From contig BCJC01000008.1 in the NCBI GenBank assembly GCA_001600175.1, forward strand, positions 64,781-128,780: a stretch of 64,000 nucleotides of DNA. Direction: 5' to 3'. The DNA comes from Erythrobasidium yunnanense (Eukaryota > Basidiomycota > Cystobasidiomycetes > Erythrobasidiales > Erythrobasidiaceae). The translations under genes were made by a program, and so were the position numbers. Positions 1 through 64,000 of the stretch are shown piece after piece (position 1 is the first letter of the stretch; each line of letters begins with the position of its first letter). The notes below the pieces were generated by a model. It was not told where the DNA came from. It did no database searches and was given only the letters and a program-made list of their open reading frames with translations.

Positions 1-497
1 GTACGCGCTGGGTCCGCCGATCCCAGCTCGCAGCAGAGCCTACTGAGCGCGTCTCAGTAATGGATGGCGGCGCACCCTTATTCAGCAACGACATCAAGCT
101 CGCTTCTACATCCTGGCATCCCGCGGACAATCAGCACACATACTACGGGGACCAGCATGAATTCCACGTCTACGAGCCAAGTGCAGAAGAGCTCGAAGCG
201 CGTCGGAAGCGCTTGAATCTTGATTTACCACTGAGTAAGCACTTTGATGGGAGTGCAGAGATCAGGAATAGAGGTGCGGGCTTCATTCAATTGAGTGCGG
301 ATGAAGAGGAGAGGAAGAAACAGATGGAGGAGCTCAAGATGGAGAGAGAAGAGACGGAACGAAAAAGGGAACAAGTCAGTAAAGAAGGTGGAGCGAAGGA
401 TAAGAGGGAGAAGGAACTGGAAGAAAGAAGGAAGTTGATAGAGGAGAAGAAACAGAAGATCTTGGAGAGGAGGAAAGCAGCAGCGGCTCAGCAGTAA
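1..497 (+). CDS. CCDC174-like (DUF4078) protein, C-terminal part
   Basis: The reading frame is open from the left edge of the window, so the 5' part of the gene lies outside. The visible 160-odd residues contain GAGFIQLSADEEERKKQMEE, which matches the DUF4078 core of coiled-coil domain protein 174 (glycine-rich entry, aromatic/hydrophobic pair, DEEER, MEEL, then ETE). A highly charged Lys/Glu/Arg helix follows to the stop, predicted coiled coil. In animals CCDC174 is nuclear and associated with the exon-junction complex; the fungal role is not established. A methionine at base 60 is in frame but is probably internal, because the frame upstream of it is open and the family is longer. Family call is fairly firm, function is inference. 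Confidence 0.7.
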   Translation, partial: TRWVRRSQLAAEPTERVSVMDGGAPLFSNDIKLASTSWHPADNQHTYYGDQHEFHVYEPSAEELEARRKRLNLDLPLSKHFDGSAEIRNRGAGFIQLSADEEERKKQMEELKMEREETERKREQVSKEGGAKDKREKELEERRKLIEEKKQKILERRKAAAAQQ

Positions 498-668
498 TCC
501 GTCAGTGATAGTAGAGCAGAAGCACGAGCTGATCAGCAAGAACGCAGTATCTGTAGCATCCCATCAGTGCCTGGTCCGAAATTATCGTTGTACCAGTTTC
601 CTGCCCAATCGTTCTATGCTACATAACACATACATACTACACCAAGCTCAATAGAGTATATGAGCATA

Positions 669-1544
669 TTACCATCCAAGCTTTCCTACTTCCTGCATGT
701 TCTGTTCCGTTTCCCTCAATTCTCCTTTTCTGGCCGAGCTTCCGGCTCTGATAGGTGCAGAGGGCGATACGCTCCCTACTAGCTCACTCACACTTCTCGC
801 ATAGATGACTCTAGGCTGCGACATGCTGGGTCGCACTTGCTCATTCGCATGTGAAGGCATTCCTCGATTTGACGATGTTCGAGGAGGAGTAGCGAATCCA
901 TTCAATCGACTTCTGGTGATACGTGGTGGGAGGTGAGTCAGGTTGTCTTGAGAAGCTTGAGCAGGCCGTGAGTGCAAAAGAGGAAGCGTAGCTGGAGCAG
1001 CTGCTGAGGAGAGTAAAGGACGGCTGTCGATGTAGGTCGAAGGTGAGGTTGGAGTGAGTGGGGAATAGACCGCTGAGGGAGATAGAGGTGTGCGGATAGT
1101 AAGGGTCGGCGAAGTTGGCGATAGGAGCGGTTCTGCAACAGGTTTGCACAGAACGTGCGTTAGTCAACGAAGACTAAGTAGTGGCTTTTCTAACACTTAC
1201 GGAAACCATTGTTCTGAGAGTTGTTAGAAGCTGCAAAAACTTGCTTCATAGATGGATTTCCAGCATGAACGCCAGCAGCCGCGACTGGCTTCGCGGCAAA
1301 GTTGGAATAAACAGGCGAGGCGAAGGTAGGTGATGTTGAAGCAATACGAGCTTTCTCTTCATCTTCAATCTGTTTCGCTTTCTTCTTTCGTGAAATGAGG
1401 ATGCATTCCCAGATGTGCGTGCTGGAGTGGATCTCAGCTTTGCTTTGAAGAAGAGAGAGAATGTAGGACGTACGCTACTGCCGCAGCAACGACGATGCCT
1501 CCTACTGCCATACATACGACAAGAGCTATCTGTCCAGGCTGCAT
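669..1544 (-). CDS. Small single-pass membrane protein A, paralogue of the protein at 10209-10807
   Basis: Three exons read on the minus strand: 1544-1474, 1421-1201 and 1132-669, giving 251 residues. Introns have GTACGT..CAG and GTAAGT..CAG ends and join in frame. Residues 5-24 form one hydrophobic span directly at the N terminus (IALVVCMAVGGIVVAAAVA), with no cleavable signal. It is followed by THIWEC and a basic cluster RKKKAK, so the tail should be cytosolic by the positive-inside rule. The tail is Ser/Pro/Thr-rich and without a known domain. The first intron splits codon 24 in phase 2, exactly as in the gene at 10209. Cys30 next to the membrane could be S-acylated (inference). The gene is transcribed away from the ABC transporter at 2444. 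I do not recognise the family. Confidence 0.6.
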
Positions 1545-1780
1545 TGTTTTGGATTTGTGTAGGATTAGCGAGGGTGGAATAGAAGGAGAAAGTAAGAGAG
1601 ATAGGAAGAGAAGAGAAGGAGAATAGTGAGTTCAGCATAGTGAGCGAGCGAGCTTCAGCGACACAAAAGCTAGGTCGTCGTGAAAAGCTGGCGTTCTTGG
1701 TCGGCTGGGTTCCGAAGAGATACAAATTTGGCTTTGTCTTTTGTCGCAGGACAAGTGCGATTGAATAGCTGATCGTACGC

Positions 1781-1804
1781 TGTACATTGTTAGTGTACAT
1801 TGTT
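1781..1804. repeat. 11-bp tandem direct repeat in the divergent promoter region
   Basis: TGTACATTGTT occurs twice with 2 bases between the copies (13-base period). It lies about 240 bases upstream of small membrane protein A and about 640 upstream of the PDR transporter. Such spacing fits a site for a dimeric or tandem-binding regulator, but no factor is recognised. Confidence 0.5.
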
Positions 1805-2016
1805 CGGGCGTTTCTGGCTAGAGCTCTCGACAGGGAGCTTCGTGGTTGTCGTGAGAGCGACAGGACTGGGATGACCCTTGACACTTTTTTGACCAGACTA
1901 TGTAATGTGTAGTAAGATGCAGTAGCTAGTAATTCCAGCTCGAGTTGGTCGGAAGCCATGAAGGACAAGAAGAAGTGATTGTGCCTGAGCTGTCATTTGA
2001 TCGTAGCTGATCGAGC

Positions 2017-2023
2017 TGACTAA
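2017..2023 (+). promoter_or_regulatory. Possible Yap1-type response element
   Basis: TGACTAA fits the TKACTAA class of sites bound by fungal Yap/AP-1 bZIP factors, which are known to induce PDR-type efflux pumps under oxidative or drug stress. It lies about 420 bases upstream of the transporter start. A heptamer is expected by chance often, so this is only a candidate. The rest of the 1545-2443 interval holds a GTTT tetranucleotide run near 2047-2066 and no convincing gene. Confidence 0.25.
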
Positions 2024-2443
2024 TAATTAGAATCCTTCTCTCTTCCGTTGTTTGTTTGTTTGTTTGAGTTTGAGTTGAGTCCAGTCGAGATGGCAACTAC
2101 GAAGCAGGATCAGTGCATACTTGTTCCTCTCTTCCTTCCTCTGCTCTCCTCGATCCTCCTCGATTCTGAAGATTCGATAACCCCGTCTAATACCCGCCAA
2201 GCCAAGATATACAAACTCCGACGTCACTGCTTCTCACTCACTCATCACTCTTTCACTCACTGCTCACTCCGAGCGCTATCTCCGTCGCCGAGTGCTTGCT
2301 CAGTCACTCTCCTCACCTGGAATTGGCGCATCTCAGCCAGCTTGCTCGGAGTTCGCAAATTACGCAATTGGCTTCAACTCTGTTCAACTCGTTCTTCTTC
2401 TTCCTAGCAACAACAAATCCTTTAGAGACTTGAGTAGTCCAGC

Positions 2444-5400
2444 ATGGCTGCTGCGACGATCAACATGTACCCAGTGGGGGAGGACATGGCCAACAACAAC
2501 AATCATCTGGCACCCTCCTCATCACAGTCTTCCAACGACAGAGAGCCCGTCTCTTCCGACGCAGTAACACTCGCTCCAAGCACTCCGAATGACGACCTCG
2601 ATGGGGATGGTCGCAACAAGATTGGAAAATCCACAATCCCCGTACCTGTCCAAAGACCAGGCGCAGGCAAGGATGGACACTTGCAACGACAAGCTACGGA
2701 GTACATGACTGCAGAAGATATTGGAGAACTCCAACGCCAACTCTCAAGACACATCTCGCGCACCTCCACTGCTCACACAAACTACGGCAGCGAGATCAAC
2801 CCCGAGAGCGAGTCTTTCGAATTGGAACCCTTCTTAAGATCCATCTTCAGAAAGGGGAACGAATCTGGATTACAGCGACGAGAAACGAATGTCGTTTTTG
2901 AAAACTTATGCGTCGAGGGAATAGGAAGCGGAGTGACGTTCGGAGACACAGTAGGGAGTATCTTCCTGAAGCCTGTGGAGATGCTCAAGAACATCCGTCG
3001 GAAACAAGTAAAACACATCTTACAAGGTTTCTCGGGCACAGTCGAGCCAGGCGAGATGCTTCTAGTATTAGGAAGACCAGGAGCAGGATGTTCTTCTTTC
3101 TTGAAGACATTAGCGAATAATACGAATTCCTTCAGTGCTGTAACCGGCGAGAGATCGTATTCGGGAATAAGCGCGAAAGAGATGGCGAAACACTTTGCGG
3201 GAGACGTGGCGTACCTCCCAGAAGATGATATTCACCTACCGGTACTCACGGTGGACCAGACGCTAGAGTTTGCAGCTGCGTCTAGAGCTCCCGCCAAACA
3301 GTCGAGATTGGAGACGAGAGAGGAATACGTAAAGACGCTTAAAGCCGTCATGCTCGCCATCTTTGGTCTCAGACATACAGTAGACACGAAAGTCGGAGGA
3401 GAGTGAGTCGCCTTCCTTCCTCTATGCTACTCTCGAACGGCTGCTGACGAAGCACTCATTGTTTCCCAGCTACGTCCGCGGTATTTCTGGCGGACAACGC
3501 AAGCGCGTCTCCATTGCGGAGCTCATAATGACGCGTGCCAAAGTAGCGTGCCACGACAACTCGACTCGTGGTCTTGACGCTTCCACCTCCTTAGAATACG
3601 TGCAATCGCTACGCGTAGTCGCGGACATCGCAAGAGTGACGACTGTCGTTTCTATCTATCAAGCTGCAGAGAGCCTGTATAAATTGTTTGATAAAGTCTG
3701 TCTGATCTATGAAGGACGAATGATCTATTATGGACCGAGACAGCAGGCTAGCGAATACTTCCACTCGCTAGGATACGAGCCTCAGCCGAGACAGACTACG
3801 TACGTTACGTTTCCGTCCCATCCTTTCCCGCCTTACTTTAGCTGATGACCGGACTTGATTGTGCAGACCCGACTTCTTATGCAGTATCACGGATCCCAAC
3901 GCGCGAGTAGAGACCGAGAACTTCTCCGGCTATCGACCAAAGACGTCCTCCGAGTTCGCACAAGCCTTCCTCGACTCCCGGATCGGCAAAGAGAATCTCC
4001 ACCAAGTGTCTTTGGCAAAAGAGCATTTCACGCCTGAGGGCGTACAGAACTATCGTGAAAGCGCTAAAAAAGAAGTAGTAACGGGCGCTATTGGGGGAAG
4101 TAAGAAGAAACATAATGATGTGGGAGATATTACGAGGAAGGATTATGCTGCGGAGAATGGAGAGAAGGCAGATAAGAAAGCGGGAAAGAGTAGGAATCAG
4201 GCGAGCCCTTATGTCATTTCATATTGGCAACAAACGAAGTTGTGCATCAAGAGAAGAGTCCAGCTCGCCCTTGGTGATAAACCATCCCTTTTCATTCCTA
4301 TCATCGTCTCGATTATCAATGTGAGCCATATCCAACAGAAAGACATAGTAATGACTGAATTCACGATTTTCTCAGGCCATCATCATCGGGAGCACCTTCT
4401 TCAGAATCCCAGACAGTACAATCGGTTTCTTCTCAAGAGGAGGTGTTATTTTCTTCGCCATTCTATTCGTGCGTACTCTCCTGCCCTCTCTTTCTAATCT
4501 TCACTAATCCCTGACATCCATTTAGAACGCCTTCCAAGCAATGGCCGAGATTCCATCCGCATACACTCAACGTCCCGTCATTGTCCGCCAAAGAAGATAT
4601 GCCATGGTCCATCCGTCATGCGATGCTCTCGCTCAAGTATTGGTCGACTTCCCAGTCAAATTCGTCGTCATTGCCGTCTTCGATGTCATTCTTTGTGGGT
4701 TGCCTGCCTTTCTATAGGGACACGGAGGTCGTGTGCTGATCTGATGTGATGGAAAATAAAGACTTCTTTACGAACTTGTCGACGAGACTGGCTTCGCAAT
4801 TCTGGGTCTTCTTCCTGTTCACTTACGTCGTAACTTTGGCCAGTAAGCTCTATTCCTCACGTATCTCTTCTTTCACATACTGACTCTCTGTCTCGCTTAT
4901 CAGTGATAGCGTTCTTCCGCGCCCTGGCAGCCGTCACTCGCGCCGAATCTACCGCAACGCTCTTTGCAGGTCTTGGAATCCTCGTATTCGTGATTTACGC
5001 TGGATATGCGATTCCTAGACCCTCAATGAAAGTCTGGTTCAGATGGCTCTCTTACGCTCATCCGATTTCCTTCGGCTTCGAGGCTATGTTGACGTGAGTC
5101 TAGGCACCTTACGGTGCTATGCAAGGGATGCTGACAATCGAGATCATTCGTCATAGCAACGAGTTCCGAGCGTATACAGAGACGCCTTGTGCCAACCTGG
5201 TACCGACCAACGCACCGTCCGTCGCAAACCAGGTCTGCGCCATCGCTGGTTCCGTACCGGGTAGCGCTACCGTCAATGCCAATGACTACCTCGCCATCAA
5301 TAACGGCTACTACTACTCCAATACATGGCGCAACTTGGGCATCGTTCTCGCATTCTGGATCTTCTTCCTCTTCGTACAGCTCGTAGCTACTGAGTTTCAG

Positions 5401-8400
5401 GAAGACGTAGCGGAACGCCCAGCAGTGATTGTGTACAAGCGCGGTAAAGCACCTAAAGAAGTTCAGGAACTCATGAATGCATCAGGCGGAAACGATTCCG
5501 AGAAGAATGTAGCCAAAGATGCTGGACAACTTGTTGGAGAGAACAGAACGAACGCAAACGAACAGGAAGAAGCGGCAAACAAACTCGAGTCGGCATCGGA
5601 TGTCTTTTTGTTTAAGAACGTCTGCTATGATGTGCCCACCAAAGATGGGATGACGAGATTGCTCAATAACGTCAATGGATATGTAGCCCCTGGTAAACTT
5701 ACTGCGCTTATGGGAGAGAGTGGTAAGTTGCACTACATCCATTGCGGAGACAAGCCTTGACAAGTCTCTCAACAGGTGCTGGTAAGACTACGCTGCTAAA
5801 CGTTCTCGCTCAACGAGTCACTACTGGTGTCGTCACTGGTGATATGCTTGTTAACGGTCGACCTCTCCCTACCTCTTTCCAGAGACAGACTGGATACTGT
5901 CAGCAGCAAGATGGTGAGCATAAGCCTGCTTTTCCTTGACTCGCATCGACTGACCGGATACTCTCTCTCAGTTCACATGGCCACTCAGACAGTCAGAGAA
6001 GCTCTCGTAAGCTTACCCTCCCAGATTGCTCGCTGAAGCTATGCTGATGCAGCTATTGTATAGGAATTCTCCGCTCTACTTCGGCAACCCTCTACCACGC
6101 CTAAAGCCGAAAAGATCGCCTACGTCGATACGGTCATCAAGATGCTCGAGATGGAGTCTTTCCAACACGCTCTTGTCGGTGAAGTCGGAGAAGGTCTGAA
6201 TGTTGAACAACGCAAACGTCTTACTATTGGTGTCGAGCTGGCTGCGAAGCCTGCTCTACTGCTCTTCGCCGATGAACCTACTTCCGGTAAGCAGACTGTC
6301 ATAGCCGTTCAAATGCGCCTAATCATCCCGTCTCTTCTCTTCTATCAGGTCTCGATTCGCAAAGTGCCTGGTCTATTGTCCAGTTCCTTCGCAAGCTCGC
6401 AGATCACGGTCAAGCTATTCTGTGCACTATTCATCAGCCTTCGAGCGAGCTTTTCCAAGTCTTCGATCGACTACTTCTGCTAAAGAAGGGAGGCAAGACA
6501 GCCTACTTCGGCGACATCGGCAAGAACTCCGAGACGCTTATCAAGTACTTCGAAAGACAAAGTGGCAAGAAGTGTGGGGAACAAGATAACCCCGCTGAGT
6601 ATATCCTCGAGTGCGTTGGCGCTGGTGCTACTGCAAAAGTATCGGAAGACTGGGGCCAGCTCTGGCAAGAGTCGGACGAACGTAAAGAAAGCGATAGATA
6701 TGTTGCGAAACTCGAGTCGGACTACAAGGGCAAGAAGTCACAGGCAGACGAAGCGCCTGATGCTGGAAGATCCTACGCTGCACCTATCATGACTCAGTTG
6801 AGAGTCGTTACGCACCGTGCCTTCCAGAACTACTGGAGAGATCCGACTTACGTCTTTGGCAAACTGGCATTAAACATCTTCGGTAAGTTGAAGACAGCCA
6901 AATTGTTTCCGACGCATACATCTGACTGGTCTATACCTTAGCCGGTCTCTTCATCGGGTTCTCTTTCGTATGCATGCCTTTGAGGAGATGCAAAGGCTCT
7001 TGCTGACAGCAGATTGTTTCACAGTGGATGGCGCCTAACAATCAGCAGGGTCTCCAAGTATAGTGAGTCTAGCACTCCGCTGGCGCCCTGTGCTATGCTA
7101 ATTTTACACTATAGTCTCTTCTCCGTCTTCATGGCTATCGTATTGGCAGGTTCGCTCGCCCAACAGATTCAACCGAAATTCATCGCGCTCCGCGCGCTGT
7201 ACGAGGTCCGAGAGCGACCCAGCAGAATGTACAACTGGGGAGTACAAACGTTCGTATCGGTTCTAGTTGAAATTCCCTGGAATATCTTCGCTGGAAGTCT
7301 ATTCTTCTTCTGCTGGTACTGGACGGTCGGAAATCAAAGTGAAATCGACTCGTCTCCAAGAATCGCAAGGCACTACTAACGCGTCTATGTGCAGATGGCG
7401 AACGAGCTATCTATGGCTATCTCACATACGCAATTGCCTTTGAGCTGTACTGGCAGACCTTCGCACAAGCTGTAGCAGCCTTCTCGCCTAATGGCATGAT
7501 TGCTAGTAGTAAGTGTTCCTTTCTGCTGCTGTGGAAGATCACTCTGACGCTTCACTCGACAGTCATCTTCTCGTTCCTGTTCTCATTTGTCATTGTCTTC
7601 AACGGTGTTCTGCAGCCGCCCAGGTATGTCGGAGGTCAATAATCAAGGACCATAAGCTGAAGATTTTCATCAGCCTGCTACCCTACTTCTGGCGCTCATG
7701 GTAAGCGCTGACCTTGCAGGCATGCAGAAATATCGCTGATTATGATTTGTGCAGGATGTTCCCTCTTACGCCTTTCCGTTACCTTGTTGGCGGTCTACTG
7801 GCCAACTCTCTCGGAGGCGTCCAACTCACCTGCACCGATCAGCAAATCCAGTTCCTCAATCCGCCAGCTGGAGTTGGGACGTGCCAAGACTACCTGGGCG
7901 AATATGTTGCGTCTGCTACCGGCTTCCTCACTAATCCCAACGCTGTCGGACAACAATGCGGGTAAGCCTTGGCCTCAAAGCACATCGAGAAGCTCGAGCT
8001 GATATTCTGCCAGATACTGCCAATACGGCACCGGTGATGAATACCTGCAGACAGTACAAGCATCCTACAGCGACAGATGGAGAAACTTTGGCGTATGTCT
8101 CGTTACCATCTCGACGTAGATCTTTGCTGACTCTACTTTTTGCTACACTTCAGATTCTCTGGATCTACATTTTCTGTACGTGCAAAGGATATATAACTGG
8201 TGAAGATTATCCATACTGACGGATGTACGTGCAGTCAACTTGTTCGTCGTTTTCGCCATGACATGGGCTTTCCGCATCCACGATTGGTCGCGTAAATCCA
8301 AGGCATCAAACCCGAAAGCCGTCAAAGAGGATGAGCCTCAGCAAGTACAGCAAGGCGAGGGCGCTACTGAGAATCAGGCCAACGAGCCAGCTGGTGCAAC

Positions 8401-8488
8401 TGTTGGAGCGCTTCCCCTCATTGGCGCGACAACCGGTCGAAAGGGTGATACCGTAACCTCTGGCAACACCGACAGGCAGGAGACGTAA
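2444..8488 (+). CDS. PDR-type (ABCG) full-size drug-efflux transporter
   Basis: Multi-exon gene with many short introns; the first exon is 2444-3402 and joins at 3470 to give [15 protein letters not shown]. Order is NBD1-TMD1-NBD2-TMD2, as in yeast Pdr5 and Candida Cdr1. NBD1 has the atypical fungal Walker [10 protein letters not shown], signature [14 protein letters not shown] and Walker B-like [13 protein letters not shown], where the usual catalytic Glu is Asn, as expected for the degenerate PDR site. NBD2 has Walker A GESGAGKTT (split by an intron near 5725-5775), signature [14 protein letters not shown] and Walker [15 protein letters not shown]. Membrane segments lie around 4250-5400 and 6780-8280. 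The C-terminal tail after the last helix is Gln/Ala-rich. Expected role is ATP-driven export of hydrophobic drugs or lipid flipping at the plasma membrane. The specific orthologue cannot be named from sequence alone. Confidence 0.93.
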
Positions 8489-10208
8489 AGAGCGTGGCTA
8501 AGGACGTTTACTTTTCTTTCCTTTTCTTCTTCTTTCTTCATTCCCGTTCATATTGATCTAATCATCCGTTCTTCTCGGTTGATTAGATCTATTCGCATAT
8601 AGATTGCACATAGGCAGCTTGTGTACATGATGGTAATGATCACAGATGGCATTTGAAGAATCGTTCATCATAGCTCTTATTCGCAACTTGCCTAAGAATT
8701 GGCTCTCGTCTTTCGGTCGAATACTTTTGCCAGCCGAACCTACGAGAACGCGAGTACGGATATGCGCAAGCGTGGTAGAACTGTACCCTCAGCGCTAAGA
8801 GACTGGCTAGCTGTAGTCCAGAAGATTCAGCTAACGATAGTCGAAAATCCAGAGGGACTTCTACACGATATGACGCGATTTAGGGTAATCCTCTACCGCA
8901 GGCTGTCACCTTCTCTGATGGCATCTGCCAGATCAGGTTATCGACGGGCTGCCCTATTGTTCCCTATCTGATCCTCGTCCTGGCCTCTTTTGTTGAAGAC
9001 GAATTGGGCAGGACACACGGCCGAAAGCACACGTAACAAGACGGTCTGTATCTGGAGCTCCATGTCCATGGCTGTCTTGGATTACGGGCGAAGACTGCCG
9101 TGGAAGAACATGCTGCTGGACTTCTGTCCCAAGTGCTTAAGTCAAGCTTTCTCGACCGAGGGCAGCCGCATTCTGCTGGCAGAAAAGCGACCTGAGGGTG
9201 GTGCTGTGAATTGTGTTGACAGAGCTGAGTCCCTGCTAAGCAACCCTTTCGCGAATCTATCTTCTCTTCAAGCAATCTGCACGAATCTGACCGAAGAAGT
9301 GCCTCACTGCTGAAAGGCTTCACCCGCTTTCCGTTCGGAGTTATTCTTCTTGCGGGTCCAACTCTAATGACAGCTTCAACCGGAAAGCGAGTGAGGTGTC
9401 AATGAGGCTGTGACTGGGGTACCAGCTCTACCGCAAGCGGGCTGGGTGATTGGCATCAAAAGCTAACATTTGTTCATATGACATAGTCGTCAATTGTAAT
9501 TCGGCTTGGTCTGGCGCGCGTCACACCAGTGGGTCTTTAGCTTCCTCTCCTCATTCGCAAGAAGTCGTATCATGGCACAACTTTGCGACCCTTCTACTGC
9601 TCATTACTGGTGACTCCTCCCTACAAGATTTCTCCCGAGAGAATCACACGGAACTGCCTAGAATACACTAATGGACCCGTCACCACCTTAATACCGTCCG
9701 ACGGTAGCAACGTTTCCCACATCAGCGCTTTTCGTTCAGATAGCAGCACGGCGCTTCTTCTTCTCGCCAACGTCGAACGACATACGGTGCTTGTAACAGC
9801 TCTGTATTTGAGCGACTTCGTACAGCCAGATCAGCGACGGGATCTGCAAGCCGGCCCCTCTCATCCGGTACCTAGAAAGATCAACGGGAACGGCACCGAT
9901 AGCTCCACAAACTTATTACACTTCCGCAACGATCAAAGCAAGCCGTTCGTTGAGAAAGCTAGCGAGACCGAACGCTAGTCTGACGCGACAAGCCTATCTT
10001 AGCTTCTCATTCCTTCTTCACAACGGACAAGCCCGTATATCCTCAGCTCTGTGGGCAGTTGGTAGAACAGGGCAGCGAGAAGGGGTCACTCACACCTGGC
10101 GAAACTTTGGCATTCTTGCTTCCTCACCTCTTCCGTCCTTGGTCCTTCATCCATCTTTGGCGTCCTGAACTTTCAGCTCTCATAAATCTTCCCGTCGACA
10201 CTTGAAAG
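8489..10208. other. 1.7-kb stretch with no assignable gene
   Basis: After the transporter stop there is a T-rich likely 3' UTR, then open stretches in several frames (plus strand 8699-8971, 8990-9313 and 9541-9978; minus strand 8964-9323). None begins with a convincing start, shares a domain I recognise, or joins to another by clear splice sites. The frame 9541-9978 has the most protein-like composition, with SDSSTALLLLANVERHTVLV and a stop at 9976-9978. It may be an unrecognised multi-exon gene, a decayed gene or plain intergenic DNA. Confidence 0.35.
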
Positions 10209-10807
10209 ATGGAATGGTACATGATCCTTCTCATTGCTCTTCTGAGTTTCGGAGGCTTGATTTGTGCTGTAGTCATCTGGTACGTACAGGCGCTGGGATA
10301 TCGAAGATATAGACCTCTTCTCTGACATCTCCTTCTCTCTCGCTCCTCAGCTTGCATGCCTTTGAGTGTTCCTACGTACTCAAAGCCCGACGGAACGGCA
10401 CGCAATTCGCAGACGACTTCACCTTCAATCTCAGCGATAGCACGAGCGGGGGTGCTGTTTCGCAGATCGACCTACCTCCCAGCAATTCCGTCGTCGTGCC
10501 CAATGTCCAGTCATTCCGGCACCAACGCGAATACTCAGTACCTACGAGTCCTTCCACTTTCCTCTCGTACTCAGACGGAAGCACGATGTCTCCTTCTACG
10601 ACGTCCTCTTTTCCGTCGCCTACCTTCAGCTCGTATCCGGCCACTCCTCAAGCAGCGCATATGGATCCGTCTCTTTCGAGGAATAGTGGAAGACACGCTT
10701 TCGTAAGCTTTGACAGGCTTAGAGGCAGGAGTAATGATTCGGACGTCCACAAAAAGGATGAAGAGGACTTGGAAGCCAGGACGCATCCTTGCACGACACC
10801 CTTGTGA
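10209..10807 (+). CDS. Small single-pass membrane protein B, paralogue of the protein at 669-1544
   Basis: Two exons, 10209-10279 and 10351-10807, joined by a GTACGT..CAG intron, give 175 residues. The N terminus is a single hydrophobic span (MILLIALLSFGGLICAVVIC) immediately followed by LHAFEC and a basic stretch KARR. GG at residues 15-16, the phase-2 intron in codon 24, His26, an aromatic at 28, and Glu29-Cys30 coincide position by position with protein A. The tail is Ser/Thr/Pro-rich (PTSPSTF, MSPSTTSSFPSPTFSSYP), ending in a charged segment. Likely a type III signal-anchor protein with a cytosolic tail and a juxtamembrane Cys that could be acylated. It lies downstream of, and co-directional with, the PDR transporter. 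Unknown family. Confidence 0.6.
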
Positions 10808-11141
10808 AAGTCGGCTGGTAGGCCCCAGCTCAAAACGGGACATTATAAGCTCAAAAGACAGGATAGAAGAATTTTAGATGTATCAGATATACGCTGTAAT
10901 AGTACGTTCCTCCCAGCGATAGAATCGATCTGTATACTAGGCCTGCTAGATTTGCGAATAGATTGTTTATACTCTCGCGTGAGATAGATCAAAGACCGCT
11001 GCTTTTTGTGCAGTAGATTGAGAACCCGTCTAGATTGCGTATACTGAGAATCCAATCTCACCTATGCTAGAGTTACAGTAAAAGCACACGAGAAGGACGA
11101 TAATTGCTGACTCGCAAGAGAAGGGAAGACCAGCGAAGGTT

Positions 11142-12696
11142 TTACTGGTTCTGGCACGAGACACCATGTCCCTGTCTAGGGTCCTCGTCGTCCTCATCCA
11201 TATCGTCACCACCTCTAGCTCTAGCCTGTCTCGTCAGATCCGCGTCTTCCAGCATGACTTCGTCCACCAATCTATCCTTTGCGAGCTTGGGCAGCGTAGG
11301 ACGTGCTGGAAGTGCAGACTCGAGTGCAGTCATAGCTTCGGGCGTCAAGGTTTCGGGGAACTCGACGTTGAATGAGATAATGAGCTGGCCGTGATTGTGG
11401 TGCCTGTGCGCGGGCATACCCTGGTCTGCGATGACCTTGATCGTGCCTATATGTAACATGAGTACATCAGTATAAGGGGTAAATGGAGAGAGGGAGGCAT
11501 GGCGCACCCGGCTTGATGATCTCGCCAGGAAGGATGTTGACGAGAAGGGTTCTATCATCGAGATGATCTATGTGGAACTGGCCACCTGCAAGTGCAGTAA
11601 GGAGGTCCACGTTGATTTCCATGTATAGGTCGTCGTTCTTCCTCTTGAATCTATCGTGGGGCTTCTCTTCAATCACAATGACCACATCTCCCGGAATGAC
11701 ATTTGGCGCCTGATCAGCTTCTCCAGGGAAGTTTATCGTCTGTCCATCCTTCATTCCTTTGTCCACATGCACCTCGAGCACTTTTCGCTCATTGTTGACT
11801 TTTTTGCCGTGGCATCCTTTACATCTGTCTTTTGCGTTGATGATCTCTCCCTCGCCGTTACAGTCTGGGCAGGTCTGCTGCAGCTGCTGTACCATAGGTC
11901 CCATCTGTCTCAGAACAATCTTGATACCTTGTCCGTTACAGCCGTTACACGACTTGACGGCACCTTCCTTCCCTCCCTTTCCATTACATTTCCCGCAGAG
12001 AACGTGTTTCTGTAGAGCGAGTTTGGTGGTCTTGCCCTTGTAGAGATCTTCGAGGGAGACCTTGATTCGGTGTACGAGATCTTTGCCTTTTCGAGGGCCT
12101 TGAGGACCTCTTCTTCCGCCTCCTCCGCCAAAGAAACCACCACCTCCTCCTCCGAACAGCTGCGAAAAGAGATCCTGAGGATCCATTCCGCCCATACCTC
12201 CCATTCCACCACCGCCTTCTAGACCTTCCTCTCCGAACTGATCATATCGCGCGCGTGTCTGAGGGTCTCCAAGTACCTCGAAAGCTCGAGAAACTTCTTT
12301 GAACTGTGCTGATGCTGCTTCTTCGTTTCCTTGGTTTCGATCAGGGTGATGCTTCAGGGCTGCAAGCGAGGTTTGAGCGTGGTCGAGGTACATTAAGAAA
12401 TTTGGTAGAACGATGGACAGGACAGTTTACAGTCAGCTCGGAATGATAAGGAGGGTGGATAGATGCCAGTAAGGCAGCGCACCCAGCTTCTTGTATGCAG
12501 TCTTGATTTTGGCCTCGTCTGCATCCTTTGAGACACCTGTACAAAGCGCAACAAAACCAGGTTAGGCGAAGTCTCTACTGTCTGCGGATTTATCGACTTA
12601 TAAGATGGCGTAAAAGTCCTGAGAAAACGCAGCAACTCGTCAGCTCGTTGATCCATTCGCCGTCCAGAATTTTCCGACCAAGCTGACCTTTCCCAT
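11142..12696 (-). CDS. YDJ1: Type I DnaJ/Hsp40 co-chaperone, Ydj1-like, CaaX-ended
   Basis: Five exons on the minus strand: 12696-12688, 12618-12602, 12538-12483, 12359-11508 and 11446-11142; 412 residues, against 409 for yeast Ydj1. The J-domain starts MGKDFYAILGVSKDADEAK and carries HPD in LKHHPDRNQG. A Gly-rich linker follows (GGGMGGMGGM and GGGGGGFFGGGGG), then four CxxCxG zinc motifs (CGKCNGKG, CNGCNGQG, CPDCNGEG, CKGCHGKK), the substrate-binding C-terminal domain and a terminal CQNQ, a CaaX box with Gln at the last place as in farnesylated Ydj1 (CASQ). It stimulates Hsp70 in the cytosol and at the ER or mitochondrial surface. The second intron has AT..AC ends (separate entry). Divergent from the DENND6 gene; a heat-shock element lies just upstream. 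Confidence 0.92.
12539..12601 (-). other. AT-AC intron with U2-type ATAAGT donor in the DnaJ gene
   Basis: On the minus strand the 63-base interval begins ATAAGTCG and ends TTTGTAC. Removing it joins ATCTT to AGGTGTCTCAAAG and yields the invariant J-domain string AILGVSKDADEAK in frame. No GT donor nearby gives an open or conserved frame: the only close GT follows an in-frame TAA. The donor fits the rare U2-dependent AT-AC class (ATAAGT), not the U12 consensus ATATCC. A CTAAC-like branch sequence lies roughly 20-25 bases from the 3' end. Confidence 0.75.
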
Positions 12697-12763
12697 TGTC
12701 TTGAATGTAGAGGTAGTCTAAGAGTACTGATGGATGGATTGATCGTTCTGTTACAAGGTTAAG

Positions 12764-12781
12764 GAATGTCTTGAATGTTCG
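12764..12781 (-). promoter_or_regulatory. Heat-shock element upstream of the DnaJ gene
   Basis: GAATGTTC at 12773-12780 is a perfect head-to-head nGAAnnTTCn pair, and a further GAA lies at 12764-12766 with a partial TTC-like unit between. The site is about 70-85 bases upstream of the DnaJ start codon, where Hsf1 sites of fungal chaperone genes often sit. It lies in the 456-base divergent gap shared with the DENND6 gene and could serve either side. Confidence 0.45.
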
Positions 12782-13152
12782 GATTGATAGCTTGTCTAAC
12801 ACCTGGCAAAGGTCCTGCTTGAAATCAAGGCAAAGAACGCCAAAGAACTCGGGCGAAACAGTGGCCAGGACAGACGCTCGATAAGCAGGAAACGCGGGTT
12901 TTATTGAATACAGCACGCTCCACAAGATGTACACAACTGTAGTACGCTGCCTGGCCGCACTCCCGTTCCAGCTCGCTGTGTACCTCCGTCGCGACTCCAG
13001 CTTCAACCGCGTAAATTGAAGGTAATTCGGGCTGAATGTCAGTATACGAAGACTGTGCGCTATTATCTTGCTGTTGTGAGCAGTCATAACCACTTGTTGC
13101 CGGTTTGCGCAAGTCGAGCATCTGCCTCTTGCCTTGGCTGTCAGCGCACGCG

Positions 13153-16004
13153 ATGCATGGGCGTCGTCGTCCATCCGCGCTGCAGCTGTCCACCTCCGCT
13201 ACCGACATCGCTGATCTTGCTGCTGCTGCTGAATCTGGCGACATCTCGCTGGCCTCGACGCTGCCATCGCCTGTTCTTGGAGGGAGTAGATGTCGGCCCA
13301 GTGCTCTTCGAAGAGCTTCCAGCGTCAATAGCGGGGTCCCATCTTCGTCTGGTAGTGGTGCTGGTCCTTCTGCTGCTGCTATCGCCTTGGCTCGCAAGCG
13401 CAAGAGCACCCTGACGAGAGCGAATGACCTCCCGACGACGCTGCTGAACCAGGATCTCCTAGCGAGGTGTGCTGCATGATCTCGGTATCATCGACTTGAT
13501 GATCTGACGATACGCAGGCTCAATCAATGGGTCATCTGTATTGCTGTGGTCCAGTTTGATTTGGATAAAGGGCCAGGTGGGCTGAATAGGCCTAAGTCAT
13601 GAATCTACAGGCTGATGTCCCTTCACAGAGTTCGACAACTGCTACCCTCCCGTACAATTCACTTGTATGCTTATCTCGTACTGCCCTACCTTCCCAACCT
13701 GATCATGACATCGATACAGCAACCGAGCGCAACGCGATAGCTTTCGTGAGCCAAGTCGCATTCCATCTCACTCCAGTCTGACATATCATATGTACAGTCC
13801 TCCTTCCCGGACCACAACGAGAAAGGCGAATCCACCTCTTCCTTCTCCTGGCGCTTACCACGCTATTCCGAAGATGGGACATCCCAATCTACCTATCTCT
13901 ACGGCTTCTGCTTCTTCTCACAAGAGAGAAATAGTAATATTCGCCGAGGATATGCGCAGAGATCCCTAGTTATCATTTCGAAATTGGATTCTTTCCCTGG
14001 ATTGTTTATGAGGATGGTCAATCTGCTTGGCCCGACGTACTTTAGACATTCTCCAGCTGGTGGGCCGATAGTGGAAACGGCCGTCATGAACATCTGCAGG
14101 TGGTGAGCACACTTTCCTTGAAGATAATGCGCTCGGATTGGCCTGACTAGCGGTGTCTAGGCCACCTCCGCAGCCCGGCACCCTCGAGCTAGGCTTTCTG
14201 AACAATATCCTCCTAGTCGAGATTCCTCTCGCGCATCAGGCTCAATACCGCATCCCCGTTTCCCACTCCTCTTCCGCTCTACACCCCAATGCCCGCCAGC
14301 CGCATTTCCCACCACCTCCTTCACCAGGCTCCATCTCGCTTCTTTCCTCTCTTCCACATACGACTCTCACCGAGCTGTTGCGCGAAACGATTGACCAGCT
14401 CTGGCTGATCTGGGAATTGGTCATTCTCGCACAACCGATTTTGGTCTATGCGGCTGATACGAAGTATGCAAGCGAACTCGTGCAGTGGTTAGTCACTATT
14501 ATCAGACCGCTGCCTTTTGCGGGCGATTGTAGGCCGTTCTTTCACATGTAAGCGTGATTTTTGCGGGAGGTAGCCAAAAGACGCTGACTGATAGGATGGG
14601 TCAAGACACACACCCGACTTTGCGATATTGCTAAACAACAACAAGGCAAGCTAGTCATACCCTATTCTGTGATTGGTTCAGAAGACTTACTCGTACTCCC
14701 TGCCAGCCTCGGCCAGGCTTGATACTAGGCGCCACGAATCCCCTTATCCTTTCAGGCGCCCGTCATTTCCCACATATTATCCGCCTCTCGAAACCTCTTC
14801 CCTCTAGCTCCTCTCTATATCCCGGCAGCGGTAGTAATCCCTCATCTTCAGCTTCGACGCCTGTCCAAGGTGTTTTCGGAACGTTATCGAGGAGTACAGC
14901 CAGTAGTAGCTTCAAAGAAGCTGAGGGGAGCAAACATGGTTTGTTCTCGGAGAGGAAGAGGACGGTTAGGAAAGATCGAGCAGCGCTGAAAGAGGCACAG
15001 GATAGATTGAAGGCTTTTGATTGTGAGTCGTTGTGGAACGTCAGTTGGAGTATGCTGATTGGGAGCATCGTATCTTCTCAGATGCGGGCACCGATGCTAT
15101 ACTGCTGCGCTGCATGAGCAGTCTTACAGAGCGTTTCTTGGTTCCGCTCAATCGATACTTTGGGACACTTCTGCTGGCGGATCAGTACGTCGGAAGTGGT
15201 GGCCCTACGCCAGATTCTAGCCTGATTCGTCTCGATACAGATCAGACGGACTTTCAACACCGCGGCAAACGCGTGCTTTCAATCATAATCATTTTATACA
15301 GTCTTTGAAGACGCATGGAACGGTAAGCTTTTTGCTTACTACAGCTCATACAATCGGATGAGCTGACATACTCCTGATGTCTCTCTCTGGCAATGCAGCC
15401 GTTAGACTTCCGGCGGAGCAAACTCCCTTCGATGCACATGAACTCAAGCACCGACTCATCAGCAAATGCAAATGCTATATCGTTCTACGAAAAATTCTTA
15501 CAATCTCCGAACTTTCTGACCTGGATACAAGATCGGACAGAGACGCTGCAATCCACGACGCGAGACAGATATCTGAAGCAGCTTGAGAGTAAGACTATAC
15601 GCCTTAATGACAGGTCAACATCACTAACGAGAGAGAACAGCCAATGATCCGGTTACATACTTGAGGGGGAAAAGCGATGCTGAAATGACAGACTTATTAC
15701 AAAGACTTGAGACTGAAGCTGTAGGCCGGCAAACAACTCACGCAGCTAGGCCGCCTCACTGATTCTTCGATCTCAGCGCATCACGGACACCGAGCTTGCG
15801 ACGACCCCAATCTTCATTCGCGAACGTTCAGCATCATACGACCATAGTATCCTCTCTTCATCAGCGAGCTCGGTCTCGAAGCAAGATGAATTGCGGGCGA
15901 GAAGCGGACGCTTGAAGTCACAGATGGAGCGCGTCAAAGCTATGCGGCAAGCTATGGTAGATAGTTCCGAAGACTCAGATGCATCCTCGAGAGATCATCA
16001 TTGA
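13153..16004 (+). CDS. DENND6-type DENN-domain Rab guanine-exchange factor
   Basis: Intron-rich gene. Early exons 13153-13466, 13518-13576, 13629-13664, 13720-13745 and the exon from 13798 join to give VVQFDLDKGPEFDNCYPP and TERNAIAFSSFPDHNEKG, the conserved uDENN start of DENND6/FAM116. Later text matches the family in order: SLVIISKLDSFPGLFMRMVN, ELGFLNNILLVEIPLA, LWLIWELVILAQPI, DCRPFFHIHTPDF and GLILGATNPLILSGARHFPH, then FLVPLNRYFGTLL and FYEKFLQSPNFLTWIQ. The first about 100 residues before the DENN region are Ser/Ala-rich and of unknown role; the start is the first ATG of the open frame. Human DENND6A activates Rab14 in endocytic recycling; a Rab-GEF role here is by homology. One intron (14646-14706) uses a GC donor. 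Confidence 0.85.
14646..14706 (+). other. GC-AG intron in the DENND6-type gene
   Basis: The donor is AAG/GCAAGC, the classic strong context of GC-AG introns, and the acceptor is CCTGCCAG. Splicing this 61-base interval joins FAILLNNNK to PRPGLILGATNP in phase 0 and restores the family alignment. No GT donor in the segment gives an open, conserved frame. Confidence 0.65.
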
Positions 16005-16272
16005 TACTAAGTCCGATAGATAGGTTATCAGGCATCCCGCTCGGTAATTGGCGGGCTTTTATAGCAGTACTTGCATCGTAAGCATTTGATGTACATTGAA
16101 AGCATAGCATGACACTCTAAAACGACATAATCTGATCTAAAGATGCTGGACTATGCGATAACTTCTTGACTTCCCGCTTGCTGTGGTAATGATAGCGACA
16201 ACAGATAGACACATCGTGGACTGCGGTCGTGAATGAGGTACTGGACGAGGGTTTATGCTGCGCTTAGCGGCG

Positions 16273-19200
16273 CTACGGTTTTCTGCGAGAGAGACACAAT
16301 AAGCGACCATTGACGGCAGACTCAGCCTTGGGACTCACATGGAATACATAGGATATTTCTCCTCCCTGGAAGCTGAGTTTTGGTCCTCTCGCCCTTTCCG
16401 CAAGGGCTTCTTCGTCATCTATCTCTCTTTCCAATTCTGCCAGCTGATCTGCTCTAGCAGCCAATCTCATGCGCTCAAAGCCAGCCGTGACTGCTTGTCG
16501 CAGAACTTCATCTTCTACATTGTCTAGTATGGTATCGTCATCGGCTGAACAGTTGATGTGCGTCCAGTCTTTGAGAGCTTGAAGCTTTTTGATCGCTCTA
16601 GTAGGCTTCTTTGCTGGCAGCTGTGATGCAGATACGAATGAGCGGGAATTCGCTTCGGGTAGCTCCTCTTCCGCTTCGTCATCGCTTGACTGCAGACCAT
16701 CCGCGCCTTCTTCAGGAGCATCGAGAGTGGGGAGCATAGAAGGGTTGCATTGGCATTCGAGAAGGTCGTGAGTCTGGCAGGGCGTGTCAAGATGTAACTT
16801 GAAGATGTCGCGGAGCTGTGCAAAGAGCTTTCAGCCCTAGCCTGCTGACGCAGTAGTATAAGCTTACATCGGATAAATTGAATGCATCTTGCTTGCTGCT
16901 GCCACCGCTGTTGTTCGTATCCTGCAATCATAAATTAGCCAAGATCAGGTGATCAGTTCAAAGGAGCTTACCATAAGAGACCCCGCAAGACCGGTTTTCA
17001 TGATCTGACGCTGGTAGATCTCTGAAAGCGTGACAAGGCAATCAGCATTTCGAAGTAGTTCAAGGTAGGCATCTACGTACTTTCGTCCATTGTGCCAGTA
17101 GTCAGAATCCGATAAATGACACAAGGCTTCTTTTGTCCGTCTCGATGTATACGTGCCATGGCTTGTAAGTCGTTACTACCGGTAGTCGTCAGTCTGATGT
17201 AGCGACATTCATCACAACGTGATGTCTACCTTGGGTTCCAGTCGCTATCGAATAATACCAGTCTCGACGCGCCAACGATATTGAGACCGGTACCACCAGA
17301 CTTTGAAGATAGTAGGAAGACGACTAAAAGAGATTTTGAGTTGAACATCGTAGTTAACGAGGTAAGCCTCGACGTACATTGCTTCTCTTGCGGGTCTGAA
17401 TTGAATTTGTCGACAATCTCCTGTCTGAATGCTTGCTTGGTTTTTCTGAGGGTTGTTGGGAGTCAGTGTTATTCTGTGAGTTGAGAACATCGCTCTCACC
17501 CGTCTAGACGACAATATGGGTATCTATGCTTCCTGCACATCTGCTCGAGAATGTCCAAAGTTGACGTGAAATTCGAAACTGTCGGGGGAATAGCGTCAGT
17601 ACGGGTTGCTACCTGCCTACGGTATATGTCTACCTAGCACGATCTTCTCGTCGGTCTCTTCCTTCAGCTCCTGAAGTAGCGTAGCTACTGCAAGCATTTT
17701 TCCTTTGACAATAGTCAGCACATGCTCGAGGTCAGAGCATCAATACATACCAGAGAGAGCTTCGTTGCTGGGCTGAATACCGTTCGGGAATATCTGTAGC
17801 ACGTCATTCATGAGTTTACTGCCGTCGAGCATTCCCTTTCCCTGGACACAAGAACCACATTCAGAACCGTCGAATGGGCTATGATCGTAAGCACTTACAG
17901 CTTCTGCATCGCGTAGAAGTAGTCCTGGAGTATTGCAGACTTTCTTGAGGAGGGTGATCAGTCCGAGAGAGGAAGCTCCGCTGTTGAAGACTTTCTTCAG
18001 ATCCGCCGATCCAAGGACTTGATTGTAGATCTTGATTTGTAGCTGTGTCGGTGCGACAAACACGACGTATTCGGCTAAAGAGGGACTTTCGATCAGCCAT
18101 CGCAGTACGGCCAGACTCTGTCAGAACTGACCTTTGGGTGGCAGGTACCCAGCAATGACATCTGCCGTTCTTCGAAGGACGAAGGTGCGAGTGATTCGAC
18201 CGAGCTAGATATGATATCGGTCAGTCGGGGAAATGTCCAGCTTCAGCACGTACAGCCGCTTACTGCTTCATTGCGTGCTTCTCCCAGTTCCTTGTCGTTC
18301 GCATTGCATCTAGGCTCTCTTGATCTGAGAATTGGCTGCTCGAATGTTCTGGAATCGAATCAACGTGTTCAATCAGCTCTGTCCGCTTGAAAGCACAAGT
18401 CGACAAGCACTGACCTCTTGAAGGTCTGATAAGCATCCAGCAGACCAGGATTGACGAAGTCCACCATCGAGTGGAACTCTGATAGCTCATTCTGTATCGG
18501 TGTGCCCGACAGAATGATGCGTTTTGCCGTCTTCAGCTCGCGTAACGCGAGACTTGTCTTCGCTCCAGCTGATTTGAGGCGATGGCCTTCGTCACAGATG
18601 ATCAAACCTATCGGAGGCTGCAACTTCTTGAGCTCTTCAACAACGCTACGGAGCTGTAGGCGTGTTACCGTAAGTAAGTACCGGAAGAACAGCTGAAGAA
18701 GGACCGATGAGTTTACCTTCTCATATCCAATGATTATAACGTTGTAAAAGCCAGTTGATCCACACTTTGTCGTGATGTCTTTGCCCGTTCCAGTTGCTTT
18801 GTAGGTCTTTATCCTATCCCTTCCTAGCCATTTGTGAAATTCTTTATCCCAGTTGTTGACCAGCGTTACCGGGCAGACGATCAATGCTCGCTTGATGACG
18901 GTTGCAGACCCTTTCCTGTTCTCGAAATAAGGACTTTGGCGAAGAAGGGTCTGGATGAGGGTGATAGACTGGATCGTCTTGCCAAGACCCATATCATCTG
19001 CCAGAATACAGCCTTCTCCTTCCGTCTTCATGCCCATGACGCACTCGTACATGAACTTGACTCCTTCCACCTGATGTGGTCTGAGTCTAGCTCCCAGTTC
19101 CGGCATAACTACCACATCGACCACAGAGAGTCCTTTAGGGTTGTGCAGCATGTTGTACTCGTCGTCTGGTCTTCGCATGACTATTGCTCCAGGCGCTTTG

Positions 19201-20452
19201 GGACTGTAGAAAGCTTCCGGTGATGCTGAGTTGGCACCATGGCCAGCCGTCGCTTCCACCGTCTTCTGTGAGATATTATGCGATCGATACGGCTTTGCAG
19301 GAGAAGCGGGACGTATCACATCATCTGCCCAGTTCTCGCTGTCGTCTGCTACTTTGTGCATGGCGGCGCGTACGGGCGGTAAGCCGGCTACACTTGGTTT
19401 ATAAGCAGGTCTGAAAGCGGTTGGAGGGACTACAGTGATCATCAGCACAACTTTTGGCCAACGATAGGTCTTTCGAGCTTACTAAAGGGTTTGCTGACAG
19501 TCTTGGGCGGGCCGTAGAAGCTGCTTGCTGTAGCTGTGAAAGAGCCCGATGCGGCGATGGCTTTTTTGACAGGAGCAGTGGCAGCTGACGATGCCGGCAT
19601 AACCATATTGGTGAAGAAAATGCCGTCGAGGTATTCCTTGGGATCCATCTGCCTTAGAACCTGCAGTACGTGCATCTTAGCTTTTACAGTCGGCGGTACA
19701 GTCTAGAGATAGCAGAAGCGCACTTGGAACTCCTTTCCGCTCCACGCGAATTCCATGCCTTCTTGAGGCTGCCCATACTTTTGGAGGCTGCCGGAAGCGA
19801 TTCTAGCACAGGACTCACCGATTCAGCAATGTATGCGAGAGTTCAGGGAGTCAGAAGCCTACTGCTTGCCGCCATCTTTGTCTCTGACAGTGCCTCTGTC
19901 GCCATCTAGTATAAGACACCCATCGTTCTCCCAGCTCTTGTTTTTTCGTTGTTGCGGTTTTCGCCTGCGAGTCTAGTCAGCGGTATACTATGGTACATAG
20001 TAGTTGTGAAAGCCCTACCATGTAAGCTATGCACCAGAAACACGTCGACAGAAGGGTCAGTCTACGCGACTATCTTAAAGAGGTGTAAACAAGGCCACCT
20101 CGTAATAGCGCCTTTCCGCTTTGCTGGCAGCAGAACCGGTATTATGGTTGTTTGAGTGCACAGGCGTTAGTCCAGGACGTCCAGAAGGGCCAGGGTTTAG
20201 CCTCGAGAACGTCGAGGTCGGCGGCTTCGCTTTTGGTAGACTGATCCACTGCGATTCTTCGCTGCCATCATCTTCGCAACCCGTCGTTTCTTCATCCCTG
20301 AAGACTGTGCCCCCACCACTGCCATGACCGTACTGCTGCTGGTGTCCAAGTCGCGCTTTCTTGCTGGCGGAATTGCTCGCTGAGTACGGCGAGCTCATCG
20401 TCGGCGCATGGTACGCCCGCTTGAGCGTATCGACTGGATTATGCTGCATCAT
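16273..20452 (-). CDS. RDH54: Rdh54/RAD54B-like SNF2 recombination translocase
   Basis: Multi-exon minus-strand gene starting [17 protein letters not shown]. The N-terminal region ([20 protein letters not shown], then [14 protein letters not shown]) matches the RAD54B/Rdh54 N-terminal module. The SNF2 core shows [19 protein letters not shown], motif [32 protein letters not shown], motif [14 protein letters not shown] and motif [23 protein letters not shown]. The C-terminal lobe near 17080-17300 encodes [20 protein letters not shown]. The C terminus is acidic then EISYVFHV, close to the ISFVF ending of the family. It acts in the nucleus with Rad51/Dmc1 as a dsDNA translocase in homologous recombination. 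Splicing near the junction of the first two exons (about 19970-20080) is not resolved; a micro-exon may be present. Confidence 0.9.
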
Positions 20453-20907
20453 CGATATAGCTGATGGATGTGCTACCGATTCTCAATCATTGTAAGTTTG
20501 GGTTGGTGGATTCGAACGAGCTGGCAGCAGGATGGGCTGACTTATTCGCAGCCGACGCAGCGCTGATGCATATGACCAAAGCAAGACTACGACTGCCTAG
20601 TAGTATTGAGACGCATCGTCGTCCTCCGTGGAGCCCGGCGCCCGCATTCGAGAAGACCTGACCACATGGCACTTAGCTGCTTTCTCCCGTCTTGTCGAGG
20701 TTCGTAGCTTTTTCTTACTGGACATTCTTCAGAAAAATACTTGGTACATCCCTTCGACATACCCTTGGGTTGGTCCCTTGCTCCCCAGGCGCTGCTTCAT
20801 GGGAAAATTGGGCCTGCCTCCATGCAAAACGCAGTCTCGACTGGAGTGCTCTTGCCTAAAGACCTGCGTGCACAGTTTATCGCAGCGAGATCAGCGACGT
20901 ACGCACC
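20453..20907. other. Divergent intergenic region between RDH54 and the GNAT array
   Basis: About 455 bases with short open stretches on both strands but no start, domain or splice pattern that I trust. It should hold the promoters of the RDH54-like gene and of the first acetyltransferase-like gene. Confidence 0.5.
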
Positions 20908-21873
20908 ATGCCCTTCACCGACTTGATATCCGTCACACCGCTCATCCTAGACGATCTCGAAGAGGCCGTCAATGTGCAGGTGTCTGGCCACATCAGAGAT
21001 CCAGCCATGGAATGCGTTACGCCGCATCACCAGCGAGACATGAGAATGAAGTGGCAGGCTAGGCTCAAGCGGGTGAGGGCAGCTTGGCGATGGGTTTTGC
21101 TCTACCCTGGCACGATCGTCCTAGTCGCCAAGTACATCCCTGAGAACCGAATCATCGGCGTCGTCTCCTCTTCAGCAACGCATCTCGCAGAGCAGTCCTG
21201 GTGCGAGAAGGGCTCTAACGCCTTGCGTAGTCGGTGGACTCTCTCCCATACTTTCTCCCTGCTCGAAGTCAATCCAGAATCGGCATATGCGCTCGATCAA
21301 AGTCACAAAGCTGCCATCGAAGCATCGGGTATTACTGGTCACTTTTGGTGAGAGCGTTTCGCTCATACAACCCAGCTTTTTCCTGACTTGTCACATATAA
21401 GGCACATGTATGGCATCTGCGTGTTATCTGGCTTCGAACGCAAGGGTGTCGCTCACAAGATGATAGATACCCTGTTCCAGATGATCGCAAGAGTACCTCA
21501 AGCACCTCGAAAGGTCTTTGTACAAACAAATGCTACTTCGAGGTGTCTGTACGAACGCTATGGCTTCAAACTATGTTCCTCGCACAAGATTGATCTGAAT
21601 CCTGTCTATCAAACGCACATACAGAAGAATGCGGCCGAGGCGGGCTATCCACCCGCGCCCAGGTACCACACCGAGCACTATCTCACTTACGACCTCACAG
21701 ACGTACTACACAAGGCTGCGAAGGCAGGCCGTCCCGTCGTCTATGGAAGATCTGGCTCCGAGGCTCCGGAGACCTTTGCAACTCTGAGACAGTTTAATCG
21801 AATACTGAGACCCGTGAATTCTGTATCGGATCTCAACCCGCAAGAGCCGACTCGCTCGCAACAAGGCCGGTAG
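20908..21873 (+). CDS. GNAT-family acetyltransferase-like protein, tandem copy 1
   Basis: Two exons, 20908-21347 and 21402-21873, give 303 residues. The protein starts MPFTDLISVTPL, has the beta-strand segment IVLVAKYIPENRIIGVV and the acetyl-CoA motif A region GFERKGVAHKMIDTLF. Next come PRKVFVQ and LYERYGFKL, the usual GNAT C-terminal strand-helix-strand. The P-loop ends in Ala (KGVA) where the other two copies have Gly; Ala is permitted in GNAT motif A. The intron splits the Trp codon in HFW in phase 2, as in both sister copies. The tail ends with RILRPVNSVSDL, also shared. Substrate unknown; the family resembles fungal lineage-specific GNATs of unassigned role. Confidence 0.75.
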
Positions 21874-22115
21874 AACAAGTATCAAGGCACGAAGGGCAGG
21901 ATGTAAGGACTCTCTAAAGTAGGCCTGTAGATCTGCACGGCGTCCCTCTATCTCTCTGCAGAAGGTAGCTAGCTAGCAGATGATGCCGGACAATCTACAA
22001 ACCAAAGTAAAATTCACGATCGTGTTGACCTCGATGTCAGACCAAAACACAGCCCTACTGCTACATAATCCGTTTGCTCAAGCCTGCCACTCTGCCTGGT
22101 TCACAAGCACACACT

Positions 22116-23103
22116 ATGCCTTTCTCAGACCTCGTGAGCGTATCATCTCTCAAGTTGACCGATGTGGCGGAAGCTGCTAGCGTACTGCTTGCTAGCATGT
22201 CGCGCGACCCCTACTTCCAGTGCAAGCTACCGCACTCGCAGCGAGACTTCGACACGACTTGGAATGCTAGAGTTCAAAAGATAAGTGCAGGCTTGACGTC
22301 GATTCTCAAGCATTCGTATACTATCATCTTGGTAGCCAAATACGTGCCGGACAATCGGATTATCGGTACCATCAGCACCTATCACATCAAGGCGACCGAG
22401 ATGCGCTGGTCAAAGCCAGACACGGAAGCTTTGCTACAAGACTACACCTTCTACTGTTCACATTTGACAAAGGAAGTTAGCATGCCGTTTCTCAACCAGT
22501 ACACAGTTGGTTACGAGCGTGCTTTCAAGGATTGTGACATCACTGGCAGATTCTGGTGCGTTTGTAGTCCATGCGTGACGCCGGCTCGTATCTGAGCTAT
22601 GTTATGCCAGGCACATGGATGGTATATGCACCTTGACAGGCTTCGAAGGCAAGGGTATCGGTTCAAAGCTTATCGAAGCTCTCTTCAGTCGCCTATCTAG
22701 AATACCTGAGGCTCCCCGAAAGGTTTTCGTCATGTCCAACAGCAACTCTCGCCGCATATACGAAGACTATGGTTTCAAGTTATCCTCTACGGTCAAAATA
22801 GATGTCAACAAATTGAGCTTTCGACATATGACTCCCGATATTGGACAAACCCGCCGTCCTCCCAAGTACTTTACAGAATACTATCTCACCTACGATCTGT
22901 CCAACACGGTCGCACGTACGCAGCCCTCTAATTTGGCTCGAATAGATTCCTTGATGATCAGACCAGCGATTAACATGAACCAATTCAGCCGCATCCTACG
23001 GCCTGTTCAATCCATGTCAGACCTGCCCTCGCGAAATTCTCGAGTTGAACGAAGGAAGAAGGCCAAGCAAGTGGGAGGGTCCACGTGTGTGCTAGGCGGA
23101 TGA
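22116..23103 (+). CDS. GNAT-family acetyltransferase-like protein, tandem copy 2
   Basis: Two exons, 22116-22555 and 22611-23103, give 310 residues. It starts MPFSDLVSVSSLKLTDVAEA; VAKYVPDNRIIGTIS precedes the phase-2 intron in the Trp codon of GRFW. Motif A is FEGKGIGSKLIEALF, with Gly-x-Gly intact, followed by PRKVFVMSN and YEDYGFKLSSTVKID. The C-terminal segment YLTYDLS and RILRPVQSMSDL is shared with the other copies. The tail has a basic run (RVERRKKAK) not seen in copy 1. It lies 242 bases after copy 1 and in the same direction. Start chosen at the ATG that aligns with the MPF start of the neighbours. Confidence 0.75.
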
Positions 23104-23257
23104 GCATGTACTTCTTTCGATGATACTGCTCTCTCGAGCCAGTATGAAAGGCTCAAGTTGACATCCTTTGACAATCTTGCCCTTTCAGGGACCTTAGGTC
23201 AGGGTGGACGTACAAAGCTCTTACGCTCTTACGTTCTTACGCTTACCCACTGACAGA

Positions 23258-24259
23258 ATGCCTTTCCTAGATTTGATCAGTATCTCTTCGCTGCTGGTGG
23301 AAGACATCTCGGAAGCTGCGGCCGTCCTCATTGGGAGCCACATACGAGACCCAATCCTAGACTTGCAATTCCCCCGCGCTCAACGAAATGTCAGAACTAC
23401 CTGGAGCAACAGAACCTCTATATCAGCGTCGACTCTCAGCTGGTGTCTCGAGGCTGGCCAAATCATGATGGTGGCTAAGTACGTACCGGACAACCGTATT
23501 GTCGGCATAATCAGCGTCCACAGAGCCTCTTTGGACACTATGGTGTTTGAAAAACCCGGCTCTCAAGCTCTGCTTGACCATAACAACTTTTTTGGCGCCT
23601 TCGAGCGCTCGGAAATTAGCCCATACCTTACGGGAAGATATGAGGTAGAACACGAGCGAGCACTTCGGAAGTGTAACATGTCTGGAGACTTTTGGTGAGT
23701 GACCAGGCAAGCCAGGTCTACTGCATCCCAGATCGCTGACCTTCAATGCAGGCACGACGCTGGGCTTTGCACTCTGTCGGAGTTCGAAGGCAAAGGTATA
23801 GGCTACAAGCTCATTGAGACCCTATATGGACGTCTGGCAAGACTGAAAAATGGGCCAAAAACAGTCTTTGCGTCCACAAACAGCAGATCTCGACATGTTT
23901 TTGAAGATTACGGTTTCAAGCTGTCCTACACGATACGAATCGACCTGGACCCTATTACACAATCACGCACTCAGATCAATGCTGTAAACAAGCCGGGCAG
24001 CTCTGTCAAGCCTAAGTACTTCAACGAGTACTGCCTGACGTATGATCTGTCGGATGCCTTCAACAGGCCATTGTCAAATCAGCTGCCTCGTCCTTCACCA
24101 CCACTTAGATTCGCCACAGACGGAGACAGGAATCATCTGACACTCAAGCAGTATAGTCGGCTTGTCCGTCCTGTCTCTTCCCTAGCGGACATACGGACGG
24201 AAGGAAGGACGCGTGTCCGAAAGCGAGGACAGGAGATGGTGAGGATGCACCAGAACTAG
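23258..24259 (+). CDS. GNAT-family acetyltransferase-like protein, tandem copy 3
   Basis: Two exons, 23258-23694 and 23752-24259, give 314 residues. It starts MPFLDLISISSLLVEDISEA; MMVAKYVPDNRIVGIIS is the core strand, and the intron again splits the Trp codon of GDFW in phase 2. Motif A is FEGKGIGYKLIETLY, followed by VFASTNSRSRHVFEDYGFKL. The end has RLVRPVSSLADI and a basic tail. It lies 154 bases after copy 2. Copies 2 and 3 share motif A almost residue for residue, so they may be the younger pair. Substrate unknown. Confidence 0.75.
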
Positions 24260-24501
24260 CTTTAGCTGAATCTTACAGCGACGATGTAAGCGAGACGAAA
24301 AGTATGCCTTTCGACGAGGTCTAAATCTATGCGTATGTAATCTACATATTGAGCAGTGTGTCGGCAAGAAAGATGAAACTGCTAATGTCGAAGCTTGATT
24401 CATTGTTCTATCCGCCGCCCGGTGGCAGAGGACGTCTAGGGTTGCGCTGATGCGAAAGATACAACAACTAGCATACTAGTTTGCGGGAATAAATCGATCT
24501 T

Positions 24502-26226
24502 CTAGTTGTCTTGAGCTCCTGGATTGGCAACACTTAGGCGATACGGAGCTTGTTGCTGATACGGGCTATATGGTTGGTGACCTGCCTGCATCGGGCTCAA
24601 AGGTCGACCCTGTGCAGACTGCAGGCTCTCCATATCGTCCATATGTGTAGATAGAGGTCGCTGCACAGGAGAGCCCGTGTTGACAGCGAGACCCTGATTC
24701 GGACCAGGACTGTGTGATCGCATGTGAGGCGAGCCAGAAGCGCTGGTTGGACCACCTGAATAAGGACTGCCTATCCCGCCCTGTATAGGAGAAGGACCTC
24801 TAGGCTGAGCAACGGGAGGGTACATCGAGGGCTGTTGCTGTTGGTATAGGGCTGGATCATAGTATGGTCCACTGTTGTGAGGCGGAGCGGGAGATAAGGT
24901 ACGAGGTGGTGGATAGGGGGCTCCAGAGGCGCCGAGATATGGATCATCTGGGACATAAGCAGGTCAGCATTGTATATTGATGATTGGCTTCAGACTAGCG
25001 GCACTTACAGTATCCCTGCTGATGGCTTACATAGTAAGGACCGCCAGTCGCAACGCCGTTCGCTGAGCCGCCACCGCCTGCTGTTGAGCTTCCTGCACTT
25101 GATGCACTTCGCGATATGCCCATTGCCGGCGCAGCTAGCCCCAAGCCTGCTGCAGCGAAATGCTTTTCATTAAGGTTGGACTGGTAATCTGACGAGTCCA
25201 TGACGCTGGCACCGTCATCGAGATCTACTCCAATGCCTGCAGCATGGTCGCGGCGATGTGTACTGAGCGGGTTTAAGACGGTGGTTTCGTCCTCGTTCCG
25301 CTTCAGAATTTCTGGCCAGCGAATTGCACGACCACCATCTTCGTCAAGCTCGCTGAATCGCGTCTGTGTGCATCTGTAACCTATGAAGAGGATACCCGAA
25401 AGAGCGATGATCCCGCCTACAAAGAAACAAACAGGCACAAAGCGCGTCAGGGATTAGATTTTCATAGATTCAAAGTCCGATGGCCAGACTTACCAATCAC
25501 AGCAAGAGGTATGATCCAAGCCTTGGAATTGGATCCGCCAGAGGAGCCTGTACCTGACGTTTGAGATGCAGCTGGCGCCGAAGAAATCGATTGGGAAGTG
25601 ACAACGGAGCCATCGGATTGCGTGGTCGTAATGATGATGGTAGATACGCCGCCCGCTGAAGATGGAAGTGAAGTGATTGGAGTAGAAGAGACTGCACTGG
25701 AGTCGGATGGGACAGAGGTAACAATGGACGTTGCTGAAGTCGCGCTCGTGTCTGGCTGTGAGGATATGGGAGGATTCGAGGATGGGATAGACACAGCAGT
25801 AGATGGATCCTGGCTTGGAATATTGCCTGGACTGCTCGGATTGCTAGTGTTTGGAGGGGTGTTTGGCGCGCTGGTCGGACTCTGCTGAGTCGTAGCTGTT
25901 GTCGGTCTAGATTCGGACGTTGATGGTCCAGCTGTACTCTGCTGAGGTTCACTACTCCTTGATGGCTCGGCGTCTGTCTCATTCTGGCGTTTCCCGAGTC
26001 TGGCACCCAAAATCCTCGCGGCCAGAGTATCGCCCATAGATGGTTCTCGCTGCTGGACGTATCTTCTGACCATGTTTTCGCTGTTCTGCGCGTAGTTGCC
26101 AGCTGCAATTCCAGATCCAGTCGCTGCTGCTGCCGTTCCCGTTGTCCCTGCCAGCGCAAGGGTGGCCAGAGCCAGCGCCAGCGTCTTCATCGTCGTCGCC
26201 GTCCACCTCGCACGGCGCTGTTGCAT
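24502..26226 (-). CDS. Mucin-like type I single-pass membrane protein
   Basis: Three exons on the minus strand, 26226-25494, 25416-25009 and 24947-24502, give 528 residues from the first ATG. A second in-frame ATG at 26190 begins MKTLALALATLALAG, a good signal peptide, and may be the true start. The ectodomain (about residues 80-245) is rich in Ser, Thr and Pro and lacks a folded domain, suggesting heavy O-mannosylation. One membrane span (AWIIPLAVIGGIIALSGILF) is split by the first intron. The cytosolic tail is basic, then Gly/Ser/Pro/Tyr/Gln-rich with PYSGGP and QQQAPY stretches. The architecture resembles fungal wall-stress sensors such as Mid2/Wsc, but no WSC cysteine domain is present. 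Confidence 0.7.
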
Positions 26227-26417
26227 CGCAGGTGCAATTCTGGATGGTGCAGAAGCAAGCGACGACAATTCGACAAACCAATTTTACGCGGTAAATAGCT
26301 GATCACGTGATATTTGGCTAACACCCACTTTAGCAGATCTAAGTAGGGTTGTAATGCTTACAAGCAACATTGTACGTATGGATTGACTAGAACACCGACA
26401 ATGACGCGTAACAGACC

Positions 26418-29400
26418 TACTCCGAAAAGGCGATGCCTTGCTGCGATTCTCGCCAGCGTTCCGTGCACTGATAGTGTGTGACGACTCCGCTAGATGCAGT
26501 GTAACAAGGACACGGAATCAGCATACGTTTTGAGATTGGTAATCAACAGCTGACTTACGCTGGCGAGTGTACTGCGATGACACTTGTGCCTAGTCGCTTG
26601 TGGCATTGAGGGCAGCTGGCAGGTCTCAACATTAGCTGATATCCAGATAGATAGTAAGTGAGATGCTCACAGTCTACTGTCCGTGACCTTGACCTTGCGC
26701 CCTTCCAAGTCTACTAGAGTCCGCTCGATTTGATCCGTGCGTGCTCGCCAGACTCCCACTTCGACTTTCCTAAAGTGCTTCTCGTCTATCCGCCGTCTCA
26801 TACTCTTCAAGAGGAACGTTCGAAGCTCTTGTATCGTCATAAGCGGAGGCAGGAGGTCCAGTACCTCGTTGGGATCCATCCTTGTAGCTTGACTAGACAG
26901 CAGCGATAAGGCTGGACCGAAGAGGGCATTGCCTCCTTTTGTACTACTCAGGTCCTCTTTACGAGGTCGAAGGTATACGCTGAGCAGGGTGAGGAAGATA
27001 GAAACTCGAGCGGGATCTGAGGAATCGTAAACTCGCTTGCAGTATCTGACGAAAGTATAATGTCAGCCGAAGTACATGCTGCCATAGGCTTGATAGCATC
27101 AATCACTCTTCTGCCCTTGCATGATCTTGAAGGCGATACACGTAAATTTGGAGTGCGCCATCGTGCTGACCCAACTTTCCTAGCAAGATAGCTCGCACCT
27201 CGTACATCTTTCCTTCCGGTATCCGACCCAGAAGCCTATCTGCTCTGTACTGCTGAGACAACTCCAGGAAGTCCAGAAGCTTCTTGTATGCTTTGCTTTG
27301 TTCTCCGGTGTTTGCCTTGATGGTGCTTTCACCTTCGATGGCATCCAGATAGACTTCGGCCAGACGCTCGTGAAATTCAGGTCCATCTTCTCTTAGCGTA
27401 AAGATGATATGCTCGAGATATTCGATATATACTTCTTTGTTCGGAGCGTTCTTGTCGAGGAACATGGACACGGCATGTCTGGGCAGACTTTCCACTTCTT
27501 CCAGATCTGCTGTAAATATCTGTATGCCTAGTTCAGGAGCTTTGGAGAAGACCCATGTCGACGCCGAGAAGATCAGATCCAGGTGCTTGGACCCGAGCTT
27601 GTGTAAATACTGGATAGTAGGCATAACTTTGTCTTCGGCGTCACCATCTTCTTGCTCGTTAGCCATTCTGCGACCAAGCAAAGCATCAGTGGCTGCATTT
27701 CACTTGCGCTGAGAACGCGCCGGCTACCTCTGCAAGAGCTGAATCGCCTTTTCGTGCATCTGCTTCCCATTGTATAGATCGAGTAATTCCCGGTATTTCT
27801 GGACAAGCAGCGGTGAATCAGCTTTGACGATGTTTTGACACCGCAAGTCCGCTCACGTGTGCTCTCAGGAGTAGCTCCTCTACCTCTTCCACCTCGCACC
27901 AGTTCTCTATTCGGCATAACGGGCCTAGTAATCCCGGTTTTGCATGCAAATAGCACTTGAAGAGCGCCGTCTCGACCACTTGAGCGATACGTTGGAGCTG
28001 TTCCGGCTTATATTCCGTGAGAGGCGCATCAGGAAAAGCAAAGAGGTCGTCCTGTGAGTTTGAGGGCTTTTCAGGTAACGGGGATGACGCAGTTGGGCGG
28101 TTCCTTGGTGGCAGAGCAGAAAGGGCTCGAAGGAACTGCTGCCTTCGATCAGGTAGGTACCGCATGAGAACATCGACTGATAGCTTGTAGGACAGGTCTT
28201 CAGACTGTTTCGGCGATTCTCGAGTATGGTCACCCGAGCCTGTCACATCGCGGGCTGCATCCTTGAGCGTTGTAAGATAGCTTCGCTTGCTTTTGATCGA
28301 AGCAGCATCCTCCTCAGGCTTCTTCTTGCCGGCAGGCGAGAAGCGCCACGTCTTCTGTTCATCTCCTATGTCGCTACTCGTAGACTCCGCCGTAGTTTGC
28401 CTTTGTCGTTGTCTACCATCATCGGCGCCTTGTTTACGTTCCGACTCTTGTGTAACGTGATTTTCGCGGGATCTGCCACCCCATGCCTCTTCGATATCCT
28501 CTCGTTCACAGTATAGCTTGCCAGAGATGGCTTTCGGGAACAGAGCCACGACTTTGGCTGGATTGACGTTCTCCTCAATGAAGATGTCTATAGCTTTGTC
28601 ATACTGCTTCTTGTTCACAAACATTGATAGTCCTGCCAATATTCTCAATCGCTTGAAAGTGTCTTTCGCATTCGAAAGATGGTGATCGGCAGCATCTAAA
28701 GACGACACTAGCGAAAGTGCATCTTCATATTGGCCGAGAGCTATGAGCGCGTCTATCTGTCTCTGCCAGGGTGAGAGCGAGACAAGGTATATAGAGTTGG
28801 AAGGCACGCTGATGGCTTTCGCTCCAGCGTCGGACAAAGCATGTGTGAGGATAGCCAGAGGCGCTTTGCCTTTCGGACCGGTGGTGAGAAGCCGGGCGCT
28901 CTGCGTCACGGGGACGGGAGGAAGATCGATGATACTGACTGGGCGCTTCTCTGCGCTTATAGAAAGAGGTGGAACAGGTATATTTTGTGTAGCGGAGAGT
29001 GTCGGTAAGGTGTGAATGTGTAAAGTAGGCAAGGCATTAAGAGGATCGTAGCTTTGCTGCTTTGTCAGACTTCCGACTGCAGCAGGTGCAGGTAGTATGG
29101 AGATGAGATACGGCCAGCATGTGACCATCTCTTCGGGCTGAAAAGGGTATTCGACGCTGTTGGACCGAGACGGGTTTCCTGTAGCGTCGAGGAAGACGCC
29201 GCTGTTTTCACGCTGAACCACGACTTCTCCATCACGAACTTTGTTGACGAGGTTGCGATCGACTTTCCCTCCAAGACCCATGTATCCTCCTGTTTTAGCG
29301 GCGAGCCCGCCCAATCCGCCAAGACCAGGGATGGCGCCTAGATGACCAGCTCCAGCGGTGGTCGTGCTTCCGCTTGTACCACTTGTCGATGCAATGGGAG

Positions 29401-30406
29401 GTGGGATAGCTGCAGGTGCGAAGGGCTCATTGACGGCCAATGCAGTCTTGCTGTTTGGGTTCGGAACAAACGGCAAGGAGACTACGCCGTATTCTGACGT
29501 AGAGAAGCCAAGAAATAACGAGTGCGCCAAAGGGAAAGCCAATGATCGTATCTGGTGTGGTAGCGGGACCTCCTGCAGAAGCATATTAGCAGGCAATACG
29601 AGACCAAAGAAGGTTCGCCGCACCCTTGGATCTTGCCATTGACCGTCTCTCCACCAAAATATCACGAGTCGCCTGCGACAGCCTACAGCCAGCGTCGTGA
29701 CCACCACAGGTGCATCGCTACTATCGTGCGTCTCGGCTTCTTTGCCCTTGCCGACAGCTTTCCTTCTATTCGCAGCAGTTTGACCAGAAGACGCTTTCTC
29801 GGTGCTCTTCGAGCTGGCATTTGCGAATGGATTGCCGGTCTGTACGGATGTCTCTAGAGCAAAGATGCCAGCTTGACCCTTAGTCGCCGAGGATGTACCT
29901 AGGACAGTCTGCTTGTGGAGTGTATGTAGATCATGGAGGTAGATTGTGCCATCTGATGCCTAAAGTCAGTACATCACCTGAACTTGCGTGATGATGCTGG
30001 GCCTTCGTACCGGACAAGGAAAGCAGACTGCTGCATTCTTTGACGACGCCCAGCTGCTCTATACTCTTCTTTGCGAAGCCTTTGATGGTCTTGTCGAGCG
30101 TAGCTGAAACATCATCTCGGTTTGAGCACGCCGGCTCTTGCTTTTGGACGGCGACTGGGCCATGTTCGCAAAGCTTACCTTGTGGTTGCTGACCTTCTGC
30201 TGACGGATCCTTAAGGTTGTAGATGTGCAGCGACCCATTCTGACAGCCGACATACAGCTTGGAGCCTGCGGACCAGCGTCAATGACCATCCTTATGTCGC
30301 CAGAACTAGGTCGAGATGCCGCCTGACCATGAAGCAGCAGAGATTCCACTCGTTCCGTGAGATTGGCTACTACCGGTGTGGATGACACGTCGAATGCATC
30401 ATGCAT
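26418..30406 (-). CDS. VPS39: Vps39/Vam6, HOPS tethering-complex subunit
   Basis: Multi-exon minus-strand gene. It starts MHDAFDVSSTPVVANL, nearly the same as the human VPS39 start MHDAFEPVPIL, and continues SKLYVGCQNGSLHIYNL, the CNH-type beta-propeller. The clathrin-like helical repeats include YDKAIDIFIEENVNPAKVVA, LLGPLCRIENWCEVEEVEEL and LYNGKQMHEKAIQLLQ-like text around 27720-27800. The C terminus has MDPNEVLDLLPPLMTIQELR and a CPQCHKRLGTSVIAV zinc motif finished in the last exon by HYQCTERW. It tethers late endosomes and vacuoles as a HOPS subunit, contacting the Rab Ypt7. Long Ala/Ser insertions lie in the propeller. The related CORVET subunit Vps3 is less likely given the N-terminal match. 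Confidence 0.88.
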
Positions 30407-30739
30407 GTCAATTCGGCTGTGGACAAGAAGCACATCCCGAGCATCAAGTTGTTTCGGCAGCCTCGTACGAATAGGTGGGGACATTGATATCCAAATTCTC
30501 ATGAGCTGGCTACGACGCGGCACCACAGCGGCTGTTGGCCGGCACCTTTCATGATTGCTGGCAGGCTCTCCCCCAACTGCAACTCGCGACAGTGGATGCA
30601 GTCTCACTGTTCCTGTACAGCACAGCTTATCCTAGTCTACCCAAGTGACGAGACTGGAGAGTTATATGTCGACCCTGACGCTATAGCGACTTTGGGCCAA
30701 GATGGGTTCGCAGAGCGTTCCGCCGCATCAGCGTAGGCA

Positions 30740-32284
30740 ATGAGGCTACGGGAGAGGGCGCAGACCGTATGCGCAGACTAGGCCAGACGAACTTCTGGCG
30801 CAAGGAGCCGCCTCGACATCGCAACGGCCTCGTATATCGCCCGAAGCGTCCGAGTCCGAAGAGGAAGCTCTAGATTCCTCGACTACAGACGAACTGGAAG
30901 CAACTGAGTCCCCAACCCATACATCTAGGCCGTCTAGCACCTTTACGACTACGTCTTCGAAGAAGGCAGCGCCGCCTCTTACGCCTTCACCAGCCACAGT
31001 CACGACGCAAACCTTGGTAGAACCAGCTCAGACTTCCATCGATACTTCTGCCGAGCCGACTAGCAGCTCAACAACTCCCCCAAAGATTGTCGCGATCAAT
31101 AGCCCTAAGACGGAGGAAGGGTCCAAAACCTTGTCAAAGTCGCGTACTGCTCGCACCTCATCGCAGCACACAACCAACACTAAAGCTTCTTCGGCCAAAT
31201 CAAGGCCCTCAACTGCATTCAGCCCATCTAGCGCTCATCATGCCGCTCCAGCAAGTCTTGCCGTGCCGACTTCAAGCGACAAATCGCATGGGACAATGGC
31301 TTCACAAGAGTCAGAAACTCTTCGGAGGGAACACCGTCCGATCTAGACATTCCGGCAGCGAGCTCAGCTTTTGCGTCGATCATCGCGAGCACCGATAGGG
31401 ATAAGTCATCCGTAACTGCAAGTCCCACGAGCAGTGTCGTGACCAGCAACCAAATCTCTCCTTCCTACTCAGGATCACAGAATGTCTACAGCGCTGTCAG
31501 CCTCTACGGAGCAGCTCCGCTTCTACCTCAAATGGATGCAGCTCCGCCTACACAGACTGGCGACATTGCAGTTGCGACCAAAGCTGGTATCGCTGTGGGC
31601 ACAGTCTGCTTAGGATCCGCTCTGCTCGGATTAGCTATCTTCTACTTTAGAAGACAGCGAAGAACGAGCGATGATTCGAGTAGCTATAAGCGCTCAAGCA
31701 CGCCTAGCATGACTTGTGTTGATGGTAAAGATGCTCTTTATCACGAGAATGGCGATTACTACCCTGCGACTCCCTCGACTATCCGCAAGATGGACGATCT
31801 TCGCTATTCAACGGTGATCGATGCATGGGCTGGGAACCCCAATGCTTCAACACAGGCAGCTGCTGCGTATCCTCTCGATGTGAAAGTTATCGAGCCTGGT
31901 CAGAGCATCGACCGTCCCGCGCAAAGTCCAGTGCCACAACTTTACCCAAAGATGCTCAATCCTGGAGGCAGCCTCTGTGGACATGTCAGGAAAGTATCTG
32001 CATTCAGTGACTCTACGGCTCGGGCTTCTTGGGACACAGTAGCAGAATCGCCTAACACGCTCAAGTGGCCACAAGCTCGGTCAAGTTTGCGAAAGCTCTT
32101 TGCCGGGAGTAGAGCAACCAGTCTCAGCTCAGCATCTGATCCCGCCTTTCCAGTCTCTGCAAGAGCCAAGAACTTCCCAATAGATGACAACATGTTTTTG
32201 AAAGTGCCTACGACCGCCGTGGTTCGCGACTCCTCCGCTCCCAGCCAAGCGTCGTCGACAAGTCACTACCCTGAAAGCATGTGA
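30740..32284 (+). CDS. Ser/Thr-rich single-pass membrane protein, 5' end unresolved
   Basis: An open frame from 30740 encodes a long Ser/Thr/Pro-rich stretch (TESPTHTSRPSSTFTTTSS and SSSTTPPKIVAI). A second frame ending at 32284 continues in the same style and then has a membrane span AGIAVGTVCLGSALLGLAIF followed by YFRRQRR and a 190-residue cytosolic tail. The two frames can be joined by an intron of about 65 bases (PASLA to GTPSDLDIPAASS), but its acceptor is weak. The start is not found: the frame opens after a stop at 30737-30739, and an upstream frame 30551-30736 may supply the first exon. Likely an O-glycosylated surface protein, like its neighbours at 24502 and 40315. Confidence 0.55.
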
Positions 32285-32464
32285 ACTGCCAATTCAACGG
32301 GTCTGCTCTGAGTCGGCATTCAGCCACTGAAAACCCTGCCGTCCAGTCTTGTCCATTGCGACAGGGCTGTGACTTTGGATCGACACTTCGGCCGCGAGGA
32401 TTGCTCTGGCTCACTTCACCTGTATCAATCACACTACCTCGAAGTACTGCAACCCCTGCCAGTG

Positions 32465-33344
32465 ATGGGAGTGCCTCAAGCTCGATGTAAGTTGGCGTAC
32501 CTAGTGCAGTATACGCGCCGGACCTGACGCATCTGGCTGGTAGACTGTATCTTACAATCACCTGAGTATAAAGGAACAAGCACACTCAAGAACTACCTGT
32601 TAGACCGGGTTTACGATGTCTACGTGGTATCGGATCCAAAGCTACGAGAGCCTGTCTATCGGCTGGGCCACGACAACAAAGTCAAGCGATTCTGCGTCGT
32701 GCCAACGACCGATCTCATATGGAACGCCCGGACCGGCAAACTGACTAGCATTAGAGTGGGACGCTTCCCCGTGGAAGTCAGATTCGGTTTCGAGGCCTCA
32801 CGAACCTGGCGCGTGGATATATTCCTCGCAGCCTGCATATGGGCCGATGACTCTGTCAGTATGCGCTGGGGACTGAGTGCAGGAGTTCCATCGGGAAATG
32901 GAGTGGCCCCGCCTCTCCTGAAGTCGAAGAGTTACAGGAAGATCCGGCGCATGAGAGGTGAGCTGAGTTCACCCTGACTTGATCGCCCCCTGACGTATAT
33001 GTCATCTGTCAGACTGCGTTCTGATCTCCCAGAAGCGGAATGGGGGCCTACCGCTCATTAGATTCCTGAACAATCACCACCGAGTATTTGTCGTACCGGA
33101 CAAGGCATCGAGCAAACCAATTTATCGAGTTGAGTTCGACCAGGAAAAGTCTCGCTTCCGAACGAGTGCAGGCAATCTCGGTTGGACGAAGCAAGAAATA
33201 CTGAACGGTCAATTCGAGCTTTATGAGTTCAGATGCCCATTTTGGCTTCACAAGAAGAGACCTGTGGCCTGTGAAGGTGTATGTCGAAGTCGAGGGGGAC
33301 CGATCGATGTTCGGCAGATGGCGTTCGCAGCAGAACGATTTTGA
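32465..33344 (+). CDS. Hypothetical protein with an internal duplication, perhaps tubby/LURP-one-like
   Basis: Three exons, 32465-32486, 32544-32957 and 33013-33344, would give 255 residues starting MGVPQARYCILQSPEYKG. Two segments resemble each other: YVVSDPKLREPVYRLGHD, then RFCV and LIWN; and FVVPDKASSKPIYRVEFD, then RFRT and LGWT. The pattern (V-V-x-D, P-x-YR, RF, L-x-W) recalls beta-hairpin repeats of tubby-like folds such as LURP-one or the fungal DUF6593 group; this is a guess. Near 33250-33340 a different frame encodes RDLWPVKVYVEVEGDRSMFG, which matches GRFPVEVRFGFE in the first repeat better than the frame used here. An unseen intron or a frameshift is therefore likely near the 3' end. 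Confidence 0.45.
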
Positions 33345-33512
33345 CGGGTCTAAACATCAGGGCGAGTGACCCAGACATGCTAGAAGCCAGACGGTAGCCA
33401 GCGAAGAAACACATGCGCTTGTCTGTGTACACCGTGCTTCAACTTGCGACGTCTGAGAGCGTGATGACAATTGTGAAAGCACTCTAAGCATTGTCAGAGG
33501 TTTTGCTTTTGG

Positions 33513-33692
33513 ATGGGGGAGCCATGTTTGGCTTCCAGAAAGCCAGCATACACGTCGACATATACGTTCAAGCAAATCCACGACGAGGCAGAGGCCAGTC
33601 CTCTCGTAAAGATCGATGAATGGTCGGAAGGACGCTGCGAGCTTGCGGAAGAGCCAGGCGGGAGGTACATGCCAACTTGGAGCTTCATGTGA
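33513..33692 (+). CDS. Short open frame of 59 codons, possible exon
   Basis: The frame starts MGEPCLASRKPAYTSTYTFK and ends with RYMPTWSFM. Composition is protein-like, with mixed charged and aromatic residues. It could be a further exon of the duplicated-domain gene ending at 33344 or a separate small gene. No domain recognised and no splice evidence; low confidence. Confidence 0.25.
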   Translation: MGEPCLASRKPAYTSTYTFKQIHDEAEASPLVKIDEWSEGRCELAEEPGGRYMPTWSFM

Positions 33693-33787
33693 TCATGTAT
33701 GCATATGATTACGCAGTGGGAGGATGTCTTGTCGTCCAGATTGTTGAACATTCAGTCTCTCTTGCTCGTCCAAACTTGCGCTTTTCG

Positions 33788-35594
33788 ATGTCTCTGTCTC
33801 TACGGCGGACGCCTTTACGAGCAGGTGTCATCAATAGGTTGGTAGCTGCCATACGGATGTCGTGGTCTGTTCTGACAGATCTTGTGCTGTTTCGATCAAA
33901 GACGGTGTCTTTCGACAGTGAGTAGAAGCACAAGAAGGATCTGACATGAAGGAAGATTCATACTGACTGGCATCAATGACAGTTCTGTACACGTCCTAAT
34001 CCCTCCCGCCATCCTTCTACCCTACCTTGCATACCTTCAAGCAGCCGACTTCCAAATTCTCGATTTCCTCAGACTCGCGCTTTCTCACTCTGGCCAAGCG
34101 GGAGCTCTCCTGCACCTATCATTGGGGACGATGGGAAGCTAGTGAAAGCTGGCTCGCAGCCTATTCCGGCAGCAGAATCCAGTTTGAGCACAACGACACC
34201 TCCTCCAGTTACTTCTACGCCTGTCGATTTTCAGCCTCCGCCGTCTACTCTAGACACAGACACTAGTGCGAGTAGCAGTAATAGTAACGATGTCCTTCCT
34301 ACGAGCTTGGAAAGTCTGCCGACTGAATTCGTAGAAAGCGTGGCAGAGACGCGGCGGACGTTGGCAGAGTATGGACTAGGAGGAAGCGGGTTCACAGGAA
34401 GGATACAAGAGCTACTGGAATGGACACATCTCACGACGGGCCTGCCGTGGTATGCGACTATCGGAGTAGTCGTTGTTGGCATCAGGCTGGCAATCTTCCC
34501 ACTCATGGTCCGCGGTATCGCCAACAATGCACGATTGGCACATATTCAGCCGAAGATGATGGCAAACATTAATAAGATCAAACGCGCAAAAGCAGATGGC
34601 GACACAGTCGAATCACAGCGATTACAGATAGAGACCAAGAACCTCATGATAGACAACAACTGCTCGCCCTGGAAAGGTCTTCTCCCACCTTTGATCCAAA
34701 TGCCCCTTTTTATTACCTTCTTCTTGGCCCTGAGGAGGATGGCGGAAGCTGGATTGCCAGATTTTAAGACTGGTGGAGCAGCATGGTTCATGGATCTCTC
34801 CGCTCCTGATCCTTATTATGTTCTTCCGGCGCTGTCTTCTCTGGCCACGCTGGCCGTCCTGCAGGTGCGTCTCGTCTTAGCGTGTTCCCGAAGAACAGAT
34901 CTGACTGTTGCGTGCATCAGGTTGGCGAATTTGGCGCACCAGACGCTCAAGGGCCAGCGAAGACTATTCGATCAGTCATCAAGCTATCTATCCCCGTCAT
35001 CTTCTGGGTTTCCTCCAGCTTCAATGGTGTCAGTCTCTGCCTCTCTAGCGCATTAACCCCATAACCTGACTAGCGCATTTTGTACAGGCTGTCCTCATCT
35101 ATTGGGTGACGCACAATACCTTCTCCATCCTCCAAGCCCTCGTCCTCCGCTTACCAGCCTTCAAGAAATGGGCTAAGATCCCCGATCCTCCCGTCCGCGA
35201 TCCCAAGACTGCTTCGAAATCACTAGGGTTCTGGGAAGCGTTCCAAGACACGAAGAATGCTTTCTCTGACCAGATCGAGCAATCGAAGGAGAAAGCACAA
35301 GCGAATGTGGATGCTAAAGCAGCTAAGAAAGTAGAGGAAGAGCGGAAAGCGGATGCAGCTGCAAGAAGGCAAGCTGCGCTAGATAGGTTGAATGCGAGTA
35401 AAGCGCCGCTTCAACTTGAGGGCGAAAGTGCGATAGACGCCGTCCAGCCGGATGGGCATATCATAAGTACGGCACCGGCACTGGCGCAACAACAAGCTGT
35501 GCATACAGAGACGCACGAAGAAGCGAAGAAGAGACGGGTCGCAGAAGCTAGAAAGAGGAGGGAAAACCAGAAGTCTAGAAAGTCAAGGTTCTAG
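33788..35594 (+). CDS. OXA1: Oxa1, mitochondrial inner-membrane insertase
   Basis: The start MSLSLRRTPLRAGVINRLVA is basic, Ser/Leu-rich and free of acids, as in mitochondrial presequences. Exon 1 probably ends at a GTGTCT donor near 33901 and continues FCTRPNPSRH to FPQTRAFSLWPSGSS, though this first junction is only inferred. The YidC/Oxa1 domain follows: LEWTHLTTGLPWYATIGVVV, NARLAHIQPKM, PPLIQMPLFITFFLALRRMA, then exon junctions giving LQVGEFGAPDAQG and SSFNGAVLIYWVTHNTFSIL. The C-terminal tail is a long charged coiled coil (KEKAQANVDAKAAKKVEEER), the matrix ribosome-binding tail typical of Oxa1. It inserts mitochondrially encoded and some imported proteins into the inner membrane. Confidence 0.9.
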
Positions 35595-35749
35595 GCTGAT
35601 GGTTGTATTCAACATCGTTTGTCCTTCGCAACCTCACTCTCCCCTCCATTACTGCGTACTGAATGACTCGATACTACTGCTAATGTATGCTAACTTACTA
35701 TGCCTCTCTACTGAAAACCTACTGCTGATTGAACGATGTGTAGACTGCC

Positions 35750-37705
35750 CTACAGCTCCTCTTCCTCTTCGTCATCCGCCTGCAAGATACGCATAGCTTC
35801 CTCGGCTTTCCTCTTCAGAAAGGCAGTATCCGCTAAACACCTCTTCAAGTTCGACTTAGGCAACGAGCACAAGAGGCCTGCCAAAGCTGATATATCGGTA
35901 CCTGTATAGCCCAAATCTTGCAACTTTGTCTCCAACACCTGTCGATCATTTGCAACTGTGACGATGTCTGATTTGGCAGGGTTGCTGCTTCCGCTATTGT
36001 GCTGAGCTGTCGGTTGTGACGAGGAGGACGAAGGCTTCAAGACGGGAATGTTGGCCATGCCGTCATCTTCAATAGAATGGAAGGAAGCAAACGACGAGGT
36101 AGGCGAGTCCTGTAGCTTCTGCTTATCGTTCGATAAAGCCGGAACTGGAATACGGGTTTCGATCTCGCCTAGATCTACTAGAAGTACGGAATCCTTCTTG
36201 CCTGTTTCATTCTTGCTCATAGATTCGTGTTGATCAGTCATAGTCTCTTTGCTGTTAAGCGATAGATGCGAGAAATCGTTATCGACTATTCGAGCTGTTA
36301 GCGATCATGGAAACCATAGTCACCGACGATATGCGTACCTTGGACCGCTTTTGCCTGAGAAATAGAGTGAAGGGAGGGCTCTCGATGAGGAGGAGTAAGA
36401 CTTGCAGAAGGAGCGTCGACGTCCATACTAGTCCAGCCTGATACGACTCTTGGCACAATCACTTCATCTTGACACTGCTTCTCAGACTCTGCTGCTTTTA
36501 CATCCTCGCGGGAGCTATTACCATTCGCGATCCTCGCTGCAAGGACGATAGAAGGCTTTGCTGGACTTTGAGCTGGAACAGGTGAAGGTTTAACCTTGTT
36601 CTCCACTACAGCTTTCCCAGCTTTTGTAGCTAGCTCCCTAGCTTTGCGGGCTGCTTGACCCGTCACTGCATTCGAAGCGGGTGCCCAGGCCGCCCAAGGA
36701 TCCGCTTCTTCCGTCACAGGAGCCGTCTGAGCGGCACTTGAAGTTGTAGAAGCTGGAACTGGAGGAGATGTGATAGTATCAGAGGCTGGAGTGGAAGGTT
36801 CGTTGAAAGTCTGAACGGGTGACTTTGCTCGATTTGCTGAAGAGCCCTTGATCGACAGGTCTGCCTTCCCGCGACCTCGCCCTCGTCCCGCTGAGCCTGT
36901 AGCTGCAGCTCCTCCTCCGCCATTTGCATGCAGAGAAATCTGACTGTCCGTCTTGACCGCTTTCGGTGCGGAAGCTGAAGGAGCTGCTTCCCTTCCTGCA
37001 GATATCGACTTCCGTAATAGATAGGCATCTTCTCCTGTTGCTTTAGTATCGCTCGAAGACCAGGCTGCCCATGAATCTTCGGGTTCCGCTGCCGGTGCGG
37101 GAGGAAGAATAGTGTTTGGAAGGGTTTTTGGGGAAGGTAAAGCTTGTGGTAGAGATGAAGGAGAGTGATAAGAGGGCGTAGGGGTGTATGCTGAGGTGGT
37201 AGTAGCTGCCTGGGCTGGCTGACCATCGGAATCCATAGTGATCCAGGAGGATGTACGATTGTGGTTTGAAGAGATGGGTATCGCATTCGAAGAGCCAGCC
37301 TCCTTGTTCTTATCCTCCTTCATCGTTCCTGTATCTTCTCCTGCGTTGAGAGGTTTCCAGGTACTGTCGTAGAAGCCATCTGCCTTCTCGATGTTTGCAG
37401 CTAGGTCATTTCCAGGATATACGAAGCTGCTCTCTTCGCTCGAACTCCCGTTCGTCGTGGCTCTTGCGTGCGTAGGCGATGGCGTCGCGAATCTGGACGC
37501 GTTCGAGCCTTTCAGCCTCGCTGATGCCGATTTGAGCGCTTCTTTCGGGACCTGCATTGGTAAATGTAGATGATCAGTTCACATGCATGAACACATTGCT
37601 TTGAGCTGAGAGCTGGTTAGACCAGGATGAGCTGAGCTTGGGCCTTACGTCTTCGTAGAGATAGACCACCCTAGGCGTATCTGCGTGAATACTCTGATGA
37701 GACAT
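35750..37705 (-). CDS. Unknown 601-residue low-complexity protein with paired Trp motifs
   Basis: Three exons on the minus strand, 37705-37649, 37551-36339 and 36285-35750, join in frame. It starts MSHQSIHADTPRVVYLYEDV. Two kinds of Trp motif each occur twice: SSWITMDSDG with SGWTSMDVDA, and DSWAAWSSSDTKATG with DPWAAWAPASNAVTG. Their order along the chain is mirror-like (first kind, second, second, first kind). A Gly/Arg run (GRGRGRGK) lies between the inner pair. The C terminus has an ordered-looking segment LGYTGTDISALAGLLCSLP and then an acidic end DDEEEEEL. No enzyme domain. Short Trp motifs in disordered chains often bind adaptor folds, so a scaffold role is a guess. Convergent with OXA1, 155 bases between stops. 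Confidence 0.6.
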
Positions 37706-37990
37706 GCTCACTCGCAAGCAAGACTTTGTTGGAAGTTGGGAGAAGGAAAGAAGAGAGAGAGAAGAGAAGAACTGAGGAGGATGAGGAAAAAGAAGAAAGG
37801 GAATTGTAAGGAAGGCTCGGAGCAGAGCAGGGTAGTAGAATGTCTGGGAAGATGTAAGACAACAATCACATCATCTAGAGATAGGGGTAAAGAGAAGGTC
37901 AGTGCGCACACCCACTCTACGCGTGAGTGGCAAGGCACACAACACAGACTGAAGAAGCGCATCTAACGGCTCTCAAGTACATATACTTAG

Positions 37991-40069
37991 CTAGCACACC
38001 TCCTCCATGAACTTTTCCAGCTCCAGCGAGATAGTCGCTCCAGCCGATTCCTCCTCTTTACCCGATTCCAATCGAGCCAGATGATCCTCCCGATGCTGGT
38101 CTTTCCTCTTCTTGCCCATCTCGTACGCTTGTAAAACCAGTTTCGACCATCGCCCAGCCTCGAAGTCTGCGCGAGTCATGGGAAGAGCTGTGCCGCGCTG
38201 CTCCATTAGGCGCTTGAGACCGAATTCTTCGACGAATAATGGTCGTGGGACATAGACGAAGGGAGTCTGGGTAGCTACTGTCTCACTACACGTCCCGTAG
38301 CCCTGTTTGACAACGAATCAGCTTGGCGTTAGGTAGGGTCTGTACCTGGACATACCAGTTTCCCAAGCAACACATCACACGTCGCCGTCAAGTCAGGGAC
38401 GTATATATCCCTCGGTGCCGCATAGAAGTCCGGCGGCAGTTCGTCTTGCGGGTTCTTACTACTCAATCCGCAGACCACTGCAATCCAGCCTGGAGGAAGC
38501 AGATTCGACTCGTCCATATCAAACTCTGTATCGAGTACAGGGCTTGTTGCAGGTGAGAAAGTCGGTTGTAGCTCAATAGAGATCCGCCGGCGGTGGTTCT
38601 TGGCTGAAGCAGCTGGATCTGTGCCAGTCCGCCCAGAGGAAACGGGCTGTCGCTTGTTATTGCTAGAATCTATCTGATGAAGGGCAGGAGGAGCTCCGGG
38701 CAGATACATGTGATTCTGCGTGACGACTCTCTGCATGGAAGCAGCTTGCATCCCGTTCGAAGTCGCTGAAGGGGGAGGCGACAGTGCCCCATTGACCTGA
38801 TGTACTTGGTTGGAAGCGGTAGGATGATGTGCTGTGTCTCTTTCAGCATGCGGAGAAGGAGGTCGGGAAGCTGGATGGGGAATAGATTGTCCGCCGAACG
38901 AGACGACTAGGATATTGGCATCGTGCTTCGCTTCCGGTATCCCGAGAGAGCTCAACAACGAGCTTCGAGACGCTCTGCTGTATACATCCCTCGACACCGG
39001 TCGTGTGATTAAGGGCGTATCGACGACTCGGCGTTTCCGCTTTGCGCCATTGGTCGGTCCTGTATTGGATGAGCTAGCTTCATTGCAAGGTATTGAAGAA
39101 GGATCCCTCGCTAGAAGATCCATTATGCGGCTATTGAAGGAGTGTGACTTCAAATCCGTCCAGAGTGGTGCGGGTAATGGCACATCCTGATCGAAAGCAG
39201 GTATGGGAATAGCTCCGGGCAATCTGAGAAGAAGAGATGCATTTGCATAGTCTTGGATAGCTTGATTGACGAGGGGAGCGAGGTAATCTGCCGGAATGGG
39301 TGGCTCAGACTCTTCTTCGATAGCAGGGAAGGGGATATTGGTAGAAGATGAAGAAGAAGGAGAGGGGATAGAGCCCTCTGAGAGAGTGAGAGACTGGGCA
39401 ACGTCGCTTAGACGTAGCGCTGCGTGGTCGGCTTCTGTGGAGACGGATAGATAGGAGTAGCACGAGTCGAAGGTGAAGTTGGATATGATGACTGAAGGAA
39501 TGCCAGCACGCTGAGCAGCGGCGCTATCATCACAAAGCCTTATCAGCCATACCCTCGCCTTGCAGAAATGGTGCTTGTATTCACCAAGGCAAGAACGGCG
39601 CATCTACAAGCACTGCGTCCGCATTTATTTCTTTCAACCACTCTACTTCCTGCGCTATCCTCTCTTCCCGCTTGTCCAAGAACGCTTCGAGCCCTTGGAC
39701 CGTTTTCCGTCTCGCTACATCATAAGCTTTTGGCTGTACTATTCCAGCATCAATCTCGGCGTGTCGATAAGCTGCGCCGGCTGAGAGTGTGGTGCTGAAG
39801 ACGTGTTGAGGAGCATTCGTGCAGATGTGTACCCGATGACCTCGTTTCAGAAGCTCGTGAGTTAGCGCGACGACGCGAGTTGCGTGACCACTAGATATTC
39901 ATTAGCTATAGAAGATCTTGATGATGTGAAAGCGACTTCAGCTCACTAGCCATGCCCTGTTTGCAACCCCAATGCACGTCAGTTTTCAGGCTCTCCGCTT
40001 GCATTGACGATGCCAGATGGACTCACCAGAGCAGTAGTAGGCAAAGATGTAGCTTTTGGCTTCTCCCAT
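37991..40069 (-). CDS. GT-B glycosyltransferase like the N-terminal half of plant L-arabinokinase
   Basis: The minus-strand start MGEAKSYIFAYYCSG is followed after an intron by GHATRVVALTHELLKRGHRV. It continues INADAVLVDAPFLPC, GIPSVIISNFTFDSCYSYL, LLLRLPGAIPIPAFDQDVPL, NILVVSFGGQ, LPPGWIAVVCGL, PPDFYAAPRDIYVPDLTATC and DVLLGKLGYGT followed by PFVYVPRPLF. These match, in order, the GT-B domain that precedes the GHMP kinase in plant L-arabinokinase (ara1). The kinase half is absent: after the GT domain only a short charged helical tail remains (MTRADFEAGRWSKLVLQAYE). Large Ser-rich insertions separate the conserved blocks. Probable nucleotide-sugar-binding glycosyltransferase; substrate unknown. 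Confidence 0.7.
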
Positions 40070-40314
40070 CTGATGATATCGATTAAATCAAGAAAGAGCG
40101 ACCTGATTTGGTCAGTCAGGTCCAACTTGGACGGGATCCTTCTCGCCCGCGAAGCTTCGCAAGGGAGGGGGAGAAGGGAAGAAACGATTACTTGTGCTTC
40201 ACCAATGCTAAAAGTCTATGCTTACAGATAATGAAAAGAAACCGAAAAGAAAGCTATGCCTCATAAGAACGAAACGTACCTACACTGATACATAGAATCG
40301 TAAGGAGAGTCCTT

Positions 40315-42304
40315 CTACTGCGGCACTCTGCGCGTGTCTGCGAATGGCGATTCCCAACTACTGTCTCCTGAAAGCGCCGAATTGGTCCTTGTCATTACAG
40401 AGGGCGCTTCTGACTCCGCATAGTCTACTTCTGAATATACTTCCTCCACGTCCGTCTCTGACGGTGCTGAATGGACTTGACGCCAAGGTGATGCTCCTCC
40501 TGTGCCTGCGCTTCTCGTTTGTGCAGAAGAATTGGGCGAGCGGAGGTTGTTTGCGCTCGATTGCCCAGATAGTATGCCTGCTGAAGAGGCTGGATGATCC
40601 ATATAGTGATCTTCTGTAGAGCTTGCTGTACTCTGATACGTAGGCCAAGCTTCGTCGTCTCCTACACTGCTTGGAGCGCGCCGCCGCCCCGAGGCAGAAG
40701 AGACGGTCGTCATGCTGAAATGCGAATGCGTGGGTGGGTAGAGCGCATTATGGTCTTCCTCTATCAGACTTCTTCGATTACTCGCTTTGTATCTCCCCGA
40801 TGCATCTCGTTCTGAAGCATAGTCATCCCCATCACCCCGCGAACGGCCGCTTCGTATCGTGTCTTCAGATTCCCGCGCCGCTCGTCTCGCTGAAGCAGCA
40901 TCGTCATCTGGATTCGTCACCCTGAACCTGACTGGTACATTTGCGATGCCGGGATAATCGACTGGGCTTTCAGGCCTCCACATCCCGCCAGCTTGCTGCT
41001 TCTCCCGTCCATCGCTGAGGTATGTCCCACCGGGCGATACGGGGAAGCCATCGCTCGGTGAATATGGTCCACCGTGATTATACGAATGTGCTCGCCCTGC
41101 AGCCGCAAGTAGTTCTGTCCGCTGCTTCCGCATCCTCCGCTTGTAGAAGATATAGCCTGCCACGAGGAGGCCAAGCAGGGCTATGGCTCCCACGCCGCCT
41201 AGGATACCCGCGGTCTTCCCACTGAAACCATGATCGCTGCCGTTATCGCCTGGTTTAGGGTCTTTGTTTGATCCTCCCCCTGATCCTCCTCCGCTCCCTT
41301 TCCCACCATTCACAAGACAGGTATTATTCGATCCACCTCCAGAATAGATAAGTCCAGATGCCGCGCCGACGTTGCCTTGCGAATCAGAGAGGGAAATCAT
41401 GTATGTCGCGCCTCCGCTTAGCATGTTTATGTAAGATGGTGACGAGTTGGAGAAGGTTTGGTTCGATGATGAGTCTCCGCTGATTATTCGCGTGAGTGTA
41501 TAGGGAGGAGTGCCGCCTGTTACGGAGGCTGCAACTTCTTGACAGGTCGCCGGCTGAGCTGCAGGATTGAGGCTATCAAAGAGAACATCAGCTCTTCCGG
41601 CCTAAGTACTTCATACAAATTTCTACTGCTCACGAGAAGGAAAGAGGCGTCTGAGGAGGGTCGTAGTAGTCGCAAGTCTGGCCAGCGACGATAGAGTACA
41701 CGGGTCCAACACCGCCCGAGTTGCCTTGCGAGTCCACAAAACTGATGAGGAGCTGATTGCCAGCCGGGAAGGCAGCTCTCCAACTGAAAGGAGATGCTCC
41801 ATCGCCTGCGTTGAAGACGCTAGGTATCGTATTGGGCGTGTATGCTATGAGATAGTATGGAGGTACTGGCTGCACGGTCGCGTTGGGATTCGATGCGAAG
41901 CCTATTTGCAATGTGTTGCATGAAGGTACTATAGAAAGATAGCAGCGATAGCTGGTCAGCCAATGATCCACAAAAGTCAGCTCAAATGGCCAACCTACTT
42001 GTGTATTGGTCCTGCGTCCCAAAGTACCTAATGACAGATCGAATAGAATTAGTGTATTGTATAATCTCACTCCTGCTTCGCTGCTGGCTCGCATTGCTGT
42101 CATCTGATGGGGAGTCGCTGTCATGCATCTTTCTATCTTGCAGAATACGACCCGCAGCCTTCGCGAGCCAGCTAGCCAGCCAGTAAGTTCATGACAAGCT
42201 TACCAAAAGAATGACAGCGGATCAGCTCTAGCAGACAACGCTGTCGCCAGTGCTAGCGCCAGAGTGCATCGCGTCTTCGAAGACGCCAGCCTCAGCCGGC
42301 CCAT
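40315..42304 (-). CDS. Type I membrane protein with a duplicated ectodomain module
   Basis: The minus-strand start MGRLRLASSKTRCTLALALA is a signal peptide ending near ALSARADP. The ectodomain contains two related modules: PYYLIAYTPNTIPSVF with LLISFVDSQGNSGGVGPVYS, and the later PYTLTRIISG with YMISLSDSQGNVGAASGLIY; each is followed by a Cys. A Gly-rich linker (GGKGSGGGSGGGS) leads to the span TAGILGGVGAIALLGLLVAG and the stop-transfer YKRRMRK. The tail of about 250 residues is Ser/Arg/acidic with many phosphorylation-type Ser. This resembles basidiomycete surface proteins with repeated beta-sandwich modules but no name is certain. Exon junctions in the ectodomain (41500-42230) were not all fixed. 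Confidence 0.6.
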
Positions 42305-44582
42305 CACGAATTCTGTCGTTCTTTCGTTTGGGCTTTGCGATAGATTGTAACCGTATGTGTTATGATGCTCGTGTCAAATGAGTGTGTTCAAGTGAAGTGA
42401 TCCAGATTTTTTGGATATCGCATGAAGCTAATGTACGGGAAAGGACGAAAGGCGACAGGCATTTGTTGAAACAGCATGCAAGAATTGTACAACTGAGCAA
42501 TAAAGATGCTACAATGGATTTGCAGTGACCGCGCCAGATAGCTATGCTGTACATCTTACCCTCCCAAAGCTCTCGCTCGGTCGTGCGCACTTTACGCGTG
42601 AATGAGACGACGCAAACGCGCGGTGGCTAGAGACAGTACGGTCTGATGGTGCTTTGATTTGTACGATGCTGTATACATAATTCTGTAGGCAGTTCCGTCA
42701 TCCGATTTGGATCTCAGGGCTAACATCAGCATGCAAATTGGTGTCTCGTAGTCACAGTGAAAGATTAGATTGAATCATTGGCAGCGTCCTTTCCAATCAT
42801 GTACAGCTTAGTCGTTTCGGAAGGAAGCCGAGACGAAATTGCTGAGCATCTCTGTGAGCTTCCATGTGAAAGGATGTTAGCAAGCGTTACAAGCTTTGCG
42901 TGACGCTTTGCTCTGCGGCTCGTGAGAGTACCCAGTACGCAAGAAGGCTACTTGCGAGATGAGATAGATCTTAGGCTGGCTGGCTCTTTGGGTAAGTGCG
43001 GACCTATTAGAAAGCCCACGTCGCGTCAGCAGGACGTGAGAAGATAAGTACGTATAGTACCCTCTGGGTCATCATTGCATGCGTGCAGGCGTATGACAGC
43101 CTATGACAGGTGTTCCGCGTCAATGAGAAGGGAAGACACGATTCATGAGATGAGACCTTGCGGTGCTTCCATGCGTGTGGTCTATCATCTGACCTCTTCT
43201 CGGCCTCTTCAGTAGACGGGTTGACCGAAGGCCAAGGCAGCGGTGATGCTTTCTTTTGTTGGGATCTTCGACAATCCCAGATTTTCTGGCTTTCTTGGAG
43301 TGCCTTGTCGGATGTGATCGAAAACGTGGGGAAGGTACGAGGTGGAGACACAGAAAGTGTCCGAATTAGGGGTAATATTTCTCTTTTGTTCTGACCCACA
43401 TCCTGTTCGGGGCGCGCTCTCCTCACCTGTCAAGCGCCGTCACGTCGAAAACAAGGTAGGGTGAGTGGCTATCACTTCCCGCTTCGGGAGACTGCTTGTC
43501 TGTACAGGAAATCCGCGAGAAGATCGTGCCATACGCTGTTTTAGGCTGGGAAAGTTCTTGCGTGCACCACGAGTTCGTCTGGTTATGTACGTAAACATTA
43601 AGCGGTAGGGATAGAGGGATAGGAGACTAGATTGTCCATCGATGCTGACAGCATCGGTATCCTGAAGAGGCTCGAATAAAAAGCGGCAATGGAGGCAGGA
43701 AGAGTGTATCGCGATGCGAGAGAGTTTGCGAGGCACATTAGAATCGCGATTCATATGTAATCCTTTGTTCTGCGATTCCAGGAAGCTTATGACGGATTAT
43801 GTTCTGACTTGACAAGTCGACGAATGCTAAATCCAGCCTCGTAAGAGGAGGTGAGTTCTAGTTGTATCGTTGCTGCGTATCTGGTATAAGGTCAGCTGAT
43901 GAGTTGCGCTGCTGCCTGAAGGAGCATAAATTTCTTTTGTAGGGCCGACTTCTTTTGTTTGTTTTTTTTCCCTCAACGCGTACTTTTCGCGTAAGCGAGC
44001 GAGCAAGCGAGAGCACCGCGCCCGCGAGGATCGTCGCGATCCCCAGCTAGGTGAGAAAGTCAGAAAGTGCAGCTTTTGTACGGAGAGATGGGCTTCAAAT
44101 CAGATGATCGAAGGCAGAGGATTTGGCATGTCCAATTGGCCATACCTATTGTGTCCGCCCGCCCGCTTGAGAAAGGGAGTGTGATCATACTTCCACAGAG
44201 AGGTTGAGAGTGGAGACGTGCAGCATGAAAGATGAAAAATGCGGCTTCTTGAATCAATCCTTTCACGGTAACTTGCTCGTCTTGACGGCGCTCTACTCTC
44301 AACCTCTCTCTCTTCTTTGTCTTCATATCTCATCCACAGTCAACCTTACCAGCGTATCGTATTCCTCTTTCCGTGCCGCGTCCTGGCCTGGCTGTCACAC
44401 TCAGAGCTGCTGTCAGTCCCAAGACGTCCGGACCGGACCCGGAGTAGGCGAGTCTCTTCAACCCAGCAAAACCTGTAACATCGTCAAGAGATAGATAGAC
44501 AGACAGTCAGTCAGTCTGTCATTCCGGCGCATCATATACTCATCGAGAAGAGGTCGTCGCATAGGCCTTGTTTGGGCGCTTT
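42305..44582. other. 2.3-kb gene-poor stretch upstream of the possible Clp1-like gene
   Basis: Only short, unspliceable open stretches are present on either strand (for example minus 43007-43426 and 43440-43754), with no domain or start context I trust. A T-run (near 43968) and a perfect hairpin-like inverted repeat GGATCGTCGCGATCC at 44028-44042 lie in the part near the next gene. It may be a long regulatory region or hold a non-coding RNA. Confidence 0.4.
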
Positions 44583-44998
44583 ATGGCCGCATCGATGTCG
44601 ACCAAAGTAGGAGGTCCGAGCGAGGGCATCACTTCGACATCGCATCAGCGACCAGAAACGACCAGCAGTATAAATACGGGATCCAGCAGCGCAGTCCAGG
44701 ATGAAGCACAACCACAGCAACCACTGTCTGCAGCCAGAAGAATCTTTCGAAACGCAGCAGGCATCTACCGCGTTGGAGATTCAGCATCATCATCGTCGTC
44801 GTCGTCCAATCAGGATCCACTATCAATGGGCCGTCCATCCACAATGTCCGCTGGAATCGTACTGCCCTCAGGTCAGATAGCTAGCTACGGCAGAGGCGCC
44901 GCAGAGCATCTCGAACGTCGACTGCTAGATGCAACGACAACCAACAACCACAAGGTGAGTGTGGGCAAACGCCTTGTTTGGGCAGGGCACTTTATGGC
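44565..44998 (+). repeat. Two-part sequence repeated at the start codon and in intron 1
   Basis: GCCTTGTTTGGGC then CTTTATGGC occurs at 44565-44587 (spacer 1 base, containing the start codon) and again at 44971-44998 (spacer 6 bases) inside the first intron of the possible Clp1-like gene. Thirteen plus nine identical bases are unlikely to be chance at this distance. The intron copy also holds an ATG. Confidence 0.5.
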
Positions 44999-46169
44999 TG
45001 ATGCACGTGATTCCAGTCTGTATCCCCATCTTCTGCATCTCCAGCACCTTCAGCATCCACATCTGTAGCATCATCATCATCGTCCACATCCGCCTGCTCC
45101 TGCGCTTCTTCGTCGTCGCAGTCCCGCGCCGAAAGTCCAATCACTACGCCTCCCACATCTGCTTTTTCCACGACTTTCCCTCAAGGTGTACGCAATGAGG
45201 AAGATGATAATTGCATGCTTCACATCCACGGGGACGAGGCATCCCGGTATACACAAGACGCCTCGGGTGTGCTTGGACTTCCGAAATACCTTCCACGGCC
45301 GGACAACGTACGCGATTTCGATATGACAGCGTTGGAGTTTGATCATCAACTGAAGGGCATTGTAAGCTTTCTTATTCTGTTACTTTCGCGGAAGCCCTTT
45401 CTAATGTCCGCCGCCACAGCCGTGCCATTATATCCTCGACAATCTTGCAGTCCAAGGTCCCGCCCTCTTACAAGCCATCACTCAAACAACCGTCCTCGTC
45501 CCATCCGAGTCAGCGCCTCTCCCTCCTCTTCTCGTAACAAAGTATCTTGGCGAGTCTACCGATATCGCACAGGCAGACTACGTGCTAGCCATCTCCGCGA
45601 AAGACACAACACGGACACTTCTGCTCCCTGTCCACGGACTCGTCATGAGCACAAACGCAAAGTGCCTCTCCGAACTTTCGAAGGGGCTGTATATCCCGCA
45701 AGACGTCTTAGACCAGTATTCAGTCTTTCCTGAAAGCGAGAAGATCCAAGTGAAGAGGGAGGATGAGGATTCAGCAGATGGCGTTCTATATAGAACCCTG
45801 CCAGTCGTCTCTCTTTCCCTACCCAGCGCAGCGGCATTCTCTCTTCTCGTTTCCTTCTTCTACACCTCAAGCAGCGCATCCCTTCTCGCTTCCCTCCTCC
45901 CTCTTCGCTCGATGCCTTATCCTCAATCACATCTAGAGGGCGCTTCTCCCCTTAACGGCCTCCTCAACGATACACCAAATCTCCTAGCCACCCGTCTTTC
46001 CATTCTTGAGCAGAATCTCCTGCTTGAACATGCAAATCTCGTCCATTCAGTATGGCAGACGGCAGTCGCTCTAGGTGCCGGCAGGGATAACCTCTGGAAG
46101 ACGCTCGATATCGCTTGGGCTGTCATTGTCGGTGCTTTGGCAATCAGGGAGCAGAGGAAGAGGTTTTAA
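44583..46169 (+). CDS. Possible clampless1 (Clp1)-like protein
   Basis: Three exons, 44583-44954, 45017-45361 and 45420-46169, give 488 residues in frame. The N-terminal half is Ser/Thr/Gln-rich. The conserved half has LHIHGDEASRYTQDASGVLG, IPCHYILDNLAVQGPALLQA, LLLPVHGLVMSTNAKCLSEL, PVVSLSLPSAAAFSLLVSFF and VWQTAVALGAGRDNLWKTLD. This layout recalls basidiomycete Clp1, needed for clamp-cell formation and dikaryon growth, but I name it from memory of the family layout and cannot verify it. The coding call is firm; the family call is tentative. The upstream 2.3 kb without genes would fit a developmentally regulated gene. A short sequence around the start codon recurs in intron 1. Confidence 0.6.
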
Positions 46170-46580
46170 GGCTTCGCGATGGGATTTCTTGCGTCTTTTC
46201 TACATCTTCGGCATTCTTTCTCTTCTGCGAAGGCATAATTACCTAATATGTATCGCCTTTTCCTTTCTTATCAGTAGACGTAGAACCTGTACAGTTGGTT
46301 TTTCAGTCTGTTGTGTGCCAATTTAAGGGGAAACGCAGCGAGCTTTCGAATAATCCTTCGCCTTTGCTATCCATGCGAGGTTTGCTAAAACTGCAATCTA
46401 CAAGACTCGCTACCGAATGGAAACGATATGCTTTAAGAACGGGAGAATGCTGGCTACAACAACTAAAGTTACGCAGAACCAGGCTGTTTTGCGACTTCAG
46501 ACTATTTACTGCACTACCCCACATCGAGCGGGGATGTCCCTGAAATTGATTGATAAGGACAATGAGAAAATCCTTTCGGT

Positions 46581-49500
46581 CTATTCCTCTTCCAACCCTA
46601 GACTCTCATGTATCGCATCAATGCTTTTGAGCAGACTATCCAGGTCTTCAACCAAGCTTCCCGACCCGCTCAGCCCGCTGTTCTGCCTTTCCAGACCTGA
46701 CCGAAGACTACTGCTGTCCATGTATGCGTTCAAGCTCTTGAAGCTAGTCGCTGATCCCAGGGTGTCGGATCTATTCAACGATGATCCAGAAGGGAGTCCG
46801 GATGTCGATAGCTTCGGCAAGCTAGATTTGGATGACGATGTACTTTTGAGGCCGGTCGGTGTAGCAGATCGCTTGTTGCTGCTCTCGCTAAAGGGTAAAG
46901 CCGTGGTTTCGCCAGAATTGGGAGAAGGAAGCGGTGATCGGAAGGAGTTGCTGGATGGGAAACGCTTGAAAGGTGGAGGGGTGGGCATGGGGAAAGGTGA
47001 AGTACCTCCTGAATTAGGTGTGGGAGGTCGCAGTCCAGATGTGCGTATGCCGGAAAGGGAAGTATCGATGCGTGTTGGCGCGTTCTTCCGCCTCACGCCG
47101 CTGAGCTGAGTCGAAGGAAGTGCTGCATTGGCTGGATCCGCCAATGAAAGCGAGCTTTGCAGAGGACCATCTTCCTCTTGTGAATCTGGCACATCTGCCT
47201 CGTTTGGTTGCCGAACGGTGCTGACACTGTCTGTCAGGCCGAAGTATCGATTACCGATACTATCTTGCTCCATGTCCTGCAAAAGGTCATCAAGCTCACA
47301 AGAAGCCGGCGAAAGTACCAGACTCGCGTCTGCCGTTGCTGAGAGCGAGCTCTTTGACGTGGACGCAGGAAGAGCTAGCTCTACATCGGGAGTGACGACT
47401 GTTGGAGACGCTTGCGAAAAGAATCGCTCCCGCTGCGAGAGCGATGATGCCGATCTCGTATTCGGATGGACTTCCAACGGAGCGGAGGAGGAAGCTGAAG
47501 GATCCGAGATTGAAGTCTGCATCGGAGCTGAATGCGCAACTTCAAGGTTGGCTTTGTTCGAGGGTCGATTGCCGGCTAAGGTAGCCAGACCACTGTTCGA
47601 CGTTGAAGGCCTGATGGCATCCAAAGCAGAAGCTACAGATAGACTCTTCTTATGTCCAAGCTGTTGTTGTTGGATTGTCGAGTTGCTGGTTGAGGGAGGA
47701 CGAGGAGGAAGAGCAGGAGACATAGTTGCTGTTGAGGAAGTAGCGGGGCTAGGAGGAATTGGGCTTAAAGGGCTAGTCTCGCCATTGAGTCCATGTGAAG
47801 ATGTAGGAGGGACGTTGGGTTGCAGTGATTCTGGTTTCGGCCGCTTCCGCGAACCAAAAGAGAACCATCTCTGCCGTGCGGGAATTGGCTGAGTTGCACT
47901 GTCTGCATCTTCGTCGGCCTCGACAGCCGAAGAGCTTTCCTCAGGCTCATTTGAGGCGTCCCTCGGCGCAATCTGAGACTTCGAAAGGGATGTCTGGCGT
48001 TCCCTCGTTTGACTGGCGGCTAGAGAGGTTGACCTGGAGAGAGGGGAAGCGCTTCTCGGGAAGGCTACGCTCCCTTCTGCTGAAGTCTCGCCCCTTTGCT
48101 GCTGCAGATGCATTTGATACGATGTCCGTCGCGGCGTGTTGTTGCCAAGGGTAGGCATGTTGTCCTCCTCATCTTTCTGCGTAAGTGCACGCACAGCAGC
48201 AGCTGCAGCAGCCATATCCCTACTCGCTCGGCGAGTTGTAGGTGAATGAGCAGCTACTACCGACTCTAGTAGATCGATAGCAGCAACAGATGACCGCCTT
48301 CTCGACCGCTTGTAGTTGCTGGAGTCTATCGAAGATGCCACTGAGCCATTTCTCTGCATTCGATAATTGTTCAGGAGCGCTTGTTCAGGCGACATCCTCC
48401 GTTGCTGAGTATTCTGTTCTTGCGAAGCTTTGAAGGCTCGTAGCTCTTCCAACTCCTTCTGCAAGCCCTCTACTTCCTCTTTGGCTTTGTCTAACTGTTC
48501 ATTCAGGAATGTATTGACTTTCCGCTCCTCCGCTACCATCGTATTGGCTTCTTCGAAGAGCGAGACGGACAAGTTCTCGATCTCTTCTTGAAGACTAGAG
48601 TACTTGTTCGCAATCACTTCGTAGGAAGATTTGAGGGAGGAGTGCTCCGAGTCGAGCGAGTTGTACGATTCCTGTAGGGCTTGCAGGCTAGATTGAAGAG
48701 ACGCTATCTGGGTTGCTTGCACTTTTTCTCGCTCTGTAAGAGGTGTAGGAGCAGTATTCGCACTACTGCTGCGTAGCATGCCGAAAGAGGGTTTCCGCAA
48801 TATACTGACTGCCGATTGTGGATCTTCGCTTTCGCTGCCATCCTCGTAGGATACTCTCTTCCTGTTCCTGCTGTTTCGAGAGTTTGTGCGTCCATTCTCT
48901 ATCCCGCCCGTAGCTAACTGTGCTAGATTCGGGTTGGAAGCTGCTCCGACCGTAGGTCTGCGCCGCCAGAAAGAGCCTAGTCTCGGCGACGGCGCTTGCT
49001 CTGCATCACTCTCGCCCGTCTGAAGTTGTTGGTTTTGCGGAACTGTTGCTAGAGAGGGTAGATTCGGCGACCCTCTCGCGGTTCTGGGCAAGCTACCGCC
49101 AATGTTTCCTGGGTTCGGAGAGGTCCCTCCAGCCGTACTACTGCTTGATAAGCGAGCGAGTGCAACACTGTTTCGCTTGATGGTGTCTTCAAGCTGTTCA
49201 GCGTGGTTCTCGGCTAGAGCCAAGTTGGACCGGGCGATCTTGAGGTTGGTTTCGAGATCCGTTTCGCGTTCGAGGGTCGCATCGAGTTGCGAGGACTGTT
49301 AAGCGAGATGGAAGCATATTCAGCTCTGGTCTGGATACCCAGCTTGATTCTGGCTCACCAGCTGCTCGTACATAGCTACAAGCCGTCGCAGCGCCTTTCT
49401 CTCCTCTGAACTTTTGCTGGGTATGTTCCCGCTCTTTGTGCGAACTACCTTCCGCCTCGCACTGCTTCCACCTCCATTCGGCGACGATGTTGATGCGACT

Positions 49501-49808
49501 GGACCACCATGATCTAGGTAGCCGTCCTCGAACGACAGTTCAGATCTGGCTGAGTCACTCCTTGATCTATGCTCTAAAGGTACGCGTTTTGGCGGAGGTG
49601 AAGTCGGTGGTGAATGCAACAATCTTCGCGCAAAGTCGAGGGATCCGGCCGTTGCGACTTGACCTTGGTCGTGTCCATTGGCGTATCCAGCATCATAATG
49701 ACCGTCATCATCATTATCGTGGTAATTCAAGTTGTTCGCTAAGCCGTTGCTTGAGCTGGCTGATGCTGCGACTGGGATTTGGACACCAAGCCCGGCGTTA
49801 ATGGCCAT
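46581..49808 (-). CDS. Sec2-domain Rab exchange factor (Sec2/Rabin8-like)
   Basis: Minus-strand gene of at least two exons; the start MAINAGLGVQIPVAASASSS lies at 49808 and an intron near 49220-49330 joins it to the main exon. A coiled-coil region of about 150 residues contains the Sec2p core IENLSVSLFEEANTMVAEER, the surface that opens the switch regions of Sec4/Rab8. Flanking it are heptad-rich segments (LDATLERETDLETNLKIARS, LDKAKEEVEGLQKELEELRA). The remaining two thirds is Ser/Pro-rich and disordered with short ordered islands (LDDLLQDMEQDSIGNRYFGL) and a C-terminal helix LVEDLDSLLKSIDAIHESLG. Expected to promote exocytic vesicle delivery at growing tips. The long tail is much larger than the core and should carry regulation. 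Confidence 0.75.
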
Positions 49809-50013
49809 GTCATGTCGCGCTAGGATAGGCCAGAGGAGCGTGGTTCCTTATGAGTAGTGTTCTTTGCTGTTTTGGCTGTCTTAGTATCGTCAAATCGTAC
49901 GAAATCTGACAAGCAGGAATGCCGCGAAGCTTGTTTCAGAGCTTAGACTTAGGCGAATTCCTTGAAGATGCCTCGTTCAATGCCTATATGACTGAAACCA
50001 GCAAACAACGACG

Positions 50014-51083
50014 ATGTCAAACGATACTACCATGATGCCTCTGGACGGCGACAATGCTGCTCGAAATGATGATGGTCCCGCTACTGCTGGCGCTGCTGGG
50101 CCCGGTCAGCTCATGTCGAGCTTCTTCCCTTCTCCTCCTGCGTACTACAAGCAATACATATCCACGAACCTAGCACTTGCGCGTAAAATGACGGGCCATG
50201 CTGATTTCAAGGCCGAGGCAGAGAATTGGAAGAGCCAGCAAGCGAATATATTGGATCTACTGGATGGAGTTAGCCAGGAAGATCAAGACAGAGTCGCGGA
50301 TATAGACCTGAGAAGCCTGGTCCAGCCGCCAGATGTGGAAGTCGTAGAGCAGGACGGGCACTGGAACTCGTTTGGCCAGGTCTGGCCGATCAAGGAGCAG
50401 CTGCCTGGACTAGAAGATATGGGTGTTAAGCAAATGTACGAGGTACCTAAGACCTTTCAGGGTAGGCTGTCCTGCATTCTGCTGCGACTCTGGCTGACTG
50501 TATCTATAGAACGCAGGAAAGCGCTTCATACACTTCTACATACGATATTGCACACCTATCTCCGTCTTCTACAAGTTCTAACCTCTCCTCCGCCCTCACT
50601 GGCACAAGAGATGGCCCAACAAGCAAGCGGGGAATACAAGGGCACGCAAGCCGACAGTCTAGTCGAGCATATTCGAATATGCTCGATCAACGTGCATCAT
50701 CTGTGTAATGAATGGAGGCCTGTCCAAGCGAGAGAGACGATGAAACTGCTACTCAGGAATCAGATACAGAGTAGGAAAGAAAGGACGGTAGAGTTGAAGG
50801 CGTGAGCGAGCGGAATACCTACCATCACGAGTGGAGGAGCTGATTGAAGTACACGCTCAGTGCTTGTACAGACATACAGAGCAAGCTCGATGGCCTCAAG
50901 ACTAAGCTTCCGCCTGGTCAAGATGTGCAAGACTTGAGCCAGTCAGTCGACGACCTCAAAGTGACATTGACGGCAACAGATGGAGATGCTCCCTTCGAGT
51001 CAGACATGAGTACAGCGTCCGATAACGCAAAAGAGACAGCTCGCAAGCGAATGCAAGAGGCCTTGGACGCTATAGGAGCATGA
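50014..51083 (+). CDS. MED7: Mediator complex subunit 7
   Basis: Exon 1 is 50014-50461 and joins at a TCTATAG acceptor to give KTFQERRKALHTLL. Family blocks in order: SSFFPSPPAYYKQYISTNLA, LVQPPDVEVVEQDGHWNSFG, GQVWPIKEQLPGLEDMGVKQ, LHTYLRLLQVLTSPP and INVHHLCNEWRPVQARETMK. A further exon from about 50876 encodes a helical C terminus (SKLDGLKTKLPPGQDVQDLS to KRMQEALDAIGA). The junction into this last exon is ambiguous: a GTAGAG donor after ERT keeps phase 0. MED7 is a middle-module subunit pairing with MED21 and needed for RNA polymerase II transcription. It is convergent with the PHS1 gene. Confidence 0.88.
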
Positions 51084-51372
51084 TCACGAGTTTGGAGTCT
51101 CTGGGTCCATGTGCAAATATACCTCGTCGTTTAATAGTATAGCAAATAACGAAGTGAATGACTTATAGTTAAAGAGTTACCCTCAGTGTGTCATAGCGTG
51201 TTCAAGGCAGATTATCCTTTCCTTCGCGATCATTGCAAACTGAATAAATGTGCCAACTAGTATTCGTGCCGCTGCGAGCATTACTTTTCTTCTTCTTTGT
51301 TTGTCTTCCCTTTGGCAAACTTACTGTTCCATTGTAAGTCGTCCCGATCTTGGAGTTTTCTTCGCCTTACTT

Positions 51373-52334
51373 TTATGCCTTCTTCTTCTTGGCTCCAGCT
51401 TGCGCGATAAACTTTTTCCTCTGACCGTGCATATGATTCATCATGACCATAAGCGCTAATGTGCCCAAGCACATCAGCTCGGTTTTCCAATCGGCACCGC
51501 TGAAGTTGTACTTACCTTGCGGCCAGACGAAGACCATGATTGTCATGAATGTGCTTCCCGGAAAGCCGTACCTCTGCCTCGCCCAAGGTACTGCTGCATA
51601 GATAAGGTATGCCTCGCTTCCTGCTCCTAGGGGATAGAGGATGTAGAAGAGCGTATAGCGCAGCCAGTCGAGAGGGTAGAGCTTGGTATTGAGTTGTGCA
51701 AGCGCATAGACTGGATACCGGATCATCTCGGCTACACACCACGCGAAGACCATGCTTGAGAAGATGGGTGAGGACTGGGTCTGCAAGGAAAATTCAGTTA
51801 GCAGACCCTCGAAGACGTGGGGCTAATGTGGCTACCTGAGGAAAGCCTAGCAGTACGGCCCACACGATAAAGAGTCTACTTGCGACTTGAGCCATTGTGG
51901 TCGCCAGGCTTGACCTGACCATTCCCAACGCGACATGGACGACTTCGAGCAGAGCGAACGTCTGTACAGTCCTCGTCAAATCTCCAACTTTGGCATACGC
52001 TGTACTTGCTCGGGAAAGTAGGGCGATATGTTGTTTGGAAGCGGGGAGGAAGGATTCGAGCGAGAGAGGTGAGGAAGGAGGGAAGAGATGCTGATAGAGG
52101 TTGTAGAGCACATATGACCAGCCAGCGAAGGAAGCTACATTATAGACGAAAAGGTATAGCCGGACAACTTGAAGCCGAGCGAGCAATGCAAACAAATGTC
52201 AGATTGGAACGATGGCTGCGAACGAGGTGTCACAGTAGAGTACCTCCAGACGTAGACGTCGAAGCTTTGACTTCATTCTTGCGCTTCTGGGTATTCGCGA
52301 ATTTGGCTTTCTCTCGCTCAGCTGGAGTCGACAT
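51373..52334 (-). CDS. PHS1: Very-long-chain 3-hydroxyacyl-CoA dehydratase
   Basis: The minus-strand start MSTPAEREKAKFANTQKRKN is followed by an intron and then VVRLYLFVYNVASFAGWSYV. Further family blocks are LTRTVQTFALLEVVHVALGM and VRSSLATTMAQVASRLFIVW, then FAWCVAEMIRYPVYAL, which holds the Glu and Tyr residues of the HACD/Phs1 active-site region. Several membrane spans are evident. The C terminus is AGAKKKKA, which satisfies the KKxx ER-retrieval rule. The enzyme removes water from 3-hydroxyacyl-CoA in the third step of fatty-acid elongation for sphingolipids. The N-terminal soluble extension of about 30 residues is charged, and longer than in yeast Phs1. Confidence 0.92.
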
Positions 52335-53428
52335 GGTCGAGCGGTCAAAAGCGAACAAGCAGGAAACCGCAGCAGATGGGAGCGCAGGGTATGAGAGGTT
52401 CATTGCTACACTTTCTGACCATGCTACACAACAATGCTAGGACTGAGCTCTCGCGGAACCACTAAACAGCTTCTCGAAGCATTTTGACCTGAAACAGCAA
52501 CCAAAGCAAGCGAATCAGCACAAGCTACAAAGCAGTATAAGATGATTGCAGGATGTAGTGTGTATTTGTCGATATCAGTGTGTTATGATTAAAGTTACTT
52601 GATTTTGGGTTTCGTCGGCATCGCTGACTCTCCTGCACCTCTGAGAGGACAGGGAGCCCGCGCATGGGACAGGGATAATTGTGTTGCTCATCGTGTAAAG
52701 GAGAGAAGAGATAAGGGCAGCGCTGGGTTGCGCTGACCGCTGAACTGGAGGGGAGGAAATTCTGAAAAATTGGATGGGCTGCTCACCATGCAAATGCATT
52801 GCGAAGCAGCTTTGATGTGGATGAGTGAATGTTGGGTAGGTTGCGCCTGGTTGCGAGTCTTGAAAATGGCGCGCGAGACGCTCAAAAACCTGATTTGAGC
52901 GAGTGCGTGGGAGAGAAAGAGAGGATGAGCAAAGCGAACAATCAAAGATGCAATCCTAGTTCGCTTAGACTGACCCCGACAAATGCTACACGAGGGTAAA
53001 TAGAATATGCACATTCCGTCGATTTAAACCCCATTTCTTCTCTTAAGTTTCGTTCCACATTCGCGCGTGCCTTGCCTGTCTACTGCTTCACTATTGTCCC
53101 CCTATCTTGTCATTGAACGGACCTTTCACATTGCTCATATGTCTGCTAAAGCGCTCCGTGCAGCACTCCTGCTGCTAGCGAAAAAGCAGGAAAGCCGAGA
53201 TGTCTTGAAAGGCGTGAAGGCGATCTCGATATCGCTCAGCGAGATAGATCAGTTTCTCAGGGTAGTGTACTGAACGCTGTAGCTTGATGCAGCCTTTCCG
53301 CACTTTTCCTGCCAGAGGTGGGCCATGTAAGCGGCTATTGCGACCAGGTCTAGGCGAGACCAAGGTCGGATTGAGTGTCTGATTGACATCCAGACTCCCC
53401 TTGACTTGAGTGTATGTCACGCTAGTCT
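52335..53428. other. Intergenic stretch between PHS1 and the GH47 gene
   Basis: About 1.1 kb holding the PHS1 promoter and the 3' flank of the mannosidase gene. A short plus-strand frame with MSAKALRAALLLLAKKQESR (inside 53067-53273) has a plausible composition but no supporting start context, domain or partner exon; I do not call it. Confidence 0.4.
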
Positions 53429-56308
53429 TTATGTTGCTTGCAAGAGCTGCTGCACTGAAGTCCCACCGCCGACTTCCGAAGCAGAACTCGCACTCGGATC
53501 CCGCCAGACTTGCGCAAGATCTTCGTCCAGCTCGCTGTGCATCCAGGTTGGCTTGAAAGAAGTATGTTGTGCGCCGTCGGGCAGAGGCAGACGGAGAGGA
53601 TGCGCTTCTGTGTTGAAGACGTATTCGTCGAGAGACAGGAAGTCTGGGTCCGCGAAGAGGAGGTAGTAGTATTTGAGCCTGCGACGTACAAAGTTTAATA
53701 AGCTGGGAGACGGCAGTGCAGTAAAAGAGTATACGAACGTCTCTGCCAGAACATATGATTCCATCGAATCTACTTGCTTGTACTGCAGAGTCTGAACGTT
53801 GTCCAAGCCAGCAAAGCCATATGACGTTATGGTATGCTTGACCCAAGCCGTGAATCTACATGCAACACTCTTAGTCAGCTCCTTTAATATCACGCCCGAA
53901 CTTGGTGAGAGGATACTTACATCGCCCATCCTCTCTCTTGCCAGATAGCGTCGCCGGTGAGTCTCCACATGTAGAAGATACTTTCGATCGTCTCTGGACG
54001 GCCTTGAAATTTGCGATCCGCTTTATGCTGTCCAGCCGGATTACCGAGGACAGTGAGGTATACGCTTCCGTCTGTATTGCAATGTTAAATCAGCACCATG
54101 ATTCGATAATGAGAACAGTTAGAGGCCCACCAGCATCCTGATGGCGGCTGAAGCGTCTGAAATCTTGCGGATGATAGAAAGTCATGCTTTCTGGACCCAG
54201 TCCAGTAGCAGTGACGTTCCACGCCCAGAAGCATGTCTTGGTGAACTTTGCCATAACTATCAGTGCGTCTTATTCATCCATCTTCTCAGTGAGTCTAGGC
54301 CTACCTTCTCTGCGGTGATGAAATCCCTAGCGCGATCCAGGACTTTCGCTCCCATGCCCACCAGGCCACCCGCAAAGCACGCCAATTCATCCAAGACCGG
54401 CCAATACGCATCATGATGTCTTACCGCAAACATAGTCAAGTCTTCATTCTCTGGTCCAGGAACAACAGTCACGGGCTGGATGAGGCCTTCGGAGTACGCT
54501 GAATCGACGGCGGCGCTGTACATGTCGGAGAAACGAGGGGAGGAGGTGGAGTTCCGGAACAACATGGATGCTTTGAGAAGATATTCGTCTGTGGGCAAGC
54601 GAGTCAGCAGAGATAATGCTCGTCAGTCTGTGAAGAGGTGCTCTTACAGTATGAATCCGCCTGCGAGCCGACTGCAATATGCTCTTTAGCTCTTATTGAT
54701 CAATATAGGCAGTGGGGCTCCTGGCACTTACAGCTGAACTTCCCCTGAGATTCATAGGGTTTACCATCATCTACGATAGTCGGCAACAGCGCTCCAGTGC
54801 GTATTGCATTCTTGTATCCATTCTGCAGAAAGTCCGTCGCCCTATGGACCTGCATACAAGCGCAGAAAGCGCCGTCCAGCTCACAATCTCAATTGCCGCT
54901 GGTGTAGAGACGCCTTACTATATCATAGTACTTTTGCTCTCCAGTGATTTGCGCTAAACGACCATATTCAAGAGAGAAGGAGCCGACTTCTGCTAGGATC
55001 TGTCTGCCGGCATACTGGCCGTTCAATTTCGTACCCAGGACGTATTTTCCCATTGGCAGACCGTATTTCGTGCTTTGGCACAATCACATCTTGTCAGCCT
55101 GTGCTTCAAAGCTATCAGACTGAGAGATCTTACTCGAAAGCGCCCATAAGCCAATCTGCCAATTCCCTCGCTCGTTCCAAGATGAGTTCATCCCTTCCTC
55201 CGCTCAGGTCATACGCCGAGATCAATCCCCCCAAGTATCTGATAATAGTTTCGAATACAGGAACATTCGTAGGCTCGCCATCTTTGTTATACAGACTCTG
55301 CTCGTTCTGAACTAGCGTGAAATCGATTTGTCGGACGTGTGTGCGCGCGAGCGAATATTCGGAGGTCAGGTTCATGAGTAGGAGAGTGGAGAGAGAATCG
55401 ACGATCGTCGCGCCCCAGGCGTTGAGAGGATTCTTGGATAGGCCTGAAATCGGCTTGCTGCGAAACCATTTGACGTAAGCAGCGTAGGTATTGACAGAGC
55501 GCAGAACTCACACTTCGTCGTGTCCCCAAGCTACTGATCTGTAACATGACATTATGAGCCCTTGAAACTTCGAAGAGGGTGGTACAGCAACCCACTTGTA
55601 ACCCTTCCATGCGTGTAGAAACGCCTTCTTGACCCATTCTTGCCGCGTCCGACGAATGCGCACATCTTCTTCAGACTCTGAAAACTTTTCAAGCTGTACT
55701 GTCGGCCATTTCTTCTCTGGCGTCTCCTCTTCCAGCTTGTGCGGCTTGTACGTCGCAGGCCGCTTGAAGTCCTCCCATGCTACCATCGTAGGCTTCGCTT
55801 GCATACTCTTCAATTTCGGCCATTTCGGCTTGCTCATCTCTATATCCTGGTAGATCCTGCTATCTGCCAACCAGAAGTCCGCCACGCTAAGCGCGTCTGG
55901 CCACGGGTTGTTGCTCTCCAATATCGCCTCGCGTGGAAGTGGTGGATGTGGGTATTCTGGCGCTGCTACGCGTATGGGTAAATTATCTGGACCAGGCACT
56001 TCATGTGCGTGCGCTTTATCTGCTGGCTTTAAACTGCCGTACAGCCTGCCTTTGTTGTAGTCTTGCAAGAAGGGAGAAGTAGGAACTTGGGGGATGATGG
56101 ACTGCTTGGGTTGCTTGCGTAACAGAGTGAGGTAGAGTACGATTCCAGCGAAGATGCCAGCTGCAACTATGGTGAAGCGAGACTTTCGCAGAACGAGATT
56201 CGCGTAGACTGATTTGGAGCTGCTGAGGGAGGTATGGAGAGGAAGACCGCTGCTTCTGCTGCTGCTACTGTTACTCGCATCGGATCGCGTCCCAGAAAGT
56301 AGGCGCAT
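53429..56308 (-). CDS. Class I alpha-1,2-mannosidase (GH47), type II membrane protein
   Basis: The minus-strand start [20 protein letters not shown] is followed by a signal anchor [19 protein letters not shown]. The catalytic domain begins [20 protein letters not shown] with AWGHDEV, and includes [71 protein letters not shown] and the C-terminal [15 protein letters not shown], where the Thr of NTEAHP coordinates calcium in the family. An intron with ends GTTCGT..GCAG separates AETF from LKYYYLL and removes apparent extra residues. Several further introns lie between 53850 and 55500. The enzyme trims mannose from N-glycans in the ER or Golgi and feeds glycoprotein quality control. Whether it is the ER (Mns1) or a Golgi form is not clear. 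Confidence 0.9.
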
Positions 56309-56493
56309 GATGGCAAGACTTGGCGGCGAGCAGGCAGGTCACGGAACCCTCTTGATGCAGCAGGAATGGTGTCCAGAGTGTGTCAATATCTGCGTATGTA
56401 ATCTCAGTCAAATGTCATGATTGTCGTTTGAGTGCGAGCAGAGTCAACCTTATAACTCCTCTGTTCCAATGCTCCCTCGATGAGTAGTCCACG

Positions 56494-59400
56494 ATGAGCG
56501 GCACTCGGATAAGGCTCAAGCTCGGAGGGAGGAAGGTGCAAGGGACATCGTCAGTAGAGACAGAGGGACCAGAGACAGCAAAGTCGACGGCGCAGGAAAA
56601 TGGCCAAAATGCAGACTCGATAGCAGCGACAACAGCGCCAACAACGACACAATCAAGTCAGAGTAGCAGCATTACGAATGACGTCCTTGGAATGGTCAAT
56701 CTCAGTCCTGGCGCAAGTCCGAAACTGCCATCGTTCAAGAAGACGGCAAAGCTCAAGGTCAAGCAGCCAGTAGAGGCAGCGAGCAGCACCGTCGCCGCGA
56801 GTAGGAGCAGCAGCAATGTCAGCAAATCTGCAAAGCCCAAGAAAGCCAGAGGAACTGCTGCGTCTGCTGCGGCACCCGCTATTGACTGGACTTCCTCATC
56901 GGGAGACAACGACGAGGAAGACGCAGGGACAGCGTCCAAGCAGTCTACACTCGTAGATGGAAAGGGTGTACAACCCAAGAAGCCATCAGCAGCGCAGAAA
57001 GGCAAAGGAAAAGCGAAGCAAACGACCTCGGAGCTGCCGGTCACTACGCATGAAGGTGGCCAGAACAACCCAGGAAACACTTATAGTACAGATATTACAC
57101 CTCTGGCAAGTACTTCGACATCTCGAGCTGGCTCCGTCACGCCTAGCAACTCTGCTAATGCATCGCAGTTCGCCGGTAAGCTCAACCGCATGGTGGTTAT
57201 TGTTGGCACACTGACACGGTGATATATCAGCTGGACCATCTGAAACGACGGTCTTTGTGCTTCGCGACCCACCATCACGCCCTCCGAGCCCTTCGGATGA
57301 CGATGAAGAAGATATTCAAGATACTATATTTGACCTCGAAGCGCAAATACAATCAGCCATGCAAGGAGGAAGCAGTAGTGCATCCAGTGCATCGACCACC
57401 CAGCCTGCGCCCGTTACACAAGCTATCAACACTCAGTCCACTGCAGTCTCTGTGCAGCCGAGCATACAGGACTCAGACGACGACGACGATGATGATCAGC
57501 CTTTCGACCTCAATGCTCATATAGCAGCTGCTTTGGGTGGTACTGCGCCTACCAGTCCGGACACCACCATTCAAGATCCGAATCAAACGTCATTTGACCC
57601 TTCTCTCCTCTCTTTGGGCCAATCCACATCGCTTCCTACCGCTTCTTCTTCCACAAATCTTTCAAAACCTTCACTCCCTCTCAATTCAAACAGCAACAGT
57701 ATGCCGATCGACCTTCCTAACCTAAACAACGCAGATAAGGGATCAGACGATGATGATTCAGATGGCGGAGATGATGGGAATGATATCACTTTTAACCTGA
57801 ATGCAATGCTGGCGTCAGCAATGGCACAAGCTACGGCAGAAGTGTCAGCTCCTTCTCCTTCTTCTTCGTCGGCTTTCAAGCTAGGCTCGACTAGAGCGAA
57901 TGATACTTCTTTTGTCTCTATGCCTGAGAAGTCGTTGAGTGGTGGCCCAGGTGCAGCGACTGGGCCTAGAACCTCTGCTCCGAATGGTAATCAGCATGAT
58001 ATGGATCATGACTATTCAGATGAAGACAATGAAGACGATGAGGAAGAGGACATGTTTGATCTCGACGCGCAGCTCCAAGCAGCTATGGCGGGGCAGCAAG
58101 GGGATAATGATCATCAAGAGCGTGATTCCGATTTCTCCGACGAAGGGGATGAAGAGTTCGACCTTGATGCAGAAATAGGAGCAGCTATGGGCGGTGTTAT
58201 CGACCATACTAAAGAAGCTGCAGCGGCTGGGAAAGTTAGTTCACAGAGCTTGGGAGGAGAAGGAGGCGTCACGGCCGATGATTTGCAAGCTATGTTGAAG
58301 AACGCAATGCACCAAGCTGCCATGGAGCTGGAAGCGGATGAAGGAGAGGATATGACTGCGGATATGCTGTTGCCGGGTCAAGCGCTGGAGAAAAGCACGA
58401 AAGGAAGACCATTCGTCATTCCGCCAAAACCGAGGTATAAGCCCTCGGTACAGGATGATGGAGATTCGGATAATGCTTTCAATCGTGCAAGACCTTCACA
58501 TTTCCAGGCTCTGCCTTTCGCCTATTCCTGCAGTTTCCAACTCTGCGATAAGATCGTAAGTCAGCCTCCACTCTTTACGAGGCCCGCCTTACTGACACGA
58601 TAACACTTCGCAGTTCGCTCGTCCTGAGAATCTTCGTGCACATCAGATGACACACTTCAACAAGCTTCCCTTCCAATGTCCCCACTGTCCACTTGCTTTC
58701 CTCACAAACGACGAGATGCGGATCCACGTCCGAACGCACGACATCACTCGCGCCTGGCGATACCGATGCAAAGGCTGCCACAACTTATTCGGCGACAAAG
58801 AGTTATTCGACAAACATGCCTCTTCAGCGGGTGAAGAAAGTAGATGCGAAAAGGGAGAATGTGAATTTGAAATACGCCCACCGGCGCCTAAGTTTAGGAG
58901 ACCGCCGAAACCTAAACCGATCCCTGCGGAGGCGAGTAACGGGAATGAAGATATCAATATTGATCCGTCGCTTGCGGCACTGGATGATAGTGCGCCTACT
59001 TCGGCACAAGGGACTCCTGCGCCAGATGTGGGTGCAGAACCACCTCGTGCACCCGAACCATACTTCCGAACAACACACTTCAATGCTTCTCGTCTCCTGG
59101 CATCTACCTTGGTCAGCCAAATGGCGAGTCTGCTAGCTCAGCAATACGACCGACAAAACTCCCTTCTAGGCGCAGACGATCCGCGAATCGATGTGAACCG
59201 AGCTCTAGGGCAGACTATCAGGCGTGCGGGTCTCACACTTCGAGAAACCGCAGCTCTCGCAACGGTCTTAGCGGAAGTAGCCAGTTCACGAAATACGAAC
59301 CTCAAGATCTCGCTGGATATTGCCAGGGATGTACAGGCCGACATTATCGAGAAACAGTCCAGTTTCCAGCCATATTACAACCAAGGTCCCATGCGGGGCA

Positions 59401-59651
59401 AGCAGCGCAAGCCTCCCACCAGCGAAGCAGAGAAGAAGGCTCGAGCAGCAGAAGCTGAACAACTCAAGAAAGCACATGATGAAGAGCAGTTTGAGCAGAG
59501 AAGGAAGTACGCTTATATAGCGAGTAGAGTATCCAATCTGAAACCGGGCGACAGAGGTTACAAAGGGAAAAAGGGTAAAGACCTTTTCCCACCTGGATTC
59601 GACCCGTGGGCTGATATCCCTGTCCCTATCATGGATGAGAATGCGAGGTAG
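56494..59651 (+). CDS. C2H2 zinc-finger protein with repeated acidic-FDL motifs
   Basis: Three exons, 56494-57175, 57231-58555 and 58614-59651, give 1014 residues. The N-terminal third is Ser/Thr/Lys-rich. Between 57310 and 58320 a motif recurs: acidic run, then IFDLEAQIQSAMQG, PFDLNAHIAAALGG, TFNLNAMLASAMAQ, MFDLDAQLQAAMAG and EFDLDAEIGAAMGG, with a weaker sixth LQAMLKNAMHQA. Two C2H2 fingers follow, CSFQLCDKIFARPENLRAH (split by intron 2) and CPHCPLAFLTNDEMRIH, plus a Cys pair with His near YRCKGCHNLF. The C terminus is helical and charged (SEAEKKARAAEAEQLKKAHD) and ends FDPWADIPVPIMDENAR. It looks like a nuclear regulator with several acidic-amphipathic interaction motifs; no named family recognised. 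Confidence 0.7.
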
Positions 59652-59919
59652 TTCGGAATTTAGCTAGATACTATTGTCGTCGTACAGGATTCGTCGAATT
59701 TAGCGTTTTGATTTGGGTAGGAAAGTTTACATTTGTGCTGTTGTCGTGCTACTGTTCAAGTCATAGAAGCATGCTGCATTTCTGCTTATCCCTCTACCTG
59801 GAGAATCTGCATCACTGCGAGGTGACTGACCATCTAGCCAGATTCAGTGTTACGGTGGTAACAAGTGCATGCATGTATTATGCTGTTGAACAGATGGTAT
59901 AGATTACAGGTATGTAGCT

Positions 59920-60621
59920 TCACATGACATAGCTGCTCTCGTTGAGGTATTCGAGACCGGTTGCCGGCGCTTGCATGTCTACAAACATGCTGAGGTACGA
60001 TGCCAGCCATGGGCTTTTCGGACTCTTCATCTGTCCATTTCTATTCCTTATGCGGATAATGAAGTTTGCGAGAACTGCTGCGAAGAGGAGGACACAAACT
60101 GCGACCGGGCCGTACAGTTCGTCTGCCGATAGAACGTCAGAACAAAGCCAATGTGCGCTGGCTTGGATTGTACGCACCGAAATGACCAGCGTAGGATGTC
60201 CGGATCCTGTATGCTCGCCGTCTGTACATCGCCCAAGAATACCCAATCTACGTCGAAGTCCAGTCAGTGATGAGTGAAGATGGGAAGAGAGAGAGAGCAG
60301 AGCATACAGCAGCTATGCTAATGAGAGCATAGGTGACGCCCATCCATCGTCCGATGCTGTCACCGCTGTTGAAGAGCGCTAAGGCAAAGCTGCCGAGCAG
60401 AAGGGAGACTCTGAGCCAGCTGAAGAACGTCCTGTAGCATCATCGACTATATATCAGAGCGTATACTCGTTGTCGTCCTTGGGAGTTTCGGCGCACCGCT
60501 CGCTGGCCAGGTAGACCTTTGGCTCGACTTTGGAACCAGGCGCTGGCTTGCTTGGTGCTGGCGCTGCTGCTGCTGATGGCTGAGAAGTCGATGTTGCGCC
60601 GTACGAAGGCTGGGTCGACAT
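59920..60621 (-). CDS. Vtc1-like DUF202 membrane protein
   Basis: The minus-strand start MSTQPSYGATSTSQPS leads to SKVEPKVYLASER, and after an intron TFFSWLRVSLLLGSFALALF and GDSIGRWMGVTYALI. This is the Vtc1 signature (VEPKVFFANERTFLSWL in yeast). Later exons give WAMYRRRAYRIRTSYAGHF and then DELYGPVAVCVLLFAAVLAN, the third span. Three spans in all. The C-terminal extension of about 35 residues after the last span is longer than in yeast Vtc1. Vtc1 is part of the vacuolar transporter chaperone complex that makes polyphosphate and supports microautophagy. Exon ends were fixed by frame and family match. Confidence 0.82.
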
Positions 60622-61005
60622 GGCTGCGCTGATGGATGGTGTTTAAGGTAATGAGGTAAGGAGAAGAGCCAAAAGAGTGGTCACGTTCTCGAAAGGGCGT
60701 ATGACAAAAGTTGCTAGATACATGCTGAGACAATAGCTACGAGCTTCTGGTGATTACTGCATCTCATGATGTCTGCATGTGAGCCTAAGAGGCTGTACCA
60801 ACATAGTAAAGTCTCAGACTGAAGCTGCTCGTGCCACTCAGAAGGGATATGCAGCCATCGTGCACCGTTCAAGCATACATTTACGCACTGACAGCGTCGT
60901 ATGAGACTGGCTAGCCTGCCTCGAGCCTGTGCGTTTTCGATGGCCCCGCTGTGTACTCGAAGGAGCGCGTAAGATTGGACTGGCCGACTGACTCGAGAGC
61001 TTTGA

Positions 61006-63284
61006 TCAAGCATCTTCATCCTCGCTATCCACTTCTGGTGTGCGTCCGGTAGACCAAACGATCTGCCATTCGATCATCGCTCCTCTCGGCAGCTCCGTCG
61101 CGTAGCGAAATTCGAAGGGTGCGCCTTCATGCTTGTTGAACATGTTCCAAGCCTGATATGCGAATTTCTTCCTTTCTCCAAGCTCGTCTTCCTTGCCAGC
61201 TAACCAGCAGATACAGCTTTCGGGATAGCCTGTGAAGTTGCCGTTCGGTCCTTCTTGTACGGCTTTCACGATACGCCGAACGTGTTGCAGTGCTAGAACT
61301 ACTTCTGTCTCGAAGGAAGGCGGTGAAGGAAGCGTAAGGCTGGCGGGCCGCAAAGCGATTTGCCCAGCGATATATAGGCGTTCATCCACCTGGACAGGGA
61401 CGACGTTAGCGCTCGTATACTGCGTTCACGTTGTTTTGCAATATAAATCTTACCAAACCGGCTTGCGAGTACGGTCCTATATTCGCTGGTGCCCAATAGC
61501 TCATTCCCCGGACATGCAGCGCAATCCGTCTGTCCGACTCCTTCGAAGGTTTATAAACTATTCCTTGCAGTCGTACCCGAACACCGTCGGGCAGAGCGAC
61601 GGCCACACAAGCTCTTGTGGGAGGCGAAGGTCCAAAGAACGTATTATAGATTGCGTTAACAGCTGGGAAGAGCGACATCGAGGAGATTTGTAGGTTGATA
61701 TGAATCAAATTGGTATAATCGAGCTGATGTTGTGCAATAAAGTCTGTTCAAGTGTAAGAGCGACTGTCTTAGCTGGCCGGTTCTACAGAACCGGGTGGTA
61801 CGGATTGCGCTCACCTGAGAGCTGCTGGAAGCAGCCTTTCACTTCTTCATCCAGCTGTCCAGAAGGGAATGTGAACTCGTTACTCGTAAACCAGCCAGGC
61901 CTAGAAAGTGCTGGTATAGCCTGCCCAAAGAATGCTTCGCTTTGCGTGGCCTTGCCCTATACAGGCTTGTCGTCAGATGAGTCGTCTACAGCTGCAGATA
62001 GGTTGTTACCTTTTCCTTCAGCTTGTGCAGCATGTCTTGCGATTCTCCGTCCAGAACATGCGGAATAGGGACTTTCTTGACCTGATCGGTCATCATGGAC
62101 CATGTTTCTGACTTGCCCACAAGCTCCGCTCTCTTCAGTCTCAGGTATGCAACTGTCCCGATATCGTCTCTGCTGCTGCCAGCCGAGAGGACCACAGGTT
62201 CTGTTTCGAGGCTAGTCGAAAGAAAGAGCATCATATATCAGTTTCTAGTGTTTAGCGAAGCCCACTTGAGTATAATGAGGCTAGCCTTACAGATTGATCC
62301 GTTTCTTGAAGAGCGGGCAGTCGATTGTAAAGGTTTCGTACTCGCCGCCTTCGCCTGCCGGATGAGTCCCCCATTTCTGATTCTGCAGACGATACGACAT
62401 TGTGTATCAGCGAGATATGCACATCGACAGCTGCCGCTTCGACTTACCAGCTTCTGCAGAATATCCCGCATCTCCTCGCCGCAGACATTCTTGTTCAGAT
62501 GCCGCACACCCAAGCCTGCTCCTGCAACTTTGATGATGACGCTCTCTAGTCCTGCTGCATCCATATCTTCTAGTAGCTGACTTTGGTCATATTGCCAGAG
62601 GTAGGAAAGTGCTTGTAAGCCCAGACGTGCGCATCTATAGTTAAGATTAGCACAGAGAGGAACTTAGCATGCGTATATGCTCTTATGAGCTGCTGTTATA
62701 GCCTCACACATGCTCCACCCTGACACGCTGATAATTGGAAAGGATCGCACCGACTGAGACTGCTTTCACATCGGGATGCGCTGCCTAAGAAGGATCAGGA
62801 CGTGTCGGACTAGGCGGAAGGGGGAGCGACAGACCAGGACATCTTGAAGTAGCATATAAAGGTCTTCCGTCTCATCGCCTTCGACATGGCCGACCACTCT
62901 CGCATTAGAGGTAGAAGCATAGTCACTTGACTGATCGACAGCAGAACCATCTATGGTCCGGCGAAAGAGAGGAAGATCCATAGCTTCTGCAATGTAGTGG
63001 ATGCCATCTTGCCCTACCGTCTGGTACATGTAGGAATCGATTTCCTCTGGGAACAGAACAGGAAGAGCAGGGGTAAGAGCGTGTTACGGGAAGCATCGGA
63101 AAGATGTCTTTGCACAACGTAGAAGGGGGAGCACGTCGTGATCGTTTGTTTGGTCCTTCGCCATACCTTTTCCGCCCTGCGGCTGCAGGCTTGCCAGAGC
63201 GACTATCTCATGACCGTTTGCGACGCAGTGACACAGATTGAAGCAGCTGTCCTTCCCACCAGAGAGCAATCCTACGGTCTTCAT
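61006..63284 (-). CDS. DPH6: Diphthine-ammonia ligase with RidA-like C terminus
   Basis: The minus-strand start chosen is [20 protein letters not shown], which aligns with the family; an in-frame ATG 78 bases upstream is less likely. SGGKDS is the PP-loop of the ATP-pyrophosphatase fold. Next come [34 protein letters not shown] and LFRRTIDG. The middle has [20 protein letters not shown], and the C terminus two YjgF/RidA-type regions, the second starting [15 protein letters not shown] and ending in an acidic SEDEDA. The enzyme amidates diphthine on elongation factor 2, the last step of diphthamide synthesis. The fused RidA domains are normal for fungal Dph6. Confidence 0.9.
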
Positions 63285-63730
63285 GGATGGGTGGCCTGCG
63301 AAAGAATCAAGACTGGACGAAAAAAGTGTCAGAATATGTATCTCGGCTTCTATGGCGTTCAATCATGGCGTTTAGGCAGTCTTGATAGCCTCAAACTGCG
63401 AGGTATAAGGTGTTCTTGCAGACAGCATGTGTAAGGATCTTGCGAAACAAGAACCTAATCCAGCCTGGCGGAGCGTGAGGGTTTGGTCGCGCTGGACAAG
63501 GCTCGCCATACGAAAGCTGGATCGCTGTCTGCGTGCTTTGTGGATGTTTTCTTGATGGATCCTACGCTCACCCTATCCTAAAAACGCGATAACTTTCGGT
63601 CGGTTCAATGATGACAGGCTTCTTTCTTCTTTCTCTCCGTTGACTAATTCTGTAAAGCTTTCAACGCATCTAAAGACTAATCTGTATACATCAAAATCCA
63701 TCATACAGTAAAGCTACCCTCCCAACAACA

Positions 63731-63963
63731 ATGCCTTCCGTCCCTGCTGGTTCTTTGGTCCTTGTGTCCGGCGCAAGGTGAGTAGATCTCCCGGTTTCGA
63801 TGTCGAAAGTAGGGCCAGAACTCATACTCTCGCGCAGTGGATTCATCGCGGTTCATGTCGTACAACAACTTCTAGAAGCTGGCTACAAAGTCCGAGGAAC
63901 TGTCAGAAGCTCTGAGAAAGGAGACTATTTGAAGAACAAGTTCGCAAAGGACTTTGAATACGT
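63731..63963 (+). CDS. NAD(P)-dependent epimerase/reductase, 5' part
   Basis: Exon 1 is 63731-63777 and exon 2 63838-63963; the rest lies beyond the window. Translation gives SLVLVSGASGFIAVHVVQQL then LEAGYKVRGTVRS, the Rossmann GxxGFI motif (G-A-S-G-F-I) of extended short-chain dehydrogenases of the dihydroflavonol-reductase/Gre2 type. The phase-2 intron falls inside the Ser codon of the Rossmann motif. Possible roles are aldehyde or ketone reduction; the specific enzyme cannot be told from the first 57 residues. It is divergent from the DPH6 gene with about 450 bases between starts. Confidence 0.8.
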
Positions 63964-64000
63964 GTAAGCTTGTACACTTTGTAACTTAGACATTCCACTC

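Follow-up and report, generated by a model that had tools for sequence, protein, structure and literature searches.

In this stretch of DNA, two small predicted membrane proteins, g1 and g2, are encoded on either side of an ABC transporter gene and have in common an N-terminal module whose paralogy is well supported by sequence comparison. The two genes probably derive from an old local gene duplication. The preliminary description, which pointed to two paralogous small membrane proteins flanking a drug transporter, made a true observation, and its most likely meaning is an ordinary one, namely two membrane anchors that arose from each other locally and long ago.

Gene models and neighbourhood

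The predicted genes are given below by their positions in the window, which is the whole 64-kb stretch of DNA that was analysed.

1544-669, minus strand: g1 gene, three exons, 251 amino acids
1474-1544, minus strand: g1 exon 1, short N-terminus and predicted membrane span, from residue 1 to base 2 of codon 24
1422-1473, minus strand: g1 intron 1, 52 nt, GTACGT donor, phase 2 (sequence and splice search)
1201-1421, minus strand: g1 exon 2, T25-H26-I27-W28-E29-C30, basic cluster, start of the tail
1133-1200, minus strand: g1 intron 2, 68 nt, GTAAGT donor, phase 1, without counterpart in the g2 model
669-1132, minus strand: g1 exon 3, Ser/Thr/Pro/Ala-rich tail and stop
2444-8488, plus strand: PDR/CDR-type ABCG transporter (Pfam on exons; approximate gene model)
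10209-10807, plus strand: g2 gene, two exons, 175 amino acids
10209-10279, plus strand: g2 exon 1, short N-terminus and predicted membrane span
10280-10350, plus strand: g2 intron, 71 nt, GTACGT donor, phase 2, in the same codon as g1 intron 1
10351-10807, plus strand: g2 exon 2, L25-H26-A27-F28-E29-C30, basic cluster, Ser/Thr/Pro-rich tail, stop

The coordinates first proposed for the two proteins (669-1544 and 10209-10807) were right, as was the placement of one gene on each side of the transporter; the gene at 669-1544 is on the minus strand. In both g1 and g2, exon 1 ends after nucleotide 71, in codon 24, with a GTACGT donor in phase 2. The introns of both models were recovered by a dynamic-programming splice search that combined codon usage with donor, acceptor and branch-point scores. 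The alignment of the two proteins was not an input to this search; both ends of each gene were supplied, the donor scores (GTACGT among the good ones) were set after the alignment had been seen, and the resulting models are predictions. Sequence and splice search agree with the phase-2 GTACGT intron in codon 24 that had been claimed for both genes. When left unspliced at intron 1, g1 meets a stop after 36 codons (ORF 1434-1631). An alternative splicing of g1, with a 66-nt exon 1 and a 46-nt intron, keeps the H-x-[F/W]-E-C motif in frame and shifts its His to position 28, and g2 has an alternative inner start at 10221.

The coding log-odds per codon were 0.076 for g1, 0.014 for g2 and 0.092 for the transporter, part of which had trained the codon table. 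The annotated frame scored above the other five frames in both small genes, the score of g2 being weak. For comparison, 528-nt stretches between 8500 and 10200 gave a mean of -0.18 (SD 0.08, maximum -0.005). The 1.7-kb spacer between the transporter and g2 (8489-10208) had negative coding log-odds in the windows tested. The spacer holds several CCG/CGG dyads (9324, 9431, 9635, 9694 and 9851); of the regions upstream of g1/transporter and of g2, it is mostly the latter that contains such dyads.

The middle gene is an ordinary PDR/CDR-type ABCG transporter. Pfam detected ABC_trans_N, ABC_tran, ABC2_membrane and PDR_CDR domains on its exons: one of these four domains is carried by five of the ten transporter stretches, one further stretch matched ABC2_membrane_7 and four had no match. 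The CDR domain, together with the intron density, led the window to be read as fungal. The gene lies head to head with g1, 899 bp apart (1545-2443), while g2 is located 1.7 kb downstream and has its own upstream region. Beyond g2, on the other strand, comes a DnaJ-type gene (Pfam).

Further along, Pfam searches on single frames between 11467 and 49298 indicated DnaJ-type, SNF2-related, Vps39-like, Oxa1/YidC-like and Sec2-like products, and five of the ten frames examined there had no Pfam match. On the minus strand at 25370-26283, a Ser/Thr/Pro-rich frame (25462-26283) precedes a hydrophobic stretch containing a GG pair (25432-25370). These two parts are in different frames and would need an intron to link them; together they would resemble a single-span protein whose outer part is rich in Ser and Thr. 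The segment 25465-26283 had no Pfam match. Scans of the whole window for tRNA genes and Rfam families gave no match in either case. The sequence upstream of g2 was also considered as a possible remnant of a second transporter, from a 20-nt match at 10092-10111 (17/20) and, among the tblastn matches listed, a 7-residue match with an E-value of 0.006 obtained with many small queries; both were attributed to chance because of the many comparisons made.

The shared N-terminal module

Residues 1-38 of g1 and g2 could be aligned without gaps with a BLOSUM62 score of 58 (47 over 45 residues), and the similarity fades beyond about residue 38. In residues 2-34, the identical positions are I6, L8, G15, G16, A20, H26, E29 and C30, and position 28 is aromatic in both proteins (W in g1, F in g2). 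The alignment therefore upheld the common N-terminal span with Gly-Gly at 15-16, followed by His26, an aromatic residue at 28 and Glu29-Cys30. A basic cluster after Cys30, also part of the initial claim, is present in both proteins, positions 35, 37 and 38 being basic when no gap is allowed; this register is tentative, because MAFFT introduces a one-residue gap after C30. Pairwise blastp of g1 against g2 gave an E-value of 7e-5, without composition correction. The identical residues were not significantly clustered on one helical face (P 0.17; P 0.035 when weighted by similarity), and a dedicated helix-helix interface is accordingly not established.

As the pair had been picked after the window was read, a window-wide control is the fair one. 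N-terminal hydrophobic-span starts were collected on both strands, with or without one intron, which gave 15 candidate starts in 25 variants, including g1, g2 and an inner Met of g1. Only one of the 103 candidate pairs, g1/g2 itself, reached 58 (mean -18, SD 15); the next best score was 2 against g1 (after g2) and 7 against g2 (after g1). This control thus still singles out g1 and g2. When 60 windows were simulated with the second-order composition of the original, their 556 candidates scored at most 18 against g1 and 21 against g2, and none attained 58. When residues 2-24 and 25-45 were shuffled separately, none of 200,000 shuffles reached 47 (fixed register, 45 residues), nor did any of 40,000 reach the observed score when the register could shift by as many as 4 positions. 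Taken singly, the two segments gave shuffle P values of 0.00016 and 0.001.

The motif H-x-[FWY]-E-C was found twice in the six frames of the 64 kb, in g1 and g2 only, where 0.2 occurrences are expected (40 simulations). The combination of span, intron and motif was likewise restricted to g1 and g2 in the window, and was absent from 12 simulations. Among the 20 predicted introns of the transporter, two of which look wrong, two have a GTACGT donor and six are in phase 2. Both features are fairly common here, and the shared intron is therefore supporting evidence that would be insufficient alone.

Taken together, the N-terminal score stands out in the window, the shuffles and the simulations, and the paralogy proposed for the two small membrane proteins holds for their N-terminal modules. 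No direct or inverted repeat joining g1 and g2 was present among the repeats listed (ungapped, at least 20 bases, about 65% identity or more), so the duplication was judged to be probably old.

The tails after residue 45 are 206 residues long in g1 and 130 in g2. They had been described as different; no alignment beyond chance was obtained, as the local alignment score of 52 was reached by 5.8% of 3,000 shuffles, and by the same measure no docking site stands out as conserved. Ser, Thr and Pro are abundant in both tails, SP/TP sites number 11 in g1 and 5 in g2, and [LP]PxY is absent from residue 46 to the end of either protein.

With tails that do not align beyond chance and a similarity that ends near residue 38, it might be that only the N-terminal anchor is common, a signal-anchor module having been moved by exon shuffling onto unrelated tails; the phase-2 intron bounding the span would fit such an event. 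However, H26-C30 and the basic cluster are encoded past that intron, in exon 2, so homology extends across the exon boundary. Moreover, the disordered tails of true paralogues quickly lose alignable similarity. Exon shuffling is considered unlikely, and the reading of g1 and g2 as probably old paralogues is preferred.

Searches for relatives and comparison with known proteins

Neither the whole proteins nor their 45-residue N-termini gave a Pfam match above the curated cut-off; seven weak rows were returned, all below it. One of them, DUF5326 (PF17260), resembles the hydrophobic stretch of g2 at residues 2-27 (E 0.0015 and 19.1 bits with the 45-residue fragment; E 0.022 with the whole protein). 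It was rejected, as it falls under the curated cut-off of 27 bits, ends before E29-C30 and leaves g1 unmatched. The other six were rejected as below cut-off. In the PDB, no chain matched g1 or g2 significantly, and integrin beta-3 was discarded at an E-value of 1.3. The titles and abstract openings of the literature searched held nothing relevant on the motif or on transporter partners of this kind. The initial statement that no described family is known to carry the motif agrees with these negatives, within the scope of Pfam, the PDB and the literature searched.

No relative of g1 or g2 was found outside the window in the IMG/VR and GTDB contigs, which do not cover fungal genomes as such. In IMG/VR viral contigs, a search with the aligned N-termini of the two proteins produced 24 pattern matches and a single confirmed locus, L001. 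This match covers 14 residues of a 725-residue ORF that is uninterrupted and stands among consecutive phage-like genes, and it was for that reason taken as chance. The ORF of this phage-like contig contains VATHIWEC (L001:5001-5042); the 8-residue pattern alone recurs in large collections. With both N-termini, GTDB genome contigs yielded 32 pattern matches and no relative. The transporter exon 5161-5721, used as a query for stray fungal contigs, gave 7 viral and 24 genome pattern matches, again without a relative.

The transmembrane adaptors LAT, NTAL and PAG have a short outside part, one span, a boundary Cys and a long cytosolic tail that serves as a platform. Such LAT-type adaptors function through tyrosine sites and, as a rule, a CxxC pair, and their juxtamembrane cysteine is S-acylated. 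The likeness of g1 and g2 to these vertebrate proteins lies in the overall anatomy and in a Cys near the predicted cytosolic boundary, with no sequence relation shown; by contrast, g1 and g2 have a single boundary Cys (Cys30) and SP/TP-rich tails. Yeast Rsp5 adaptors of the Rcr1/Rcr2 type (Pfam RCR) combine a single span and a cytosolic tail with a PPxY-type site. The first two features resemble the anatomy predicted for g1 and g2, whereas neither tail has the PPxY-type site and no Pfam match exceeded the cut-off. AcrZ, which has no long tail, is comparable as a single-span protein beside a multidrug pump, but it is bacterial and its pump, AcrB, is of the unrelated RND type.

Proposed role of the anchors and the transporter question

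The most likely reading, itself about an even call, is that the two paralogues are single-pass signal anchors that present phosphorylated docking tails at the cytosolic face. About 5 residues would lie outside, followed by one helix (about residues 6-25) carrying the shared G15-G16-xxx-A20 as a putative packing motif. H26-x-[F/W]-E-C would be juxtamembrane at the predicted cytosolic side, ahead of a basic stop. Positive charges follow the span in both proteins (R35, K36, K37 and K38 in one, K35, R37 and R38 in the other), which by the positive-inside rule suggests an N-out/C-in topology with a cytosolic tail. The N-terminal module may act as a reverse signal anchor, leaving the tail exposed on the cytosolic side of either the plasma membrane or an endomembrane. 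Cys30 would be S-acylated or contact a partner helix; an S-acylated anchor is plausible from the one Cys at the predicted cytosolic boundary. The fast-evolving and presumably disordered tail could serve as a docking platform phosphorylated at proline-directed sites.

The position of the genes on both sides of the transporter, together with the 899-bp head-to-head region that g1 shares with it, raises the possibility that g1 and g2 are partners of the PDR transporter, the helix packing on the transporter and the tail controlling its trafficking or activity. AcrZ of E. coli, a single-span small protein that works with the multidrug pump AcrB, offers a bacterial precedent (PMC7267776). Shared promoter elements for g1/transporter and g2 were sought and rejected: the upstream regions 1545-2443 and 9209-10208 have no 11-mer in common, their four common 10-mers are mostly CT runs, and CCGCGG occurs in neither. 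Furthermore, g2 is separated from the transporter end by 1.7 kb and has an upstream region to itself, the neighbourhood is mixed, since a DnaJ-type gene follows g2, and local duplication alone could yield the adjacency. These observations neither support nor refute a partnership with the transporter, which is considered improbable.

Other explanations were given still less weight. A metal or redox site that H26, E29 and C30 would form on the surface of the membrane, possibly within a dimer packed through G-xxx-A, would suit residues shared at i, i+3 and i+4 of a possibly continuing helix and the common G16-xxx-A20. It is nevertheless very improbable, given the non-significant helical-face test for identities, the lack of a relative with a known site, and a Cys30 that may only be acylated. 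That two unrelated signal anchors were lined up by convergence or chance is scarcely credible: the regions are short, hydrophobic and just two in number, the pair was selected after the window was seen, and MAFFT departs from the ungapped register after C30, but against this stand the score of 58 (next best 7 in the window and 21 in the simulated ones), the identical intron position and phase, and a motif seen well above expectation, both times in this context.

A pair of paralogous membrane anchors thus remains the preferred reading. A broader proposal, to which little probability is attached, is that g1 and g2 represent the first members of a so far undescribed fungal family, in which an anchor with H-x-[F/W]-E-C would pair mutually or with the transporter, and phosphorylated tails would set the membrane domain, turnover or activity of the transporter. 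If a family with this motif were widespread and kept beside PDR genes, this would point to accessory subunits of fungal multidrug transporters, for which, to our knowledge, none have been described. Otherwise, the locus would represent a small membrane anchor that was duplicated locally, and its interest would be ordinary.
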